Shown piece after piece: positions 1-64,000 of a DNA stretch of 64,000 nucleotides. The position numbers and the translations under genes are program-made. The notes under the pieces are model-generated. The model was not told where the DNA came from. It saw nothing but the letters and a program-made list of their open reading frames with translations, and ran no database searches. The stretch's first letter is position 1; each line of letters begins with the position of its first letter. The stretch spans positions 62,001-126,000 of the forward strand of contig NZ_JAINZO010000002.1 of the NCBI RefSeq assembly GCF_020179605.1. Direction: 5' to 3'. This DNA comes from Geomonas agri. GTDB lineage: Bacteria > Desulfobacterota > Desulfuromonadia > Geobacterales > Geobacteraceae.

Positions 1-317
1 GAGAATGCCTTTGATGCCTCGATGATGGCGGCGTTCTTGCGGGCACCGAAGGCCTTCAGGCCGTTCTCTTCGAACAGGTCAACCAGGCCCATGGAAAGCG
101 GCAGCTCCGGGCCCACCACGGTCAGTTCCACCCCTTCCTTCTTGGCGAAGTCGAGCAGCCCCTGGAGGTTGTCCACGGCGATGTCCACGTTTTCAGCCAG
201 CGTCGCGGTGCCCGGGTTGCCCGGTGCGCAGAACACCTTCTCCACCAGCGGGGACTGGGCGATCTTCCAGACCAGCGCGTGCTCCCTCCCGCCGCTGCCT
301 ACTACCAATACCTTCAT
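1..317 (-). CDS. purD: Phosphoribosylamine--glycine ligase (GAR synthetase), N-terminal part; runs off the left edge
   Basis: Only the first 105 codons lie in the window. The translation opens MKVLVVGSGGREHALVWK, the glycine-rich N-terminal motif of PurD, followed by CAPGNPGT and VVGPELPLSMGL, both typical of the family. PurD joins phosphoribosylamine and glycine with ATP in cytosolic de novo purine synthesis. The ATG at 317 follows a GGAG-containing ribosome site. It lies downstream of purH on the same strand, with an inverted repeat element in the 159-base gap, so a purHD arrangement is likely. The ATP-grasp domain is outside the window. Confidence 0.93.
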   Translation of the reverse strand, partial: MKVLVVGSGGREHALVWKIAQSPLVEKVFCAPGNPGTATLAENVDIAVDNLQGLLDFAKKEGVELTVVGPELPLSMGLVDLFEENGLKAFGARKNAAIIEASKAF

Positions 318-344
318 ATCAATCTCCTTGACTTCAAAAGCTGT

Positions 345-463
345 GAACCACAGAGGACACAGAGGATCACGGAGGGAATCCAAAAACTTCCTGGAGCAAA
401 AACAAAGGCTGTCGGCTTTTGTCTTCGCAGTATCCTCTGCGGACCTTGTGTCCTCTGTGGTTA
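345..463. repeat. Periodic-word inverted element E1 (CACAGAGGA words)
   Basis: The left arm (345-377) carries tandem copies of the 9-base word CACAGAGGA. The right arm (431-463) is its imperfect reverse complement. The roughly 50-base core is unrelated to that of the second copy at 2085-2202, which has nearly the same total length. It lies wholly between purH and purD. Confidence 0.7.
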
Positions 464-476
464 ATGCTTTGCGTTT

Positions 477-2039
477 TTAGTGCCTGAAGTGCCTCATCCC
501 GGTGAAGACCATGGCGATGTTGTGCTCGTCGGCGGCGGCGATGACTTCGGCGTCGCGCATGGAGCCGCCAGGCTGGATCACGGCGGTGACGCCGACGCTC
601 GCGGCATTGTCCAGACCGTCACGGAACGGGAAGAAGGCATCGGAGGCCATGACGGCACCCTGAACCGGGATACCGGCGTGCTCGGCCTTGATGGCAGCGA
701 TGCGGGCGGAGTTGACGCGGCTCATCTGGCCTGCGCCGACGCCGACGGTGGCGTTGCTGCGGCCGTAGACGATGGCGTTGGATTTCACGAACTTGGCGAC
801 GCGCCAGGTGAAGAGGAGATCCTCCATTTCCTGGTCGGTCGGAGCGCGCTTGGTCACCACCTTGAGTTCGGCGAACAGATCAAGGTCGGCGTCCTGGACC
901 AGCATGCCGCCGTTGACGCGTTTGAAGTCGCAGCGGGCAGCGGGCTGCTCCGGCCAAAAGCCGCACTCCATGAGACGGACGTTCTTCTTGGCGGCGACGA
1001 TCTCGCTGGCTGCCTCGGTGACCTTGGGAGCGATGATCACCTCGACGAACTGGCGCTCCACGATGGCGCGCGCGGTAGTCTCGTCAAGCTCGCGGTTGAA
1101 GGCGATGATGCCGCCGAAGGCGGACTCTGGATCGGTCTTGTAGGCGAGATCGTAGGCTTCCATGACGTTGCCGGCAACCGCGACGCCGCAAGGGTTGGCG
1201 TGCTTCACGATGACACAGGCGGGCTGGTCGAACTGCTTCACGCACTCAAGCGCCGCGTCGGTGTCGCCGATGTTATTGTAGGAAAGTTCCTTGCCCTGGA
1301 TCTGGCGTGCGGTGGAGATGGAAGCCTCCTTGGCCCCCTTCTCGACGTAGAAAGCGCCCGACTGGTGCGGGTTCTCGCCGTAGCGCATCCCTTGGGCCAG
1401 CTGGTACTGCAGGGTCAGGGTGTCCGGGTACTTGGCAACACCTTCACCGGTGCGGGCACCCAGCCAGTTGGAAATGGCGCCGTCGTAGGCGGCGGTGTGC
1501 TGGTACACCTTGACGGCGAGACGGAAGTTGGTCTCACGGGAGACGCTGCCGGCGCTGGCTTTCATCTCGTCCAGGACCACCTGGTAGTCGGCGTGGTCGA
1601 CGATGACAGTGACGTCGCGGTTGTTCTTGGCAGCGGAGCGGAGCATGGTCGGGCCGCCGATGTCGATATTCTCGATGGCGTCTTCCATGGTGCAGTCCTC
1701 CTTGGCCACGGTCGCCTCGAACGGGTAGAGGTTGACCACCACCATGTCGATCGGCTCGATGCCGTGCTCCTGCATCTTGGCCACGTGCGCCGGGTTCTCC
1801 CTCATGCCGAGGATGCCGCCGTGCACCTTCGGGTGCAGCGTCTTGACCCTGCCGTCCAGCATCTCGGGGAAACCGGTGAACTCGGAGACGTCCTTCACCG
1901 GGATACCTGCCTCGCGCAGCAGTTTCGCAGTGCCGCCGGTGGAGAGGATCTCCACGCCGTAGCCCGCCAACGCCCGGGAAAATTCCACCACTCCAGTCTT
2001 CTCCGACACGCTTACCAGCGCGCGCCCAATCTTTGCCAT
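477..2039 (-). CDS. purH: Bifunctional AICAR transformylase / IMP cyclohydrolase
   Basis: This 520-residue protein catalyses the last two steps of IMP synthesis: formyl transfer to AICAR, then ring closure. The N-terminal MGS-like cyclohydrolase domain (about residues 1-150) has [15 protein letters not shown]. The transformylase domain carries [16 protein letters not shown] and the KHANPCGVA segment. The length matches the family. The reading frame stays open up to 2117, but the ATG at 2039 is the start: it is preceded by AAGGAGTG at good spacing and begins [16 protein letters not shown], the usual PurH N-terminus. The upstream extension would translate repeat element E2. Confidence 0.97.
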
Positions 2040-2084
2040 TTGCCCACTCCTTTTGTTACTACATTTTGGTGTTGAAAAAGTATT

Positions 2085-2202
2085 ATCACAGAGGACACAG
2101 AGGTTCACTGAGGACACAGAGAGTAAATCGGGGTAAAACCTTAAAGTCTTATGCCTTTCCTCTGGGACCTTTATGGACCTCCGAGTCCTCTGTAGTCAGG
2201 CT
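2085..2202. repeat. Periodic-word inverted element E2 (CACAGAGGA words)
   Basis: This is the second copy of the purD-purH spacer element: CACAGAGGACACAGAGG words at 2085-2122 and a degenerate complementary arm at about 2178-2202, around a core unrelated to that of E1. The right arm just touches the 3' end of the RACo-like gene. Confidence 0.6.
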
Positions 2203-3455
2203 TTTGTTTTGGGGAAATCTATATTGGCCAGGAAGTGCTTTTCGAAGAGTGGTGTGCCGGAAAGGGGGATGACACGGACCTTTTGCGCCAGGGCCTCCAT
2301 CTGTTCGCGGCCGTCCGCGCTGAGCAATACACGCTCCACGCCGGCCAGCGCCCCCTCCTTGATAAATCCGGTGATTCTTACCATTTTTTCGTTGAAAATT
2401 CCAACCTTTTTTAGCACATCCGGCGAGAGCACGGCCCCGAAGGAACCGGTGAGCACCACGCGTGAAACATCGTCCAGCACAAGGTTCGCCTTCTCCAAGA
2501 GGATCTCCATTCCGCCCCGCATAGCGCCTTTGGCGAGTTGCAGCGCGCGGATATCCTCCTGGTCGAGGTAGACGAAACTTTTGGCGTCCCGGTGCAGTAC
2601 GAAACTGGTGATGCCGTTCACCTCCTGCACGCGGTTGCCGAGGTTAGAGTCTATCTCGGCTGCGGGGAGGAGGCGGCCGGTTGTTTCCACGATACCCGCT
2701 TCGAGGAGGGCAGCCACGGTGTCCAGCACGCCCGTGCCGCAGATGCCGCTCGGCGCGGCGCCGGTGATGGTGGATAAAAGTAGCCTGTCCCCTTTTATCT
2801 GAACGCCGCTCACGGCACCGGGAAGGGCCGCCATGCCGCACTTCAGGTTGCCCCCTTCAAAGGCGGGGCCGGCGGCGGCAGATGTGGCGAGGTAGCGTTC
2901 GCCGTCGAAAAGGGCTATCTCCGCGTTGGTGCCAACGTCCAGGAACAGGGTACCGGGCGCGGGCGCCTCGGGCATGCCGAAGAGGAAGGCGAGCAGGTCG
3001 CCGCCGACGAAGCCGCCCGGAAGAGGCAGCAGGTAGCAAGGGTGTTTGCGGCTCCAGCCGAGATCGAGGGTGGTTACGGCCTTTCCGGCGGAAAAGAGGG
3101 GACGAAAGGGAGGATGGGCCAGCGACTCTACCGGCAGGGCCAGCGCGATGGTCTCCATGGAAGGGTTGCCGGCGATGGCTACCTGCGCGAGATCTGCGTG
3201 CGACGCACCCGCCTGTTCGAGCAGTGCGTCGGTCATGCGCTCCATCTCGGCAGCCAGGGCGGCCTGCATGGCGCGCAGGGTTCCGGGATCGCCCCCCGCG
3301 GTGAGGCGGGCCAAGACATCAGCTCCCCAACGGCGCTGGGGGTTCATGGCGCCGGTGACGGCCAAGCGGGTTCCGGTGGCAGGATCGACAAGCGACGCAG
3401 CTATGGTGGTGGTGCCAAGGTCAAAAGCGGCGGCGAGCCCCTTAGACGAAGACAA
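2196..3455 (-). CDS. RACo-like ASKHA-domain protein (DUF4445 type) lacking the ferredoxin domain
   Basis: The protein (about 419 residues) resembles the C-terminal ATPase part of RACo, the reductive activator of corrinoid-dependent enzymes. Visible ASKHA motifs are [14 protein letters not shown] near the N-terminus, [24 protein letters not shown] and [13 protein letters not shown]. Full RACo proteins have an N-terminal [2Fe-2S] ferredoxin domain with a CxxxxCxxC cluster; none is present here. The frame is open to 3536, but a TTG at 3455, preceded by GGGGGAAG, gives a protein beginning just before the phosphate-binding loop. This start overlaps the last 14 bases of selD, implying translational coupling. 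The substrate or partner is unknown; a corrinoid-protein role is inferred from the family. Confidence 0.75.
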
Positions 3456-4473
3456 TGGCGCTTCCCCCGGCAGGTTCGACCACGCCGATCGACACGGCGA
3501 AGAGGCCGGACTGTTCAGCGCGGGCAAGGAATTCACGGGCGTCGCCGGGAGCGAAGGAGATGAGGAGCCCTCCCGAGGTCTGCGGATCGAAGAGGGGCAG
3601 CAGCGCGTCGCCGCCGGAGCCCGTCACGTGGGATTCGTAATGATGGCGGTTGCGGTAGCAGCCTGCCGGGACCATGCCGTCGTGGATCAGGGCCGGGACG
3701 CCAGCCATGACCGGAACCCGGGAGAGTTCGATGCGGAAGGTCACCTTGGCGCCAAGCGCCATCTCGCAGGCGTGGCCGATGAAACCGAAGCCGGTCACGT
3801 CGGTGGCGGCGGTAGCGTTGCAGGCGATCATCAGTTCGCATGCCTTGGCGTTCAGCGCCGTCATCCAGCCGATGGCTTCCGTCGCGAGGGCGTCGTCGAT
3901 CATCTCGGCCTTGATGGCGGTCGAGACGATACCGGTCCCAAGCGGCTTGGTGAGCACCAGGACGTCGCCGGGGCGGGCGGTGCAGTTTCTGACGATGCGG
4001 GGGGGATCGATGAGGCCGGTGACCGCCATGCCGAATTTCAATTCGTCGTCTTCCACCGTGTGGCCGCCGACCAGGCAGGCGCCCGCCTCCTTGAGAGCGT
4101 CGGCACCGCCGGCGAGGATGGCGGCGAGCACGGCGGTGGGGAGTGAGCAGGCCGGGAAGAAGGCGAGGTTCATCGCCGTCACCGGTTTGCCCCCCATGGC
4201 ATAGACGTCGGAGAGGGCGTTGGCCGCGGCGATGCGGCCGAAGGTGAAGGGATCGTCCACGAGCGGCGTGATGATGTCGGTGGTCTCCACCAGGGCAAGG
4301 CTCTCCCCTATGCGGTAGATTCCCGCATCCTCGGCGCCCTCGACACCTACGATGAGGTTGGGGTCGTCCGAGCGGGTTATGTCGCGGATGGCATCTTCCA
4401 GGCCCGCCGGGCCCAGTTTGGCAGCTCAACCCGCCGCCTGCACCATCGTCGTAAGGCGTACCTTGTCAGTCAT
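3442..4473 (-). CDS. selD: Selenide, water dikinase, selenocysteine-containing (UGA recoded at codon 16)
   Basis: SelD makes selenophosphate from selenide and ATP for selenocysteine and selenouridine synthesis. Conceptual translation from the ATG at 4473 gives 343 residues, the usual SelD length, but codon 16 is TGA (4428-4426). The context is QAAG-U-AAKLGP, matching the E. coli active-site C17xxK20, so U16 replaces the catalytic cysteine and K19 is the conserved lysine. Downstream are the glycine-rich and aspartate motifs of the family ([38 protein letters not shown]). A conventional ORF call would start at 4290 and lose the N-terminus. A hairpin right after the UGA fits a bacterial SECIS. 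The stop overlaps the start of the RACo-like gene. Confidence 0.93.
4400..4428 (-). promoter_or_regulatory. Candidate bacterial SECIS hairpin with recoded UGA in selD
   Basis: Reading the minus strand, UGA (4428-4426) is followed after 11 bases by GGGCCC, a GGC loop and GGGCCU: a six-pair stem including one G-U. The apical loop starts 17 bases after the UGA and begins with GG. This agrees with the known bSECIS requirements (short distance from the UGA, small loop with a G in the first two positions). Confidence 0.75.
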
Positions 4474-4498
4474 AAAAACCCCTAAAATCTTAAAACAA

Positions 4499-4634
4499 AC
4501 CGGAAACCTCTCACAGGAAGGAACTCTGATGATATCTAAGAACTGCACTTCCTGAGAAACCAAAGACTTTGGGGTTAAATCAAAAGCTCCCTGGTTTTCT
4601 CAGATGTTCTCAGGCTTTCTCCTTGTGAAAGGTT
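4499..4634. repeat. Large imperfect inverted element E3 between alr and selD
   Basis: Nested complementary arms: AACCTCTCACAGG (about 4502) pairs with CCTTGTGAAAGGTT (about 4620), and CTGAGAAACCA (about 4552) pairs with TGGTTTTCTCAG (about 4591). The right arm has TTCTCAG-type words about 10 bases apart, like the other periodic-word elements. No gene is visible in it. Confidence 0.5.
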
Positions 4635-4655
4635 CTCGTTTTTTCTTCTCGTGTT

Positions 4656-5795
4656 CTACCCGATATACACCCTGCGTACGCGGCGGGTGGCGATGCCGCA
4701 CATAATCTCGTAAGGGATGGTGCCGGCTTTCTCGGCCAATTCCTCGGCGGTGATGCGATCGCCCATCGGGTCGGGACCCAGCAGGGTCACATCATCCCCG
4801 ACCGCGACGCCCTCGATGTCAGTCACGTCCAGCATGATCCAGTCCATGCACACTGTGCCGGCTACGCGGGCACGCTTGCCGCGGATGAGCGCCTCTCCCT
4901 TGTTGGTCAGACTGCGGCAATAACCGTCGGCGTACCCCACGGGAACGCTGGCGATCAGCGCCCGCTTGTCGGCGACGTAGCGTCGGCCGTAGCTGATACT
5001 GGTCCCGGGCTCCACCCACTTGAGCATCGCCACCCGGCTCTTCAGCTTCATGACGGGCAGCGAGGCTGTTTCGTCGACGAAGTCCCGGGAAGGGGCGGCG
5101 CCGTAGAGGATGATCCCCGGCCGGACCAGGTTGCAAAAGGGAAGATCAGCCGCGAGGATGGCGGCGCTGTTGGCAACATGGACGTAGGCGGGATCGAACC
5201 CCTGGCGGCGGGCCTCGATGACGGCGGCGTTGAAACGCTCCGCCTGCAGCTTGGTGAAGGCGAGGCCGTCGGGGTCGCGTTCGTCGGCGCTGGCGAAGTG
5301 GGAGAAAATCCCTTCCATCTCAAGGTTCTTGAACTGCTTCAACTGCTCCAGAAATTCCGGCACCTTGTCCCAGGTGACGCCGAGGCGTCCCATGCCGGTA
5401 TCGACCTTCAGGTGGATCTTGGCCTTGCGGTAGCACTTGATTTCCAAGGCCGCCCGGTCCAGCGCTGCCGCCTGCTCCAGTGAATAGAGCGCGGTGGAGA
5501 TGTTGAGACCTATGCAGCGTCTCTCTTCGCCGGGGTAAATGCCGCCGAGGATCAGCACCGGGCGGTAGATGCCGCTCATGCGCAGTTGCACCCCCTCCGC
5601 GAGGAAAGCGACCGCGAAAGCGTCCACTCCCAGCTTTTCCAACTCCTCGGAGACGTACTGGAAACCGTGGCCGTAGGCATCGGCCTTGACGACGGCAAGG
5701 ATGCCGCACCCCTGGGGCACCTTCTTCTGGACCAGGCCGAAGTTGTGCCTCAGTGCGGCGAGATCTATCTCAACTACCGTAGGCCGACTATCCAT
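4656..5795 (-). CDS. alr: Alanine racemase (PLP-dependent)
   Basis: This 379-residue cytosolic enzyme interconverts L- and D-alanine for peptidoglycan. The PLP lysine is K37 in [11 protein letters not shown]. The second catalytic residue is the tyrosine in [15 protein letters not shown], and DTGMGRLGV and [14 protein letters not shown] are family signatures. The length is normal. It lies upstream of selD on the same strand but 180 bases away, across inverted element E3, so co-transcription is uncertain. The ribosome site before the ATG is weak. Confidence 0.96.
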
Positions 5796-5905
5796 CTCGA
5801 AATCCCGTATCGGTATATCTGAATGAAATCAGGCCGGGACATTCCCGGCCAGAGATTTTTCTACCACTTTAGCCCAGGAGTGTAAAGGCAAAAACCCGAA
5901 AGCGA

Positions 5906-5934
5906 TTGACTTTGCAAGAGGATTCCATTATGTT
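5906..5934 (+). promoter_or_regulatory. Predicted sigma-70 promoter of the thiamine operon
   Basis: TTGACT (5906-5911), a 17-base spacer and TATGTT (5929-5934) lie just upstream of the TPP riboswitch, in the right place to start the leader. Confidence 0.65.
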
Positions 5935-5944
5935 TACGACCTCA

Positions 5945-6042
5945 GCGAAAAGCCAGCTAGGGGAGTTCGCCAGAACTGAGACAGGTCGATTCCTGAACCC
6001 TTTGAACCTGATCCGGGTAGTACCGGCGTAGGGAAGCGGCGC
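5945..6042 (+). ncRNA. TPP riboswitch (THI element)
   Basis: The aptamer shows the conserved THI-box core: AGGGGAG near 5958, CTGAGACAGGT (about 5976), then ACCCTTTGAACCTGATC and GGGTAGTACCGGCGTAGGGAAG (to about 6036, quoted in parts). It lies between a promoter and an intrinsic terminator ahead of thiED, consistent with thiamine pyrophosphate causing premature termination. Confidence 0.95.
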
Positions 6043-6063
6043 GTACTCCGACCTTTTATCGTG

Positions 6064-6097
6064 AGCCGTGACCCCCGTCGCGGCTTTTTGTTTTTTT
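6064..6097 (+). terminator. Riboswitch expression-platform terminator
   Basis: AGCCGTGAC / GTCGCGGCT (nine pairs with one G-U) around CCCC, followed by TTTTTGTTTTTTT. It lies right after the TPP aptamer and about 70 bases before thiED. Confidence 0.88.
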
Positions 6098-6166
6098 AAA
6101 CCTTAAAACCGGGCCCCCTTCACACGGAAGTTTCCGGTTTGGCTTTATGCTTTTTCGAGGTGTGCC

Positions 6167-7621
6167 TTGTTAAAACTCGTGGTGGACCATAGCGGGAAGG
6201 AGCGGCGCGTAGCAGGACTGTACCTGATCACGGACCAGGGTGAACGTCTGGTGCCGCGGGTGCGGGAGGCACTGGCCAGCGGCGGCGTTGCTCTGCTGCA
6301 GTACCGCGACAAGGTGCGCACCTACGAGGAGCGCCTAACGCTCGGCAACGACCTGAAACATCTATGCGCGGAGTTCCAGGCACAGTTCATCGTCAATGAC
6401 GACCTGGAACTGGCGCTGGCCTTGGACGCCGACGGCCTGCATCTGGGCCAGGAGGACGGCGACCCGGCCGCGGCCCGCGCCGCCCTGGGCCCTAAGAAGC
6501 TGATCGGCATCTCCACCCACTCGGTGGAAGAAGCGCTCGCCGCTCAGGAGGCGGGTGCCGACTACATCGGCTTCGGCTCCCTCTATCCCACCCAGACCAA
6601 GGACGTCGAGCACCTGCAGAGCCCGGAAGAGCTGGCCCAGTTGAGGGAAAAGGTACAGATCCCCATTGTGGCCATTGGCGGCATCACCCGCGACAACGCC
6701 TGCGCGGTGATCGACGCCGGCGCTGATGCGATCGCGATCATCTCCGCCATCCTTTCCGCCCGCTCGCCCGGTCTCGCCGCCACCGAACTTTCCCTGCTCT
6801 TCAACCGCACCACGACCCAACCGCGCGGCGCCGTCCTTACCATCGCCGGCAGCGACTCCGGCGGCGGGGCGGGGATCCAGGCGGACCTGAAGACCATAAC
6901 GCTCCTGGGGAGCTACGGCGCTTCTGCGATCACCGCCCTCACCGCCCAGAACACCCGTGGTGTCACCGGCATCCACTCGTCACCGCCGGCTTTCCTGGCG
7001 GAGCAGATCGATGCGGTGCTCTCCGACATCCCCATCGACGTGGTGAAAATCGGCATGCTGTCGTCACCGGAGAACGCGGAGATCGTCGCGGACAAGCTGA
7101 CCGCCTACGAGATGAGGATGGTGGTGCTCGATCCGGTGATGAGCGCGAAGGGGGGCGTGGCGCTCCTCGAGGACGAGGCGCTCGCAGTGCTGAAGAAAAG
7201 ACTGGTGCCGCTGAGCTACCTGGTCACCCCCAACATCCCGGAGGCGGAGGCACTCACCGGCCTCACCATAACCGACAGCGCCGGCATGGAGCTGGCCGCC
7301 CGCGCGCTGCACCTCATGGGGGCCAAGCACGTGCTGGTCAAGGGGGGACACCTGACCGAAGGGGTGGTGACCGACATCCTGTTCGACGGTACCGGGTTTA
7401 CCCGCTTCAGCGCGCCGCGCGTGCTCACCCGCAACACCCACGGCACCGGCTGCACCCTGGCCTCTGCCATCGCCACCAACCTGGCCCAGGGCGAGCCGCT
7501 CCCGAGCGCGATACTGAGGGCGAAGCTGTTCGTGACCCGCGCCATCAAGTTCTCGCAGCCCCTGGGCAAAGGACACGGGCCGGTGAACCATTTCCTGGCG
7601 GCGCGGGACCAAGGGGAGTAG
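6167..7621 (+). CDS. thiED: Fused thiamine-phosphate synthase (ThiE) and HMP/HMP-P kinase (ThiD)
   Basis: A 484-residue fusion of two thiamine enzymes. Residues about 15-215 are ThiE (GLYLITDQGERL, LLQYRDK, DGLHLGQEDGD, IGISTHS, YIGFGSLYPTQTK, IVAIGGI), which joins HMP-PP and thiazole phosphate. Residues about 220-484 are ThiD (VLTIAGSDSGGGAGIQADLK, VLDPVMSAKGG, NTHGTGCTLASAIA), which phosphorylates HMP twice. The start is TTG at 6167, with GAGGTG four bases upstream. Expression is under the upstream TPP riboswitch, and thiC follows on the same strand. The fusion puts HMP-PP production and consumption on one polypeptide. Confidence 0.95.
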   Translation: MLKLVVDHSGKERRVAGLYLITDQGERLVPRVREALASGGVALLQYRDKVRTYEERLTLGNDLKHLCAEFQAQFIVNDDLELALALDADGLHLGQEDGDPAAARAALGPKKLIGISTHSVEEALAAQEAGADYIGFGSLYPTQTKDVEHLQSPEELAQLREKVQIPIVAIGGITRDNACAVIDAGADAIAIISAILSARSPGLAATELSLLFNRTTTQPRGAVLTIAGSDSGGGAGIQADLKTITLLGSYGASAITALTAQNTRGVTGIHSSPPAFLAEQIDAVLSDIPIDVVKIGMLSSPENAEIVADKLTAYEMRMVVLDPVMSAKGGVALLEDEALAVLKKRLVPLSYLVTPNIPEAEALTGLTITDSAGMELAARALHLMGAKHVLVKGGHLTEGVVTDILFDGTGFTRFSAPRVLTRNTHGTGCTLASAIATNLAQGEPLPSAILRAKLFVTRAIKFSQPLGKGHGPVNHFLAARDQGE

Positions 7622-7650
7622 GACACGCCGATTACCCGCCCGGCCAACAA

Positions 7651-7678
7651 GGGGGGCGAATGATTATTCGCCCCTACA
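7651..7678. repeat. GGGGCGAAT palindromic intergenic repeat, copy 1
   Basis: GGGGGGCGAAT-GATT-ATTCGCCCC is a near-perfect palindrome in the thiED-thiC spacer. The same word occurs degenerately at 29874-29900. Confidence 0.65.
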
Positions 7679-7747
7679 GTGGACGCGGATGGTCTCAGTG
7701 CTCATAGAAACGAAAAGTGTAGATCCACGAACATAAAAGGAGTAGCC

Positions 7748-9061
7748 ATGACCCAGCTGGAATACGCCCGCAAGGGGATCATCACCGACAAGATGAAGAC
7801 TGCAGCCCTCGCCGAGGGGGTGGAGGCCGAGTTCATCCGCGCCGGGATCGCCGCCGGGAACATCATCATCTGCCATAACAACAAGCACGTGAACGGCACG
7901 CCGCTCGCCGTGGGCAAGGGCCTCAGAACCAAGGTCAACGCCAATATCGGCAGCTCCGCCGACGACCTGAATTTCGAGAAGGAGCTGGAGAAGGTACGCG
8001 TGGCGGTAGCCAGCGGCGCCGATGCCATCATGGACCTCTCCACCGGCGGCCCGGTCGACGAGATCCGCCGCGCGGTCATCGCCGAGACTTCCGCCTGCAT
8101 CGGCACCGTGCCGCTGTACCAGGCGGCTCTGGACGCGGTGAGAAAGCACAAGAAAGCGATCGTGGAGATGACCGTTGAGGACATCTTCCAGGGCGTCATC
8201 AAGCACGCCGAAGACGGTGTCGACTTCATCACCGTGCACTGCGGCGTGACCCGTTCTACCGTAGAGCGCATGCGCAAGGAAGGGCGCATCATGGACGTGG
8301 TCTCCCGCGGCGGCGCCTTCACCATCGAGTGGATGGCGCACAACAATGCTGAGAACCCGCTCTACGAGCATTTCGACCGCCTGCTGGAGATCACCAAGGC
8401 TTACGACATGACCCTGTCGCTGGGCGACGGCTTCCGCCCCGGCTGCCTGGCCGACGCCACCGACCGCGCCCAGATCCACGAGCTGATCATCCTGGGCGAG
8501 CTGACCCAGCGCGCGCAGGAGTACGGCGTGCAGGTCATGATCGAGGGGCCGGGCCACATGCCGCTGAACCAGATCGAGGCCAACATCCTGCTGCAGAAGC
8601 GTCTGTGCCACGGCGCGCCGTTCTACGTGCTGGGACCGCTGGTCACTGACATCGCTCCGGGCTACGACCACATCACCTCCGCCATCGGCGGGACCATCGC
8701 CGCCGCGGCCGGCGCCGACTTCCTCTGCTACGTGACTCCGTCCGAACACCTGAAGCTGCCGAGCGTCGAGGACGTGCGTGAAGGTGTGATGGCGTCGCGC
8801 ATCGCCGCCCACGCTGCCGACATCGTCAAGGGGGTCAAAGGGGCCATCGAGAAGGACAACCAGATGGCGCGCTGCCGCAAGAAGCTCGACTGGGAAGGGC
8901 AGTTCGCGTTGGCAATCGACCCGGTCAAGGCGCGCCGTCTGCGCGACGAGTCCGGCGTAGCGGACCACGGTGCCTGCACCATGTGCGGCGAGTTCTGCGC
9001 CTATAAGGTTATGGACGACGCCACCGAGCGCGAGCGCGCCAACGCCGCCGCCTGCGCCTAG
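7748..9061 (+). CDS. thiC: Phosphomethylpyrimidine (HMP-P) synthase, radical SAM
   Basis: ThiC converts aminoimidazole ribotide to HMP phosphate with a [4Fe-4S] cluster and SAM. The 437-residue protein is the short form common in anaerobes. Motifs include [33 protein letters not shown] and [13 protein letters not shown]. The cluster cysteines near the C-terminus read CTMCGEFC (about residues 410, 413, 417), which is C-x2-C-x3-C; the textbook ThiC motif is C-x2-C-x4-C. The frame is open from 7679, but the ATG at 7748 follows AAAAGGAGTAGCC and gives the correct N-terminus. It supplies the pyrimidine used by the ThiD half of the gene upstream. Confidence 0.96.
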
Positions 9062-9081
9062 CACGCCTGCGCTGCTCCACA

Positions 9082-9125
9082 CAAAAGCCGCTGCCCCACC
9101 GAGGGACAGCGGCTTTTGTTTTTTT
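9082..9125 (+). terminator. Intrinsic terminator after thiC
   Basis: AAAAGCCGCTGCCCC / GGGACAGCGGCTTTT with a short loop, followed by a T-run. It ends the thiamine operon. Confidence 0.92.
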
Positions 9126-9423
9126 ACCGGCATCTGGCTGCCCATCGCAGAGAAGAAGGCGCCCTGCATGCAGCAGCGTCGCCGCGCGCAGCGTAGGAGG
9201 CAGGGGCTGGAGGTAAAGATGTACCTCCCACTGCCAGCGCAGAAGTAAAATATTCACACCCCCTGCTGCTCTTTTCGACCCGAGACCTAAAGAATTGCAC
9301 CGCCAAGAGAACTAGAATGGGGTTGACGACTACGCCCATTTACGGTAAAAGTTTGTGTCTCGTAACCTTGCCAACAGGGTATGTAGGTCCACCACCCGTT
9401 TACAAATGGTTACGCGAAAATTA
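9126..9423. other. Gene-free spacer between thiC and tRNA-Thr
   Basis: No convincing coding frame. A possible promoter (TTGACG 9323-9328, 17-base spacer, TAAAAG 9346-9351) points at the tRNA but sits about 70 bases upstream of it. Confidence 0.4.
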
Positions 9424-9499
9424 GCCGGAGTAACTCAGTTGGTAGAGTAGCTGATTCGTAATCAGCAAGTCGGCGGTTCGAGTCCGCTCTTCGGCTCCA
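9424..9499 (+). tRNA. tRNA-Thr, anticodon CGU
   Basis: A 76-base cloverleaf. The acceptor GCCGGAG pairs with CTTCGGC (one G-U). The anticodon arm is GCTGA-TTCGTAA-TCAGC with anticodon CGT (reads ACG). The T-arm contains GTTCGAGTC, and the 3' CCA is encoded. No integrase or attachment-site duplication is seen next to it. Confidence 0.96.
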
Positions 9500-9507
9500 A
9501 CAAAATC

Positions 9508-9542
9508 AAAAGGCTAGGCTAAAAAGCCTAGCCTTTTCGTTT
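9508..9542 (+). terminator. Terminator after tRNA-Thr
   Basis: AAAAGGCTAGGC, a TAAAAA loop and GCCTAGCCTTTT, followed by CGTTT, immediately downstream of the tRNA. Confidence 0.85.
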
Positions 9543-9730
9543 GGAATATTTTCGCAATCCTCCATCCCAAAACGCCATCATTGCAGCCTCTGACACCCCA
9601 CAAAGAAGCGACCTTAAACTCCGGCAGTGCAAAAATAACTACAGATGGCGAAGCGACCAATGGTTGCAGCAACGTGGGTCAACGTCTGCTGTTTATCGCA
9701 GAATACGATATTACCAGGAGCAAATTTTAC

Positions 9731-9760
9731 ATTTGAGAGATCCGGCTCAATCTCTCAAAT
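9731..9760 (-). terminator. Hairpin spanning the stop codon of the cytochrome gene
   Basis: ATTTGAGAGAT / ATCTCTCAAAT is an 11-pair stem whose minus-strand left arm encodes the last codons of the cytochrome and whose loop region contains its TGA stop (9749-9747). Only a weak T-rich tail follows, so it may stabilise the 3' end rather than terminate. Confidence 0.5.
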
Positions 9761-10970
9761 GGCACTTATTACAGAGGCTTTTCTGAAAATTGGAGAAGCT
9801 CGTTACAGGTCTATCGTAAAAAGTCTTTGCTGTTTCAATGGAGAGACGTCCTTGGGAGTATTCAACAGGGACGCTGTTGTCGATGCCGGGATACATCCCT
9901 TCGTACACGAGGAAGGTGGACTGCGTGTTCCATCTAGTGCTCGCATCCCACCCGCTTGCGTGGGCCCTGTGACACGACAGGCACATAACGTTTTCGCCGC
10001 CGTTAGGACCACTCCGTTTAAGATCGGCAGATGCGACAACCGACTTCAACGACTTGTAATCCTTGGTGTTCAACTCGTATGGAACCATCGAAGTGTAAGA
10101 CGTGTCGTGGTTTCCACTTAGATCTCCTGAGCGCATGTATGAATTGTAGTTACTAACAATCTCATGCGAAAAGGTGGCTCTGACACCAGAGGGGTGTTTG
10201 TGCACGCCGGCAAGTCCGGGGTGACAGTTGAGACACCATTCCGACATACCACTTCCGTACGCGATCTGGGTATCGTGGCTGCTCTCCGACCTGTTGAAAA
10301 GACGTGGAGCAACAGCGGCAGGGGGATCTGCCGACAGGAGAGGGGCTCCTGAGACATTCCTGGGTAGGTACCCCTTCCCCGCGAGCAGGCGGTAGGTGCC
10401 AACCGACACATATGCGGTAGGTTCCGGGCTGTCGGGATAAGAGCCAGAAGCTATTATTGGGGGGCCGGAAACGCTGATTGACCCGTCGGCCAGTCGCCGG
10501 TAGTTGCCATGAGGATCATGGCAGCTGATACAGGTGAGGCTTGAACTGGGATAGTTTCCACCCGGAGAATAGGCAAAGGTGCTATCGGCCTCATACCCGA
10601 AGTCCGCTGCAACTATGTTATGTCCATGCCGCTCGCCACGGCTCAGTTCGTTTGCTCCGTTCAAGGTTGACCACGTGTACGTTTTCCTGAGCCAGCAAAA
10701 GTCTCCGCCAGAAGGAAGCTGAACACAGATGGAGAAGGTATTCAAATTGGTTGAAACATAATGCTTTGAGGGGATGGCAACCCCAATGGGGGCTTGGTGG
10801 CATGTAAGGCAGGTGGATCCGGCATCGGACCCGATCAGTTGGGGCGGGACGGTATGGCACCCCGAGCAGTTGCCTGTACCGCCGTTGTGGAAAATGTCAT
10901 CCCCCCTGCTTATCGCAACGTGTATAGATAAAGCCAACAAGACAGATGCCAGCAGCGTAATGGTTCTCAT
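9747..10970 (-). CDS. Periplasmic six-heme c-type cytochrome
   Basis: The 407-residue protein has an N-terminal signal peptide (about residues 1-22, hydrophobic TLLASVLLALSIHVAIS). It has six CxxCH heme-binding motifs: CSGCH (35-39), CLTCH (54-58), CISCH (147-151), CLNCH, CLSCH and CNKCH (400-404). CISCHDPHG is a phrasing common in Geobacter multiheme cytochromes. It is probably periplasmic or outer-surface and carries electrons during respiration; the specific partner cannot be told. It has no cytochrome neighbours. A structured RNA-like element lies about 345 bases upstream on the same strand. Confidence 0.9.
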   Translation of the reverse strand: MRTITLLASVLLALSIHVAISRGDDIFHNGGTGNCSGCHTVPPQLIGSDAGSTCLTCHQAPIGVAIPSKHYVSTNLNTFSICVQLPSGGDFCWLRKTYTWSTLNGANELSRGERHGHNIVAADFGYEADSTFAYSPGGNYPSSSLTCISCHDPHGNYRRLADGSISVSGPPIIASGSYPDSPEPTAYVSVGTYRLLAGKGYLPRNVSGAPLLSADPPAAVAPRLFNRSESSHDTQIAYGSGMSEWCLNCHPGLAGVHKHPSGVRATFSHEIVSNYNSYMRSGDLSGNHDTSYTSMVPYELNTKDYKSLKSVVASADLKRSGPNGGENVMCLSCHRAHASGWDASTRWNTQSTFLVYEGMYPGIDNSVPVEYSQGRLSIETAKTFYDRPVTSFSNFQKSLCNKCHLRD

Positions 10971-11314
10971 TGCGCCCCCCGATTACTGCTCACAGTGCGT
11001 ACACTTATCACAGAGTCCGAGTGCAACGTCGACGGCATGTAAATGTTTTATATTCTCCTATTTTCCCACTCCACTGCACCCTGTCAACTACAGCAGGGCG
11101 CCTGATCATGGCCAGGGTCCGGTACCCGCGTCACAAACGACTTTATGACAAAAGCAGGGCTAGGCTTGTGAGAACTGTCGCTGTACTTGAGACTGTGCTC
11201 TGCTAACTTCCAGCCTGTCGCAGCAGGCCTGCCGCCAAAGGTTTTATGTTTTTTTTGACAGTTAACTTCTGAGGGGGGATGTCATGAGCTTAAATCAGAT
11301 ATAACCCCAAAGTG
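10971..11314. other. Long untranslated region upstream of the cytochrome
   Basis: No supported coding frame on either strand. It separates the terminator of element A from the cytochrome ATG, so it may hold the cytochrome's own promoter or be a long 5' leader. I could not pick out a strong promoter. Confidence 0.4.
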
Positions 11315-11347
11315 AAAAGGCCCGCCGAGATGGCGGGCCTTCTTTGT
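11315..11347 (-). terminator. Terminator closing element A
   Basis: GGCCCGCC-ATCTC-GGCGGGCC followed by TTTT on the minus strand. The plus strand also ends in a T-rich run, so it could act in both directions. Confidence 0.8.
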
Positions 11348-11502
11348 TGCGTCTAACTGGGTACCCTTTTCAAGGGTGGTTGCCAGTGCCCGTGGGCACC
11401 GGGAGGTTAACAGCTTCAGGTTGTGAGATTCCGAATCGGTGGAGTTTCTTTGATGCTGATTACCTCCTTTTTTCCGAGATCCCTCTTAGCTAGCTAGCTG
11501 AG
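11315..11502 (-). ncRNA. Unidentified structured RNA-like element A (leader or small RNA)
   Basis: Read on the minus strand it starts with the palindrome CTCAGCTAGCTAGCTAAG. It continues with a conserved box (TCTCGGAAAAAAGGAGGTAA then TCAGCATC), then hairpins GTGCCC/GGGCAC and ACCCTT/AAGGGT, and ends in a perfect terminator stem GGCCCGCC/GGCGGGCC with a T-rich tail. A paralogue with the same order of parts but different stem sequences lies at 12314-12503. A possible -10 (TATGTT) lies just before the palindrome. I do not recognise the class: it is not an obvious c-di-GMP, cobalamin or TPP aptamer. Confidence 0.6.
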
Positions 11503-11643
11503 TCAAACATAGCATCAGTGACGGCAAAGAAACAGTCTGTCCAAAAAAAATTTTTCCGGATATACTGCTTAAGTTGCCTCTCCTCTGAGTTTGAACCCGC
11601 TAACATTACCATCCCACTGCCAGACCTCTGAGTATATCCTCAT

Positions 11644-12177
11644 TTACTGATACAGAGCCGCCATCTGCCGTCCCGGACCGAAAGTACCAGGCTCGGAACT
11701 CGTCACCTGTACGCTTCCGTTCACTTTCATCGCCTGGAACTGGGTCGCGTTGTTCCCCTGCCGCAGTAACGCCACCGAATTGCCGCTCTTCACGTTCCAG
11801 TCGATGGTGAGGGTGTCGAGATAGGTGTCACCATGGTAGCGGTTGAAGGTGTAACGCAGCATGTCGCCGCTCTTTTGGGCGTGCACCTTGAAAGTATCGC
11901 CGTTTTCGCTGTACTGGAAGTCCTTCTCTCCCTGGGCCACGGGGTTATGCCCGCTCCAGAACTCGATGGTGTTGAAAACAACAAAGTCAACCAGCGCCGA
12001 TATCTGGTAAACAGGGACGATGATGAATGCCCATGTCACCAGGCTGCGCAGGAACTTGTCGCTTACCTGTCCGTTAACCTGATACACCTTCTTAGTGAGC
12101 GCCATCTTGCCGTAGCACCCCTGCAGGGAAACCATGGCGACCACCATGGCAAGTAGTGCAGCTGTCACTCGTTTCAT
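11644..12177 (-). CDS. DUF3332-type lipoprotein of unknown function
   Basis: A 177-residue protein with a lipoprotein signal: MKRVTAALLAMVVAMVSLQGC, lipobox LQGC with the modified cysteine at residue 21. A hydrophobic stretch around residues 47-68 (LVTWAFIIVPVYQISALVDF) and the FNTIEFWSGHNP phrase match the DUF3332 group of bacterial lipoproteins as I recall it. The function is unknown; it should be anchored at the envelope. It is transcribed in the same direction as the cytochrome downstream, and RNA-like elements lie both upstream (B) and downstream (A) of it. Confidence 0.7.
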   Translation of the reverse strand: MKRVTAALLAMVVAMVSLQGCYGKMALTKKVYQVNGQVSDKFLRSLVTWAFIIVPVYQISALVDFVVFNTIEFWSGHNPVAQGEKDFQYSENGDTFKVHAQKSGDMLRYTFNRYHGDTYLDTLTIDWNVKSGNSVALLRQGNNATQFQAMKVNGSVQVTSSEPGTFGPGRQMAALYQ

Positions 12178-12313
12178 GACTCCGTCCTCCTTGAGTGTTG
12201 AATGTAATAGGGAAATGTTGCTATCCCGACCCTACCAATATAGCAGAAGACTCTCTCTTCTTGTTAAGGAAGTTGAGGCCACTCCTCAAATCCGTGTCTA
12301 TAACAGTAACAAT

Positions 12314-12352
12314 GAAAAAGAGGCCCGCTGTTGTTCCGCAGGGCCTCTTCTT
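12314..12352 (-). terminator. Terminator closing element B
   Basis: AAGAGGCCC / GGGCCTCTT arms with a GC-rich inner part, followed on the minus strand by TTTTTC. Confidence 0.8.
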
Positions 12353-12503
12353 TTACTCGATCCCCTCGTTACAGGGGTCATCTCGACGCTTGCGACGTCG
12401 AAGCTGGTACAGCTGTTTCGTAATTAGAATCCTCTTCAGTGGAAGTTACCTCGATGCTGCTACCTCCTTTTCCGAGACATTCTGTTACAGCTAGCTAGCT
12501 GAG
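12314..12503 (-). ncRNA. Unidentified structured RNA-like element B (paralogue of element A)
   Basis: On the minus strand: CTCAGCTAGCTAGCTG palindrome (to about 12488), conserved box TCTCGGAAAAGGAGGTAGC then AGCATC, hairpins TCGACG/CGTCGA and CCCCT/AGGGG, then a terminator stem AAGAGGCCC/GGGCCTCTT with TTTT. Order and spacing match element A while stem sequences differ, as expected of a conserved RNA fold. TATATT lies just upstream as a -10 candidate. It precedes the DUF3332 gene by about 135 bases. Confidence 0.6.
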
Positions 12504-12715
12504 AGTAATATACCACCTGCTTGTAAAATTTACAGAGAGCTGCAACATTTTTTATGGTTCATGCACGCCGGGTTGACCGTGACCGTGCGCCGTCAGACTG
12601 GACTTCGAAGTGGCGGGTGCTAAAATCCGTGGGTGCCTTAACCCGGATTAACCATTCTTGACAACGACGGGCGCCCGCATGGCGAAAGCGCCTCTGCCGT
12701 ACCCAGGGGAGAGCC
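12504..12715. other. Spacer upstream of the M23 peptidase gene
   Basis: No gene seen. It holds the divergent control regions of element B (minus) and the peptidase gene (plus). TTGACC and TTGACA words occur but without a good -10 partner. Confidence 0.35.
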
Positions 12716-14038
12716 ATGAAAACGATAGCGGTGGCGGTTATCCTGATCCTCCTGCTTCTTGTTGGCTTCGGAGTTTACTATTTTCTCGACACTACGGGCC
12801 CCGCCCTCGCGCTCTCCCGGCAAAGCGGACCCATCTCCTCCAGGCTCGACGTGACACTCAGGCTGCGGGACCGCTCCGGGCTGAGATCCGTGAGCGTCAA
12901 CCTGGTGCAGGGGCAGAAGAGCTTCCCCGTTCTGTCCAAGGAGTACCCCTCCGGCACGAAGGACGCGGCGGAGACCTTCCGGCTGCCGGCCCAGCCCGGT
13001 CTCAAAGAAGGGCCGGTCCGGCTCGAGGTGAAGGTGGCGGACCGCTCCATCTTCGGTTTCGGCTCCGGCAACCGCACCGAGCACGCCTTCAATTTCGAGT
13101 ACCAGAACAAGCCCCCGGCGGTCGCCATCCTGAGCACCGCGCACAACATCTCCCGCGGCGGCGCGGGGCTGGTGGTGTACACGGTGAACCGCGAGGTCGT
13201 CCGGACCGGCGTGGTCTTCGCCGACCGCTTCTACCCCGCCTACCGCCAGCCCGGCGGCTTCTACGCCTGCCTGTTCCCCTTCCCCAGCGACCTACCGGAG
13301 GAGCGCTTCGTCCCCAAGGTGCTGGCTGTCGACCAGGCGGGAAACGAGAGGCTGACCGGCATCTACTACCACGTGCTGGAGAAATCCTTCCCGAGGGACC
13401 GGATCGAGCTTACCGACACGTTCCTGGAGAAGGTTGCCAGCGAATTCAAGGACCGCTTCCCCAAGGCGGCGACGCCGCTGGAGGTGTTTCTCAAGGTCAA
13501 CGGGGAAGGGCGCAAGGCGGACCGGCAGATCCTGGACCAGGTTGGTCTCAAGACCTCCCCCACCCCGCTTTGGGAAAGCGAATTCCTGCGCCTCCCCAAT
13601 TCCGCCCCCCGGGGAAGCTTCAGCCAACTGCGCAGCTACTTCTACAAGGGGAAACAGGTGGACGAGCAATACCACCTAGGGATCGACCTCGCCTCACTGG
13701 CGCATTCCAAGGTCCCTGCGGCCAACAGCGGGCACGTGGTCTGGGCCGAAGACCTCGGCATCTACGGCCAGTGCGTCATCATCGACCATGGCATGGGGCT
13801 GCAAACGCTCTACGGCCACTTGAGCCGGATCGCCGTCAAGGAAGGGGACCAGGTGAAAAAGGGCGACATCATCGGCGACACTGGGGATACCGGCCTTGCC
13901 GGCGGCGACCACCTCCACTTCGGCGTGGTGGTCTCGGGGCAGGAAGTTAACCCGATCGAGTGGTGGGACCCTTCCTGGATTAAGAACAACGTCATCGGGA
14001 AACTGGAAGAGGCGAAACAGGTGGCAGGCGGCAAGTAG
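12716..14038 (+). CDS. Membrane-anchored M23 (LytM-type) peptidase
   Basis: The 440-residue protein has an N-terminal membrane anchor (residues about 4-24, IAVAVILILLLLVGFGVYYF), a long beta-rich periplasmic region, and a C-terminal M23 domain. The zinc and catalytic motifs are present: YHLGIDLAS (HxxxD), HGMGLQTLYGHLS and GDHLHFGVVV (HxH). An active endopeptidase acting on peptidoglycan cross-links is therefore plausible. The ATG follows AGGGGAGAGCC. It is followed after 30 bases by gpmA, probably in one transcript. Confidence 0.9.
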   Translation: MKTIAVAVILILLLLVGFGVYYFLDTTGPALALSRQSGPISSRLDVTLRLRDRSGLRSVSVNLVQGQKSFPVLSKEYPSGTKDAAETFRLPAQPGLKEGPVRLEVKVADRSIFGFGSGNRTEHAFNFEYQNKPPAVAILSTAHNISRGGAGLVVYTVNREVVRTGVVFADRFYPAYRQPGGFYACLFPFPSDLPEERFVPKVLAVDQAGNERLTGIYYHVLEKSFPRDRIELTDTFLEKVASEFKDRFPKAATPLEVFLKVNGEGRKADRQILDQVGLKTSPTPLWESEFLRLPNSAPRGSFSQLRSYFYKGKQVDEQYHLGIDLASLAHSKVPAANSGHVVWAEDLGIYGQCVIIDHGMGLQTLYGHLSRIAVKEGDQVKKGDIIGDTGDTGLAGGDHLHFGVVVSGQEVNPIEWWDPSWIKNNVIGKLEEAKQVAGGK

Positions 14039-14068
14039 CCGGGAAAAGGGAGTTCCGGAGGTGGAGCG

Positions 14069-14776
14069 ATGCAGCAACTGGTACTGATTCGACACGGCGA
14101 GAGCGTCTGGAACCAAGAAAACCTCTTCACCGGCTGGACTGACGTGGAGCTTTCACCGCGGGGCGAGGAGGAGAGCCACAACGCGGGACGGCTACTGAAG
14201 GAGAAAGGATTCGTCTTCGACGTCGCTTTTACATCCATGCTGCGCCGGGCCATCGGCACGCTCTGGATTATCCTGCACGAGATGGACCTGATGTGGATCG
14301 CGGAGCACAAGGACTGGCGCCTGAACGAGAGGCACTACGGGGCGCTGCAGGGGTTGAACAAGGCGCAGACCGCGGATAAGTACGGAGAGGAGCAGGTGAA
14401 GCTGTGGCGCCGCAGCTACCACGTCCGGCCACCCGCACTCGCCGATGGGGATCAGCGTTACCCCGGCCACGACCCACGCTACGCCGGGCTGCCACAGCAC
14501 CTGATCCCGAGGACCGAGTGCCTACAGGACACGGTGGAGCGGGTGCTGCCGTGCTGGCAGCAGGTGATCGCCCCTGCATTGCGCGAGTGCCGCCGCCCGC
14601 TCATCGTCGCCCACGGCAATAGCCTGCGCGCCTTGATTAAGTACCTGGACCGGGTCTCCGACTCGGACATCGTCGGCCTCGAGATCCCGACCGGCACCCC
14701 GCTGGTATACGAACTGGACGACGACTTGAAACCGATCCGCCACTACTACGCCACCGAAGCCGGCGGCCCCGCCTAG
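14069..14776 (+). CDS. gpmA: 2,3-bisphosphoglycerate-dependent phosphoglycerate mutase
   Basis: This 235-residue cytosolic glycolytic enzyme interconverts 3- and 2-phosphoglycerate through a phosphohistidine. The catalytic RHG motif is [10 protein letters not shown] with H9. [24 protein letters not shown] and [11 protein letters not shown] (second active-site histidine) are diagnostic of the dPGM type. The length is slightly below the usual 247-250. Its TAG overlaps the stop codon of the convergent PBP1A gene (14773-14776). Confidence 0.95.
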
Positions 14777-16824
14777 CGCAGTACATCCCCCTCAAGACCG
14801 GTAGCACCGTCAGCACCGTCCTCTGCGCCGTCCCCGGCAGGTTGGTTGATCGGAGCCTCTTCCCCCGGAGCGGTGACACCCGGCTGGGCCGGCGCGGCCG
14901 GCGTGACCGGCGGCATGGTGTCGCCGCCATGCTTGGAGCAGTACGTGGTCGGCTCGGTCCCGGCGATGAAGTCCTCTTCCTTGGTAGTTGGGCACTCCGG
15001 AGTGGCGAGTTGGCCAGTGGTGGGGTCGATGTTGACCGTGACTACACCGTCGGGCTTCGTGAAGTCGACCGCCGGCTTCCCGGCGCTGGCGACCCGCATG
15101 AACTTTTCCCAGATCGGCGCGGAAACGGCGCCGCCGGTGAAGCCCCTGCCACCCGGCTTGGGCTTGTCATAGCCCACCCAGACCCCCGTGATCAGCTGCG
15201 GGGTGTACCCCACGAACCAGGCGTCGCGGTAGTCGTCGGTGGTGCCGGTCTTGCCGGCAGCGGGGCGCTGACGGGCAAAATTCTTGAGCCCCTTGGCCGT
15301 CCCGTAGGTCAGCACGTCCTTCATCATAGAGGTGGTGACGAAGGCGGTGGCCGGAGAGAGCACCGGCGTCACCTGGGACGGGGTCTCGTTCCAGCTCTTG
15401 CGGCTGCGGTCGTAGACCCGGATGATGGTGCGCCCCTCGCTGCGCATGCCGCTGTTGGCCAAAGGCGAGTAGGCGGAGACTAGGTCGTTCAGGGTGACCT
15501 CGTCGGTGCCGAGGGCAAGCGAGAGGTCGTTGGGGGTGCGCAGGGTAAGCCCGAGGCGCCCGGCGAAGGTGACGAAGTTGTTCACGCCGAGCGATTCGAG
15601 GAGCTTCACCGTGATCACGTTGTTGGAGTGCGCCAGCGCCTGCCGCAGCGACAGCTCACCGAAGCTCTTCTTCTCGTAGTTGTGCGGTCGCCAGGTCTGG
15701 CCGTTCCCCTTGTTGTAGGCAACCGGGGTGTCGTCCAAAAGGCTCGCCGGGGTGTACCCCTGCTCCAGCGCGGCCGCAAAGATGAGCGGCTTGATGGAGG
15801 AGCCGGGCTGACGCTTGGCCAAGAAGGCGCGGTTGAAGCCCCCCTTGCCGTTATCCACGCCCCCCACCGCGGCCAGCACGTCGCCGGTCTTCAGATCCAT
15901 GCAGATAAGTGCCCCCTGCAGGTTCGGGTTCACCTTCTTGACCCCGTCGCGCAGCACCTGTTCCGCCTGCTTCTGCAGGTTCACGTCCATGGCCGAGATC
16001 ACGTCCAGCCCGCCCTGCTCCACGATGCGCGCGCCGTAGCGCTCCTCTAGCTGTTTGCGCACCAGTTCGAGATACCCCTGCGCCTGCCCCGGCTTGATCA
16101 CGGTGGCGGGATGCGCCTCGATGGCCCTTTTCTGCTGTGCCGTGATCATGTTGACCGCGACCATGCGGGAGAGCACGACACTGCGACGCGCGCTTACCTT
16201 GGCCAAGTCACCCAACGGATTGTAGCGTCCCGGGTTCTTGGGTACGCCGGCCAGGATGGCGCATTCCGCCTCGGTCAATTCCTCCGGGTTCTTGTCGAAG
16301 TACTGCCGCGCCGCCTGCGCGATGCCCCAAGCGCCATTGCCGAAGTAGATCTCGTTGAAGTACATCTCCAGGATCTGGTCCTTGGTGTACTTCTTCTCGA
16401 ATTCCATGGCCAGCTGCACTTCCTTCACCTTGCGGTCCAACGACTTCTCGCCGGTCAGGAACTTGTTCTTGATCAGCTGCTGGGTGATGGTGGAGCCCCC
16501 CTCGGCGAGGCGCCCCTTGACCACGTCCTTCACCAGGGCGCGGGCGATGCCGCGCACGTCGATGCCGCCATGCTCGTAGAAGCGAGAGTCTTCGGTGGCG
16601 ACCAGGGCCTTGCGCAGGAAAAGCGGGATGCGATCGATGGAGACCCAGTAACGCTGGGTGGGGAGGATGCGCCCGACGTAACGCTGCTGCCCGTCAAAGA
16701 CCCGGATCGAGGTGTAGCCGGTCGGGAGTTCAGGATAGGTCGCGATGGAGGCGTGGGCGGAAACGGCGCAGGTGAGCGCCAGGAGGATACCGAGGAGAAC
16801 CGGGGAGAAGAGCTTCTTGAACAA
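14773..16824 (-). CDS. mrcA: Bifunctional penicillin-binding protein 1A (transglycosylase/transpeptidase)
   Basis: A class A PBP of about 683 residues that polymerises and cross-links peptidoglycan. After a short cytoplasmic FKKLF, a signal anchor (about residues 5-25) is followed by the GT51 domain: [10 protein letters not shown] with catalytic E78, [12 protein letters not shown], and [17 protein letters not shown]. The transpeptidase motifs are PGSSIKP (SxxK, S342), SNN and [18 protein letters not shown]. The tail is Pro/Ala/Gly-rich. The frame is open to 16854, but TTG at 16824 has AAAGGAG seven bases upstream and puts the membrane segment at the N-terminus. The upstream spacer carries repeat E4. 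Confidence 0.93.
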
Positions 16825-16844
16825 GGTGCTACTCCTTTGGGAGG

Positions 16845-16926
16845 CCTCACGCAAAGACGCGAAGGCGCAAAGGTTAACCTGAAAATGCCGCGTCTTGCTT
16901 TGCCGCTTCGCGGCTTGGCGTGACCT
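16845..16926. repeat. Periodic-word inverted element E4 (CGCAAAGG words)
   Basis: Left arm (16847-16872): tandem 8-base words CGCAAAGA, CGCGAAGG, CGCAAAGG. Right arm (16895-16924): complementary CTTTGCCGCTTCGCGGC. It fills the spacer between the PLD-like gene and the PBP1A gene. Confidence 0.65.
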
Positions 16927-16928
16927 TA

Positions 16929-17462
16929 TTACCGGACCCCCTCGAGGTACCTGGTCACCTGCGCCGCCAGCTCCGGCGCATCCAGCAGCACCGAAAGCTC
17001 CCGGTTCCGGGTCAGCGCCGCGTGGGAGAGGTTGTGGCTGCCGATCATGACGTAGCGGTCGTCGATGACCACCGCCTTGGCGTGGGTGGTGCGCCTTCCG
17101 CGCGGGAAGATCACCCGCACCCCTTGGCGCGCCAGGTAACCGGCGGCGGCGCGGTTATCGCTCCCCACCGAATCTTCACCTTCGAGGATCACGGTGACAT
17201 CCACCCCGCGCCCCCTGGCCTGGGCCAGGTCCTGCGCAACCTGCGCGGGCAGGTTCCCCCTGCGCCCGGTCGCCTTGAAAAGGTAAAAGGCGCAGATGAT
17301 GCGCCTTTTGGCCCCGCGTATCCGCTTCTGGAGCGCGCCGGAATAGGCACTGTCTGACAAGAGCGTCGCCTGTGCGGGGGCACCCAGGGCCGGCACGGGA
17401 CGGGCGGCCAGGAACCCCATGGCCACAAGCCCCGCCATGCACCGGGCGAGCGTCCTGATCAC
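16929..17462 (-). CDS. Exported single-HKD phospholipase D-like protein
   Basis: A 177-residue protein with a signal peptide (hydrophobic to about residue 28, ending PVPALGA) and one HKD motif, [21 protein letters not shown] (HxK, then the GSxN segment), with NRELSVLL following. One-HKD proteins of this size (Nuc/PLDc_2 type) normally act as dimers, on nucleic acid or phospholipid. The GTG start at 17462 overlaps the dnaJ stop as GTGA, so it is translationally coupled to dnaJ and forms a fifth gene of the hrcA-grpE-dnaK-dnaJ operon. The substrate is unknown. Confidence 0.85.
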
Positions 17463-18580
17463 GTGAAGATGTCCATCACCTTGGCGAAGAAGTTCCTGCG
17501 CATCGGGTTCACGTCCTCGCCGCTGATGCGCGCCAGCTCCTCCAGGAGTTCACGCTGCTGCTTGTTCAGGTTGATCGGGGTCTCCACCTTGGCGATGACC
17601 AGGTGGTCGCCGCGCCCGTACCCCTGCAGCGCCGGAACGCCCTTGCCGCGCATCCTGAAGACGGCGCCGGACTGGGTCCCTTCTGGGATCTTCATGTTCA
17701 CCCTGCCGTCCAGGGTGGGCACCTCGATCTCGCACCCCAGGGCGGCCTGGGTGAAGCTGATGGGGATCTCGCACAGGACGTCGTTATCCTCGCGCCGGAA
17801 GATGGAGTGCTCGCGCACGGTGAGCGCCACGTACAGGTCGCCGTTGCCGCCCCCCTTGATCCCCTGCCCCCCTTCGCCGGAGAGCTTGAGGCGGATGCCG
17901 GTCTCGACGCCGGCGGGAACCTTCACGGAAATGGTCTTCTTGTCCCGCACCGTGCCGGTGCCGCGGCAGCTCGCGCAGGGATGTTCAACCACGCGCCCCT
18001 CGCCGTTGCAGTGCGAGCAGGTCTTGGAAACGCTGAAGAAGCCCTGCTGAAAACGCATCTGCCCCGCGCCCTGACAGGTGGGGCAGGTCTTGGGCTGGGT
18101 GCCGGCCTTGGCGCCGGAACCGCCACAGGTCTCGCAGCGCTTGGCGTAGGGGATGTCGATCTTCTTCTCGACCCCGAAGGCAGCTTCCTCGAAGTTGATC
18201 TCCAGGTTGTACTGCAGGTCGTCGCCGCGCTTGCCGCGCGAGCTCTTCTGGCGCCCGCCGAAGACCTCGCCGAAGATGTCGCCGAAAATGTCCCCGAAGG
18301 GGGAGCCGCTGAAACCGCCGAAGGGAGAGCCGTTGAAGCCACCGCCTCCCACGCCGGCGTGGCCGAACTGGTCGTAGCGCGCGCGCTTCTCGGGGTCGGA
18401 AAGCACCTCGTAGGCCTCGGAGACCTCTTTGAACTTGTCCTCGGCGCTCTTGTCGCCAGGGTTCTTGTCCGGGTGGTATTTGATGGCCAGACGCCGGTAC
18501 GCCTTCTTGATTTCGGTTTCGGAGGCGTTCTTGTTCACCTCGAGCAGTTCGTAGTAATCCTGTTTGTCGCCGTTTGCCAA
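17459..18580 (-). CDS. dnaJ: Chaperone DnaJ (Hsp40)
   Basis: Co-chaperone that delivers clients to DnaK and stimulates its ATPase. The 373-residue protein has the full type I layout: J domain with HPD ([11 protein letters not shown]), Gly/Phe-rich linker ([20 protein letters not shown]), four CxxCxGxG zinc repeats ([32 protein letters not shown]) and the C-terminal substrate domain. The start is taken as TTG at 18580 with GAGGG six bases upstream. The GTG at 18598 has no ribosome site and would add six atypical residues. Last chaperone of the CIRCE-controlled operon. Confidence 0.96.
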
Positions 18581-18602
18581 AGTAAGCCCTCGTAACACAA
18601 AG

Positions 18603-18630
18603 AGCAGCGTCCCATCTCATGAGACGCTGC
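18603..18630 (-). other. Hairpin between dnaK and dnaJ
   Basis: GCAGCGTC / GACGCTGC arms around a short loop, with only a weak T-run after it on the minus strand. It could attenuate dnaJ relative to dnaK or protect the mRNA end; the sequence cannot decide. Confidence 0.45.
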
Positions 18631-18701
18631 CCGTTGCGGTTTTCAATTTCTACATGCAGCGCCATCTTCCACTAAAGCGGCACCGGTTTGCAACCTTTTA
18701 C

Positions 18702-20618
<1,917 letters not shown>

Positions 20619-20698
20619 GTGATTGCCTCCTCATATGGTAACTGTCACTCAGCAAGCTAGTCATGCCCCCTGCAAAAAACAAGGGGCGGGGTAAAAAA

Positions 20699-20767
20699 AA
20701 AGATAAAGACAACGATTAAGACTAAGTAAAAGCAGTTTCTATATCTTAATCTTCATCTCAATCTGCC
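20699..20767. repeat. Periodic-word inverted element E5 (GATTAAGA words)
   Basis: AGATAAAGACAACGATTAAG on the left is matched by CTTAATCTTCATCTCAATC on the right, in the dnaK-grpE gap. The design matches the other periodic-word elements but the word is AT-rich. Confidence 0.45.
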
Positions 20768-20769
20768 GT

Positions 20770-21336
20770 CTAAGCCGCAGGCTTAACGGCGACGGTAACC
20801 ATGGCGGGGCGGAGCAACCGGTCGTTCAGCATGTACCCCTTCTGGAATACGTTGACGATGGTATTGGGCTCCTGCTCCTCACTCGGCACCTGTGTCATGG
20901 CCTGGTGGAAGGCGGGATCGAACGGAGTTCCGGCCGGGGTCTCCACCGGGGTAACACCGAACTTCTTCAGGGTGGAAAGGAGCATGTTCAGGGTGAGCTT
21001 GACCCCCTCGATGATGGGGTCGTCCTGACTGGCGTGATCTATGGCGCGCTCCAGGTTGTCCACCGAGGGGAGCAGTTCCATGATGATCTGCTCGTTGCCG
21101 TACTTCAGGATCTCTTCCTTTTCCTTCTGCACCCGCTTGCGATAGTTCTCCAGGTCAGCCCGCTCGCGCAGGTACTTGTCCCAGTTGCTCGCCGACTCAA
21201 GCCCCTTGGCGGCCAGGGCCTCTTCGAGTTCCTTGATCCGATCCGCATCCGACAGCGGCTGGACGAGTTCCACGTTGTCCTGTGCCGCCTCTGCCTTTTT
21301 GTCGTGCTGGTGCGCATCGTGTTTTTTCTTGTCCAT
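20770..21336 (-). CDS. grpE: Nucleotide exchange factor GrpE
   Basis: The 188-residue protein promotes ADP release from DnaK. It has the expected charged N-terminus, a long coiled coil (about residues 30-95, [20 protein letters not shown]) and the C-terminal beta domain with the family signature [20 protein letters not shown]. It lies between hrcA and dnaK on the same strand, 24 bases downstream of hrcA. Confidence 0.96.
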
Positions 21337-21360
21337 CCTCTTGTACTCTCCTTTTCTCCC

Positions 21361-22395
21361 CTACTCGCTTTCGAGCAGGCGGCTTATCAATTTGGCGGTA
21401 TAGTCGACGATCGGTATCACTCGGCCGTAACCCATGCGGGTCGGGCCGATGACCCCCAGCACCCCGACCGTGTCCTTCCCGGTCAGGTAGGTGGAGGTAA
21501 CCAGGCTCATCCCCTCCATCTTGAGCAGGGGGGATTCCGAGCCAATGAAAATCTGCACCCCCTCGGCCTGCATGGAGCGGTCCAACAGGTCCAGAAGGAG
21601 ACTCTTCTTCTCGAAGGCCCGGAAGATCTCGCGCATCCTGGCGGCGTCGGAGAATTCCGGCTGGTCCAGGATGTTCGCCTGCCCCTCCAGGAAGATCTCG
21701 GTGCTGTCGGTCCTGATGGTCTGCTCGGAAAGCGCGAGCGCCCGCGCCATCAGGGAGTCGTAGCGCACCTTCTCGCTCTGCATCTCGGCCAGGAGCCGCT
21801 CGCGTACCTGCGCAATGGTCAACCCCTGAAGCATCCCGTTCAGGTAGTTGGCCATGCGGACCAGGTCCTCCTGCGGGATCTCCTCCTCGGTTTCCAGGAG
21901 CCGGTTCTGCACGGTCCCGTTCTGCGACACCAGGATGGCCAGGATGCGGTGGCTGGACAGCTTGACGAATTCCATCTGGTGGAAGACGTTGGCGGCCATG
22001 CGCGGCGCCATCACCACCCCCATGTAGCTCGAGGTGGTGGAGAGGAGCCGGCTCGCTTCCTTGAGCATCTCGGCCGGGTCCTTGCCCGCCATGCGGCAGC
22101 GCCTGCGGATTTCGTCACGCTTGCCGGGCATGAGGTTCTGCTTCGCCTCCAGGATCGAATTGACGTAGAGGCGGTAGGCCTTGTCGGTGGGGATGCGACC
22201 GGCGGAGGTATGCGGCGAGGCAAGCAGCCCCATCTCCTCCAGGTCGGCCATGACGTTGCGCACCGTGGCCGGCGAAAGCGCCAGCGCATGGCTGCGCGTG
22301 ATGGTCCTGCTCCCCACCGGTTCGGCAGTCGCTATGTAGTCCTCGATAACCGCTTCGAGGATCCTTTTACCGCGTTCAGAAAGTTGCTCTTCCAT
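21361..22395 (-). CDS. hrcA: Heat-inducible transcription repressor HrcA
   Basis: HrcA binds CIRCE and represses class I heat-shock genes. The 344-residue protein begins MEEQLSERGKRILEAVIEDYI with a winged-helix N-terminus (SPATVRNVMADLEEMGLL, HTSAGRIPTDKAYRLYV), followed by a GAF-like domain ending in GPTRMGYGRVIPIVDYTA. The ATG at 22395 is preferred over the TTG at 22410, which overlaps the ribosome site. It is first in the hrcA-grpE-dnaK-dnaJ operon, and a perfect CIRCE lies 21 bases upstream, so it is autoregulated. Confidence 0.97.
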   Translation of the reverse strand: MEEQLSERGKRILEAVIEDYIATAEPVGSRTITRSHALALSPATVRNVMADLEEMGLLASPHTSAGRIPTDKAYRLYVNSILEAKQNLMPGKRDEIRRRCRMAGKDPAEMLKEASRLLSTTSSYMGVVMAPRMAANVFHQMEFVKLSSHRILAILVSQNGTVQNRLLETEEEIPQEDLVRMANYLNGMLQGLTIAQVRERLLAEMQSEKVRYDSLMARALALSEQTIRTDSTEIFLEGQANILDQPEFSDAARMREIFRAFEKKSLLLDLLDRSMQAEGVQIFIGSESPLLKMEGMSLVTSTYLTGKDTVGVLGVIGPTRMGYGRVIPIVDYTAKLISRLLESE

Positions 22396-22416
22396 AACCT
22401 TGACCCTCAAAAGCTT

Positions 22417-22443
22417 TTAGCACTCAAAAAGTTCGAGTGCTAA
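22417..22443 (-). promoter_or_regulatory. CIRCE operator
   Basis: A perfect TTAGCACTC-N9-GAGTGCTAA inverted repeat, matching the HrcA-binding consensus exactly, just downstream of the predicted hrcA -10. Confidence 0.98.
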
Positions 22444-22452
22444 ACGAGCTTC

Positions 22453-22481
22453 AAGTTAGCAATGCACCTGGGCTTTGTCAA
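22453..22481 (-). promoter_or_regulatory. Promoter of the hrcA-grpE-dnaK-dnaJ operon
   Basis: On the minus strand TTGACA (22481-22476), a 17-base spacer and TAACTT (22458-22453). CIRCE covers the expected start of transcription, the classical arrangement. Confidence 0.8.
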
Positions 22482-22509
22482 GGGGTTCTCTGGCGGGATT
22501 GTGGCGGAT

Positions 22510-23655
22510 TTACAGAAAGCGGGAAAAGATGCTGTTGGCGATGATTACCGAGCTGTCGGCGAGGCGGATGCGATCGCCGTCGGCGACCAGGAGGCCGGCG
22601 CCAAGGAGCCGCTCCACTTCTGCAAGTTGGCCCACCAGCGCCTGCTCGCCAAAGCGCACCTTGAGGGGGGCAAGGTCGAGCCCGGTGAGGACGCGCAGCC
22701 CGAGAAAAAAGCTCTCGGCGACAGCATCATCGAGTGAGAGCCGCACCTCGTCCCGCTCCGGAAGGGTGCCGGCGGCGATGGCAGCGCGGTAGCCGTCGAG
22801 GTCGGCGGCGTTGTTCCAGCGGCGCCCCAGGCCGTCGGGGTTCCAGAAGGAATGGGCCCCGGAGCCGAAGCCGAGGTAGCTCTGCCGGCTCCAGTAGGAT
22901 TGGTTGTGGCGGGAAAAGCGGCCCGGGAGGCCAAAGTTGGAGATCTCGTAGTGCAGATAGCCGGCCCCGGTGAGCATCTCGGCGGTCGCTTCGAACATGC
23001 GCGCGGCCTCCTCCTCCCCCGGTAGCTGGAGTTCCCCGCGCTGGTAGAGGCTTTCGAAGGGGGTCCCCTCCTCAATGGAGAGCGCATAGGCGGAGACATG
23101 CTCGGGGGCGAGCGCGATGCCTTGGGCCAGCGCGGCGCGCCAGTCGTTGAGGGTCTGCCCGGGGAGGGAGTGCATCAGGTCGATGCTTATGTTGTCGAAG
23201 CCGGTGCGGCGCGCCTGCTCAAAGGCCGCCAGCGCCTCGTCCACCGTATGCACCCGGCCAAGCCGCGCGAGCAAGCGCTCCTCGAAGGACTGGATGCCGA
23301 GCGACAGGCGGTTCACGCCCGCAGCCCGGTAGCCGGCCAACCGCTCCGGCGTGAGCGTGCCCGGGTTCGCCTCCAGCGTCACCTCCGCCCCCTGTTCCAG
23401 GCCGAAACGGAGCGCCGTCTGCTCGACCAGACGCCCCACTAGCTCCGGCGCCATGAGCGACGGCGTCCCACCCCCAAGGTACAGGGTGGGCGCCTGCACC
23501 GGCTCGGGAAGGGCCTCCTGGCGCAGCTCCATCTCGCGCAGCAACAGCTCGACGTAGCCGTCCAGCTCGCCGCCGGACCAGGCGGTGGAGTTGAAGTCGC
23601 AGTACAGGCATTTCTTAAGGCAGAAGGGGAAATGTATATAGAGGCCGGCTCTCAT
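22510..23655 (-). CDS. hemW: Radical SAM heme chaperone / coproporphyrinogen dehydrogenase-like HemW
   Basis: A 381-residue radical SAM protein with the cluster motif C12-x3-C16-x2-C19 (HFPFCLKKCLYCDFNS) and the HemW-type fourth residue F11-C12 context. LGGGTPSLM, TLEANPGT, NRLSLGIQSFEERLL and SIDLMHSLPGQT are typical of the HemW/HemN family. HemW proteins deliver heme to respiratory enzymes rather than oxidise coproporphyrinogen; which applies here is inferred from similarity. It lies upstream of hrcA on the same strand, but hrcA has its own promoter. ATG start with a normal ribosome site. Confidence 0.92.
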   Translation of the reverse strand: MRAGLYIHFPFCLKKCLYCDFNSTAWSGGELDGYVELLLREMELRQEALPEPVQAPTLYLGGGTPSLMAPELVGRLVEQTALRFGLEQGAEVTLEANPGTLTPERLAGYRAAGVNRLSLGIQSFEERLLARLGRVHTVDEALAAFEQARRTGFDNISIDLMHSLPGQTLNDWRAALAQGIALAPEHVSAYALSIEEGTPFESLYQRGELQLPGEEEAARMFEATAEMLTGAGYLHYEISNFGLPGRFSRHNQSYWSRQSYLGFGSGAHSFWNPDGLGRRWNNAADLDGYRAAIAAGTLPERDEVRLSLDDAVAESFFLGLRVLTGLDLAPLKVRFGEQALVGQLAEVERLLGAGLLVADGDRIRLADSSVIIANSIFSRFL

Positions 23656-23804
23656 GGGTACGGCGCTCCTTTCACGCCAGCTAACGTTCTAGCAGATCAC
23701 CCTTCTCCTTGTCACGCAAAAGCGCTGCAACTGCACGAAGATGCTTGAAATTACCGAGGAGTAATATTACACTCCGAGCGCCGTAAGAACCCAAAACCTC
23801 AAGT

Positions 23805-23841
23805 CCCTCACGCGAAGACGCAAAGGCGCAAAGGGAAAACC
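23805..23841. repeat. Half copy of the CGCAAAGG periodic repeat (E6)
   Basis: CCTCACGCGAAGACGC and AAAGGCGCAAAGG words as in the left arm of E4, with no complementary right arm. It lies immediately before the ribosome site of the amidase gene, so it is probably in its 5' leader. Confidence 0.6.
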
Positions 23842-23851
23842 AGGAGGGGAC

Positions 23852-24631
23852 ATGCAGAAGAGCATCAAAGCCGCCGCGCTGCAGTTCAACATAGCGCTGG
23901 GGGACATCGACAAGAACCTCGCGTACGTGACGGAGAAGCTGCACCAGCTCGCCAAGGACGGGGTGGAGCTTGCGGTTCTGCCGGAGATGTGGAGTTGCGC
24001 TTTCGACTACCGTCAGCTGAACCAGCTGGCCCTGCGGACCCCGGCCCTGGTGGAGCAGGTAGTGGATCTTTCCGGCGAGCTCGGCATGACAATCATCGGC
24101 AGCCTCCCGGAACCCCACGGCGAGAAGGTCTACAACACCTCCTACGTCGCCGACCGCGGCAAGCTGGTCGGTAGCTACCGGAAGATGCACCTCTTCGGCC
24201 TGATGCACGAGGACCGGCACCTGGACCGCGGGGACTCGGTCTGCCTGCTCGACACGAGCGTCGGCAAGATCGGCGTCATCATCTGCTACGACCTTCGCTT
24301 CCCCGAGCTCTCACGCAGGCTCGCCGTCGACGGCGCTGAGATCCTGGTCATCACCGGCGAGTGGCCCAAGCCGCGCGAAGAGCACTGGCGCACCCTGATC
24401 CGCGCCCGCGCCATCGAGAACCAGCTCTTCGTGGTCGCCACCAACACCTGCGGCATGATCGGCAAACTCGACTTCTTCGGTTCGTCCCTGATCGTCAACC
24501 CGAAGGGAGAGCTCCTCGCCGAAGGTGGCTACGAGAACTGCGAGCCGACCGCCATTCTCGACCCCGCCGAGATCACCTCCTGGCGCGCAAGCATCAACTG
24601 CTTCCAGGACCGGCGCCCGGAGTGCTACTAA
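23852..24631 (+). CDS. Nitrilase-family carbon-nitrogen hydrolase (omega-amidase-like)
   Basis: The 259-residue cytosolic protein has the Glu-Lys-Cys catalytic triad of the superfamily: E45 (VLPEMWSCAF), K111 (YRKMHLFGL) and C145 (IICYDLRFPE). The pattern MWSCAFDYRQL and YDLRFPELSR resembles YafV/Nit2-type omega-amidases, which hydrolyse alpha-ketoglutaramate-like side products; the exact substrate is inferred. The ATG at 23852 follows CAGGAGGGGA. It stands alone on the plus strand between repeats E6 and E7. Confidence 0.85.
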   Translation: MQKSIKAAALQFNIALGDIDKNLAYVTEKLHQLAKDGVELAVLPEMWSCAFDYRQLNQLALRTPALVEQVVDLSGELGMTIIGSLPEPHGEKVYNTSYVADRGKLVGSYRKMHLFGLMHEDRHLDRGDSVCLLDTSVGKIGVIICYDLRFPELSRRLAVDGAEILVITGEWPKPREEHWRTLIRARAIENQLFVVATNTCGMIGKLDFFGSSLIVNPKGELLAEGGYENCEPTAILDPAEITSWRASINCFQDRRPECY

Positions 24632-24649
24632 AGACTAAAGACAATTAAG

Positions 24650-24732
24650 GAACGCCAAGGCGCGAAGAGAAGCAGGAACCAAAAGTCACTAAAAAGGTTT
24701 TACCTTTGCGCCTTGGCGCCTTTGCGTTAAAT
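24650..24732. repeat. Periodic-word inverted element E7 (CGCAAAGG/CGCCAAGG words)
   Basis: Left arm AACGCCAAGGCGCGAAGAG (24650-24668). Right arm CTTTGCGCCTTGGCGCC plus TTTGCGTT (24703-24729). It lies between the amidase gene and the tol promoter. Confidence 0.65.
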
Positions 24733-24775
24733 TTCCGGGGTTCGCGCGCCAGCGCCGTACGGCACGTGTTTCCTG

Positions 24776-24804
24776 TTGACTTCCCCAATGGTTCAGCATA
24801 TTTT
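24776..24804 (+). promoter_or_regulatory. Promoter of the tol operon
   Basis: TTGACT (24776-24781), 17-base spacer, TATTTT (24799-24804), 37 bases before the tolQ start. Confidence 0.75.
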
Positions 24805-24841
24805 TTCAGTTTGATTTCCATCTAACCGCGGAGGGTGTTAC

Positions 24842-25516
24842 GTGGGCATGCTTGCTTCGACCGGCCTGGTCGTAAAACTGGTACTTTTGCTGTTGCTCTA
24901 TTTCTCGGTGGTATCCTGGGGCATCATCTTCTACAAGCTGCTGCAGGTGTACCGCGCCAATGGCGCCTCTGAGCGCTTCCTGGAATTCTTCTGGAAAGCA
25001 AAGCGCTTCGACGCCATCAACTCGCAACTGGACCGCTTCGAGCACTCCCCCCTCACCGTCTTGTTCCAGGAGGGCTACGGTGAGCTCCGGAAACTGCAGG
25101 AAAAGGTCGAGGAGAAGGCTGACCCGAACATCGTCAGTACCGACCTGGGCGGGATCGACAACATCGCCCGCGCCCTGCGCCGCGCCACCACCATCGAGAT
25201 CACCCGCCTGGAGAAATACCTGACCTTCCTGGCCACCACCGGCGCCACCGCACCGTTCGTCGGCCTCTTCGGCACCGTCTGGGGCATCATGACCGCCTTC
25301 GAGAAGATCGGCCAGAGCGGCTCCGCATCCCTGGCAGTCGTAGCCCCGGGCATCGCCGAGGCGCTGATCGCCACCGCCATCGGCTTGGTCGCCGCGATCC
25401 CGGCGGTTATGGGCTACAACCACTTCCAGCACAAGATCAAGGTGCTCATCTCCGAGATGGACAGCTTCTCCACCGAATTCCTCAACATCGTACAGCGTAA
25501 CTTCGCGGGGAGATAA
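24842..25516 (+). CDS. tolQ: TolQ, proton-channel subunit of the Tol-Pal system
   Basis: The 224-residue inner-membrane MotA/TolQ/ExbB protein has three membrane segments: about residues 10-32 (VVKLVLLLLLYFSVVSWGII), about 130-150 (TGATAPFVGLFGTVWGIM) and about 165-190 (GIAEALIATAIGLVAAIPAV). With TolR it uses the proton gradient to energise TolA. The start is GTG at 24842, placed seven bases after GGAGG; an ATG two codons later is possible. First gene of the tol operon, directly behind a predicted promoter. Confidence 0.94.
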   Translation: MGMLASTGLVVKLVLLLLLYFSVVSWGIIFYKLLQVYRANGASERFLEFFWKAKRFDAINSQLDRFEHSPLTVLFQEGYGELRKLQEKVEEKADPNIVSTDLGGIDNIARALRRATTIEITRLEKYLTFLATTGATAPFVGLFGTVWGIMTAFEKIGQSGSASLAVVAPGIAEALIATAIGLVAAIPAVMGYNHFQHKIKVLISEMDSFSTEFLNIVQRNFAGR

Positions 25517-25519
25517 GCC

Positions 25520-25939
25520 ATGGAGTTCGGCAACAGGGATAACGGCGATCGCGGCACCATGTCGCAGATAAACGTCACGCCTCTGGTCGACGTCATGCTG
25601 GTGCTCTTGATCATCTTCATGGTCACCGCGCCGATGATGCAGCAGGGGGTTCAGGTTAACCTCCCGAAGGCGGACACCAAGGCGCTGGCGCCCAAGGAGG
25701 ACACCCTGGTGGTCTCCGTGGAGCAGTCTGGCAAGACCTTCATCAACTCGACCGAGGTACCGGCCGACCAACTCAAAGATAAACTGACCACCATGCTGGC
25801 CGGCCGCGAGAAGCGCGAGGTATTCCTCAAGGCGGACCAGGCGGTTCCCTACGGCGACGTAGTCCGGGTCATGGCCCAGATCAAGGGAGCCGGTGTGGAG
25901 CGCCTGGGCATGGTGACGGAGTCCCCGCAACGCCGATGA
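25520..25939 (+). CDS. tolR: TolR, ExbD-family subunit of the Tol-Pal system
   Basis: The 139-residue protein has one N-terminal membrane helix (about residues 18-38, TPLVDVMLVLLIIFMVTAP) with the conserved proton-path aspartate in PLVDVMLVLL, and a periplasmic domain ending in TESPQRR. It starts three bases after tolQ and its stop overlaps the tolA-like ATG (ATGA, 25936-25939), so the three are translationally coupled. Confidence 0.94.
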   Translation: MEFGNRDNGDRGTMSQINVTPLVDVMLVLLIIFMVTAPMMQQGVQVNLPKADTKALAPKEDTLVVSVEQSGKTFINSTEVPADQLKDKLTTMLAGREKREVFLKADQAVPYGDVVRVMAQIKGAGVERLGMVTESPQRR

Positions 25940-26694
25940 AAACCGCGTTCACGCGCAACTACCCGGGGCCGGGGGGGATGATGGCGTTCTCCCTCGCCTG
26001 CCACCTGGTCGTATTCCTGATCATCGCGAACTGGCACTTCCTCCCTGAGTTCCATCGGGACGAAAACCCGGTCACCTACGTTGACATGGTGACGCTGCCG
26101 GTCGCTGCGCCGCAAAGTGGCATGCCGCAAGCGCCGGCGCCGGCCGAGGCCAAGGCTCCCGCCGCGCCGCCCCCAGCCCCCCCGGCTCCTGCCAAGCCGG
26201 CCATGGCGCTGCCGACCAAGCCCGCAGCCAAGACGCCGCCCCAAAAATCCCAGGCCAAAAGCGAGCAGCAGCAGAAAGAGGCCGAGGACAAGGCTTTCAA
26301 CGATCGGATGGCCAAGCTGCAGCAAAAGGCCGAGGACCGCCGCCAGGCCGCGGTGCTGGATGCCCTCAAGAAAAGAGGAAGCACCCGCACCGGGATGCCC
26401 GGGGCAACCGGGAACCAGGCGGGGAGCGATTATTCTTCGTACCTACAGTCCCGGCTCAGGGACGCTCTCAAGCAGGTCATCGCCACGCAGACCAAGGCGC
26501 CGCAGGTGATCGCCACCATCACGGTCTCTCCTGATGGGAGCATCGACTACCGAGTGGAAAAGGGATCAGGAGATCCGTTCTTCGACGAGGCCGTGCAAAG
26601 GGCGGTCGCGCTGGCGGGCAAGACACTGGTGCCGCCGCCCAACCGCACCCAGTACAAACGCGTGTTTCGCTTCATGCCTGAAGGGGTGAAATAG
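25936..26694 (+). CDS. tolA: TolA/TonB-like energy transducer
   Basis: A 252-residue protein: one N-terminal membrane helix (about residues 15-35, GMMAFSLACHLVVFLIIANW), a long Ala/Pro/Lys-rich and then charged helical spacer (about 55-155), and a C-terminal TonB-like domain (VIATITVSPDGSIDYRVEKG, FDEAVQRAV). By position between tolR and tolB it should be the TolA that spans the periplasm to Pal and TolB. The sequence alone would also fit TonB. Confidence 0.87.
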   Translation: MKTAFTRNYPGPGGMMAFSLACHLVVFLIIANWHFLPEFHRDENPVTYVDMVTLPVAAPQSGMPQAPAPAEAKAPAAPPPAPPAPAKPAMALPTKPAAKTPPQKSQAKSEQQQKEAEDKAFNDRMAKLQQKAEDRRQAAVLDALKKRGSTRTGMPGATGNQAGSDYSSYLQSRLRDALKQVIATQTKAPQVIATITVSPDGSIDYRVEKGSGDPFFDEAVQRAVALAGKTLVPPPNRTQYKRVFRFMPEGVK

Positions 26695-26696
26695 AT

Positions 26697-27917
<1,221 letters not shown>

Positions 27918-27934
27918 AGACGGGAGCATTACCG

Positions 27935-27963
27935 TTGCCTAACCTGAAAAAGGTGGGTATACT
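27935..27963 (+). promoter_or_regulatory. Predicted internal promoter for pal
   Basis: TTGCCT (27935-27940), 17-base spacer, TATACT (27958-27963), in the 117-base tolB-pal gap. It suggests pal is also expressed independently. Confidence 0.6.
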
Positions 27964-28034
27964 TTCAGTCGTTTTTTTGTAAGGGGCATCGGCAGCAGCG
28001 GTGCCCATATTCCATAGATGAAAAGGAGTGGGGA

Positions 28035-28625
28035 ATGCGCAAGAATATCGCCGGATGCCTGGTTGTTCTCTGCATGGGAGCTTTGGTAGCGGGAGGCTGC
28101 GCCAAGAAAGACATGGTCAAGCCCGAGGAGGCAGCTCCGTCGGTCACGGCCCCCGCCCCCGAAGCAGCTAAGCCGTCCAAGGAAACCACGACGCCCAAGG
28201 CGCCGGTCACCGAGCAGACCCCGGTGCGCGAGCCGGTGGTGGCACAGGAGCCGGTACGCGAGACGCCCAAGGCGACGACGGGGGACCTGCAGGGGCAGTT
28301 GCAGAAGATCTACTTCAACTTCGACTCTTCCGACCTCTCCGAGGACTCGCGCAACATCCTGACCCGGAACGCCGAGTACCTGAGCAAGCAGCCGTCTATC
28401 AAGATCCGCATCGAGGGTAACTGCGACGAGCGCGGTTCCGACGACTACAACATGGCGCTGGGCGAGAGAAGGGCCAAGGCAGCCAAGGATTACCTGGTCA
28501 ACCTGGGCATCTCCTCCGAGCGCATCAGCATCATCAGCTACGGCGAAGAGAAACCGGTCGATGCCGGCCACGACGAGGCGGCCTGGGCCAAGAACAGAAG
28601 GGACGAATTCGTCGTTGTGAAGTGA
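28035..28625 (+). CDS. pal: Peptidoglycan-associated lipoprotein Pal
   Basis: A 196-residue outer-membrane lipoprotein: signal with lipobox VAGGC (modified Cys near residue 22), a Pro/Ala/Thr/Glu-rich linker (about 25-85), and a C-terminal OmpA-like peptidoglycan-binding domain with IYFNFDSSDLSEDSR, GNCDERGSDDYNMALGERRA and SYGEEKPVD. The ATG follows AAAAGGAGTGGGGA. It forms the outer-membrane end of the Tol-Pal bridge. Confidence 0.96.
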   Translation: MRKNIAGCLVVLCMGALVAGGCAKKDMVKPEEAAPSVTAPAPEAAKPSKETTTPKAPVTEQTPVREPVVAQEPVRETPKATTGDLQGQLQKIYFNFDSSDLSEDSRNILTRNAEYLSKQPSIKIRIEGNCDERGSDDYNMALGERRAKAAKDYLVNLGISSERISIISYGEEKPVDAGHDEAAWAKNRRDEFVVVK

Positions 28626-28642
28626 CGAGTGCCACGCAGCTC

Positions 28643-28669
28643 AAAGGAGCCTACGGGCTCCTTTTTTTA
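28643..28669 (+). terminator. Terminator between pal and ybgF
   Basis: AAAGGAGCC-TACG-GGCTCC followed by seven T, 18 bases after the pal stop and 28 bases before the ybgF start. Confidence 0.85.
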
Positions 28670-28696
28670 TCGACCGGCCTTAAAGGAGGTTTTGTC

Positions 28697-29548
28697 ATGA
28701 GGTTTACGAGGGGGGCGCTGGGAGCGCTGGTTCTGCTCACGTTTTTCGGCTGTGCCAGCCAGAGCGACCTGGAGTCGGTGCGCCGCGATAACGATGAGAT
28801 CAAGAACCGCCTCTTCACACTGGACCGGGGTCTGAACGAGGTCCGCGGCGAGGTGAAAGAAGGGGTGGAGAAATCGCTGGCCGGTTACCGGCAGAGCCTT
28901 GAGGCGCTGCAGGCGGACATGGCCGGATATCAGAAGGACATGGCGTCCATCCGTAAGGGTGGCGCGGACCTGCAGGCGACCCTGGAGAGTGCCAGGGTGG
29001 ATATGCAGCTTCTGACCGGCAAGGTGGACGACGTGCGCATCCTGGCGCAGAAACCGGCCGACGACGTCGCCCTTCTTAAGGAAGATCTGAACAAGAGGCT
29101 GGCCGCGCTGGAAGCGCGCATGACCAAGCTGGAGAAGGGGATCGAGGAGCAGCAGGCCAAGGCGCAAGCGGCCCTCAAATCCCCCGAGGCGCTCTACCAG
29201 CAGGGGCAGGATGCCTTGAAAGCGGGACAGGGGGCGAAAGCCCGCGAGTACTTCGCCAGCTTCCTTGTGCAGTACCCCAAGCACCCCCTGGCCGCCAACG
29301 CCCAGTACTGGATCGGCGAGAGCTACTACCAGGAAAAGAACTACGAGCAGGCGGTGCTGGAGTTCCAGGAAGTGATCAAGAACTACCCGGGCAAGGAGAA
29401 GGCTCCGGCCGCCATGCTGAAACAGGGCATGGCCTTCAGGGAACTGGGTGACAACAAGAGCGCCGCCTACATCCTGAAGAAGCTGGTTGACGAGCACCCG
29501 AAGTCAGAAGAGGCGAAGATCGCCAGAGACAAGTTCAAGATCAAGTAG
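28697..29548 (+). CDS. ybgF: Cell-division coordinator YbgF/CpoB, lipoprotein form
   Basis: The 283-residue protein has a lipoprotein signal (LVLLTFFGC, modified Cys near residue 19), a long coiled coil (about 20-165) and C-terminal TPR repeats (LYQQGQDALKAGQGAKAREY, YWIGESYYQEKNYEQAV, LKQGMAFRELGDNKSAAYIL). CpoB coordinates peptidoglycan synthesis with Tol-driven constriction. E. coli CpoB is soluble in the periplasm, so the lipobox is a difference. The ATG at 28697 follows AAAGGAGGTTTTGTC; longer readings would run through the pal terminator. Confidence 0.93.
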   Translation: MRFTRGALGALVLLTFFGCASQSDLESVRRDNDEIKNRLFTLDRGLNEVRGEVKEGVEKSLAGYRQSLEALQADMAGYQKDMASIRKGGADLQATLESARVDMQLLTGKVDDVRILAQKPADDVALLKEDLNKRLAALEARMTKLEKGIEEQQAKAQAALKSPEALYQQGQDALKAGQGAKAREYFASFLVQYPKHPLAANAQYWIGESYYQEKNYEQAVLEFQEVIKNYPGKEKAPAAMLKQGMAFRELGDNKSAAYILKKLVDEHPKSEEAKIARDKFKIK

Positions 29549-29571
29549 CTGTAAGCTACTGACTGATTACC

Positions 29572-29611
29572 GGAAGGCCCTCCTGCCAGAGCGGGAGGGC
29601 CTTCCCGTTTG
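29572..29611 (+). terminator. Terminator after ybgF
   Basis: GGAAGGCCCTCC / GGGAGGGCCTTCC with a nine-base loop and a short T-rich tail. Confidence 0.8.
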
Positions 29612-29644
29612 CGGCTGCGGCCGCCACGGAAAAAGGAGAGCACC

Positions 29645-29833
29645 ATGTTCCTCGCCAGAGACAAGAACAACGACCTGTACCTTTTCGACAAACTCCCGGT
29701 GAAGGGGAACGAATGCTGGTGGGCTGAGACGGGGGTGGACGGCACCTACCTGAAGCTGGACAAGTCGCTCTACCCGGAGATTACCTGGGAGAGTGACCCG
29801 GTCCCGGCCGAGTTGGTGCTGGCGCAGAAATAG
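29645..29833 (+). CDS. Small hypothetical protein (62 aa)
   Basis: It reads MFLARDKNNDLYLFDKLPVK and ends AELVLAQK. It is acidic, soluble-looking and rich in Trp (GNECWWAETG), with no signal or membrane segment. The ATG at 29645 has AAAAAGGAGAG six bases upstream, and the frame is bounded by the ybgF terminator and a GGGGCGAA repeat, so it looks like a real single-gene unit. I do not recognise a family. Confidence 0.65.
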   Translation: MFLARDKNNDLYLFDKLPVKGNECWWAETGVDGTYLKLDKSLYPEITWESDPVPAELVLAQK

Positions 29834-29873
29834 AGAGCATGGGTGGGGAGAGCTGAGTTAGGCTTCTTCGGGG

Positions 29874-29900
29874 TGTAGGGGCGAACAATCATTCGCCCGC
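29874..29900. repeat. GGGGCGAAT palindromic intergenic repeat, copy 2
   Basis: TAGGGGCGAAC-AATC-ATTCGCCC, a slightly degenerate copy of the palindrome at 7651-7678, between two convergent small genes. Confidence 0.6.
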
Positions 29901-29905
29901 CTTGC

Positions 29906-30325
29906 CTACATGGGGCGAAAATCGGGCTTGATGTTCTCGGGGGTATAACTCTGGGCCACGGCCCATCCCTTGCCCGGCACCAGTCTCGGTTCCAGCCGGC
30001 AGGCGATGTAGCCGATCAGGTTGGCGGGTTCGGGGAGGTCCGAGGCGATGGTCACTACGCGAAAGCCGACGAATTCCCCCTCTTCCGGGTACCCCGGCGC
30101 CCCCTTCAGTGTGCAGCTCCAAAGCTGCAACGGCCGCTCAGGGGAGGCCAGGCGGACCAGGAAGGTGCGCTCGCCGTCCCGGTTCAGGCCGCCCGATTCC
30201 TCTACCAGTGCCGGAACCAGCCCGCCGATGAGCGGCGTGTAGCCAATGGAGCAGGCGTGGGCAAAGGCGGCGGCGCTGTCGGGGAACTTCAGTTCCTCTT
30301 TGTTTTTCCTGAACCAGTTGAACAT
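29906..30325 (-). CDS. Hypothetical protein (139 aa)
   Basis: It begins MFNWFRKNKEELKFPDSAAA, is soluble-looking, and ends with YTPENIKPDFRPM. It has no recognisable motif. The ATG at 30325 is preceded by AGGTGACGCC. Convergent to the 62-residue gene; on the minus strand downstream of tatA but separated from it by a strong terminator, so it is independently transcribed. Function not assigned. Confidence 0.6.
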   Translation of the reverse strand: MFNWFRKNKEELKFPDSAAAFAHACSIGYTPLIGGLVPALVEESGGLNRDGERTFLVRLASPERPLQLWSCTLKGAPGYPEEGEFVGFRVVTIASDLPEPANLIGYIACRLEPRLVPGKGWAVAQSYTPENIKPDFRPM

Positions 30326-30381
30326 GGCGTCACCTGTGCCCACTCAGGACCGATCATCACATAATGCAGCGTGCGGGTAAG

Positions 30382-30410
30382 AAAAAAGGCGGGGTGACCC
30401 CGCCTTTTTC
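30382..30410. terminator. Bidirectional terminator downstream of tatA
   Basis: AAAAAAGGCGGGG-TGA-CCCCGCCTTTTT is symmetrical with A-run and T-run. It ends the tatA transcript on the minus strand. Confidence 0.88.
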
Positions 30411-30432
30411 GCGTCCGGATATCCGGCGAAAA

Positions 30433-30768
30433 CTAGGCCTTCTTCTCGCCTTCCGCGGCGGCCGCGGTGGCCGGTACCGGCTCGGCAGCGACGGTGGTGC
30501 CTTCGACCTTGGCTTTGAGCTCCTCGGCCTCGCGCACCTTCTCCTCCTCGGCCTTCTTCTTGGCCTCGGCCAGCTTGGCCAGGTGCTCCTTCTCTTCTTC
30601 GGTCCTGCTGTCAGCCTCGATGGTCTGCTTGAAGTCATCGGTGGCCTTCTTGAACTCCGCCAACCCCTTCCCGAGCGACTTCGCCAGGTCCGGCAGCTTC
30701 TGCGGGCCGATGACGATGAGTGCTATGACCAAAATGATGACCAGTTCAGGCATCCCGATTCCGAACAT
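30433..30768 (-). CDS. tatA: Twin-arginine translocase subunit TatA/TatB family
   Basis: A 111-residue protein: short N-terminal membrane helix ([20 protein letters not shown]) with the family GPQKLP hinge, an amphipathic helix ([20 protein letters not shown]) and a charged, then Ala-rich tail. TatA forms the pore for folded, twin-arginine-tagged proteins. TatA and TatB are hard to separate by sequence; the [16 protein letters not shown] pattern favours TatA/E. The ATG at 30768 follows GAGGT. No tatC is nearby. Confidence 0.85.
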
Positions 30769-30884
30769 ACTATTTACCTCGCTTGGTATGCGTTCAAACA
30801 CGCGTTTGTCATACAAAAAGTCCAGAAAATAATAGAGGTTTTACCGACAGGTGTCAAGCTTGCAAAGGTAGGACCTTAATTGGT

Positions 30885-30913
30885 TTGACATGATCCCGAA
30901 CATTGTCTAAGAT
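30885..30913 (+). promoter_or_regulatory. Predicted promoter of nadA
   Basis: TTGACA (30885-30890), 17-base spacer, TAAGAT (30908-30913), 54 bases before the nadA ATG. Confidence 0.75.
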
Positions 30914-30967
30914 CGGTCCTGTTTACCATATATTTCAAATGAGAACGACAGTTTGGTGGTGACAGAC

Positions 30968-31882
30968 ATGACGCAGGACTCTTTAAAAGCCAACATTAAA
31001 GCGCTGCTCAAGGAGCGCAAAGCAGTGCTCCTGGCGCACAACTACATGCGCGACGAAGTGCAGGAGATCGCTGACATAACCGGTGACTCGCTAGCTCTTT
31101 CCATTGAGGCGGCCAAGACTGACGCCGAGGTGATCGTCTTCTGCGGCGTCCATTTCATGGCCGAATCGGCCTCGATCCTGGCACCGGAGAAGACCGTACT
31201 GCTCCCCCGCCTGGACGCGGGGTGCCCCATGGCCGACATGGTCTCGGCCGATGAGTTGAAGCAGCTCAAGGCTAAACTGCCCGGTGTGCCGGTGGTGACC
31301 TACGTGAATTCCTCCGCCGCGGTCAAGGCCGAGAGCGACATCTGCTGCACCTCCGCCAATGCCCTCAAGGTGGTCCAGTCCATGAGCGAGCAGGAGATCA
31401 TCTTCGCTCCGGACAAGAACCTGGGGAGCTATGTGGCCCGCTTCACCGACAAGAAGTTCCACCTCTGGGAAGGGTACTGCCCCACCCACGAGAGGCTCCG
31501 GCCCGAGGTGGTCAAGGAACTGAAGGAGCAGAATCCGGGCGCGCCTTTCGTCTGCCACCCGGAGTGCAATCCGGCCGTCGTGGCACTCGCCGACCACGTC
31601 TGCTCCACCACCGGCATGTACGACTACTGTAATAAGAGCGACGCCAAACGCTTCATCATCGGCACCGAGGCGGGCATCCTCTGGAGGCTCAAGCGCGAGA
31701 ACCCGGACAAGGAGTTCATCCTCGCCTCCCCCGCCCTCATCTGTCCCAACATGAAACTCACCTCGCTGGAAGACGTGCACGAGGCGCTCACCAGCATGAC
31801 CCCGGTGGTCAAGGTCCCCGAAGAGGTCCGCATCCCCGCCAAGCGCGCCCTGGACCGGATGCTCGCCATCCCGAGGGACTAA
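30968..31882 (+). CDS. nadA: Quinolinate synthase A
   Basis: NadA condenses iminoaspartate (from NadB) with dihydroxyacetone phosphate to quinolinate for NAD synthesis, using a [4Fe-4S] cluster. The 304-residue protein has [53 protein letters not shown] and ALICPNMK; the last three hold the expected cluster cysteines. The ATG at 30968 is taken as the start; an in-frame TTG at 30953 lies within the ribosome-site region. Confidence 0.95.
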
Positions 31883-31937
31883 AAGCAGGGGGCAGGGACT
31901 AGGGGCTGGTAGAACCTTTCTTTCGCAAGGAGCACGT

Positions 31938-32501
31938 ATGATCCGATCCTTCAAAGGCATGCATCCCAAGATCGACCCATCCGCCTTCATCGCGGAGGGG
32001 GCTGTGGTCATCGGCGATGTGACCATCGGCAAGGAAGCAAGCATCTGGTACAACTGCGTGGTGCGCGGCGACGTGAACTCGATTAGCATCGGCGACCGGA
32101 CCAACATCCAGGACCTCTCCATGCTGCACGTGACCCACAAGAAACACGCCGAAGACCCGGGCGCCCCTCTCATCATCGGTAACGACGTCACCGTCGGGCA
32201 CAGCGTCACCCTGCACGGCTGCACCATCGAGGACGGCGCCTTCATCGGCATGCAGGCCATGATCATGGACAAGGCCGTGGTCGGCAAGGGGGCCCTGGTC
32301 GGCGCTCGCGCCCTGGTTACCGAGGGGACCGTCATCCCCCCCGGCACCCTCTGGGTCGGCGCGCCCGCCAAGTACAAGCGGGACCTGACCGAAAACGAGA
32401 TTGCCTGGCTGGGACGCTCAGCCGGGAACTACGTCCGGTATTCGAGGGAGTTCCTGGAAGATGAGGCCTCCCTGGCGCAGGACCTCAATAACACCCCATA
32501 G
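31938..32501 (+). CDS. Gamma-carbonic anhydrase family protein (left-handed beta helix)
   Basis: The 187-residue hexapeptide-repeat protein has the gamma-class zinc ligands in the expected pattern: SMLHVTHKKH (H64 and nearby) and VGHSVTLHGC (H88, H93), with repeated I-G-x-x-x-x hexapeptides. The family includes active Cam-type carbonic anhydrases and YrdA/PaaY-like proteins of unclear activity, so catalysis is likely but not certain. It starts 55 bases after nadA, probably co-transcribed, and is followed by a terminator. Confidence 0.88.
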   Translation: MIRSFKGMHPKIDPSAFIAEGAVVIGDVTIGKEASIWYNCVVRGDVNSISIGDRTNIQDLSMLHVTHKKHAEDPGAPLIIGNDVTVGHSVTLHGCTIEDGAFIGMQAMIMDKAVVGKGALVGARALVTEGTVIPPGTLWVGAPAKYKRDLTENEIAWLGRSAGNYVRYSREFLEDEASLAQDLNNTP

Positions 32502-32529
32502 GACTCTCTTCAAAGCTCACGTTGCCCAC

Positions 32530-32560
32530 AAGGGCCGGCTCTTTCCAGCCGGCCCTTTTT
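32530..32560 (+). terminator. Terminator after the gamma-carbonic anhydrase gene
   Basis: AAGGGCCGGCT-CTTTCC-AGCCGGCCCTTTTT. Confidence 0.88.
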
Positions 32561-32730
32561 ACTGCCCACAGGCAAATTCCCCCTGCGAGTACGCGCTTCC
32601 CAGCCCCCTACCCTCTCCCCCGGCTCCTCTGCGCAACAACCTCTGGACACCGAGGGCGCAATGCTGCTACCGTAGCCACGTTGACCGCCGGCACTAACGC
32701 CTGCGTCACTTCCCCGGCCCGGAGCATCTA

Positions 32731-33396
32731 TTGGCAGCAAACGACCCGCAAACCCGCCTGCTCGAAATTTTCGACTCCCTGTACCGGCGCTACGGCGCCC
32801 TCAACTGGTGGCCCGCCGATACCCCGTTCGAGGTCTGCATCGGGGCCATCCTGACCCAGAACACCAACTGGATCAACGTCGAGAAGGCCATAGTCAACCT
32901 GAAGCGGGAAGGGCTCATCTCGGTGCAAGCGATCCACGAAATTCCGCAGGAGCGCCTCGCTGACCTGATCCGCCCCTCCGGCTTCTTCAACGTGAAGAGC
33001 GTACGCTTGAAGGGATTTGTCGAGTGGTTCTTGCGCCGCCACGGCAGCCTGGACGCCATGTTCGCCGGCAGTTGGCAGGCGCTGCGCGACGAACTGATCA
33101 GGGTCCCCGGCATCGGTCCCGAGACCTGCGACTCCATCCTCCTCTACGCAGGCGGCAAACCATCCTTCGTGGTAGACGCCTACACCAGGCGCCTCTTTTC
33201 CCGGCTGGGCCTGGTCAGTGATAAGGACGACTACCACCGGGTGCGCGCCCTGTTCATGGGACACCTGCCGCCCGAGGTCCCGCTGTTCAACGAGTACCAC
33301 GCCCTGATCGTCGAGCAGTGCAAGCGCCACTGCCGCAAGAAACCTTCCTGTGACGGCTGCCCGCTTGCCCCGGCCTGCTGCTACGCGACTCCTTAA
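32731..33396 (+). CDS. HhH-GPD DNA glycosylase with [4Fe-4S] cluster (MagIII / endonuclease III-like)
   Basis: A 221-residue base-excision repair enzyme. GAILTQNTNWINVEKAI and the helix-hairpin-helix VPGIGPETCDSILLYA are followed by VVDAYTRR with the catalytic aspartate. The C-terminal cysteines CKRHCRKKPSCDGCPLAPACC bind the cluster. At the position of the Nth lyase lysine (GxGxKTA) there is Glu (GIGPETCDS), so it should be a monofunctional glycosylase, probably for alkylated purines. The start is TTG at 32731 with GGAG six bases upstream. Confidence 0.88.
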   Translation: MAANDPQTRLLEIFDSLYRRYGALNWWPADTPFEVCIGAILTQNTNWINVEKAIVNLKREGLISVQAIHEIPQERLADLIRPSGFFNVKSVRLKGFVEWFLRRHGSLDAMFAGSWQALRDELIRVPGIGPETCDSILLYAGGKPSFVVDAYTRRLFSRLGLVSDKDDYHRVRALFMGHLPPEVPLFNEYHALIVEQCKRHCRKKPSCDGCPLAPACCYATP

Positions 33397-33408
33397 CCTA
33401 CGGACACC

Positions 33409-34620
33409 ATGAAAAAATTCGCCAACGTCTTTTTGATCCTTTTCTTCGCCGACGGCTTCCTCTCCGTTTTGGATGAGCTCTCCTCACTGGTTGCCCCGGT
33501 TGCGCCGCTCACCTTGTTCAGGATCCAGGTCGCCAACTCGTTGCTGCTCCTGGCCATCCCCCTCTACTTCTTCCTGGGCATCGACCGGCGCCTCCCAAAA
33601 AATCTCTTCATCCCGCTGATCGCGTTCCTGTTCGTCTGTCCCCTTGCGGCCTGGGCGTTCCCGGTGCTGAGCGAGTCCAAGCTTTACCCGCTGGCCATGT
33701 CGTTCGTGCAGCTCTGCGTCCCACCGCTTATGATCGCGCGCTACCGTGACGCCAAGGATCCGGGGCTGACGCTGCCCGCATGGCGCTTCGAGGGGCCCTT
33801 CTTCGGGGCGCGGAACACGCTGGTCTTCACCGGCGTCAACGTCGTGGTCCTGCCCGTGCTGCTCGCCACGCTGACCCTGTTCTTTGCCGACGCCTGGGCG
33901 CTCGGCAACACGGCCGGCTTCATCAGGGTGACGCCGCGCGGGCTTTACCTGACCGAGCGGGTGTACCGCAAAGGGAACCAGACGCTTCGGCTCACCGGCA
34001 TGGTGCACGTAGGGGAGAAGGGATATTACGAAGACGTGGCACGGGTACCGGGCAAGGGGCAGACAGTTGTGCTGGCGGAAGGGGTGACCGACAAGAAACA
34101 GGTGCTGCGGCACCATTTCGACTATCGAGGTGTGGCGAGCTTCCTCGGGCTTGCCTCGCAGGACAAAATGCTCTTTTCAGGGAAGCTGATCGATCAGAAG
34201 GGGCTGCAGGCGCCGCCCAAGCCGGCGACGGGGGACCAGCCGGACATCCTGGTGGCGGACACCGACCTGAGCACCTTCCGTCCGGAGACGCTGCGTTTTC
34301 TGGACCAAGTGGGCAAGGAGCTCAAGAAGAGCCCGTCCTTTGTGGAAGCAGCGCTCAACCTGAACCGCTGGGCGGAGCAGAACGTCACCCCCCAGATGCA
34401 GGAGGTGATCATGGATGACATCCTGACCCGGCGCAACGAGGTGCTGCTCGGCTATCTCGACGAGGCGCTCAAGAAGTACGACACCGTCGTCATTCCGTGG
34501 GGTGCGCTGCACATGAAAGGGATCGAGGCGGGAGTGCTGAAGCGGGGCTTCGTGCTGCAAAAGGATCAGCAGCGGCTGGCCATCGACCTGAAGAGGATGT
34601 TAGTGGCTAAAGCCCGCTAA
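33409..34620 (+). CDS. Membrane protein with C-terminal TraB/TIKI-like domain
   Basis: The 403-residue protein has five or so hydrophobic segments in the first 170 residues, then a soluble domain. That domain carries GMVHVGEKGYYEDVA, TVVLAEGVTDKK and, near the end, VIPWGALHMKGIEAGVLKRGF. This GxxHxG ... EG ... GxxHxxGI pattern is that of the TraB/TIKI/GumN metal-dependent hydrolase superfamily; the assignment is mine from motifs. It starts 12 bases after the glycosylase gene and converges with the NUDIX gene (4-base overlap). Substrate unknown. Confidence 0.6.
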   Translation: MKKFANVFLILFFADGFLSVLDELSSLVAPVAPLTLFRIQVANSLLLLAIPLYFFLGIDRRLPKNLFIPLIAFLFVCPLAAWAFPVLSESKLYPLAMSFVQLCVPPLMIARYRDAKDPGLTLPAWRFEGPFFGARNTLVFTGVNVVVLPVLLATLTLFFADAWALGNTAGFIRVTPRGLYLTERVYRKGNQTLRLTGMVHVGEKGYYEDVARVPGKGQTVVLAEGVTDKKQVLRHHFDYRGVASFLGLASQDKMLFSGKLIDQKGLQAPPKPATGDQPDILVADTDLSTFRPETLRFLDQVGKELKKSPSFVEAALNLNRWAEQNVTPQMQEVIMDDILTRRNEVLLGYLDEALKKYDTVVIPWGALHMKGIEAGVLKRGFVLQKDQQRLAIDLKRMLVAKAR

Positions 34621-35249
34621 AACTGCTCCGACTCCTCGCCCGCCTGCTCCACTCCCCAGAACACGTCCAGGAAGTTCTTCAGTATCCGCGCGGTCAGACC
34701 CCAGATCTCGTCATCCCCGTAGAGGTAGAAGTACATCGGGTAGTTCTTGATCCCCTTGTGATCCCAGTACTCGACGCGGTACACGCCCGGCTTGGAGAAG
34801 TGCGCCAGGGGCACCTCGATCAGGCGCTCGATCTCGGCGTCGTTGACGGTGAGAGTGTAGTTTTCCGGGAAGATACCGACCACGGGGGTGACCAGGTAGT
34901 TGTGGATGGAGTGGCAGTCGTCCAGTTCGCCGAGAATCTCGACGTCGGAGGGGACGATGCCGACCTCCTCCCACGCCTCGCGGGTGGCGGTGTCGGCGCT
35001 GTCGCGGTCGCTTTCCTCGCAGCGCCCGCCAGGGAAGGAGATCTCGCCGCTATGGTGGGTGAGGTGGGTGGTGCGCTTGGTGAAGAGGATGTGGTACTCC
35101 CCGTTCTTCAAAAACAGGGGGAGCAGGACGGCGGCGGGAACCGGCCCCGCTTCCATGGGGACGCGCCGGCGCGCGGCGAGAGAGGCCTTCAGCCTCTCCC
35201 TGATCGCGGCCGGAGACCCCGGCCGTTCCTGCCCGTGCTCGGCTATCAG
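34617..35249 (-). CDS. NUDIX hydrolase, CoA pyrophosphatase-like; probable CTG start
   Basis: It carries the NUDIX box GGRCEESDRDSADTATREAWEEVGI (GX5EX7REUXEEXGU) preceded by HSGEISFPGG, the pattern of CoA diphosphatases (NudL/YeaB), which cleave CoA and its derivatives. The first ATG (35156) gives 179 residues beginning inside the conserved AAVLLPL strand region. The frame is open 31 codons further, to a CTG at 35249 with AAGGAG eight bases upstream, which overlaps the rpe stop as CTGA. That start gives 210 residues with the usual N-terminal helix (AAIRERLKASLAARRRVP). The start is inferred; the family is confident. Confidence 0.85.
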   Translation of the reverse strand: MIAEHGQERPGSPAAIRERLKASLAARRRVPMEAGPVPAAVLLPLFLKNGEYHILFTKRTTHLTHHSGEISFPGGRCEESDRDSADTATREAWEEVGIVPSDVEILGELDDCHSIHNYLVTPVVGIFPENYTLTVNDAEIERLIEVPLAHFSKPGVYRVEYWDHKGIKNYPMYFYLYGDDEIWGLTARILKNFLDVFWGVEQAGEESEQF

Positions 35250-35911
35250 AGCACCGGCTCCTTGGCCCGCCGCTTAAGCTCCGCGATGGTGGCGGCGTAG
35301 TCGGGGGAATTGAAGACCGCGCTGCCGGCAACGAAGACGTCGGCGCCGGCATGGGCGATGCGGGCGATGTTGTCGGTCTTCACCCCGCCGTCCACCTCGA
35401 GCTCAGCCTCCACGCCCCTACGGTCCATGGTGGCGCGCAGCGTCTGGATCTTCGGGATGCAGGCCTCGATGAAGGACTGGCCGCCGAAGCCCGGGTTAAC
35501 CGTCATCAGCAGGATCAGGTCCAGCTCCTCCATGACGTAGTCGAGCACGTTGAGCGGGGTCGCCGGGTTGAGCGACACGCCCGCCTTCTTGCCGAAGGAC
35601 TTGATCAACTGGATGGTGCGGTGCAGGTGGTTGGTCGCTTCCGCATGGACCACGATGATGTCGCTCCCCGCCTTGGCGAAGTCCGGGATGTAGCGGTCCG
35701 GGTCAACGATCATCAGGTGCACATCGAGCGGCAGTGTGGTCGCCCTACGCGCGGCCTCCACGATCAGCGGGCCGATGGTGATGTTGGGGACGAACTGGCC
35801 GTCCATGACGTCGATGTGGACATAGTCGGCGCCGGCGGTCTCGATGGCCTTGATTTCCTCGCCCAGACGCGCGAAGTCGGCGGAAAGTATGGAAGGTGCG
35901 ATCTTTTTCAT
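35246..35911 (-). CDS. rpe: Ribulose-phosphate 3-epimerase
   Basis: The 221-residue TIM-barrel enzyme interconverts ribulose-5-P and xylulose-5-P in the cytosol. The motifs are APSILSADFARLGEE, DYVHIDVMDGQFVPNITIG, HLMIVDPDRY, NPATPLNVLDYV, LLMTVNPGFGGQSF and VDGGVKTDNI, with all metal and catalytic residues in place. It lies eight bases downstream of rsmB, and its TGA overlaps the proposed CTG start of the NUDIX gene. Confidence 0.97.
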   Translation of the reverse strand: MKKIAPSILSADFARLGEEIKAIETAGADYVHIDVMDGQFVPNITIGPLIVEAARRATTLPLDVHLMIVDPDRYIPDFAKAGSDIIVVHAEATNHLHRTIQLIKSFGKKAGVSLNPATPLNVLDYVMEELDLILLMTVNPGFGGQSFIEACIPKIQTLRATMDRRGVEAELEVDGGVKTDNIARIAHAGADVFVAGSAVFNSPDYAATIAELKRRAKEPVL

Positions 35912-35919
35912 GGCTTCTC

Positions 35920-37269
35920 CTACTTGATTTTCTTGAGGCGGGCGGCGAAAAAGCCGTCCATGCCGTCGCGGTGCGGCCAGCTCCTGAAGAAGCCGCGCTC
36001 GGTGAACAGCGGCGCGAACTGGGGGAAGAGCGTGCGCAGGTCCTCGGCGACGAACTCGGGGTGCTCGCGCAGGAAGGTGTCGATAACGTACTCGTTCTCC
36101 TGCACGCTGGTGGAGCAGGTGGCGTAGAGGAGGATCCCCTCCTTCTCCAGGTACTTGCAGAGGTTCTCCAGAATGGTGACCTGGGTGCGGGCCTGCGGCA
36201 GCAAGTCATCCGGGGACTTGCTCCACTTCCCTTCCGGGTTGCGCCGGATCACGCCGAGCCCCGAGCAGGGGGCGTCGACCAGGATGCGCTGGAAGGTGAC
36301 CTCCTTGATGGCCGGGGAAGGCGCCGTGGCGTCCATGGTGAAGGTGCGCACCGAGGTGATGCCGAGCCGGTCGCAGGTTTCCTTGATCAGTCTTAGCTTC
36401 TTGTGGTTCACGTCGCAGGCATAGATCTCGCCGGAGTTCCCCATGAGCTGCGCGATCTGGGTGGTCTTGCCGCCCGGGGCCGCGCAGGCGTCCAGCACCC
36501 GGTCACCCTTTGCCGGCGCCAGGAACAGGGGCGCCAGCTGCGAGGACTCGTCCTGCACGGTGAAAAGGCCGTCGCGGAACGAGGGAAGCCGTGAAATGAG
36601 CCCGGACTGGTTCAGCCGGATGCCGTCGGGGGACCAGCGGGTCTCGCTGCAGTTAACCCCCTCCTCGGCCAGGCGCGCCATGAGCGCCTCGCGGGAGGCG
36701 CGCAGGGTGTTGACCCGGATGGTGAACGGGGGCGGCTCTGACATGGCGGTGGCCAGTTCCTCGGCCCCGTCCACACCCAGTTGGTCGCACCACTGCCTGG
36801 TGAGCCAGGCGGGATGGGAGTAGCGTACCGCCAGGTAGCCGGCGGGGTTCTCGGTGCGGTCCGGGTAGCTGATATTGTCGCGGTTGCGGTCGGCGTTTCT
36901 CAGGATGGCGTTGATAAAGCCGGAGGCGCGCGGCGCGAGTTCCTTGGCGAGCTTCACGGTCTCGTTCACCGCAGCCGAAACCGGGACGCGGTCCAGAAAG
37001 AAGCACTGGTACAGCCCAAGGCGCAGCAGGAGCAGCACGTAGAGCTCGAGCTTGTCGGTTCTCTGCTTGGAAAACTGCCCGATGATGTGGTCCAGGGTCC
37101 CCTGCCGGCGCAGCACACCGTACACCAGTTCGGTAAGCAGGCCGCGGTCAGCCCCCTTGATCATGTCCTTGGACAGTTCGTGGTCTATCAGGATGTCTGC
37201 GAAGGACTTCTCTTTTTCGATGCGGAGCAGGATCTCAAAGGCGGCGCGGCGCGGGTTTTTGCTGGACAA
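35920..37269 (-). CDS. rsmB: 16S rRNA (cytosine-967-C5)-methyltransferase
   Basis: The 449-residue protein has an N-terminal NusB-like RNA-binding domain (about residues 5-135, RRAAFEILLRIEKEKSFAD) and a C-terminal SAM-dependent methyltransferase with DACAAPGGKTTQIAQLM, the DAPCSGLGVIRRNPEGKW motif (first catalytic Cys) and YATCSTSVQENE (nucleophile Cys). The frame is open to 37332, but TTG at 37269 with AAAGGAAG in front yields the normal N-terminus SSKNPRRAAFEIL. First gene of an rsmB-rpe-NUDIX unit. Confidence 0.94.
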   Translation of the reverse strand: MSSKNPRRAAFEILLRIEKEKSFADILIDHELSKDMIKGADRGLLTELVYGVLRRQGTLDHIIGQFSKQRTDKLELYVLLLLRLGLYQCFFLDRVPVSAAVNETVKLAKELAPRASGFINAILRNADRNRDNISYPDRTENPAGYLAVRYSHPAWLTRQWCDQLGVDGAEELATAMSEPPPFTIRVNTLRASREALMARLAEEGVNCSETRWSPDGIRLNQSGLISRLPSFRDGLFTVQDESSQLAPLFLAPAKGDRVLDACAAPGGKTTQIAQLMGNSGEIYACDVNHKKLRLIKETCDRLGITSVRTFTMDATAPSPAIKEVTFQRILVDAPCSGLGVIRRNPEGKWSKSPDDLLPQARTQVTILENLCKYLEKEGILLYATCSTSVQENEYVIDTFLREHPEFVAEDLRTLFPQFAPLFTERGFFRSWPHRDGMDGFFAARLKKIK

Positions 37270-37353
37270 AATACTTCCTTTCAGGCGTGAGTGTCTGGGC
37301 TGGGCCGGATTCATTATATGCATTTTGCCCAAAACTGCAAGCGGTTAGGGGAC

Positions 37354-37381
37354 TTGACACAGGAAATCCAAAGGCTACCCT
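37354..37381 (+). promoter_or_regulatory. Predicted promoter for the thioredoxin-like gene
   Basis: TTGACA (37354-37359), 16-base spacer, TACCCT (37376-37381), 40 bases before the ATG. Confidence 0.6.
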
Positions 37382-37421
37382 TTAGCGTGGGTTTAATGAT
37401 AACCGGGAGGAGGGTTTAACC

Positions 37422-37982
37422 ATGATACCTTGGGAAACCGACATGGGCAAAGCGCTGGCTCGGGCGAAGGCTGAACAGAAGACCGTCTTGCTGGAATTCT
37501 TTAGCCCGCAATGTATCGGCTGCAAACAGATGGAGGAGGTCACCTTCGCCGACGAGGACGTGGTCAACTTCATCGCGGACCGCGTCATCCCGGTAAGGGT
37601 CCCGGTTTCCTCCACCACCCAGACCGGCGATTTCCGCATCTCATGGACCCCGACCCTGATCACCCTCGACCTGTACGGGCGCGAGCACCAGCGCACGGTC
37701 GGCTACCTCCCCCCCGACGAGATCGTCGGCTCGGTGCTGCTGGGGATGGCCAAGGCGAGCCTGGACAACGGCCAGTACAACGAGGCGGTGATCCAGTTGA
37801 CGACCCTTTTGAACGGCTGTCCGAAGTGCGCGGCGGCGCCCGAGGCGGTCTACCTGCGCGGCGTGGCCCGCTTCAGTTCGAGCCACGACCCCGCGGCGCT
37901 GAAGGACATCTACCAGCAGCTCTCCAAGGAGTACCCGGACAGCGACTGGACCAAGAGGGCCCAGCCCTTCACGCTGCTTTGA
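37422..37982 (+). CDS. Thioredoxin-fold protein with C-terminal TPR-like segment
   Basis: A 186-residue protein with no signal peptide. The N-terminal thioredoxin fold carries the redox motif CIGC (FFSPQCIGCKQMEEVTF) and the cis-Pro segment SWTPTLITLDLYG. The C-terminal part (about 110-180) has a helical repeat (SLDNGQYNEAVIQLTTLL). A CxxC in this context suggests cytosolic thiol-disulfide exchange; the partner is unknown. Single-gene unit with its own promoter and terminator. Confidence 0.82.
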   Translation: MIPWETDMGKALARAKAEQKTVLLEFFSPQCIGCKQMEEVTFADEDVVNFIADRVIPVRVPVSSTTQTGDFRISWTPTLITLDLYGREHQRTVGYLPPDEIVGSVLLGMAKASLDNGQYNEAVIQLTTLLNGCPKCAAAPEAVYLRGVARFSSSHDPAALKDIYQQLSKEYPDSDWTKRAQPFTLL

Positions 37983-38015
37983 TCGCCGCGCTACGCATCA
38001 GTTGCCAGTTCAACC

Positions 38016-38046
38016 GGAGGGCGGCTGCCATGCCGCCCTCTTTTTA
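38016..38046 (+). terminator. Terminator after the thioredoxin-like gene
   Basis: GGAGGGCGGC-TGCCAT-GCCGCCCTC followed by TTTTTA. Confidence 0.88.
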
Positions 38047-38099
38047 CATGCTATGACGGCCTTTGCGCCGAATGCTTTGCTGACGACAGGCTGACCCCT

Positions 38100-39530
38100 A
38101 TGGCACACGTGCTGGACCACATCTTCACTACTCTTCTTCTGGTCTCCCTGACCTCGCTGGCCATCCTTTCCGCCGGCCACGCGCTGATCAACAAGCGCGA
38201 CCCGCGCTCGGCACTGGGGTGGATCCTCACCTGCCTCGCCATCCCGTTCTTCGGCCCCATCTTCTACTGGGGCATGGGGGTGAACCGGATCTACAGCCGC
38301 GCCAAGCGCTGGCACCGGGAAGCCGGCCCCGCCCCTGTCCTTCCCCAGCCGCCGGCAGACCTCCTCCCCACCAAGCTCCCGGGAGAACTCGCCTACCTGC
38401 GGGAGTTACGCAACCTTTCCGAGCGCGTGGTGAGCACAAGGCTTTTGCCGGGTAACCACCTGATCCCCCTCGAGGACGGCGAGGAAGCCTACCCCGCCAT
38501 GCTCGCCGCCATCGACGCGGCGCAATCCTCGGTGCACCTCTCGACCTACATCTTCGACGGCGACGAGACCGGGAAACGCTTCATCAGGTCACTGACGCGG
38601 GCTGCGAACCGGGGAGTGGAGGTGCGGGTCATCGTGGACAGCCTGGGGGAGAAGTACTCGGTACCGACGGCGTGGGAGCTGCTGAAGGGGTCGAAGGTTG
38701 AATTCATGCGGTTTCTCCCCCTGCGGCCGGGGGGGTACCTGAACCTGCGCAACCACCGCAAGATCATGGTGGTGGACGGGACCATTGGCTTTACCGGCGG
38801 AATGAACATCGGCAGCAGGCACATGGTGACGGGGCCGCCACCGGTGGTCAAGGACCTGCACTTCCAGGTGACCGGGCCGGTGGTGGCCGACCTGCAGCGA
38901 ACCTTCCTGGAGGACTGGCACTTCGCCAAGGGGAAACAGCTCACCGACGCACGCTACTTCCCAGAGCTGACTGGAACCGGAACCGCTTTCGTGCGGGCGG
39001 TCAGCGACGGCCCGGACAAGGAATTCAGGAAGCTGAACTGGATCATCCTGGGCGCGCTCTCCTGCGCCAGGCGCACGGTCACCATCGTCACCCCCTACTT
39101 CATCCCGGACCGGCCGCTGATCTCGGCCCTGATCACCGCCGCCCTGCGCGGCGTCGAGATCACCCTGGTGCTCCCCGAGGTGAACAATCTCCCCTACCTG
39201 CAGTGGGCCAGCAACTCGTACCTGTGGGAGCTGCTGCAACAGGGGGTGCGCATCTACGCCCAGCCAGCCCCCTTCGTGCACAGCAAGTTCATGGTGATCG
39301 ATCGCAGCTGGAGCCTGATCGGCAGCGCCAACCTCGATCCCAGGAGCCTCAGGCTCAACTTCGAATTCAACCTCGAGGTTTACGACCTGAACTTCGCCGC
39401 CCAGCTCGAGGGTCACTGCCAGGCCATCCTACCGCTCTCTCGTGAGATCACCCTTGCGGAGATGGACGCTCGATCGCTTCCCGTCAAGCTGCGGGACGCC
39501 GCTGCCAAGCTTTTCTCCCCGTACCTTTAG
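38100..39530 (+). CDS. cls: Cardiolipin synthase (two-HKD phospholipase D family)
   Basis: The 476-residue inner-membrane enzyme joins two phosphatidylglycerols to cardiolipin. Two N-terminal membrane segments (about residues 5-28 and 38-60, ALGWILTCLAIPFFGPIFYW) precede the catalytic region. HKD 1 is NHRKIMVVDGTIGFTGGMNI (about residue 220) and HKD 2 is HSKFMVIDRSWSLIGSANLD (about residue 398); both are intact. The last 102 bases overlap the convergent diguanylate cyclase gene. Confidence 0.95.
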   Translation: MAHVLDHIFTTLLLVSLTSLAILSAGHALINKRDPRSALGWILTCLAIPFFGPIFYWGMGVNRIYSRAKRWHREAGPAPVLPQPPADLLPTKLPGELAYLRELRNLSERVVSTRLLPGNHLIPLEDGEEAYPAMLAAIDAAQSSVHLSTYIFDGDETGKRFIRSLTRAANRGVEVRVIVDSLGEKYSVPTAWELLKGSKVEFMRFLPLRPGGYLNLRNHRKIMVVDGTIGFTGGMNIGSRHMVTGPPPVVKDLHFQVTGPVVADLQRTFLEDWHFAKGKQLTDARYFPELTGTGTAFVRAVSDGPDKEFRKLNWIILGALSCARRTVTIVTPYFIPDRPLISALITAALRGVEITLVLPEVNNLPYLQWASNSYLWELLQQGVRIYAQPAPFVHSKFMVIDRSWSLIGSANLDPRSLRLNFEFNLEVYDLNFAAQLEGHCQAILPLSREITLAEMDARSLPVKLRDAAAKLFSPYL

Positions 39531-40631
39531 CTGCTCCCGTCCCCCCGTTCGCTCCCGCGCCCCCGCGTGTTCTTGCTCCTCCGCGTGCTCAGCATCCGTT
39601 TCCGCCAGTGACACCCGGTTCTTGCCCAGGCGCTTGCTGCGATACATGGCCAGGTCCGCCTGCTTCACCACGCTCTTCAGGTCGTCACCATCCCAGGGAT
39701 AGGAGGCGATACCCGCCGAAAGGGTGCAGTCGATCAGGTCGCCATCGTAACTGAAAGGACAGGAACTCATGGCGCGGACGATGCGCTCAACGGCCGGGAG
39801 AATCTGCTCCTTGTCGTGATCGGCAAACAGGATGATGAATTCGTCCCCACCGAAGCGCGCGGCGATGTCACTCTCCCGGATGTTGGAACGGACCACCTGC
39901 GCGGTCCACTTGATCAGCTCCGTCCCCGCCAGGTGGCCGTAGCGGTCGTTGATCTGCTTCAGGTTGTCGGCGTCCAGCATACAGATGGCGAAGGGGGTCT
40001 GGTAGCGGCGCGCCAGTCGCTCCTGCTGCAGGGCAAGCGCCTCGAAACTGCGCATGTTGTTGAGTTCAGTTAGATCGTCGGTGAGCGACAGGTGCTCCAC
40101 CTCGGCGCGGGCGGCCTCGGTCTCCCCGGCCAGGATGGCGCCGACATGGGCAATCAGGATGAAGGGGAAGACGCGGATCAGGTACCCTGGGACTTGGCTC
40201 CAAAGCGGTGGGGACTCACCAGCTGCCAGCAGCGAATAGGAGGCGACGGCCAGCCCGGCCATGAGGTAGGTGATGCGCCTCCCCAGCGTGAGCGAGGTCG
40301 CCATCAGGACCAGGTAGATGGCCGAGATGAAGGGGCTGTCGGTCCTGCCAGTAAACCAGCAGACGGCCAGCAGGTAGACCAGGAGCAGCACCAGCTCCAG
40401 CGAGGCCTTGAGCTGGCCATTGGGGAGCAGCCCCCGCGTGATGAGCAGGGAGATCGCCAGGACGAGCGAAGCAACAGCCACCCACACGGCGCCGGGATGC
40501 GGCAGGGGAACCAGGTAGATGTCGAGCAGCACCAGCCCGACCAGGAGTGACGCGATCACTCCCAACACCCGGTTATGGCCGGCGAATCTCTCGCCGACCT
40601 GCGCAGTTACCCATCCCTTTGCCTCTATCAT
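39429..40631 (-). CDS. Membrane-bound diguanylate cyclase (GGDEF)
   Basis: The 400-residue protein has about six membrane segments (residues 22-168) and then a GGDEF domain. The active site is RFGGDEF (GGDEF at 261-265). The product-inhibition I-site RESD (252-255) lies five residues upstream, so an active, feedback-inhibited c-di-GMP synthase is expected. LSLTDDLTELNN starts the domain. A charged tail of about 55 residues follows, and its last 33 codons are antisense to the end of cls, which is unusual. The ATG at 40631 follows GAGGCGGCGGG. The signal sensed by the membrane part is unknown. Confidence 0.92.
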   Translation of the reverse strand: MIEAKGWVTAQVGERFAGHNRVLGVIASLLVGLVLLDIYLVPLPHPGAVWVAVASLVLAISLLITRGLLPNGQLKASLELVLLLVYLLAVCWFTGRTDSPFISAIYLVLMATSLTLGRRITYLMAGLAVASYSLLAAGESPPLWSQVPGYLIRVFPFILIAHVGAILAGETEAARAEVEHLSLTDDLTELNNMRSFEALALQQERLARRYQTPFAICMLDADNLKQINDRYGHLAGTELIKWTAQVVRSNIRESDIAARFGGDEFIILFADHDKEQILPAVERIVRAMSSCPFSYDGDLIDCTLSAGIASYPWDGDDLKSVVKQADLAMYRSKRLGKNRVSLAETDAEHAEEQEHAGARERTGGREQLKVRGEKLGSGVPQLDGKRSSVHLRKGDLTRER

Positions 40632-40650
40632 CCCGCCGCCTCGTCAGGTT

Positions 40651-40670
40651 ATGGCGGAAAATTCCGCCAT
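40651..40670. promoter_or_regulatory. Palindrome upstream of the diguanylate cyclase gene (possible operator)
   Basis: ATGGCGGAA-AA-TTCCGCCAT: nine-base arms with a two-base centre, 20 bases before the cyclase ATG and downstream of the znuB stop. It could be an operator or a leader hairpin. Confidence 0.45.
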
Positions 40671-40730
40671 TGCCCTTATCGGCGGTGCTCCCGGAAAGTT
40701 AACCGGGGAGGTAAAAAAACTGGGCAGGCC

Positions 40731-41555
40731 TCAGTGGTGACGCAGCAGGGTACGGGCGGCGAAGGCGCAGAGAAAGACCGCGAAGTTGATCAGCACGATG
40801 GTGGCGCCGGTGGGGAGGTTCATTACGAAGGAGAAAGAGATGCCGCAGATGACGGTTGCAACGCCGATCCCGGCCGCGGACACGATAGCGGTCTTGAACC
40901 CCTTGGCAATCTGAAGGGCCGAGACGGCCGGTAGGATGAGGAGCGCCGAGATCAGCATGATGCCCACCACCTTCATGGCCAGCACCACGGTCAGGGCGGT
41001 CAAGAGCACCAGCACCGTGTTGATGCGGTCCGTGTTGAGACCGGAACTCTTGGCCAGTTCCTCGTCGAAGGTGCTGGCGAAGAGCTCGTTGTAGAACATG
41101 ACCACGCCGGCGATGACGATGAAGAAGAGTACTGCTGCGATGGCGAGCTCGCTGGAACTGATGGAAAGGATGTTGCCGAAGAGGTAGCTGAAGAGGTCGA
41201 CGTTGAAGCCGCCGGCGACGCTGGCCAGGAGGACACCGGTCGCAATGCCGATGGCAGATACCATGCCGATGGCGGCGTCGCCGTAGATCCTCGCCTTCTG
41301 GGCAAGCTTGAGGATGCCCATGGCCGAAGCAAGCACCACCGGGATGATGGAGAGGGTCATGTAGACCGAGTGCAGCCGGAAAAAGAGCGCGAGCGCTACG
41401 CTGCCGAAGGTGACGTGGGCCAGGCCGTCGCCGATCAGCGAAAGCCTGCGCAGCACCAGGAACACCCCGAGTACCGAGCAGAGGATAGCGATCAGCGACC
41501 CGCCGATAAGTGCCCTCTGCATGAAGCCGTAGCTGAGCATCTCGTTCAGATTCAT
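40731..41555 (-). CDS. znuB: Zinc ABC transporter, permease ZnuB
   Basis: A 274-residue inner-membrane protein of the ABC-3 metal permease family with about eight hydrophobic helices. Signatures include GDGLAHVTFGSVALALF and VVGIMLISALLILPAVSAL. Last gene of zur-znuA-znuC-znuB, 11 bases after znuC. Zinc rather than manganese specificity is inferred from the linked Zur-like regulator and the histidine-rich loop of the binding protein. Confidence 0.92.
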   Translation of the reverse strand: MNLNEMLSYGFMQRALIGGSLIAILCSVLGVFLVLRRLSLIGDGLAHVTFGSVALALFFRLHSVYMTLSIIPVVLASAMGILKLAQKARIYGDAAIGMVSAIGIATGVLLASVAGGFNVDLFSYLFGNILSISSSELAIAAVLFFIVIAGVVMFYNELFASTFDEELAKSSGLNTDRINTVLVLLTALTVVLAMKVVGIMLISALLILPAVSALQIAKGFKTAIVSAAGIGVATVICGISFSFVMNLPTGATIVLINFAVFLCAFAARTLLRHH

Positions 41556-41566
41556 TTCAAAAACCT

Positions 41567-42319
41567 CTAGTGCCTATGGCAAACCAGGTGCTGGCCGTGC
41601 TCGCCGAAGAACCCGGTCATTTCGGTGGAGTTGCAGAAGTCGTCGAAGCTGCCGTAGAAGACCACCTTCTTGTCCAGGTACAAGAGGTGCGAAGCGTACT
41701 TGCCGATGGTGGCCGTGTCGTGGGTGACCAGGAGCACGGTGCACCGCTTCTCCCGGTTCATCTCGAAGATGAGCTTGTAGAAACTATCCCTGGTCTCCGG
41801 GTCGAGCGCCGTAGTCGGCTCGTCCATGACCAGCAGCGCCGGGTCGTTCACCAGCGCCCGCGCCAAGAGCACCCGCTGCCGAAGCCCCCCGGACAACTCG
41901 CCGATCATGGCCCCCCTGATGTGGGAGATCCCCATCCACTCCATGGTCCGCTCCACGGCCCGGGCGTCATCGCGGTTGAAGCGCCGCGGGAACTTCTTCG
42001 CCGAGAGCCGTCCCAGGCGGATCACCTCGTCCACCGTAGCCGGGAAGTGCGGGTTGAAGAACTGCAGCCCCTGCGGCAGGTAGCCGATCCTGTGCCAGTC
42101 GCGGAAGGAGGCCTGCGGAGTCCCCAAGAGGGACACCTCGCCCGAGGTCGGTGCCAGGAGCTGCAGGATGATCTTGATCATGGTGCTCTTGCCCGACCCG
42201 TTGGGACCGCAGATCCCGACGTAGTCGCCGGCGTTCACGCTGAAGCTGATGTCCTGCAGCACCTCGGTGCCATGGTAGCCGGCGCAGAGGTTGCGCACGC
42301 TGAGAGCTATGTCGTTCAT
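41567..42319 (-). CDS. znuC: Zinc ABC transporter, ATPase ZnuC
   Basis: The 250-residue ABC ATPase has Walker A GPNGSGKSTMIK, the signature LSGGLRQRVLLARAL, Walker B ALLVMDEPTTALDP and the H-loop VTHD. GYLPQGLQFFNPHFPATVDEV is the Q-loop region of the metal-type family. Its ATG overlaps the znuA stop (ATGA, 42316-42319). Confidence 0.93.
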   Translation of the reverse strand: MNDIALSVRNLCAGYHGTEVLQDISFSVNAGDYVGICGPNGSGKSTMIKIILQLLAPTSGEVSLLGTPQASFRDWHRIGYLPQGLQFFNPHFPATVDEVIRLGRLSAKKFPRRFNRDDARAVERTMEWMGISHIRGAMIGELSGGLRQRVLLARALVNDPALLVMDEPTTALDPETRDSFYKLIFEMNREKRCTVLLVTHDTATIGKYASHLLYLDKKVVFYGSFDDFCNSTEMTGFFGEHGQHLVCHRH

Positions 42320-43242
42320 TGCAGTCCCGTCTTCAGGTTGCGGAGATTTTCTTCCATGAGGGAGATGAAGGTGACGCCGCGCTGCAGGTCGTCCCTGGTG
42401 ACGTTGTGCCCCGCGCGCAGCATGAGTACCTTGGCGCCGGTCTCCCGGGCGATGGTCTCGGCGATCCGCGGGCTCAGCAGTTCCTCGGTATAAACGTAGT
42501 TCAGATGCTCGCGACGCATCACCTGCACCAGTTCAGCTAGCTTGGTCGGGGTGGGCTCGGCATCGGCATTCACCGCCGAGGCGGAGATGTATTTCAGACC
42601 GTAACGCCTGGCGAGATAGCCGAACGCGTAGTGGCCGCCGTGCAGCAGCACCTTCTTGGGGCACTGGGCCAGGGTCTCCTTGTAGCGCTGGTCCAGTTCG
42701 GCCAGTTGCTGATCCAGTTTGGCCGCGTTCTGCTGGTAGAAAGCCTTGTTGGCGGCATCGCGCACGATGTAGGCTGCCAGGATGTTCCTAGCGATGGTAC
42801 GGGCGTTGTCGAAATCCAGCCAGATGTGGGGATCCACCCCGGTCCCTTCGTGGGCGTCATGCTCCCCGCGATGCTGGTCCGACACCGGCCCCTGCATCAG
42901 CGGGATACCTTTTCCCCCCTCGACCACCTCGACCTTGCCGCGGTCCAAGCCGGAGATGATGTTGGCCGCCCAGGGCTCCATGGCAGCGTTGGTGTAGATG
43001 AAGAGGTCGGCACGGTTCACCCGGACCACGTCCTCAGGGCGCGGCTCGAAGGAGTGCGGTTCGACGCCCGGCGGGAGCAGCAGACTGACGGTGGCCCGGT
43101 CGCCGCCGATGGTCCTCGCGAAGTCGTAGAGCGGGAACAGGGTCGCCACCACCTGGAGTTTCCCGTCGGATTGCTGCTTTTCTTTGCTACACCCCGGCGT
43201 CACCAAGAGCAGCGCCAGCAGTAAGGCCATAAGCCATTTCAT
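42316..43242 (-). CDS. znuA: Zinc ABC transporter, substrate-binding lipoprotein ZnuA
   Basis: A 308-residue cluster A-I binding protein with a lipoprotein signal (MKWLMALLLALLLVTPGC, Cys 18). Metal ligands appear in GVEPHSFEPRPED, DPHIWLDFDNA and LHGGHYAFGYLARRYG. A short His/Asp-rich stretch before the second (DQHRGEHDAHEG) is the charged loop typical of zinc-specific members. The ATG at 43242 overlaps the zur stop as ATGA; the longer frame is antisense to nothing useful and lacks the signal. Confidence 0.93.
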   Translation of the reverse strand: MKWLMALLLALLLVTPGCSKEKQQSDGKLQVVATLFPLYDFARTIGGDRATVSLLLPPGVEPHSFEPRPEDVVRVNRADLFIYTNAAMEPWAANIISGLDRGKVEVVEGGKGIPLMQGPVSDQHRGEHDAHEGTGVDPHIWLDFDNARTIARNILAAYIVRDAANKAFYQQNAAKLDQQLAELDQRYKETLAQCPKKVLLHGGHYAFGYLARRYGLKYISASAVNADAEPTPTKLAELVQVMRREHLNYVYTEELLSPRIAETIARETGAKVLMLRAGHNVTRDDLQRGVTFISLMEENLRNLKTGLQ

Positions 43243-43673
43243 TGTTTGTCCCCGTTGTCGGCGCAGCCGCCGCACAATCCGTTTAACTGCAGGATATGGG
43301 AGAGCACCTTGCCCCCGTTGCGCTTGGACACCTCCTGCTCCAACGCATCGATGCCGCAAGCCGGGATGTCCTCGACCTTGCGGCATGAGAGGCAGACGAA
43401 GTGGTGATGGTGCTCCCGGTTGCTGCAGAAATAGTAGTAAAGCTGGCGGTTAGGGTGGATCACCTTGGAAAGGACGCCGCTTTGGGCGAGTTCCTCCAGG
43501 TTGCGGTACACCGTGGGAAGACCCAGCCGGTCGAAGCGATCCTTCAGCCTCTTCCACAGTTCCTCGGGGCTCGCGTATCCCGGTTCCGCCTCGAGCATCT
43601 CGAGGATCGCCAGCCTTTTCGGCGTCGCCTTCATGCCGGCGGTCTTCAAGGCCGTTGCGTGACGCTGGTCCAT
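43239..43673 (-). CDS. zur: Fur-family regulator, probably the zinc regulator Zur
   Basis: The 144-residue protein has the winged-helix domain (TPKRLAILEMLEAEPGYASPEELW, GLPTVYRNLEEL) and the metal-binding HHHH segment REHHHHFVCLSC. Two Cys pairs (CLSC and C-terminal CGGC) should hold structural zinc. Fur, Zur and PerR look alike; its translational coupling to znuA (ATGA) points to Zur. The ATG at 43673 with GAGGCGGGT is chosen over upstream codons that would extend through the promoter. A palindrome over the start site suggests autoregulation. Confidence 0.88.
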   Translation of the reverse strand: MDQRHATALKTAGMKATPKRLAILEMLEAEPGYASPEELWKRLKDRFDRLGLPTVYRNLEELAQSGVLSKVIHPNRQLYYYFCSNREHHHHFVCLSCRKVEDIPACGIDALEQEVSKRNGGKVLSHILQLNGLCGGCADNGDKQ

Positions 43674-43688
43674 ACCCGCCTCTAAATA

Positions 43689-43699
43689 GAAATGATTTC
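43689..43699. promoter_or_regulatory. Candidate Zur operator
   Basis: GAAAT-G-ATTTC, a perfect 11-base inverted repeat just downstream of the -10 of the zur-znu promoter. Confidence 0.45.
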
Positions 43700-43704
43700 G
43701 TTTT

Positions 43705-43732
43705 AGGATAGCCAGCATGGTCTTCTTGTCAA
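43705..43732 (-). promoter_or_regulatory. Predicted promoter of the zur-znuACB operon
   Basis: On the minus strand TTGACA (43732-43727), 16-base spacer, TATCCT (43710-43705). Confidence 0.7.
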
Positions 43733-43971
43733 GAAAAATATTGTAATTAAAAGACACTTTGCGTTAAGATTCCAGCGCTTCCAGTGATATGGCACAACAT
43801 TTCCGGTCTTTGGCGGAGTAACCGGCGCCAGGATTAGAGGGCCTGAAGGGGGTACCCTCGTTAGATCGGTTAGTTGGACGTCCCATTGTCGTGGTGGGGA
43901 TCGTTGGCGTTTGTATTGCATCTGTAAACAGCTGTTGCTATGCAGTTATTTTATTTGGTGGGCGGCGTCAC

Positions 43972-44706
43972 ATGCAAAACGGAACCTACAACTATAAGGA
44001 CTACTTTCAGCCCGGCCAGAAAGCGCGGGTCGAAGTGGCGTTATCAGGGGACACGGTTTTCAATGACGGCGCGATAGTCACCGAGATAAACGACACCGAG
44101 GTCCGCCTGAGGCTGTCCCGCGAGAAACTCCCCGAAGGAGTGTTCCTGCGCCCCGAAGCGCCGCTGGTAGTCCGGGTCGGCGTAGGTGGCAACAGCTATC
44201 GCTGCAAGGCCGTGGTGCTCGACGACCAGGGCGAAGAAGACCTCCGCATCGCCTTCACCGACCGGGTGACCCCCGAGGACCAGAGGGAATACTTCCGCCT
44301 CGGCACCGACATCCCCGTCATCCTGTTCAATGTGACCGCGGGGACCGCCGAGGAAAGCGGCACCGCCGGGTTGCGGGTGGCGACGCAGAGCAGCCTGCCG
44401 CGGGTCGTCAACATCAGCGGCGGCGGGTTACGCACCGAGACGGAGATGGAGATGACGCGCGATGACATTGTCTATGCCACCTTCCATCTGCCGTTGCCCG
44501 AACCGAAAGTAGTGCCGGTGGTCGCCCAGGTTATGCACTGTGAGAAGATCGACAGGGGCGACGGCGTGGTCCACAGCGCCGGCCTGCGGTTCATGCACAT
44601 CAACGAGCGGGATCGCGACGCCATAGTCCGTTTCGTCTGCAACGAAGAGATCAAGCGTATCAGGCTGTGCCGTAAGGATTTCTACTCCCTATCCAACGCT
44701 TCGTAA
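43972..44706 (+). CDS. PilZ-domain protein, probable c-di-GMP receptor
   Basis: A 244-residue soluble protein with a YcgR-like beta-rich N-terminal domain (about residues 1-100) and a C-terminal PilZ domain. The c-di-GMP-binding residues are visible: the RxxxR element as R105-EYF-R109 and the N/DxSxxG element as NISGGGL (148-154). It is therefore likely to bind c-di-GMP; the output partner is unknown. The frame is open from 43891, but the ATG at 43972 is preceded by a GGTGGGCGG site. It lies divergently from zur and ends in its own terminator. Confidence 0.88.
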   Translation: MQNGTYNYKDYFQPGQKARVEVALSGDTVFNDGAIVTEINDTEVRLRLSREKLPEGVFLRPEAPLVVRVGVGGNSYRCKAVVLDDQGEEDLRIAFTDRVTPEDQREYFRLGTDIPVILFNVTAGTAEESGTAGLRVATQSSLPRVVNISGGGLRTETEMEMTRDDIVYATFHLPLPEPKVVPVVAQVMHCEKIDRGDGVVHSAGLRFMHINERDRDAIVRFVCNEEIKRIRLCRKDFYSLSNAS

Positions 44707-44749
44707 TCGCTGATAAGACAGCGATAATTTGTGTAATGCCGCAACTGAC

Positions 44750-44783
44750 AAGGCCAACCGGGCATCCGGTTGGCCTTTTTTTA
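44750..44783 (+). terminator. Terminator after the PilZ gene
   Basis: AAGGCCAACCGG-GCAT-CCGGTTGGCC followed by seven T. Confidence 0.93.
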
Positions 44784-44840
44784 TTCTTTGCGAAGGGGAG
44801 ACAGAGGGGATTTGCCTTCCCACCACTCCAGGCACCGCCC

Positions 44841-45920
44841 CTATCCCAACTCCGCCGCCAGCGCCCGCACTAGCAGGTCATTTTCCTCCTTGAGCCGCAC
44901 CGCGACCCTGAAGAAGCTGACATCGAGTCCCTGGAAATTGCCGCAGTCCCTGATCAGTATCCCCTTCGCGAGCAGCGCCTCGCGCAACTGCCTCGCGCTC
45001 ACCCCCTGACGCAGTATCCGCACCAGCAGGTAATTTGCCCGCCCCGGGAACACCTGCAGTCCCGGGATCCCCGCAAGGGCGGTAGCGAGGCGTGCACGCT
45101 GCTCATCGATGTAGCTTCTGGTACGGCGGCAGTAATCATCATCCGCCAGCGAAGCCACCCCGGCCACCTGCGCCGCGGTGTTGACGTTCCAGGGATCCTG
45201 CTGCGCGACTATCTGCGCCACGGTCTCCACAGCTGCTATAGCGTAACCCAGGCGCAATCCGGGAATGCCGAAGAATTTGGTCATGGAGCGGAGCAGGACC
45301 GCACGCGGGTTGCCACGCACCAAGTGCTTCGCCGACTCCTCCTCGCAAAAATCGATGAAGGCCTCGTCGAGCACCAGGAAGGTGCCGCTCTCCCGGCAGA
45401 TATCGATCACCCCGGTGAGATCCCGCAGCGGCAGCAGGTTCCCCGCCGGATTGCCCGGATTGCAGAGAAAAAGCATGTCGTAGCCGGCGGCTAGCTTTTG
45501 ACCGAGTGCAATCGTATCGAGGGCGAAATCGTCGGCAGACGACAGGGTGTAGTAGTCGATCTCCCACCCTGCCCGCTCCAGGGCCAGGGCGTATTCCGCA
45601 AAGGCAGGCGCGACCACCAGCGCCTTTTTGCCAGGGAAGGTGCGCGGCAGCAGGTGTATCAGCTCGGTCGAGCCATTGGCGACGGCGATCTCGGCGGATC
45701 CGATCCCGTGATACTCCGCCAGCGCCTGTTTCAGCTCGGTGGCGCCTTTATCCGGGTAATGGAGTAAACGGTCCACGCTTGCATTCAGCGCCTCGCGCAC
45801 CCCCGGAGCCATACCCAGCGGGTTGATGCTGGCGGAAAAGTCGATGATGCGCTCCGGTGCTAGCCCGAGGTTCCTGGCCACGGCAAAAACGTTGCCGCCA
45901 TGTTCATGTGGGATTGCCAT
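44841..45920 (-). CDS. cobD: Threonine-phosphate decarboxylase (aminopropanol-phosphate synthesis)
   Basis: A 359-residue class I/II aminotransferase-fold PLP enzyme of the HisC/CobD type. It starts HEHGGNVFAVARNLG, the typical CobD N-terminus. Motifs are DFSASINPLG, LFLCNPGNPAGNLLP, VLDEAFIDFCEEES and the PLP lysine in SMTKFFGIPGLRLGYA. It makes (R)-1-amino-2-propanol phosphate for the cobalamin side arm. Location at the end of the Cbi cluster, just after cbiB whose product uses this amine, favours CobD over histidinol-phosphate aminotransferase. The ATG at 45920 follows AAGGTAAGCCT. Confidence 0.9.
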   Translation of the reverse strand: MAIPHEHGGNVFAVARNLGLAPERIIDFSASINPLGMAPGVREALNASVDRLLHYPDKGATELKQALAEYHGIGSAEIAVANGSTELIHLLPRTFPGKKALVVAPAFAEYALALERAGWEIDYYTLSSADDFALDTIALGQKLAAGYDMLFLCNPGNPAGNLLPLRDLTGVIDICRESGTFLVLDEAFIDFCEEESAKHLVRGNPRAVLLRSMTKFFGIPGLRLGYAIAAVETVAQIVAQQDPWNVNTAAQVAGVASLADDDYCRRTRSYIDEQRARLATALAGIPGLQVFPGRANYLLVRILRQGVSARQLREALLAKGILIRDCGNFQGLDVSFFRVAVRLKEENDLLVRALAAELG

Positions 45921-45970
45921 AGGCTTACCTTTTTTCCGAGCTCCCGCTGTTCTTATTGCTCGCTGCAAAT

Positions 45971-46012
45971 CCTTCCCCGCCCCCGGAGAGGAAGGGTCAG
46001 GGAGGGGGGAGG
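45971..46012. repeat. CCCTCCCCCGGAGGG-type palindromic repeat, degenerate copy
   Basis: CCTTCCCCGCCCCCGGAGAGG then AAGGGTCAGGGAGGGGGG, in the short cbiB-cobD gap. Confidence 0.55.
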
Positions 46013-46018
46013 CAGCAT

Positions 46019-46981
46019 TCAGAAACTTCCTGCTATTGCCAAAACTGAAAGCCAGCCCGCCACCAGCAGCGCCTCGCTGCCATACATCAACCGTACGACA
46101 CCCGCGTACGTCGCCTGAGAGAGCGGCTGTAGCGGATCACCAATGGTGGGTTTCGCCACGATCCTGCCAAAATAACGGTTCGCCCCACCCAGCCTGACGC
46201 CGAGCGCTCCGGCGGCCGCCGCTTCGGGAAAGCCGCTGTTGGGGGAGGAATGGTTCCTGCCGTCCCGGCGCAGGATCCGCCAGGCACCGCCGCCGCTCAA
46301 CCCGCAAAGCGGAGCCGCCAGCACCATGAGTAGCCCGGTCAGCCGCGCCGGGATATAGTTGGCGACGTCGTCGAAGCGGGCCGAAGCCCAACCGAATTCG
46401 AGGTACCGGTCGTTCTTGTAACCCACCATCGAGTCGAGGGTGTTAACCGCCTTGTAGGCGATGGCCAGCGCGGGGCCGCCCAGCACCAGGTAAAAAAGCG
46501 GCGCGATGACGCCGTCGCCGGTATTCTCAGCCACCGTCTCCACCGCTCCCCGGATGATCTCCGGCTCGTCCAGGTCCGTGGTCTCGCGGCCGACGATGTA
46601 GGACAGCGCCACCCTGGCGGCGGGAAGATCGCCTTTCTGCAGCGCCCGCACCACCTTGGCCGACTCCAGGTGCAGCGAGCGCGCCGCCAGCGAAACCCAG
46701 GCGAGGTAGAGGCTGACGACAAAGCACGCTGCCGGGGCAAGCTGGAAAGCGGCATATATGAGCGACGCCGCCAGCGCATAACTGACGCCAACGGTGATAA
46801 CCAGCAGGGCAACGCCCGCCACGCGCGCATTCGGGATCAAGCGGCGCAGGGGACCTTCCAGCGACGAGATCAACTCGCCGATACCGATCACCGGGTGCGG
46901 CAAGGCGCGCGGGTCACCCAGGACCAGGTCCAGCAGCACCGCTCCGAGCACTACCGCGACGGGGGACTCTGCGACTGTCAT
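46019..46981 (-). CDS. cbiB: Adenosylcobinamide-phosphate synthase
   Basis: A 320-residue integral membrane protein that attaches aminopropanol phosphate to adenosylcobyric acid. Signatures are DLVLGDPRALPHPVIGIGELIS at the N-terminus, VGRETTDLDEPEIIRGAVET and NTLDSMVGYKNDRYLEFGWAS. Several hydrophobic segments are visible. Its ATG overlaps the stop of the cbiHP fusion (ATGA, 46978-46981), and cobD follows. Confidence 0.95.
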   Translation of the reverse strand: MTVAESPVAVVLGAVLLDLVLGDPRALPHPVIGIGELISSLEGPLRRLIPNARVAGVALLVITVGVSYALAASLIYAAFQLAPAACFVVSLYLAWVSLAARSLHLESAKVVRALQKGDLPAARVALSYIVGRETTDLDEPEIIRGAVETVAENTGDGVIAPLFYLVLGGPALAIAYKAVNTLDSMVGYKNDRYLEFGWASARFDDVANYIPARLTGLLMVLAAPLCGLSGGGAWRILRRDGRNHSSPNSGFPEAAAAGALGVRLGGANRYFGRIVAKPTIGDPLQPLSQATYAGVVRLMYGSEALLVAGWLSVLAIAGSF

Positions 46982-49305
46982 CTGCCGTGCGAGATGCCGC
47001 AGATCTGGAAGATCCGCTCCAGGTCGAGGTGCTTTTCCATGTGCACGGCGAGTTCATCGAACGGGTCGGGCGCGAGCGCTGCTTCCGCCCGCTCCGGGAT
47101 CCCCTTGTGTCGCCTGATCCGGTTCAGGAACCCGGTCCGGAAAGCGTTGTTGTCGAAGATACCGTGCAGGTAGGTTCCGAAAACCCTGCCGTCGGCGGAA
47201 ACCGCACCATCCTCCAGGTCGGTCCCGGCCCCGGAACGGCTGCTGATCCGCGCGAACGGGCTCGCACCGCTGCCGAGCACGCTTTCGCCCATGTGGATCT
47301 CGTACCCGGCCACAGCTGCGCTGCATCCCGGCGCTACCCCCTGCCCTGCCGGCAGCAGTTCCCCCACGGCCTGGTGCGTCTGCTTCTCCTTTAGCATGGT
47401 GGTCACCACGTCCAGAAGTCCGAGCCCCTTAGTGCTTTCCATGCTGGATTCCACGCGGTCCGGATCGTTCACCGTCGCGCCGAGCATCTGGTAGCCGCCG
47501 CAGATGCCAACCACCGGCCCCTGGTAGCGGCACAGGGCATCGGCGATCCCCTGCTCCCTGATGGCGACGAGGTCGGCGATAGTCGACTTGGTCCCCGGGA
47601 TGATGACGAGGTCCATGGTCTCCACCAGCCACGGCGAGTGAATGTAGTAGACGTCCACGTCGGGCTCTGCCTCGAGGACGGAAAAGTCGGTGTAGTTGGA
47701 GATGCGCGGCAACCTCACCACGCCCACGCGCAGTTTCTCAGCCGACGCCACCCCAGTGGGGGCCGCCGGCTTCTTCTGCAAGGCAACGCTGTCCTCTTCG
47801 GGAAGCGCAAGCCCTTTGAACCACGGAAGCACCCCCAGGACCGGCACGCCAGTGCGCCGCTCGACGTACTCGATGCCCGAGTCGAGCAGCGATACGTCAC
47901 CGCGAAACTTGTTGATGATGACGCCCTTCACCAGCGCCTTCTCTTCCGGCGTGAGCAATTCCAGGGTGCCCACTATCTGGGCGAAGACACCGCCGCGGTC
48001 GATGTCCGCCACCAGGATCACCGGTGCACCGGCCATGGCCGCCACTTTGAGGTTGGCAATGTCGTGCTCGCGCAGGTTGATCTCGGCGATGCTCCCGGCG
48101 CCCTCCATGACGATGAAAGAGTAGCGCTCGCGCAGCCGCTGGAAACTTTCCCTCACCTTCAGGAATGCCTCAGGCTTGTAGGCGTTGTACTCCTTGACGC
48201 CCATGTTGCGCACCACCTTACCCTGAACGATTACCTGGCTGCCGGTATCGGAGTTGGGCTTTAGCAGGATCGGGTTCATGTCGGTGTGGGGCGGGATGCC
48301 GCACGCCTCGGCCTGCACGCCCTGGGCACGCCCGATCTCGCCACCCTCCGGGGTAACCGCCGAGTTAAGCGCCATATTCTGGGACTTGAAGGGAGCGACC
48401 GTGAGACCGTGGCGTTTGAGAATGCGGCAGAAACCAGCCGTGAGTACCGATTTCCCCACGTCCGACCCGGTTCCGCAGAACATGAGCGCATGCGGATCGC
48501 TACTGGGGGTATCGTTACTCGCTCCGGCGCTCCGCTTTCTACGGTTGGGATTCTGGCTGTCACCTCGGGTGGCGTAACCGCGCGGGGTCACAATCCTGCC
48601 GTCCTTGCAGAGCCGGGTCGAGGCGTTGCCGATGATGACGATGGAGAACATGTCGATGGGGTGGTTCAGCATCTCCCCCAGCGTGGTGATGATGCGCTCC
48701 TCGCCGTCCCGGCAGGCGTTACGGACGATGCCGACCGGCACCTGCGGGCCGCGCGCCGCGATCAGGATGGCGGCAGCCTCCTCGATCTGCGTGGTGCGCC
48801 CCTTGCTGCGCGGGTTGTACAGCGCCACCACGAAATCAGCCTCGGCGGCAGCCCTGAGGCGTTGGCGGATCTTGTCGATCGGGGTCAGCAGATCGGAAAG
48901 GGATATGACGGCGAAGTCGTGCATGAGTGGCGCGCCGAGTACCGAAGCCGCGGCCTGCACCGCCGAGACACCGGGGACCACCACAACTTCCACATCAGAG
49001 GGGGCGTCCGGCTCGTCGGCCAGTTCCAGCGCCAAGCCCGCCATGCCGTAGATCCCGGCGTCGCCGCTGGAAACCAGGGCAACGGTCTTGCCCGTGGCGG
49101 CGATGGTCAGGGCCTGGGAGCAGCGCTCCACCTCGCGCATCATGCCCGAAGAGTAAAGGATCTTACCGGCAAGGAGCGGCTGGATGAAATCAAGGTAGGC
49201 CTGGTAGCCGACAATGACATCGGCGTCCTCGATCGCCTGGCGCGCCTCGAAGGTCATGTGGTTCAGCCCACCGGGGCCGATGCCTACTACGTAAAGCTTG
49301 GACAT
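46978..49305 (-). CDS. Fusion of cobalt-precorrin-3B C17-methyltransferase (CbiH/CobJ) and cobyric acid synthase (CbiP/CobQ)
   Basis: One uninterrupted 775-residue frame. Residues 1 to about 244 are a SAM-dependent corrin methyltransferase (KLYVVGIGPGGLNHMT, SSGDAGIYGMAGLALEL, VVPGVSAVQAAA, VALYNPRSKGRTTQ, ring-contraction type CbiH). A polar linker (about 245-272) leads to CbiP: MFCGTGSDVGKSVLTAGFCR (P-loop), FKSQNMALNS, MEGAGSIAEINL, VADIDRGGVFA, and the glutaminase triad region VGICGGYQMLG and GTYLHGIFDN. CbiP amidates four side chains of the corrin ring. The ATG at 49305 is preferred over 49341. The two reactions are many steps apart, which makes the fusion odd. Confidence 0.93.
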   Translation of the reverse strand: MSKLYVVGIGPGGLNHMTFEARQAIEDADVIVGYQAYLDFIQPLLAGKILYSSGMMREVERCSQALTIAATGKTVALVSSGDAGIYGMAGLALELADEPDAPSDVEVVVVPGVSAVQAAASVLGAPLMHDFAVISLSDLLTPIDKIRQRLRAAAEADFVVALYNPRSKGRTTQIEEAAAILIAARGPQVPVGIVRNACRDGEERIITTLGEMLNHPIDMFSIVIIGNASTRLCKDGRIVTPRGYATRGDSQNPNRRKRSAGASNDTPSSDPHALMFCGTGSDVGKSVLTAGFCRILKRHGLTVAPFKSQNMALNSAVTPEGGEIGRAQGVQAEACGIPPHTDMNPILLKPNSDTGSQVIVQGKVVRNMGVKEYNAYKPEAFLKVRESFQRLRERYSFIVMEGAGSIAEINLREHDIANLKVAAMAGAPVILVADIDRGGVFAQIVGTLELLTPEEKALVKGVIINKFRGDVSLLDSGIEYVERRTGVPVLGVLPWFKGLALPEEDSVALQKKPAAPTGVASAEKLRVGVVRLPRISNYTDFSVLEAEPDVDVYYIHSPWLVETMDLVIIPGTKSTIADLVAIREQGIADALCRYQGPVVGICGGYQMLGATVNDPDRVESSMESTKGLGLLDVVTTMLKEKQTHQAVGELLPAGQGVAPGCSAAVAGYEIHMGESVLGSGASPFARISSRSGAGTDLEDGAVSADGRVFGTYLHGIFDNNAFRTGFLNRIRRHKGIPERAEAALAPDPFDELAVHMEKHLDLERIFQICGISHGR

Positions 49306-49360
49306 TAAGCAGAAACCTCTATCTGGATTACGGTTTTGCACATCGACTGCCGCACCTGTT

Positions 49361-49456
49361 CTCCCTCCCCCGGAGGGGGAGGGTCGGGGAGGGGGCGCTC
49401 AGCGGCTGGTTGATGCGACTTCCCCCCTCCCAGCCTCCCCCCTCCGGGGGGAGGAG
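49361..49456. repeat. CCCTCCCCCGGAGGG-type paired palindromic repeat
   Basis: CCCTCCCCCGGAGGGGGAGG then GTCGGGGAGGGGG, a short gap, and the inverted CCTCCCCCCTCCGGGGGG. It fills the cbiG-cbiHP spacer. Confidence 0.7.
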
Positions 49457-49472
49457 TGGTGGGATGAAGGTG

Positions 49473-50525
49473 CTACATAGTTGTTACCTGCGCAACAGCA
49501 AGGGTGACGTTGCCGTCCTTCACCTTGTGCAGCAGCAGTTTGCCTCCCGCGGCGGCCAAGAGCGCGGCCGGTTCGGCAACCCCGCGCGCCCCTATGGCAG
49601 CGAAAGCATGCTCCGACGGCGGCGAGGGAACGCTGACGCCGTTCAACTCGTCGCTGCGGAAGAAGATCACTGGGATACCCTTGTCACTGGCATAGGCCAA
49701 CAACCCTTCTTCATCAGCCTTCGCCTCTGCGCTCGCCAGGCACTTGATGCTCCGCTCGGACAGGGAGAGCTGCGCCAGGTGACGGGTGACCACCGACTCG
49801 ATCTCGTCGGCAGTAGTGCCCCGGTTGCAGCCGATACCGAGGCAAAGATCGACCGGCCGCAGTACCAAGGTCCGCTCCAGGTTGAATCCGGCCGGCACAA
49901 GCCTGTTGGTCACCAGGACCACGCCCTTGGCGCCGCTTTGGGCCGCCAGTTCGCAGTCATCCACGAACAGGAGATTTCCCTTCCCGCCGCAGTACTCCGC
50001 CACCTTCCCGGTCGGGTCGACCACTGCGATCTGCTTGCCCTCCAGGAGCAGTGCGTTGAGCACCTTTACCCGGGACAGGTCGTCGATGCGCCAGCCGTTT
50101 TCCTGTGCCAGCATGTCGAAGGAAGGGAGGTCGTTGACGTCGGTCGCGGTGGTAATCACCGCGGTGGCGCCGGCAAGGTCGGCGCACTGCGTGGCAAGCG
50201 CGTTGGCGCCCCCGAGATGGCCTGAGAGGAGGGAGATAGCGAAGCGCCCGGCATCGTCCATAACCACCACGGCCGGGTCCTTATCTTTGCCCTGCAGCAG
50301 CGTCGCAATGGAGCGGACCACGATGCCGGTGGCCATGATGCAGACGAAACCCTCGAACTCCGGCCACAACCGCGCCAAGAGTGCCGGTACACGTTCCGAG
50401 AAAGGCACCCCGTCGCACGACGCGTGTTTGTCGAGGACGAAGAGCGTGCCCTGCGGCAGGCCGCGCTTGAGCGTCGCCCCCAACTTGGCGCCGTTGGCGG
50501 TTATGGCTATGATGGCAACACGCAT
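49473..50525 (-). CDS. cbiG: Cobalt-precorrin-5A hydrolase
   Basis: The 350-residue protein removes the C2 unit as acetaldehyde in the anaerobic corrin pathway. N-terminal domain: FVCIMATGIVVRSIATLL, DPAVVVMDDAGRFAISLLSG and HLGGANALA. C-terminal CobE-like domain: LCLGIGCNRGTTADEIE. Length and both domains are normal. Its presence with CbiD and CbiX marks the oxygen-independent route. Confidence 0.95.
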   Translation of the reverse strand: MRVAIIAITANGAKLGATLKRGLPQGTLFVLDKHASCDGVPFSERVPALLARLWPEFEGFVCIMATGIVVRSIATLLQGKDKDPAVVVMDDAGRFAISLLSGHLGGANALATQCADLAGATAVITTATDVNDLPSFDMLAQENGWRIDDLSRVKVLNALLLEGKQIAVVDPTGKVAEYCGGKGNLLFVDDCELAAQSGAKGVVLVTNRLVPAGFNLERTLVLRPVDLCLGIGCNRGTTADEIESVVTRHLAQLSLSERSIKCLASAEAKADEEGLLAYASDKGIPVIFFRSDELNGVSVPSPPSEHAFAAIGARGVAEPAALLAAAGGKLLLHKVKDGNVTLAVAQVTTM

Positions 50526-50578
50526 AGAGTTGGTTCTTCTCCCGCCGCAGCCGTGGGGACTGGTCTCATCGGGGCACC

Positions 50579-50702
50579 GCCCTCACCCGGCCTTCGGCCA
50601 CCCTCTCCCGAGGGGCGAGGGTAAATCCCAGTGTCTCCCCCCACTCCCCCCACTCCCCCCATTCCCCCCTCTCCCTCCGGGAGAGGGTCGGGGTGAGGGC
50701 CA
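50579..50702. repeat. GC-rich palindromic repeat with a CCCCCCACT tandem core
   Basis: CCCTCACCCGGCCTTCGGCC and CCCTCTCCCGAGGGGCGAGGG on the left, CCCTCTCCCTCCGGGAGAGG on the right, and between them about four tandem copies of CCCCCCACT/CCCCCCATT (50636-50667). It occupies the cbiF-cbiG spacer. Confidence 0.65.
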
Positions 50703-50729
50703 GGGGTAACGCAGAACCTGTAACAGCTG

Positions 50730-51515
50730 CTAGGTGACGATCCCTTCCCGGCACCCGTGGCTGAACCCCTTGTCGTAGAGGAGCGACTTCGCCTTCATCC
50801 CCTCGCTGCGCGCCCGCAGCACGTCGCCGACCACGATGAGCGCCTGCTTCCCGATGCCCGCGTCACGGACCTTGGCGGCGATATCCGCCAGCGTCCCGGT
50901 CAGCACCTGCTCGTCGGCCCAGGAAGCCTTGGCCACCACGGCGACCGGCGTGTCCTCCTGGTAGGCGCCGGAGAGGAGTTCCTGCACCACCTTCTCGATC
51001 ATGGAGATGGAAAGGTAGATCACCAAGGTAGCGCCGATCTGGGCGATGTTGCCCAACTGCTCCCGTTCGGGTACGGGCGTCCGCCCGGCCAGGCGCGTGA
51101 TCACCACGGTCTGAGAGACCTCTGGAAGGGTCAGTTCCTGTTTCAGGGTGGCCGCGGCGGCGAAGGCGCTGGTCACGCCAGGAACCACCTCGTAGCCGAT
51201 GCCGACCTTGTCAAGTTCCTCCATCTGCTCCTGGATGGCGCCGTAGATAGACGGGTCGCCGGTGTGCAGCCGCACCGCGACCTGCCCCGCCAGCACAGCC
51301 TCGACCAGCACCTTGGTGGTCTGTTCCAGGTCCATCCCCGCGGAGTCGTAGACCCGCGCATCCGGTGCATAGGTGAGCACCAGCTCGCGGTCGACGAGGC
51401 TGCCGGCATAAACGACGACATCCGCCTCACCCAGGAGGCGCGCCCCCTTCACGGTGATCAGTTCGACGTCTCCGGGACCGGCGCCGACAAAATGGACTAT
51501 CTTCTCATGGGACAT
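50730..51515 (-). CDS. cbiF: Cobalt-precorrin-4 C11-methyltransferase
   Basis: A 261-residue SAM-dependent tetrapyrrole methylase with VHFVGAGPGDVELITVKGAR at the N-terminus, VRLHTGDPSIYGAIQEQMEEL, VVPGVTSAFAAAATL and VITRLAGRTPVPE, the pattern of CbiF/CobM. It methylates C11 of the corrin precursor. ATG start with an upstream purine-rich site. It lies between cbiL and cbiG, separated from each by GC-rich repeats. Confidence 0.94.
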   Translation of the reverse strand: MSHEKIVHFVGAGPGDVELITVKGARLLGEADVVVYAGSLVDRELVLTYAPDARVYDSAGMDLEQTTKVLVEAVLAGQVAVRLHTGDPSIYGAIQEQMEELDKVGIGYEVVPGVTSAFAAAATLKQELTLPEVSQTVVITRLAGRTPVPEREQLGNIAQIGATLVIYLSISMIEKVVQELLSGAYQEDTPVAVVAKASWADEQVLTGTLADIAAKVRDAGIGKQALIVVGDVLRARSEGMKAKSLLYDKGFSHGCREGIVT

Positions 51516-51543
51516 CGGAAAACCTTTCGATGAAATTCCAGCG

Positions 51544-51632
51544 TTCCCTCCCCCGGAGGGGGAGGGACAGGGAGGGGGTTCTTTTCCTTAGCACGTGCCC
51601 CATCCCATCCTTCCCCCTCCGGGGGGAGGGAC
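51544..51632. repeat. CCCTCCCCCGGAGGG-type paired palindromic repeat
   Basis: CCCTCCCCCGGAGGGGGAGG then GACAGGGAGGGGG and, inverted, TTCCCCCTCCGGGGGGAGGG, in the cbiL-cbiF spacer. Confidence 0.7.
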
Positions 51633-51663
51633 TGCGGACGGTAGGTCGGCATTCGGTGCAAAA

Positions 51664-52374
51664 CTAAAGCGGGTTCTTCCTCACGATCAGCATGGAGAGG
51701 TAATCGAGCTTCTGCCCCACCAGGGACTCAAGATCGTGATGCACCTCTTCCTCCGCCGAACCGACCCGGCGTACGAAGACGCCTCTCTTTTCCCGCCCCA
51801 GTTCCTTGAGCGCGGCATAGACGGAGTCAAAGACCCGGTTCACCTTCATGAGCACAACGGTGTCGAACTCCTCCAGGGTGCGCTTCAGCTCGTCCTTTTC
51901 GTAGGTGGCGGGGAGGATGGCGATACGCTCGGCCCCAAGCCCAAGCGGCAGGCCGGAGATGGCGGAGGAGGCGAGGATGCTGGAGATGCCCGGCACCACT
52001 TCTATCTTGATCTCGGGGTACTTGGCGAGGAAGATCCTGTGGATGTAGAGGTAGGTGGAATAAAGAAACGGGTCGCCGATGGTGACGAAGGCGACGTCCT
52101 TGCCGGCGGCAATGCGCTGCGCCACCTGGTCCGCGGCCTCCTCCCAGAACGGGTCGAGCCCCTGCTGGTCTTTCACCATGGGAAACAGTTGGATCAGCAC
52201 TTCCTGGCGACTGCGGTCGATGAACTGCTCGACGATGGAGAGGGCGTAGCTCCCCCCTTCGGCCGCACCGGTAGGGGCGCAGATGACATCCACGCTCCGC
52301 AAGATCCGCTCCGCCTTCCTGGTCAACAGTTCCGGATCGCCCGGCCCCACCCCTACCGCGTAGACAACCGCCAC
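51664..52374 (-). CDS. cbiL: Cobalt-precorrin-2 C20-methyltransferase
   Basis: A 236-residue tetrapyrrole methylase: VYAVGVGPGDPELLTRKAER, VAFVTIGDPFLYSTYLYI, VVPGISSILASSAISGLPL and VLMKVNRVFDSV are CbiL/CobI features. The frame is open to 52836, but that extension is antisense-like sequence inside cbiET. The real start is GTG at 52374, with GGGGAGGAG just upstream; it overlaps the cbiET stop by one base (TAGTG), indicating translational coupling. Confidence 0.93.
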   Translation of the reverse strand: MAVVYAVGVGPGDPELLTRKAERILRSVDVICAPTGAAEGGSYALSIVEQFIDRSRQEVLIQLFPMVKDQQGLDPFWEEAADQVAQRIAAGKDVAFVTIGDPFLYSTYLYIHRIFLAKYPEIKIEVVPGISSILASSAISGLPLGLGAERIAILPATYEKDELKRTLEEFDTVVLMKVNRVFDSVYAALKELGREKRGVFVRRVGSAEEEVHHDLESLVGQKLDYLSMLIVRKNPL

Positions 52375-53591
52375 TACTCCTCCCCTTTCCAGGCGGCGAT
52401 TACGTACACCGGGTTGTGGGCAGCGAACATCTTGTAATCGGTAAGGCTGCGGGTCTTGGAAATGTTGACGCAGGTGACCTCGACGGTGTAGCCGTGATCT
52501 TCCAGGAATTCCACCGACTTGGTCAGGGTGTCCAGGGTCACCGCGTTGAGGACGATGAAACCGTCGGGTTTGAGGCGCTTGTCCACCGCCTCGATGATCT
52601 CCTCGAGCATGCCACCGGAGCCACCGATGAAGACGCGGTCCGGATCGGGCAGATCCTCCAGCCCTTCCGGAGCGAAGGCCTCGGCCACGGTCACGTTGCG
52701 GGCCACGAACTTCTTCAGGTTTTCCTTGAGGTAGGTCAGGTACTGCGGATTCTTCTCCAGGGCGAAGATGCGGCCGTTGGGCATCAGGTTGCCCGCTTCG
52801 ATCGAGACCGAACCGCTGCCGGCGCCGATGTCCCACATCACCAGGTCGTCCTGCAGTTGCAGTTTGCCCAGGGTTATGGCGCGCACCTCTTCCTTGGTGA
52901 TCAGCTTCTTGGCGGTGGCAAACTCGTCGTCACGGATGCCGATCACCGGGTAGTTCTCGAGGTTCGGCTCCCAGGTCTTGATCAGGATGAGGATGTTGAG
53001 CGGCGAGCACTTGAAGTCGACCAGTCCGCGGACGTCGGTCTTGGTGAACTTTTCCGTGGCAAGTCCCAGGTCCTCGCAGACCCAGGCCTCGTACCCCTCG
53101 GCACCGCGGTGGATCAACTCCCGGGCCAGGACAGCGGGGGTGTTGACGCTGTCGGTGAGGATGGCGATCTTCTCGGAGGCGACGATGCGGTCCAGTGCCG
53201 GCTTGATCCCCCTGCCGTGCACGGACACGAAGGTGGCGTCGTCCCACGGCTCTTTGATGCGGGCGAAGGCGTACTGCACGCTGGTCACGTTGGGGTAGAT
53301 CTCGATGCGCTCTTTGGGGAGGTTTCTGAGCAGGAAGCGCGCGACGCCGAAGAAGTTGGGGTCGCCGGAACCGAGGACCACGGTTTTCTTCTCCGTGTTC
53401 TTCAGGTGCTCCAGCATGATGGAGAGGTCTTCGAGGAGGCGTTTCTCCCCCTTAAAGTCGGGGAAGATGTCCAGCAGTCGCTTGTGGCCGATGAGAACCT
53501 CGGCGCTGTCGATCACCTCGAGTGCCTGTTTGCCGAAGCCTTCCCATCCCTCGATGCCCGCGCCGACGAGGTAAATCTTTTGTTCCGCCAT
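52374..53591 (-). CDS. cbiET: Precorrin-6Y C5,15-methyltransferase (decarboxylating), CbiE-CbiT fusion
   Basis: A 405-residue two-domain enzyme. The N-terminal CbiE methylase (about 1-205: IYLVGAGIEGWEGFGKQALE, VVLGSGDPNFFGVARFLL, NVTSVQYAFARI) methylates C5. The C-terminal CbiT domain (about 215-405: DLVMWDIGAGSGSVSIEAG, VFIGGSGGMLEEIIEAVD) methylates C15 with decarboxylation. This fusion equals CobL of the aerobic pathway and is widespread. It is translationally coupled to cbiL downstream. Confidence 0.95.
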   Translation of the reverse strand: MAEQKIYLVGAGIEGWEGFGKQALEVIDSAEVLIGHKRLLDIFPDFKGEKRLLEDLSIMLEHLKNTEKKTVVLGSGDPNFFGVARFLLRNLPKERIEIYPNVTSVQYAFARIKEPWDDATFVSVHGRGIKPALDRIVASEKIAILTDSVNTPAVLARELIHRGAEGYEAWVCEDLGLATEKFTKTDVRGLVDFKCSPLNILILIKTWEPNLENYPVIGIRDDEFATAKKLITKEEVRAITLGKLQLQDDLVMWDIGAGSGSVSIEAGNLMPNGRIFALEKNPQYLTYLKENLKKFVARNVTVAEAFAPEGLEDLPDPDRVFIGGSGGMLEEIIEAVDKRLKPDGFIVLNAVTLDTLTKSVEFLEDHGYTVEVTCVNISKTRSLTDYKMFAAHNPVYVIAAWKGEE

Positions 53592-53630
53592 GCCCCCCTC
53601 CTTTCCATCAAAACATAATCAACTGTCATC

Positions 53631-53705
53631 TCCCTCCCCCTCTCCCTCCGGGAGAGGGCTGGGGTGAGGGCGCTGCAATAGGTAACCCTCTCCCCACGGA
53701 GAGGA
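53631..53705. repeat. CCCTCTCCCTCCGGGAGAGGG-type palindromic repeat
   Basis: CCCTCTCCCTCCGGGAGAGG then GCTGGGGTGAGGGCG and a partial second CCCTCTCCCC/GGAGAGG pair, in the cbiD-cbiET spacer. Confidence 0.65.
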
Positions 53706-53710
53706 ATCGG

Positions 53711-54781
53711 TTACCGGTCGAAGTAAAGCATCTCTCCCTGGTAGCCCGCCAGGAACACCCGCACCTTCAGATAGGGCGCCAGTTCGGCGCAGACGTCAGC
53801 CACCTTGTCGCAGACCAGCTTGATCAGCGCCTTGTCGAAGCCTGACTCCTCCAGCAACTGCCGCGCCGTATTCGCTTCACGGGCCAGCGTTGCCAAGTGT
53901 GCCGTAGCGCGGTTTTCCGCAAGCCAGGACGCCACCGTCACCAGGTCCAGCTCCGAAGAAGTAACGTGGGTCTGCTCGTGGCCGCAGGCGATCTTCACCA
54001 GCTTGGCGAACTGCCCCGCCACCACCACCTCGGGAACGCCTTTCCTGGCGCAGCTCTGCAGCGAGTAGCCGAAGTGGTCGCCCATCATGACGAACGATTC
54101 ATCGGTCAGCTTCAGGATCCGCTGCACCGCCATTTCCGAACTGCGTCCCGTGGAGAGCACCACGGTCCTGGAGCCGCAGGCCAGCGCCACGTCAATGGAT
54201 GTGTCCACGGTATCGGTCCAGGCCCTGGTGGATATCGGCTTCACGATTCCCGAAGTCCCCAGGATGGAGAGCCCACCGATGATGCCCAGTCGCTCGTTGA
54301 GCGTCTTCTTGGCCAGTTCCTCGCCGTTGGGGATGCTGATGGTAAAGGTGAGGGTGGCCGGAACGCAGCGGACGGCGAAGACTTCCTTCACCACCTCGAG
54401 GATCATGCTGCGCGGCACGGGGTTGATGGCCCACTCGCCCACCGGGACCGCCAGCCCCGGCTTGGTCACCTTGCCGATGCCGGTGCCTCCCTGGATCACG
54501 ATGCGGTTCTTGGTGAACATGTCCACCTGGGCGGTGACGTGGATTTGGGCGCCGTTGGTCACGTCCGGATCGTCACCGGCGTCCTTGACCACGTAGCAGG
54601 AAGCGGTGTTGTCGCGCAGCACGCCACCCTCGATGCGAAAGCGCGCCCCCTTGCCGCAGGGGAGCGTCAGTTGCACCTCGTCGACCAGCAACTGGTCGCG
54701 CAGCATCTGGGCAGCCCCTTTAACGGCGGCAGCGGCACAGGCACCGGTGGTGAAGCCGTATCTGAGTTCTTTCCCGCTCAT
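53711..54781 (-). CDS. cbiD: Cobalt-precorrin-5B C1-methyltransferase
   Basis: The 356-residue CbiD protein methylates C1 in the anaerobic pathway. Diagnostic stretches are ELRYGFTTGACAAAAVKGA at the N-terminus, VVKDAGDDPDVTNGAQIH, GGTGIGKVTKPGLAVPVGEW, GGLSILGTSGIVKPIST and FVMMGDHFGYSLQSC. The length is normal. CbiD has no aerobic counterpart, so it is a marker of the oxygen-independent route. It lies between cbiC and cbiET. Confidence 0.96.
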   Translation of the reverse strand: MSGKELRYGFTTGACAAAAVKGAAQMLRDQLLVDEVQLTLPCGKGARFRIEGGVLRDNTASCYVVKDAGDDPDVTNGAQIHVTAQVDMFTKNRIVIQGGTGIGKVTKPGLAVPVGEWAINPVPRSMILEVVKEVFAVRCVPATLTFTISIPNGEELAKKTLNERLGIIGGLSILGTSGIVKPISTRAWTDTVDTSIDVALACGSRTVVLSTGRSSEMAVQRILKLTDESFVMMGDHFGYSLQSCARKGVPEVVVAGQFAKLVKIACGHEQTHVTSSELDLVTVASWLAENRATAHLATLAREANTARQLLEESGFDKALIKLVCDKVADVCAELAPYLKVRVFLAGYQGEMLYFDR

Positions 54782-54853
54782 ACTTCATCCCATGTGAAGA
54801 ACACAAAAAATAGCATGTAAAGACCGGCCGGGACGGGCTCCGGCATTAAAAAC

Positions 54854-55507
54854 CTAGTTGCCAGGCTCAGCACCGACCGCCTGGATGAGTATTGCATTCA
54901 TCACCGCGGCCGCAACGTTGGAGCCACCCTTGCGCCCGATGTTGGTGACGAACTGCAGTTCCGGATATTCCCGCGCCAGTTCACGCAGGGCATCCTTGCT
55001 CTCGGCTGCGCCGACGAAACCGACCGGCAGCGCCACGATGAGCCTCGGGCGCACCCCTTCTTCGCGGATCAGCCGGATCAATTCGAAGAGGGCCGTGGGA
55101 GCATTGCCAATGACGAAGATGCCGTTAGCCGTGTCCCGTGCCGCTTTACGCATGGCCAGGATGGAGCGGGTTACCCCCTGTTCCTTGGCCTCCCTGGCCA
55201 CCTGCGGGTCCGCAACGAAGCACGAGAGCTGCGCGCCGAACCTGGAGAGCCGCTCCTTGTTCATGCCGGAGATGATCATGGTAGTATCGGTCACGACGCC
55301 CATTCCGGCGCGGAGCGCCTCAATGCCGTCAGTCACCGCCCGTTCCGTGATTACCATGCTGCGGGCGTAATCGAAATCAGCGCTGGTATGGATGGCGCGG
55401 CGGACCAGCGGCCACTGCTGCGCGTTCCAGTTGTGCGGCCCCAGTTCCTCCTCAATGATGCGGAACGATTCCGCCTCGATCTCCTCGGGGCGCAGGTGCA
55501 CCGACAT
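54854..55507 (-). CDS. cbiC: Cobalt-precorrin-8 methylmutase
   Basis: The 217-residue protein moves the C11 methyl to C12, giving cobyrinic acid. It begins MSVHLRPEEIEAESFRIIEE and contains RRAIHTSADFDYARSMVIT with the catalytic histidine, DTTMIISGMNK, FVIGNAPTALFELIRLI, LPVGFVGAAESK and TNIGRKGGSNVAAAVMNAI. The ATG at 55507 overlaps the cbiX stop (TGATG). The longer open frame, to 55726, is out of frame with, and antisense to nothing but, cbiX. Confidence 0.96.
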   Translation of the reverse strand: MSVHLRPEEIEAESFRIIEEELGPHNWNAQQWPLVRRAIHTSADFDYARSMVITERAVTDGIEALRAGMGVVTDTTMIISGMNKERLSRFGAQLSCFVADPQVAREAKEQGVTRSILAMRKAARDTANGIFVIGNAPTALFELIRLIREEGVRPRLIVALPVGFVGAAESKDALRELAREYPELQFVTNIGRKGGSNVAAAVMNAILIQAVGAEPGN

Positions 55508-55890
55508 CAGTGCCACCTCTGCTCGGTAAGGCTCTCCGCAACGCGCTCGACAACGATCTCGGCCAGCTTGTCGTGTACGCCCAGGTGTTTGCCGAGTACC
55601 ATCTCCACGCCGGGGTGACGGTGCTTCGCCTCCTCCAGTTCCTCGGGGAGGTCCTCCAGGACGTGGGCGCCCATGTACAGGAAGTAGGGAACGAGCAGGA
55701 TTCGCTCCGCCCCCTGCGCCACGCAAGCATCGACACCCTGTTGGATATTGGGAAGGTGCTGTTCGCGGAAGGAGACCTCGACGATCTCGAACTGCGTCAT
55801 TTTCTTCACCCGTTTAGCGATCTCGTGTACCGCGTCATTCGCCTCGGCGATCCTGCTGCCGTGAGCCATCAAGAGTAATGCTGTCTTCAT
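55507..55890 (-). CDS. cbiX: Sirohydrochlorin cobaltochelatase, short form (CbiXS)
   Basis: A 127-residue single-domain chelatase that inserts cobalt into sirohydrochlorin, the entry step of the anaerobic pathway. ALLLMAHGSRIAEAN holds the conserved active-site histidine, and RILLVPYFLYMGAHVLEDLP has the second. The size fits the homodimeric short CbiX. The ATG at 55890 follows TGGAGCAGAT. First gene of the cobalamin operon; no cobalamin riboswitch is visible before it. Confidence 0.93.
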   Translation of the reverse strand: MKTALLLMAHGSRIAEANDAVHEIAKRVKKMTQFEIVEVSFREQHLPNIQQGVDACVAQGAERILLVPYFLYMGAHVLEDLPEELEEAKHRHPGVEMVLGKHLGVHDKLAEIVVERVAESLTEQRWH

Positions 55891-55920
55891 ATCTGCTCCA
55901 TTGAAATGCGTAAAGCCATG

Positions 55921-55999
55921 TAACGCAAAGCCGCAGAGTCGCAAAATCCTTTTTTAGCAGAAACTGCTCTTCTTTGCGGTTTGGCATCTTTGCGTTAAC
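55921..55999. repeat. Periodic-word inverted element E8 (CGCAAAG words)
   Basis: Left arm TAACGCAAAGCCGCAGAGTC and GCAAAA (55921-55946). Right arm TTTGCGGTTTGGCATCTTTG and CGTTA (55973-55997). The TAA stop of the upstream M16 gene is embedded in the right arm. Confidence 0.65.
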
Positions 56000-57299
56000 G
56001 ATTGGTCTCTGCCCAGCCCTTCTGGTACTCCCGTACCAGCTTCTCCACCGCGCGCTTGGCGGGCGCCTTCCAGGGGCCTACGGCAGCGAGGACCAGGTTC
56101 TTCGGGGCGAACAGTGCGTGGGCCATGTGCTTCAACTCCTCCGCGCGGACCGCGGCCGCCTCGGCACGATCCTCCTCGATGGTCCTCACCAGGGACATCA
56201 ACTCGCCCCAGCCGTAGCGGACCTGCATCTCGTAGGTGGAATCGGCGCTGTACTCGAGATCGTAGAAGTATCCTTCCTTGACCCGCGCCAACTCCGCCTC
56301 CCCGACCTCCTCGAACGCCAGACTCTTGACCTCGCGCAACACCTCGGCGACGGCCAGCACCAGATTCTCCGGCGCGGTGGACAGTTCGATGGCGAAGGCG
56401 CCGGTCTCCTCGTAGGCCGACAGGGACGCGTCCACGGAGTAGACGATGCCGAGCTTCTCCCGCAGCGACAGGTGCAGTCGAGAACTCCCACCGCCGGAAA
56501 GGATGCGTCGCATCAGCCGCAGCCCCATGAGGCGCTGATCCTGGCGGGCAAAACCGCGGAAGGCAATCTGCAGGTTCACCTGGCTGTCCGAGTCCTTGAC
56601 GAACACGGCGCGCGGTTCCTGCTGCACCTGGTTGGCCGGCAGGGGCGGAATGGCGCTGCCGCCGTTCCAACCGGCGAAGAACTGCTCGCACGCCGCGAAG
56701 AACTGCTCCGAGTTGTGCCGTCCCGCGGCGACGATGAGCGCGTTGCCGGGAACGTAGTGATCGGCGAGATAGCGGCGCAGGTCTTCCTCGGTGATCCCCT
56801 TTATGCTGTCGAGATACCCGATGGTGGGAGTGCCCAGCGGATGGTCGGGCCACAGGAGCTTGCTGCAGAGGTTACTGGTGTTGGTCTCCTCGCCGCGCTC
56901 GTTGATGTCCTCCAGCGCCTCCTCGGTGATGATCCGCTTCTCTATCTCCAGCCCTTCCAGGGTCGGGGTCAACAACATCGAGGAAAAGAGACGTATCCCC
57001 TCGGCGATCTGGTCCGGGTGCACCCGGGAGAAGTAGCAGGTGGTCTCCTCGTCGGTCGCCGCGTTGACGCTGCCGCCGATGGCCTCGAAGGCGATCTCAA
57101 GTTCCAGGTTGGAAGCGAATTCGCTGGAGCCGCGGAAGAGCATGTGCTCCAGGAAGTGGGAGATACCGGCCTTACCGGTGGTGTCGTTGCGGCCTCCCGC
57201 CTTTATGTAGATGGCAATCTCCGCGCTGTGCAGGTGCGGCATCTCGACGGAAACGAGGCGCAGCCCGTTGGGGAGAACCTTCTTGGTACAGCTGAGCAT
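55995..57299 (-). CDS. M16-family zinc peptidase (processing peptidase-like)
   Basis: A 434-residue insulinase/PqqL-type peptidase. It has the inverted zinc motif HxxEH in GISHFLEHMLFRG and the downstream glutamate in RIITEEALEDINERGEE. The C-terminal M16 domain (ILSGGGSSRLHLSLREKLGI) gives the RxxY-type region near KLGIVYSVDAS. No signal peptide is seen, so it is probably cytosolic. Bacterial members degrade peptides; the substrate is unknown. The ATG at 57299 follows GGAGGTTTG. Its stop lies within repeat E8. Confidence 0.9.
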   Translation of the reverse strand: MLSCTKKVLPNGLRLVSVEMPHLHSAEIAIYIKAGGRNDTTGKAGISHFLEHMLFRGSSEFASNLELEIAFEAIGGSVNAATDEETTCYFSRVHPDQIAEGIRLFSSMLLTPTLEGLEIEKRIITEEALEDINERGEETNTSNLCSKLLWPDHPLGTPTIGYLDSIKGITEEDLRRYLADHYVPGNALIVAAGRHNSEQFFAACEQFFAGWNGGSAIPPLPANQVQQEPRAVFVKDSDSQVNLQIAFRGFARQDQRLMGLRLMRRILSGGGSSRLHLSLREKLGIVYSVDASLSAYEETGAFAIELSTAPENLVLAVAEVLREVKSLAFEEVGEAELARVKEGYFYDLEYSADSTYEMQVRYGWGELMSLVRTIEEDRAEAAAVRAEELKHMAHALFAPKNLVLAAVGPWKAPAKRAVEKLVREYQKGWAETNR

Positions 57300-57313
57300 C
57301 AAACCTCCGTACT

Positions 57314-57763
57314 TCAGAGTGCCGCCCCTTTCAGGGTGAGCCAGGCGACCGCCGCGTAACGCGCCAGCTTGCCGGTCAGAACCAGGAGGGAAAAGCGGAT
57401 GAAACCGACCTGCAGCACGCCGCCGACCAGGCAAAGCGGGTCGCCGATCACCGGCAGGAAGCTGAACAGAAGCGACAACGATCCGAAGCGTTCGTAGAAG
57501 CGCTCCGCCTTCATCGTCGTCTCCTCGTCCATGCGCAGCACCCGGCGCCGCAGGAAATCGCCACCGTAGAGGCCGATCCAGTAGGTGCTAAGTGCTCCCA
57601 GGTAGTTGCCGGCGGTGGCGATCAGGACCACGGAGACGGGATTTTGCCCCCCGATCAACATCGCCACGACCAGCCACTCCGAGCCAAGCGGCAGCAGGGT
57701 GGCGGCCAGGAAACTCAGCAGAAACAGGGAGTAAAACCCGTAATTGACCAGCCACTCGTGCAT
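57314..57763 (-). CDS. YqaA-family (VTT/DedA-related) membrane protein
   Basis: The 149-residue protein has about four hydrophobic segments and the family phrases FLSFLAATLLPLGSEWLVVA, ATAGNYLGALSTYWIG and LPVIGDPLCLVGGVL. It is a small DedA/SNARE-associated (VTT) type inner-membrane protein of unresolved transport or lipid-related role. The ATG at 57763 is preferred; the longer frame adds a non-family N-terminus. The ribosome site is weak. It precedes the M16 gene by 14 bases, so they probably form one transcript. Confidence 0.82.
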   Translation of the reverse strand: MHEWLVNYGFYSLFLLSFLAATLLPLGSEWLVVAMLIGGQNPVSVVLIATAGNYLGALSTYWIGLYGGDFLRRRVLRMDEETTMKAERFYERFGSLSLLFSFLPVIGDPLCLVGGVLQVGFIRFSLLVLTGKLARYAAVAWLTLKGAAL

Positions 57764-57879
57764 TCCGGTCAAATTAGCGGAAAGGGTGCAGATTGTCAAA
57801 CAACATTGAATTAATTCGGGTCTAAGTGAGTGCGCTACAGAGGGGGTGTCAGAGCGGCACGGCAGTGGCAACTTTTTTG

Positions 57880-57908
57880 TTGACATTGGCGGCGGCGAGT
57901 GGCATTAA
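57880..57908 (+). promoter_or_regulatory. Possible promoter of the DAHP synthase leader
   Basis: TTGACA (57880-57885), 17-base spacer, CATTAA (57903-57908). The -35 is perfect, the -10 weak. It would give a leader of about 245 bases. Confidence 0.45.
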
Positions 57909-57994
57909 CGCTGTCATGATCAACACCGGCTACTTTACCTTTACTAACTTTTACTTTTGGTACGGCTTTTATTTTAGGCCGTCGCCCCGGGTAG

Positions 57995-58138
57995 AGGTGT
58001 AATTTAGGTAGCAGGTACTAAATTCCGAACCGAAGCTGGGGTGGCAGGACTCTCCTCCCCCTTATGGTTCGCGAAGCTGATTTACCAGAACATTCATACA
58101 AAGGGCCGGGGGAGCAATCCTCCGGCCTTTTCGCTTTC
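57995..58138 (+). promoter_or_regulatory. Structured leader / possible attenuator upstream of DAHP synthase
   Basis: Three successive foldable units: AATTTAG/CTAAATT (about 57999-58024); CGAACC/GGTTCG (58028-58073) enclosing GGGGTGG/CCTCCCC; and a terminator-like stem (58100-58130, AAAGG-CCGG-GGGA with TCCT-CCGGCCTTT and one bulged G) followed by TTCGCTTT. The last stem ends about 20 bases before the ribosome site. Transcription attenuation by aromatic amino acids is a reasonable guess, but no leader peptide rich in Phe, Tyr or Trp is obvious. Confidence 0.5.
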
Positions 58139-58160
58139 GGGGACCAAAAGGAGCGTGAGT

Positions 58161-59180
58161 ATGATCGTGGTAATGAAGGCAGGAGCGGCGAAGAAGGAAC
58201 GGGACGCAGTCACCAAGAGGATCAAGGAACTGGGCTACACGCCGCACATCATCCGCGGCACCACCCGCGACGTGATCGGCGCGGTCGGCGACGAGCGGGG
58301 CAAGAGCGTGCTACAGACGCTCGAGTCGATGCAGGGCGTGGAGAGCGTGGTCCCCATCCTGCAGCCGTACAAGCTGGCCTCCAAGGAAGTAAAGAAAGAG
58401 CCGAGCGTCGTGCGCATCTCGGACACCCTCGCCATCGGCGGCAAGGAACTGGTGGTCATGGCCGGCCCCTGTTCGGTGGAGAATGAAGAGCAAATCATCG
58501 AATCGGCCCACGCCGTCAAGGCAGCCGGCGCCCAGATGCTCCGGGGCGGCGCCTTCAAACCCCGAACCTCCCCCTACTCCTTCCAGGGCCTTGAGGAAGA
58601 AGGCTTGAAACTCCTCGCCAAGGCCCGCGACCTGACCGGCCTCCCCTTCGTCACCGAGGTCATCGACCCGGAATCCGTCGACCTGGTAGCCTCCTACTCC
58701 GACATGCTCCAAATCGGCGCCCGCAACGCACAGAACTTCGCCTTGTTGAAGAAGGTGGGCCAGATCAACAAGCCGATCCTGTTGAAGCGCGGCATGTCCA
58801 TGACTATCCAGGAATTCTTGATGAGCGCCGAGTACATCATGAGCGAGGGGAACCAGTCCGTGATCCTGTGCGAGCGCGGCATCAGGACCTTCGAGACCGC
58901 CACCAGGAACACCCTCGACCTCTCCGCCATTCCGGTCCTCAAGAACAAGACCCATCTCCCCGTGGTGATCGACCCGTCCCACGGCACCGGCAACTACCAC
59001 TACATCGCGCCGATGTCCTACGCTGCGGTTGCCGCCGGCGCCGACGGTCTCATCATCGAGGTGCATCCCGATCCGGAGAAAGCATCGTCGGATGGCCCGC
59101 AGTCGCTGAAGCCGAAGAAGTTCCAGGCACTGATGGACCGCCTGAAGCTGTTCGCGGAAGCGGCAGAGAAGACGCTTTAA
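58161..59180 (+). CDS. aroF: 3-deoxy-7-phosphoheptulonate (DAHP) synthase, type I-beta
   Basis: The 339-residue enzyme joins PEP and erythrose-4-P at the entry to aromatic amino acid synthesis. An N-terminal ferredoxin-like regulatory domain (about 1-70, [17 protein letters not shown]) is followed by the TIM barrel with [54 protein letters not shown] and [11 protein letters not shown]. This Thermotoga/Bacillus-like form is usually feedback-controlled through the N-terminal domain. The frame is open from 58041 through the leader, but the ATG at 58161 follows AAAAGGAGCGTGAGT. Confidence 0.95.
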
Positions 59181-59226
59181 AGGCAGGGGCCAGGGACTGG
59201 GGGCTAGGGGGATGGGGGACTTAATT

Positions 59227-59322
59227 TCCCCTCCCCCGGAGGGGGAGGGCCAGGGAGGGGGCGCGTAGCGACTCATCCAGGCAATCCCCCCTCCCAACCT
59301 CCCCCCTCCGGGGGAAGGAGCG
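59227..59322. repeat. CCCTCCCCCGGAGGG-type paired palindromic repeat
   Basis: CCCCTCCCCCGGAGGGGGAG, then GGCCAGGGAGGGGGCGC and, inverted, CCTCCCCCCTCCGGGGG; the same unit as in the cobalamin cluster spacers (best match: 49361-49456). Confidence 0.7.
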
Positions 59323-59414
59323 TCGGTGAGGCTCCTCCGGCTTATGAGAGCTACTGGCGACACATGCATTTTAAGGTATGCTCTCCGGGTACTTACCACT
59401 GGAGGAGGTGCCCC

Positions 59415-59915
59415 ATGTCTATCCTGCGACCGTTGCTGATCCTGATGTTCGTCCTTGCCATCGCCGCCCCCTCCGAGGGTGCCCGGCGCGGCGCGCCCGC
59501 ACGCGACACCTCCCCCGCCAGCGAACAGGAGGTGCTCAAGGATTTCGAAACCATCCTTGACCTCTGGCGCGACGGCAGGTTCGACGACCTCTACCAGCAC
59601 ACCAACGGCGGCAAGGACGGCCGGGAGAAGTTCGCCAACCGGCTCGCCTCCGCGCCACGCAAACCCGCCTGCTGCTGGGAGAAGATCCAGGACGCCAGGG
59701 TCTCGCTGAAAAGTGGCAAGAGCGCGGTAGTGCAGGCACGGCTTGGCTTCGAGGCCAGTACGCCCGGCACCGAATTCGTCACCAAGACGATCCATTTGAA
59801 GAAAGAGGGGCCGACGTGGACGGTCTCGCAGTCGGACCTTTACTCGCTCGCCGATCTCTCCACCCATAAACGCAGGTATAAGTACCTCCCCATCCAGCCC
59901 CAGAAGCAACATTAA
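59415..59915 (+). CDS. Exported protein of unknown function
   Basis: A 166-residue protein with a signal peptide (MSILRPLLILMFVLAIAAPS, cleavage near residue 24). The mature part has VLKDFETILDLWRDGRFDDL and a beta-rich end (AVVQARLGFEASTPGTEFV). This resembles small NTF2-like/DUF4864-type exported proteins, but I cannot assign a family. The ATG at 59415 follows GGAGGAGGTG. It precedes the U32 peptidase gene by 43 bases. Confidence 0.75.
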   Translation: MSILRPLLILMFVLAIAAPSEGARRGAPARDTSPASEQEVLKDFETILDLWRDGRFDDLYQHTNGGKDGREKFANRLASAPRKPACCWEKIQDARVSLKSGKSAVVQARLGFEASTPGTEFVTKTIHLKKEGPTWTVSQSDLYSLADLSTHKRRYKYLPIQPQKQH

Positions 59916-59958
59916 GAGTCCGCTTGACCCATGCCAACCCTTCCGGTACTCTAGGCGG

Positions 59959-62337
59959 ATGTCATTAAAACTAAACAGTACTGTTACCAATAAACCCGAA
60001 TTGTTGTCGCCTGCCGGCTCGCTGGAGGCCTTTTTTGCCGCCATGGAGAAAGGCGCCGACGCTGTCTACGCCGGGTTGCGCGACTTCTCGGCCCGCGCCA
60101 AGGCCAAGAACTTCACCCTTTCCCAGATGGAGCGCATGACCGCCTACGCCCATGCCCACGGTAGGAAGGTCTACGTTACCCTCAACACCCTCGTCAAAGA
60201 AAACGAACTGCCGCTGCTGATCGACAACCTGTCCGCTCTCGAGGCGATGCGGGTGGACGGCGTGATCCTGCAGGACATGGCCGTTGCGCGCCTGGCTCGG
60301 GAGTTCTTCCCGGGGATCCCGCTGCACGCTTCTACGCAGATGACCATCCATAACTCGCTGGGCGTGCGCCAACTGGAGGAACTTGGTTTCGAGCGCGTGG
60401 TGCTGGCGCGCGAACTGCACATCGACGAGATCAAGACCATCGTTGCTGCGAGCCGCGCCGAGATCGAATGTTTCATCCACGGGGCCCTCTGCTTCTCCAT
60501 CTCAGGCCAATGCTTCTTTTCCTCCTTCCTGGGCGGACACAGCGGCAACCGCGGGCGCTGCGCACAGCCCTGCCGGCGCCAGTACAAGCACAAGGGAAAG
60601 GAAGGGTACTACCTCTCCACCAACGACTTCTCCAGCATCGAGATGATCCCGCAGCTGATCGAAGCGGGGGTCCATTCCCTCAAGATCGAGGGGAGGATGA
60701 AGTCCGCGGAGTACGTGGCGAGCGTCATCGGCGCCTACCGCATGGTGCTGGACGCGGCACCGGGGCAGCACGCGGCGAAGGTGGCCGAGGCCAAGGAACT
60801 GCTGAAGCTCTCCTTCGGGCGCGTGCCGACCAAGGGCTTCCTCGCCTCGCACAACCCGACCGACATCTCCACCCCCTCCATCAAGGGAGCCACCGGCCGC
60901 TACCTGGGCGATATCAGGGAGATCCGCGGCAACCGGATCAGCTTCGACACCAAGGACACCCTGCACGTCGGCGACCGTATCCGCGTCCAGCCCAAGAGCG
61001 ACATGGCCGGCCGTGCCTTCACCATCAAGGAACTGTACCTGGGTGGCAAGAAGGTGATGATCGCGAAGGAGAACACCCTGGTCTCGACGCCGTCTCCCTT
61101 CCCGTTCAAGCTGGGCGACTCGGTGTTCAAGGTCTCTTCCGAAACCGCTTTCACCATGAGCGAGAACGCCTGCCTCAGGCGGCTGGAAGGGGTGAAGGGC
61201 GGCAGTATCCCCTGCCGGCTCACCCTCTCCTACCAGGACCAAAAGCTGAAGATCGACGCCAAGGTGCTCGGCAACCAGCTCAGCACCGAGTTCGAACTGG
61301 GTGAACTGGAGCCGTCCCGCACCAGCGACATGGAAGGGGTGCTGCGCGCGCAGTTCTCCAAGAGCGGCGACACCGAGTTCACTCTGGCGTCGCTGTCGGC
61401 GCCGGATTTCCCCGCGCTGATGATCCCCCCGCCTGCCCTCAAGGACATCCGGCGCCGCTTCTACGCCTGGCTCTCCGAGCAGTCGCTGGGTGCGCTTAAG
61501 GACCGGAGCGCGCAAAATCGGGAAAGAGCCTTGGCCAGCCTGGTCGGCAAGCGCCCGGGTCCGGCTCGCGGCAAGGAAGAACTGGCCGTAAAACTCGAAC
61601 ACGTCAAGGACTGGCACGAACTGCACCGCGACATGGTCGACACGGTGGTGCTGCCGGTCTCCAAGGCGAACCTGCACCAGTTCGCACCTTTCGCGCGCAA
61701 GCTGAAGGGAAGCGAGCACAAGGTGATCTGGCAGCTCCCCTTCATCATCTTCGAGGCAGACCTCCCCTTCTACCAGGACGCGGTCCAGGGGATCCTGCGC
61801 GCCGGCTTCAAGCGCTTCGAGCTCACCAACCTGTCCCATTTCCAGTTCTTCAAGGGCACCGACGCGGAACTCAACACCGATTACCGACTCTTCTCGCTGA
61901 ACAGCCAGGCGCTCCTATCCTGGCAGGAACTGGGCGTGTCGCGCGCCACCCTCTACATCGAGGACGATCGCGCCAACCTGGCCCAGCTTCTCGCCAGCGA
62001 TGTGAAGATCGACCGCGGCGTGCTGCTCTTCGCGCCGGTCCCGGTGATCACCTCGAAGATCGCCATCAAGGACATCAAGGGGGACGCGCCGCTCGCGTCC
62101 GACCGCGGCGACCTCTACTCGGTGAAGGTGAAGGACCACCTAAGCGTGGTGACCGCACAGACACCGTTCTCTCTGACCCAATACCGAAACGACCTGCGCG
62201 GGCTCGGCTGCAGCAGGTTCCTGCTTGACCTCTCCGCCCTGCAGCAGCAGGAGCGCGAGCGGGTGCTGGAGGCGTACCGCAAGGGTATCGCCGTACCGGG
62301 GGCGTCCGAATTCAACTTCAGCACTGGGCTGGTCTAA
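59959..62337 (+). CDS. U32-family peptidase with DUF3656 (RlhA-like)
   Basis: A 792-residue protein. The N-terminal U32 region has PELLSPAGSLEAFFAAMEKG, ADAVYAGLRDFSARAKA and the Cys-rich family signature ECFIHGALCFSISGQC, then GNRGRCAQPCRRQY. The later part is DUF3656-like. In E. coli the related RlhA is needed for hydroxylation of 23S rRNA C2501, with prephenate as a linked metabolite, so an RNA-modification role is plausible; proteolysis is unproven for the family. It is longer than E. coli RlhA (about 650). The four Cys may bind an Fe-S cluster. Confidence 0.87.
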   Translation: MSLKLNSTVTNKPELLSPAGSLEAFFAAMEKGADAVYAGLRDFSARAKAKNFTLSQMERMTAYAHAHGRKVYVTLNTLVKENELPLLIDNLSALEAMRVDGVILQDMAVARLAREFFPGIPLHASTQMTIHNSLGVRQLEELGFERVVLARELHIDEIKTIVAASRAEIECFIHGALCFSISGQCFFSSFLGGHSGNRGRCAQPCRRQYKHKGKEGYYLSTNDFSSIEMIPQLIEAGVHSLKIEGRMKSAEYVASVIGAYRMVLDAAPGQHAAKVAEAKELLKLSFGRVPTKGFLASHNPTDISTPSIKGATGRYLGDIREIRGNRISFDTKDTLHVGDRIRVQPKSDMAGRAFTIKELYLGGKKVMIAKENTLVSTPSPFPFKLGDSVFKVSSETAFTMSENACLRRLEGVKGGSIPCRLTLSYQDQKLKIDAKVLGNQLSTEFELGELEPSRTSDMEGVLRAQFSKSGDTEFTLASLSAPDFPALMIPPPALKDIRRRFYAWLSEQSLGALKDRSAQNRERALASLVGKRPGPARGKEELAVKLEHVKDWHELHRDMVDTVVLPVSKANLHQFAPFARKLKGSEHKVIWQLPFIIFEADLPFYQDAVQGILRAGFKRFELTNLSHFQFFKGTDAELNTDYRLFSLNSQALLSWQELGVSRATLYIEDDRANLAQLLASDVKIDRGVLLFAPVPVITSKIAIKDIKGDAPLASDRGDLYSVKVKDHLSVVTAQTPFSLTQYRNDLRGLGCSRFLLDLSALQQQERERVLEAYRKGIAVPGASEFNFSTGLV

Positions 62338-62340
62338 GAA

Positions 62341-62898
62341 ATGGGGATCATCGACAAGATCAAGGGGAGGATCCAAGATCGGCTCAACGATCCCGCTTTC
62401 ATGGGGCTGGTGCAGGAGCAGAGCCTCAAGGACCTCCTGCTGCGTCGGGAATTCCGCATCACCCAGGAGTACCTGCAGCGCGAGTTCCTGGACAAGGCCG
62501 TGGACGACGAACTGGTGGAATTCAAACTCGCTATCGAAAACGGCTACTGCGAGCTTTCCGGTCGCCTCAAGAAGCGGTTGGTTCCTTTCGCCATTCCCTT
62601 TTCCGCCAGCTTCACCATCGAGGGGATCGAGTTTAGCGCCACGCGCAAGTGCGTATTCCTGAAGCACGGACCGGTTACGCCGCTCGACCTTGACTGGCTG
62701 ACCAGAAAGGTGGTGCAGAGAATTCCGTCGTTGAGCATGATGGGCGATCTGCTGGTGTGCGACCTGAACCAGGTGCCGCGCCTGGCCGAACTGTTTGCGC
62801 ACCGGGTGAAGGGAATCAGCATTTGGGATTACATTACATTGAAAGAACTCTGGCTGAAGCGGGGTGAACTAGGAGGAAGGGTGGGGGTGGTTTTATGA
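62341..62898 (+). CDS. Hypothetical protein (185 aa)
   Basis: It starts [20 protein letters not shown]. Soluble, mixed alpha/beta, with [26 protein letters not shown] (quoted here only in part as a landmark) and a Trp-rich C-terminus. No signal or membrane segment and no motif that I recognise. It begins three bases after the U32 stop and overlaps hslO by four bases (ATGA), so it is tightly coupled to both and should be co-expressed with them. Confidence 0.7.
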
Positions 62899-63770
62899 CA
62901 GATTATCTGGTACGCGCGATTGCCAAGTCCGGGACGGTGAGGGCCCTCACCTGCGTTACCACCAACACGGTAAGTGAAGTTTGCCGCCGCCACGGCACAT
63001 TGCCGACGGCTACGGCTGCCCTCGGGCGCTCCCTTACTGCCGGGGCGCTCATGGGGGCAATGCTGAAGACCGGCCAGCGTGTTGCCATGCGCTTTGAGGG
63101 AAACGGCCCGCTGAAGAAGATCGTCATCGAAGCCGACAGCGACGGCAGCGTGCGCGGCTACGTCGGCGACACCCAGGTGCACATGCTTCGTCCCGACGGG
63201 GCCCTTGATGTTCCTAACGCACTGGGCCGGGCGGGCTTTCTCACTGTCGCAAAGGACCTCGGGCTCAAGGAACCGTACCGCGGCACCGTGCAGCTTTACA
63301 CCAGCGGCATCGCCGAAGATCTCGCCCTGTACCTGGTGGAGTCAGAGCAGATCCCGTCCGCCGTCGGCATCGCCGAGTTCATCGAGCAGGATGGCGCGGT
63401 CAGCGCGTGCGGCGGCTTCCTGATCCAGGCCATCCCGCCGATAGATCCCCTGGTGGTCGAAGAGTTGATGGACCATATCGAGAAACTCCCCCCCCTGAGC
63501 GAACTGCTGCACAGCAGCAAGACCCCCGAGGAGATCATGGAGATGCTCCTGTCCGGCATGGAGTACGACGTGCTAGAGAAACGCGCCATCGGCTTCGCCT
63601 GCAGTTGCAGCAGAGAGCGGATCGAGCGGGTGCTGATATCGATGGGGAAGAAGGAGCTGACCTCCATGGTCCAGGAGCAGCACGGCGCCGAGGTCACCTG
63701 CGAGTTCTGCGGCGAACACTACCGCTTCAGCGAAGCCGACCTGGAGCGACTGGCCGCCGAAGTGCAATAA
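62895..63770 (+). CDS. hslO: Redox-regulated chaperone Hsp33
   Basis: The 291-residue cytosolic holdase becomes active on oxidation of its zinc site. The N-terminal fold has [20 protein letters not shown] and [20 protein letters not shown]. The four zinc cysteines are in [14 protein letters not shown] (CxC) and [14 protein letters not shown] (CxxC). The length is normal. Its ATG overlaps the upstream orphan (ATGA). It adds a stress function to the U32-orphan-hslO unit. Confidence 0.95.
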
Positions 63771-63785
63771 AGCAAAAGACCATCA

Positions 63786-63856
63786 ACAGGGATAAGGGGG
63801 ATAAAAGGGATAACACCAAGAAAGGTTTTATCCCTTCATTCCCTTCGTCCCTGTTT
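63786..63856. repeat. Periodic-word inverted element E9 (AGGGATAA words)
   Basis: Left arm CAGGGATAAGGGGGATAAAA then GGGATAA (63787-63813). Right arm TTTTATCCCTTCATTCCCTT then CGTCCCTG (63825-63853). It follows the hslO stop and is next to a CTTTGCG half repeat. Confidence 0.6.
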
Positions 63857-63869
63857 GTTTTTCGAATTT

Positions 63870-63901
63870 TCTTTGCGACTTTGCGCCTTCGCGTGAGGCC
63901 G
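63870..63901. repeat. Half copy of the CGCAAAGG periodic repeat, inverted
   Basis: CTTTGCGACTTTGCGCCTTC then GCGTGAGG, the reverse complement of the E4/E6 left arm. Confidence 0.55.
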
Positions 63902-63953
63902 TCTTGCGTTATACTTTGCGGTGTCGCTTTCACATTAAACCGGGAGGTGCCCG

Positions 63954-64000
63954 ATGAGAATCCACGACATCAGCGTGTCGCTTTCACCCGATCTCCCCTC
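63954..64000 (+). CDS. Start of a cyclase-family (kynurenine formamidase-like) gene; runs off the right edge
   Basis: The ATG at 63954 follows GGGAGGTGCCCG and gives MRIHDISVSLSPDLP, the N-terminus of the cyclase/KynB-like hydrolase family (usual form M-x-I-x-DIS-x-x-L/I-x-P). Only 15 complete codons are visible, so the assignment is provisional. Confidence 0.5.
   Translation, partial: MRIHDISVSLSPDLP

Follow-up and report, generated by a model that had tools for sequence, protein, structure and literature searches.

The window, a stretch of 64,000 nucleotides of DNA from the soil-dwelling metal reducer Geomonas agri, carries on its minus strand two elements of about 190 nt that are built alike, raising the question of whether these are control regions of the genes next to them or genes of their own, and what they might do. 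A preliminary description of the DNA had placed both elements on this strand, listed their common order of parts and the differing letters of their stems, and left the choice between riboswitch-like leaders and duplicated small RNAs. Location and order were confirmed by a check of the sequence, and the stem differences by comparison of the stem letters.

Two Elements of Similar Architecture in the 64-kb Window

In both elements a AGCTAGCTAGCT palindrome is followed by a box of the form CTCGGAAAA..GGAGGTA..CAGCATC, a pair of hairpins and, last, a terminator-like hairpin rich in GC. The RNA gene of copy A (type A) was placed at positions 11309 to 11503 and that of copy B (type B) at 12312 to 12505, on the minus strand as are all features given below, with predicted transcripts of about 190 nt each. 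Copies from relatives align over both intervals, diverging past the terminator in the case of copy A, and the covariance models R1 and R2 (see below) match there. The palindrome (P0, a possible 5' hairpin) occupies 11488 to 11499 in copy A, where relatives carry different perfect palindromes, and 12489 to 12500 in copy B. Stems in copy A read CCGGTGC/GCACTGG, ACCCTT/AAGGGT and AAGGCCCGCC/GGCGGGCCTT; their counterparts in copy B read TCGACG/CGTCGA, CCCCT/AGGGG and AAGAGGCCC../..GGGCCTCTT. Folding and covariation place hairpin 1 at 11383 to 11402 and hairpin 2 (CCCUU-GAA-AAGGG) at 11363 to 11377 in copy A, and at 12383 to 12401 and 12362 to 12377, respectively, in copy B. The minimum free energy fold of copy A is more stable than that of dinucleotide shuffles (z -4.14, 0 of 200 shuffles as good), and the same holds for copy B (z -3.67, 0 of 200).

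According to the preliminary description, a confident match to a known Rfam family would speak against a new kind of RNA. Such a match was searched for and found neither over the elements nor over other copies: at the gathering threshold the sole Rfam 15 matches in the window were a TPP riboswitch and a tRNA, both away from the elements, and in a permissive scan of 11200 to 12620 the best match was MicC with 30.2 bits against a cut-off of 90 bits. Across 20 loci with other copies, Rfam gave only a tRNA (in L221).

The Elements Belong to a Family Spread Through the Geobacterales

A DNA pattern of the box was searched in 117 genomes, own genome included, and matched nine, all of one genus. Of 293 genomes searched with covariance model R1, built from 12 copies, 43 had a match at E ≤ 0.1, among them each of the 19 genomes of the genus. 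With model R2, built from 43 diverse copies whose genomes partly overlap those searched, 133 of 141 genomes searched from the order Geobacterales had a match at E ≤ 0.01 (one to eight matches per genome) and 110 had one at E ≤ 1e-10, the latter scoring 40 to 106 bits. The own Geomonas genome has two copies. When R2 was applied to 297 genomes of the phylum, order members included, 143 had a match at E ≤ 0.01; outside the Geobacterales nothing convincing was found, the best match reaching 29.0 bits (E 2.7e-8) and the remaining listed ones staying below 27 bits. Relatives beyond the order were rejected, these weak matches being treated as background noise from a short calibration.

A pattern scan of GTDB species genomes returned 43 stretches, which were sorted by reading the sequence, by R1, or by positional agreement with R1 matches; 33 look genuine and 10 appear to be chance matches inside coding genes. 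The genuine-looking stretches come from Geomonas, Geotalea, Geomobilimonas, Geomesophilobacter, Geobacter, or metagenome-assembled genomes titled Geobacter, Geobacteraceae, Desulfuromonadales or Deltaproteobacteria. Spread by phage or plasmid was also considered; the one pattern match in a viral contig (L229) was taken as chance, as its first 260 bases hold no family features beyond the pattern. Copies A and B look like type A and type B paralogues of an order-wide RNA family that lies outside the Rfam matches. No description of the family was found in Rfam or in a literature search conducted mainly at the level of titles and the opening parts of abstracts.

Genomic Context and Upstream Regions

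The preliminary description had noted that each element lies upstream of an envelope-linked gene. This is correct, but the spacing is not leader-like: the DUF3332 gene (11644 to 12177; PF11810, E 4.4e-41), which lies between both RNA genes, starts about 135 nt past the end of the copy B terminator, and the multihaem cytochrome c gene identified by domain search downstream of copy A (9747 to 10970) starts about 340 nt past its terminator. At least 11 of 20 Geomonas loci preserve the arrangement copy B, DUF3332-cluster ORF, copy A (in this count the neighbour ORF was at times picked from the wrong strand), and in 28 of 34 Geomonas loci the RNA and its downstream gene share a strand. Outside Geomonas, 32 of the 48 loci with a gene call have the next downstream gene on the opposite strand, 20 of these 32 genes lying within 100 nt; genes were called with a simple home-made codon model, which made no call in 18 of the 66 non-Geomonas loci. 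The neighbours also differ there. Some loci are in a uroporphyrinogen-decarboxylase/ferrochelatase neighbourhood, an FKBP isomerase adjoins type B in L186 and L205 (Pfam) and in L066, L067 and L093 (by clustering), and a DEAD-box helicase is found downstream in L186 (Pfam) and L189 (by sequence).

These differing neighbours and opposite-strand downstream genes suggest standalone RNA genes. A riboswitch is expected in the 5' untranslated region of its regulated gene across species, and as far as the home-made gene caller can tell this arrangement is not kept in most loci outside Geomonas, so the riboswitch-like leader of the preliminary description does not hold up. More generally, a cis-acting leader or attenuator, whose conditional terminator controls the next gene, would account for the DUF3332-cluster ORF following copy B, mostly about 135 nt away, and for two type B copies of genus g24 (L186 and L189) that precede a same-strand DEAD-box helicase ORF by 78 and 146 nt. 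It is at odds with the strand of the downstream genes outside Geomonas, with the folds of copies A and B, whose minimum free energy structures have no anti-terminator pairing, and with the DUF3332 gene having its own upstream TGCTATATT sequence, and we consider it very improbable. The findings fit the other option of the preliminary description, a duplicated small RNA about 190 nt long.

The regions upstream of the RNAs were compared as well. A common A/T tract and an extended -10 sequence (TGnTATAnT) were found in 82 non-redundant upstream regions; the -10 and a dyad contributed to the anchoring score of this alignment, the A/T tract did not. In copy A the A/T tract and the ACAGACTGT dyad occupy 11532 to 11555 and the extended -10, predicted from sequence, is TGCTATGTT (11506 to 11514). 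For copy B, the upstream alignment and the sequence predict TGGTATATT (12507 to 12515). Shared upstream sequences of this kind fit independent small RNA genes. The terminator-like hairpins were assigned to 11317 to 11341 in copy A, from sequence, and to 12318 to 12349 in copy B, from the fold, and their U-tract is short and interrupted. A simple consensus scan flagged neither promoter, the -35 not being consensus, and reported no minus-strand terminator at either element, giving the copy A stem on the plus strand only and leaving the copy B hairpin unflagged. These missed calls count against standalone RNA genes, a point that is answered only by conservation. Taken together, the sequence comparisons suggest that the elements look like standalone small RNA genes with predicted transcripts. 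Use of the promoter dyad plus -10 as a marker of a regulon was rejected, as the pattern occurs in the own genome only upstream of copy A, once per strand.

A Predicted Small Open Reading Frame Begins at the Conserved Box

When distant copies were aligned, codon-like variation emerged after AAAGGAGG. The layout of this region is AAAGGAGG, usually 7–9 nt, then AUC, AUA or AUU (AUH), followed by GA(N)GA(N)ACUCC(N)CC(N), which would encode a peptide beginning M-E/D/K-E/D/K-T-P-P. The preliminary description had proposed an anti-Shine-Dalgarno role for the GGA-containing box. It was right that the box concerns the Shine-Dalgarno (SD) sequence, but the box appears to be the real SD of a tiny ORF and not an anti-SD decoy; its role as a small-ORF start region had been missed. 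In copy A, an A-rich stretch and the SD GGAGG (11463 to 11473) precede a small ORF (sORF) at 11416 to 11454 with an AUC start and 12 codons plus UGA, (M)KETPPIRNLTT. In copy B the SD is at 12463 to 12471 and the sORF, also predicted from comparative start-site analysis, at 12378 to 12455, with an AUC start and 25 codons plus UGA, (M)EVTSTEEDSNYETAVPASTSQASR; hairpin 1 of this copy lies inside the sORF end.

Among 102 distinct copies, the start codon was assigned as AUC in 61, AUA in 18, AUU in one, AUG in 20 and ACG in one, and the middle copy of L082 has no usable start. The start picker penalised GUG, UUG, CUG and ACG, and two picks (L078 and L203) were set by a hand rule. An AUH start behind a strong SD, the infC-like arrangement, is therefore present in 80 of 102 copies. 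The distance between SD and start is 7–9 nt in 73 of the 80 AUH copies and 10–13 nt in 15 of the 20 AUG copies, with medians of 8 and 11, respectively (Mann–Whitney p 2e-4, computed over related copies with relatedness ignored). AUG starts are confined to some lineages, and the existence of these lineages shows, at the level of sequence, that the family can do without a non-AUG start. An in-frame UUG beside AUG was seen in two copies (L199 and L203), and in four f4 loci (L212, L213, L215 and L220) a tandem pair of such ORFs was found by eye.

The conserved GGA had also been proposed to sequester CsrA. An sRNA of the CsrB/RsmY kind that binds CsrA would suit the nearly invariant AGGAGG, and CsrB-like sRNAs are predicted, but not shown, in G. 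sulfurreducens in the text available from PMC11934962 and PMC5568370. Against this, GGA occurs 5.0 times per RNA compared to 4.1 in mononucleotide shuffles, which is hardly an enrichment, and the conserved GGA copies sit at the SD and in the hairpin 1 stem, as judged from the alignment. By these counts, and with loops judged from the alignment, the many GGA motifs in hairpin loops that characterize CsrB and RsmY were not found. CsrA sequestration was thus not borne out, and a CsrA sponge is scarcely credible.

Comparative Evidence for Translation

Stop codons within the next ten codons are found in 2 of 101 copies in frame 0, compared to 33 and 42 in frames +1 and +2. Similarity of differing codons in frame 0 was 0.14, against -0.57 (sd 0.30) in column permutations, of which 2 of 300 were as high (43 unique rows); the antisense frames in this test gave -0.98, -0.10 and -1.25. 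For type A alone the value was 1.30 against -0.07 (sd 0.60), with 3 of 300 permutations as high (47 unique rows). Single-base codon differences in type A are distributed over the three codon positions as 460:272:2508, and pN/pS is 0.25, or 0.56 once the selected TPP codons are left out, type A having been chosen for TPP; Geomonas type B gave 0.51 (13 copies, 12 distinct). Because related copies are pooled in every one of these tests, the reading frame, the codon substitutions and the stops give strong indications, not exact probabilities, that the small ORF is translated; a translated small ORF, as expected of a dual-function sRNA, is present on this comparative evidence.

The predicted peptides are 11–25 amino acids long in 92 of 101 copies, with extremes of 8 and 67. 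Type A peptides include IKETPPIRNLTT in copy A and MEDTPPGWFPK in L188, and type B peptides IEVTSTEEDSNYETAVPASTSQASR in copy B and IEEVSPENHGAAETRQAVRPE in L190. M-E-D/E-T-P-P is common among the peptides, TPP falls inside the first eight residues in 69 of 101 copies, and type B resembles type A little. Mean hydropathy of the 101 peptides is -1.02 (range -2.57 to -0.12), so the hydrophobic membrane peptide of type I toxin-antitoxin systems was not found among them.

The same statistics bear on whether the elements are ordinary Hfq-type trans-acting sRNAs in which GGAGG and ACUCC serve as seeds and the ORF is incidental. Their standalone position, the conserved upstream and terminator-like ends and the two paralogues would all agree with this, and the own genome has an Hfq gene (81.9 bits). 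An incidental ORF would, however, leave the frame-specific substitutions, the stop distribution and the conservation of the start codon without a cause, and the short, interrupted U-tract of the terminator also speaks against Hfq-type sRNAs, which makes this explanation improbable.

Constraint at the RNA Level

The preliminary description had regarded a lack of covariation in homologues as evidence against a structured RNA. Covariation was examined and is present: in hairpins 1 and 2, nine of ten pairs have changes on both sides (102 distinct rows), which supports conservation of the RNA structure through compensatory changes in the stems. For the structure as a whole, 0 of 500 shuffles reach the observed covariation score, the alignment being fitted to the model. 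Near the 5' end, 56 of 103 copies have a perfect palindrome of 10–16 bases, in several different sequences.

The start region itself may be paired in two ways. Helix P1 would pair the region upstream of the SD with codons 7–12. In copy A its 5' strand is at about 11476 to 11483, with irregular pairing, and its 3' strand near 11425 to 11431, inside the sORF; in copy B the strands are at 12474 to 12483 and 12426 to 12434 (AGAAU..CUC / GAGGAUUCU). Own pairing was better than swapped pairing (z -5.06, 0 of 5000 swaps as good, 42 sequences), and after stricter de-replication to 38 sequences z was -2.15 with 98 of 5000 swaps as good, so that P1 is moderately supported by the sequence data. P2 would pair GGAG of the SD with aCUCC of codons 4–5 (CUCC at 11441 to 11444 in copy A) and can form in 93.9% of cells; its four pairs hardly vary, so covariation says little about it. 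Of 69 copies with TPP, 66 use ACU for Thr, compared to 16 of the 142 Thr codons counted in six genes of the window, suggesting that complementarity to the SD is preserved. The third bases of the Pro codons vary, as P2 predicts (CCA 52 and CCG 17 at the first; CCG 38, CCA 16, CCT 10 and CCC 5 at the second). The placement of the start region inside P1, with an SD that can pair with codons 4–5, is partly shown by these comparisons. Two further pairings were rejected. Pseudoknot P3, in which the spacer between SD and start would pair with the segment preceding hairpin 1, seemed promising in individual sequences (L057, L058 and L061) and gave p 0.028 at first, then z -0.39 (type A 0.25) after the stricter de-replication. 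The GGAGGU/ACCUCC helix of copy A is kept among Geomonas A copies and absent elsewhere.

These constraints matter for two peptide-centred explanations. If the elements were plain micro-peptide mRNAs, the peptide would be the sole product, the hairpins would stabilise the transcript and the weak start would set a low dose. The order-wide conservation of M-E-D/E-T-P-P-x in an open frame and the AUG starts of some lineages agree with this, whereas the synonymous constraint on the Thr codon and the covariation in P1 and the hairpins suggest that the RNA matters; the ORF is also far shorter than the RNA of about 190 nt, and type B peptides are little like type A. We regard it as possible, though on the unlikely side. 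The second explanation starts from the peptide sequence. Ribosomes stall at PPG in the absence of EF-P. A polyproline sensor would stall on T-P-P(-G) at codons 5–7 under limiting EF-P, opening P1 and switching the RNA. The early TPP and the P1 3' strand just downstream of it suit this mechanism, which sits poorly with Geomonas, where type B copies lack PP and type A peptides have PPI, PPN, PPQ or PPK and not PPG; the C bases may moreover persist partly for pairing with the SD. There is little probability of such a sensor.

The Start Region Resembles That of infC

Few bacterial genes start with AUH, the textbook case being infC, which encodes IF3. In the own genome infC starts with AGGAGG-TGGCGTC-AUA GCU AAA, and no AUG, GUG or UUG was found in frame over the 40 codons preceding AUA and the 12 following it. 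AUA at 7 nt behind the SD is the infC start in 30 of 30 loci of the order (the own genome and 29 of 30 genomes with a match; G128 gave none), and the SD is AGGAGG in 28 and AGGGGG in two. No in-frame AUG, GUG or UUG lies within 40 codons upstream in 28 of the 30 loci. The infC genes of L240 and L244 have a UUG 15–19 codons upstream, and a GUG is at codon 6 in seven loci.

An AUH start together with a strong SD, as in infC, indicates that the design of infC is common to the sORFs, and by this analogy translation of the sORFs may follow IF3. According to the text available from Katoh and Suga (PMC10158994), raising IF3 in vitro selects against weak pairs at the third base, AUU/CAU among them. 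In S. aureus, conserved AUA and AUU starts behind extended SDs are described as holding translation low, and infC itself is AUA-started (PMC13009471, text available in part).

Proposed Function of the Family

As judged by comparison across genomes, the family has a standalone position, an ORF with its class of start, hairpins, a conserved upstream region and a terminator-like end. Most likely, the elements work as dual-function RNAs, giving a short peptide and a structured RNA whose folded or translated state depends on initiation. Transcription from the conserved upstream region would yield an RNA of about 190 nt, often hairpinned at its 5' end. Because the SD would sit in P1/P2, occlusion would limit initiation, and a 30S subunit that captures the SD would mostly meet AUC or AUA, with IF3 rejecting most such complexes. 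Initiation would thus be kept low in two ways, by an IF3-discriminated start codon (or long spacing) and by SD occlusion. Under permissive initiation a ribosome would open P1/P2 and make the short peptide, so that the rate of starting, opening and peptide synthesis would track the stringency of initiation (IF3 level, free 30S), while hairpins 1 and 2 and the terminator would protect the 3' part of the RNA.

That the family consists of small structured mRNAs or dual-function sRNAs with translation that is low and IF3-sensitive by design is, in our estimate, an even call. Transcription, occlusion, the response to IF3 and any activity of the RNA in trans are inferred. A more far-reaching version, which we put forward tentatively and consider rather unlikely, is that these are near-universal, order-wide trans-acting sRNAs that sense initiation stringency: an AUC/AUA micro-ORF, matched to the AUA of infC, would be read only at a low IF3:30S ratio, and reading would refold the RNA, releasing regulatory activity and/or the peptide. 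If true, the cell may be able to gauge how strictly its ribosomes choose starts.

These tiny ORFs occur order-wide and in multiple copies and mostly keep AUH starts with a near-perfect SD, in RNAs outside Rfam matches. ORF finders tend to skip such ORFs on account of length and start codon. The family suggests that conserved ORFs with unusual start codons may be concealed in small RNAs that pass for non-coding. It also opens IF3-dependent control of genes other than infC to experiment, in a bacterial group that includes laboratory strains (Geobacter).

Comparison With Known Systems

The initiation region of infC resembles that of the family sORFs in its strong SD, its 7-nt spacing and its AUH start, but infC encodes a whole initiation factor, whereas the family sORFs are tiny and lie in small RNAs with a terminator-like end. 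SgrS, RNAIII and PhrS are dual-function sRNAs, each an independent small RNA gene with a terminator and a small ORF. The family resembles these in its predicted standalone small RNA gene, its terminator-like end and its small ORF, and differs in its AUH start, in an SD complementary to its own codons 4–5, and in being a candidate for dual function only. The staphylococcal genes cvfC1 and ccpN likewise have conserved AUU/AUA starts and an extended SD that attenuate translation; they are ordinary protein genes (cvfC1 of 61 amino acids), and the text available from PMC13009471 describes no small structured RNA for them.

Within the same bacterial group, multicopy conserved intergenic sequences named Gmet_R are listed for G. 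metallireducens, and the legend of Fig. S8(a) of the same source describes a palindrome-containing multicopy family in several Geobacter (PMC2700814). The family, itself multicopy and palindrome-containing, possibly overlaps with these anonymous sequences, a comparison made by description only; the parts of PMC2700814 available mention no sORF of such kind. In Geobacter soli, sRNA sGS077 is of a suggestive length (187 nt; PMC6013743, text available in part), a likeness that concerns length only. Against this background, what appears to be new, on the basis of sequence, is an infC-like start in a small dual-function-like RNA or mRNA of a known kind.

The start codon of infC, the gene for IF3, was read at 30 Geobacterales loci, comprising the locus of the window's own genome (L230) and L231-L259, and was AUA in all 30. 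An SD-like site is located 7 nt before this AUA, with the sequence AGGAGG in 28 of the 30 loci and AGGGGG in the other two.

Inspection by eye identified a tandem pair of type A mini-ORFs in a single stretch at loci L212, L213, L215, and L220, the first starting with AUG and the second with AUC. In copy A of L074 and L079, the stretch separating the 5' palindrome from the SD holds an AAGAGTAAAGA-like segment that is duplicated in tandem. Two Geomonas genomes carry a third, middle RNA gene copy (L082, 5472-5676; L076, 5556-5697), and the L082 copy is without a recognizable start codon. In the window, a TPP riboswitch (72 bits) lies upstream of thiC on the plus strand (5949-6051).

The RNA gene has haem-biosynthesis surroundings at several loci (L054, L056, L057, L059, L068, and L069). 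Nearby are a uroporphyrinogen decarboxylase cluster (L054, L056, L059, and L068), a ferrochelatase cluster (L057 and L059), and a radical-SAM-like protein identified by eye (L057, L059, L068, and L069). The type B RNA gene adjoins an FKBP-type isomerase gene in L186 and L205 (Pfam) and in L066, L067, and L093 (assigned by clustering). A short way downstream of type B in genus g24 is a DEAD-box helicase gene, recognized by Pfam in L186 and by sequence in L189. From these isomerase and helicase neighbours, a link of type B RNA genes to cold shock is conceivable.
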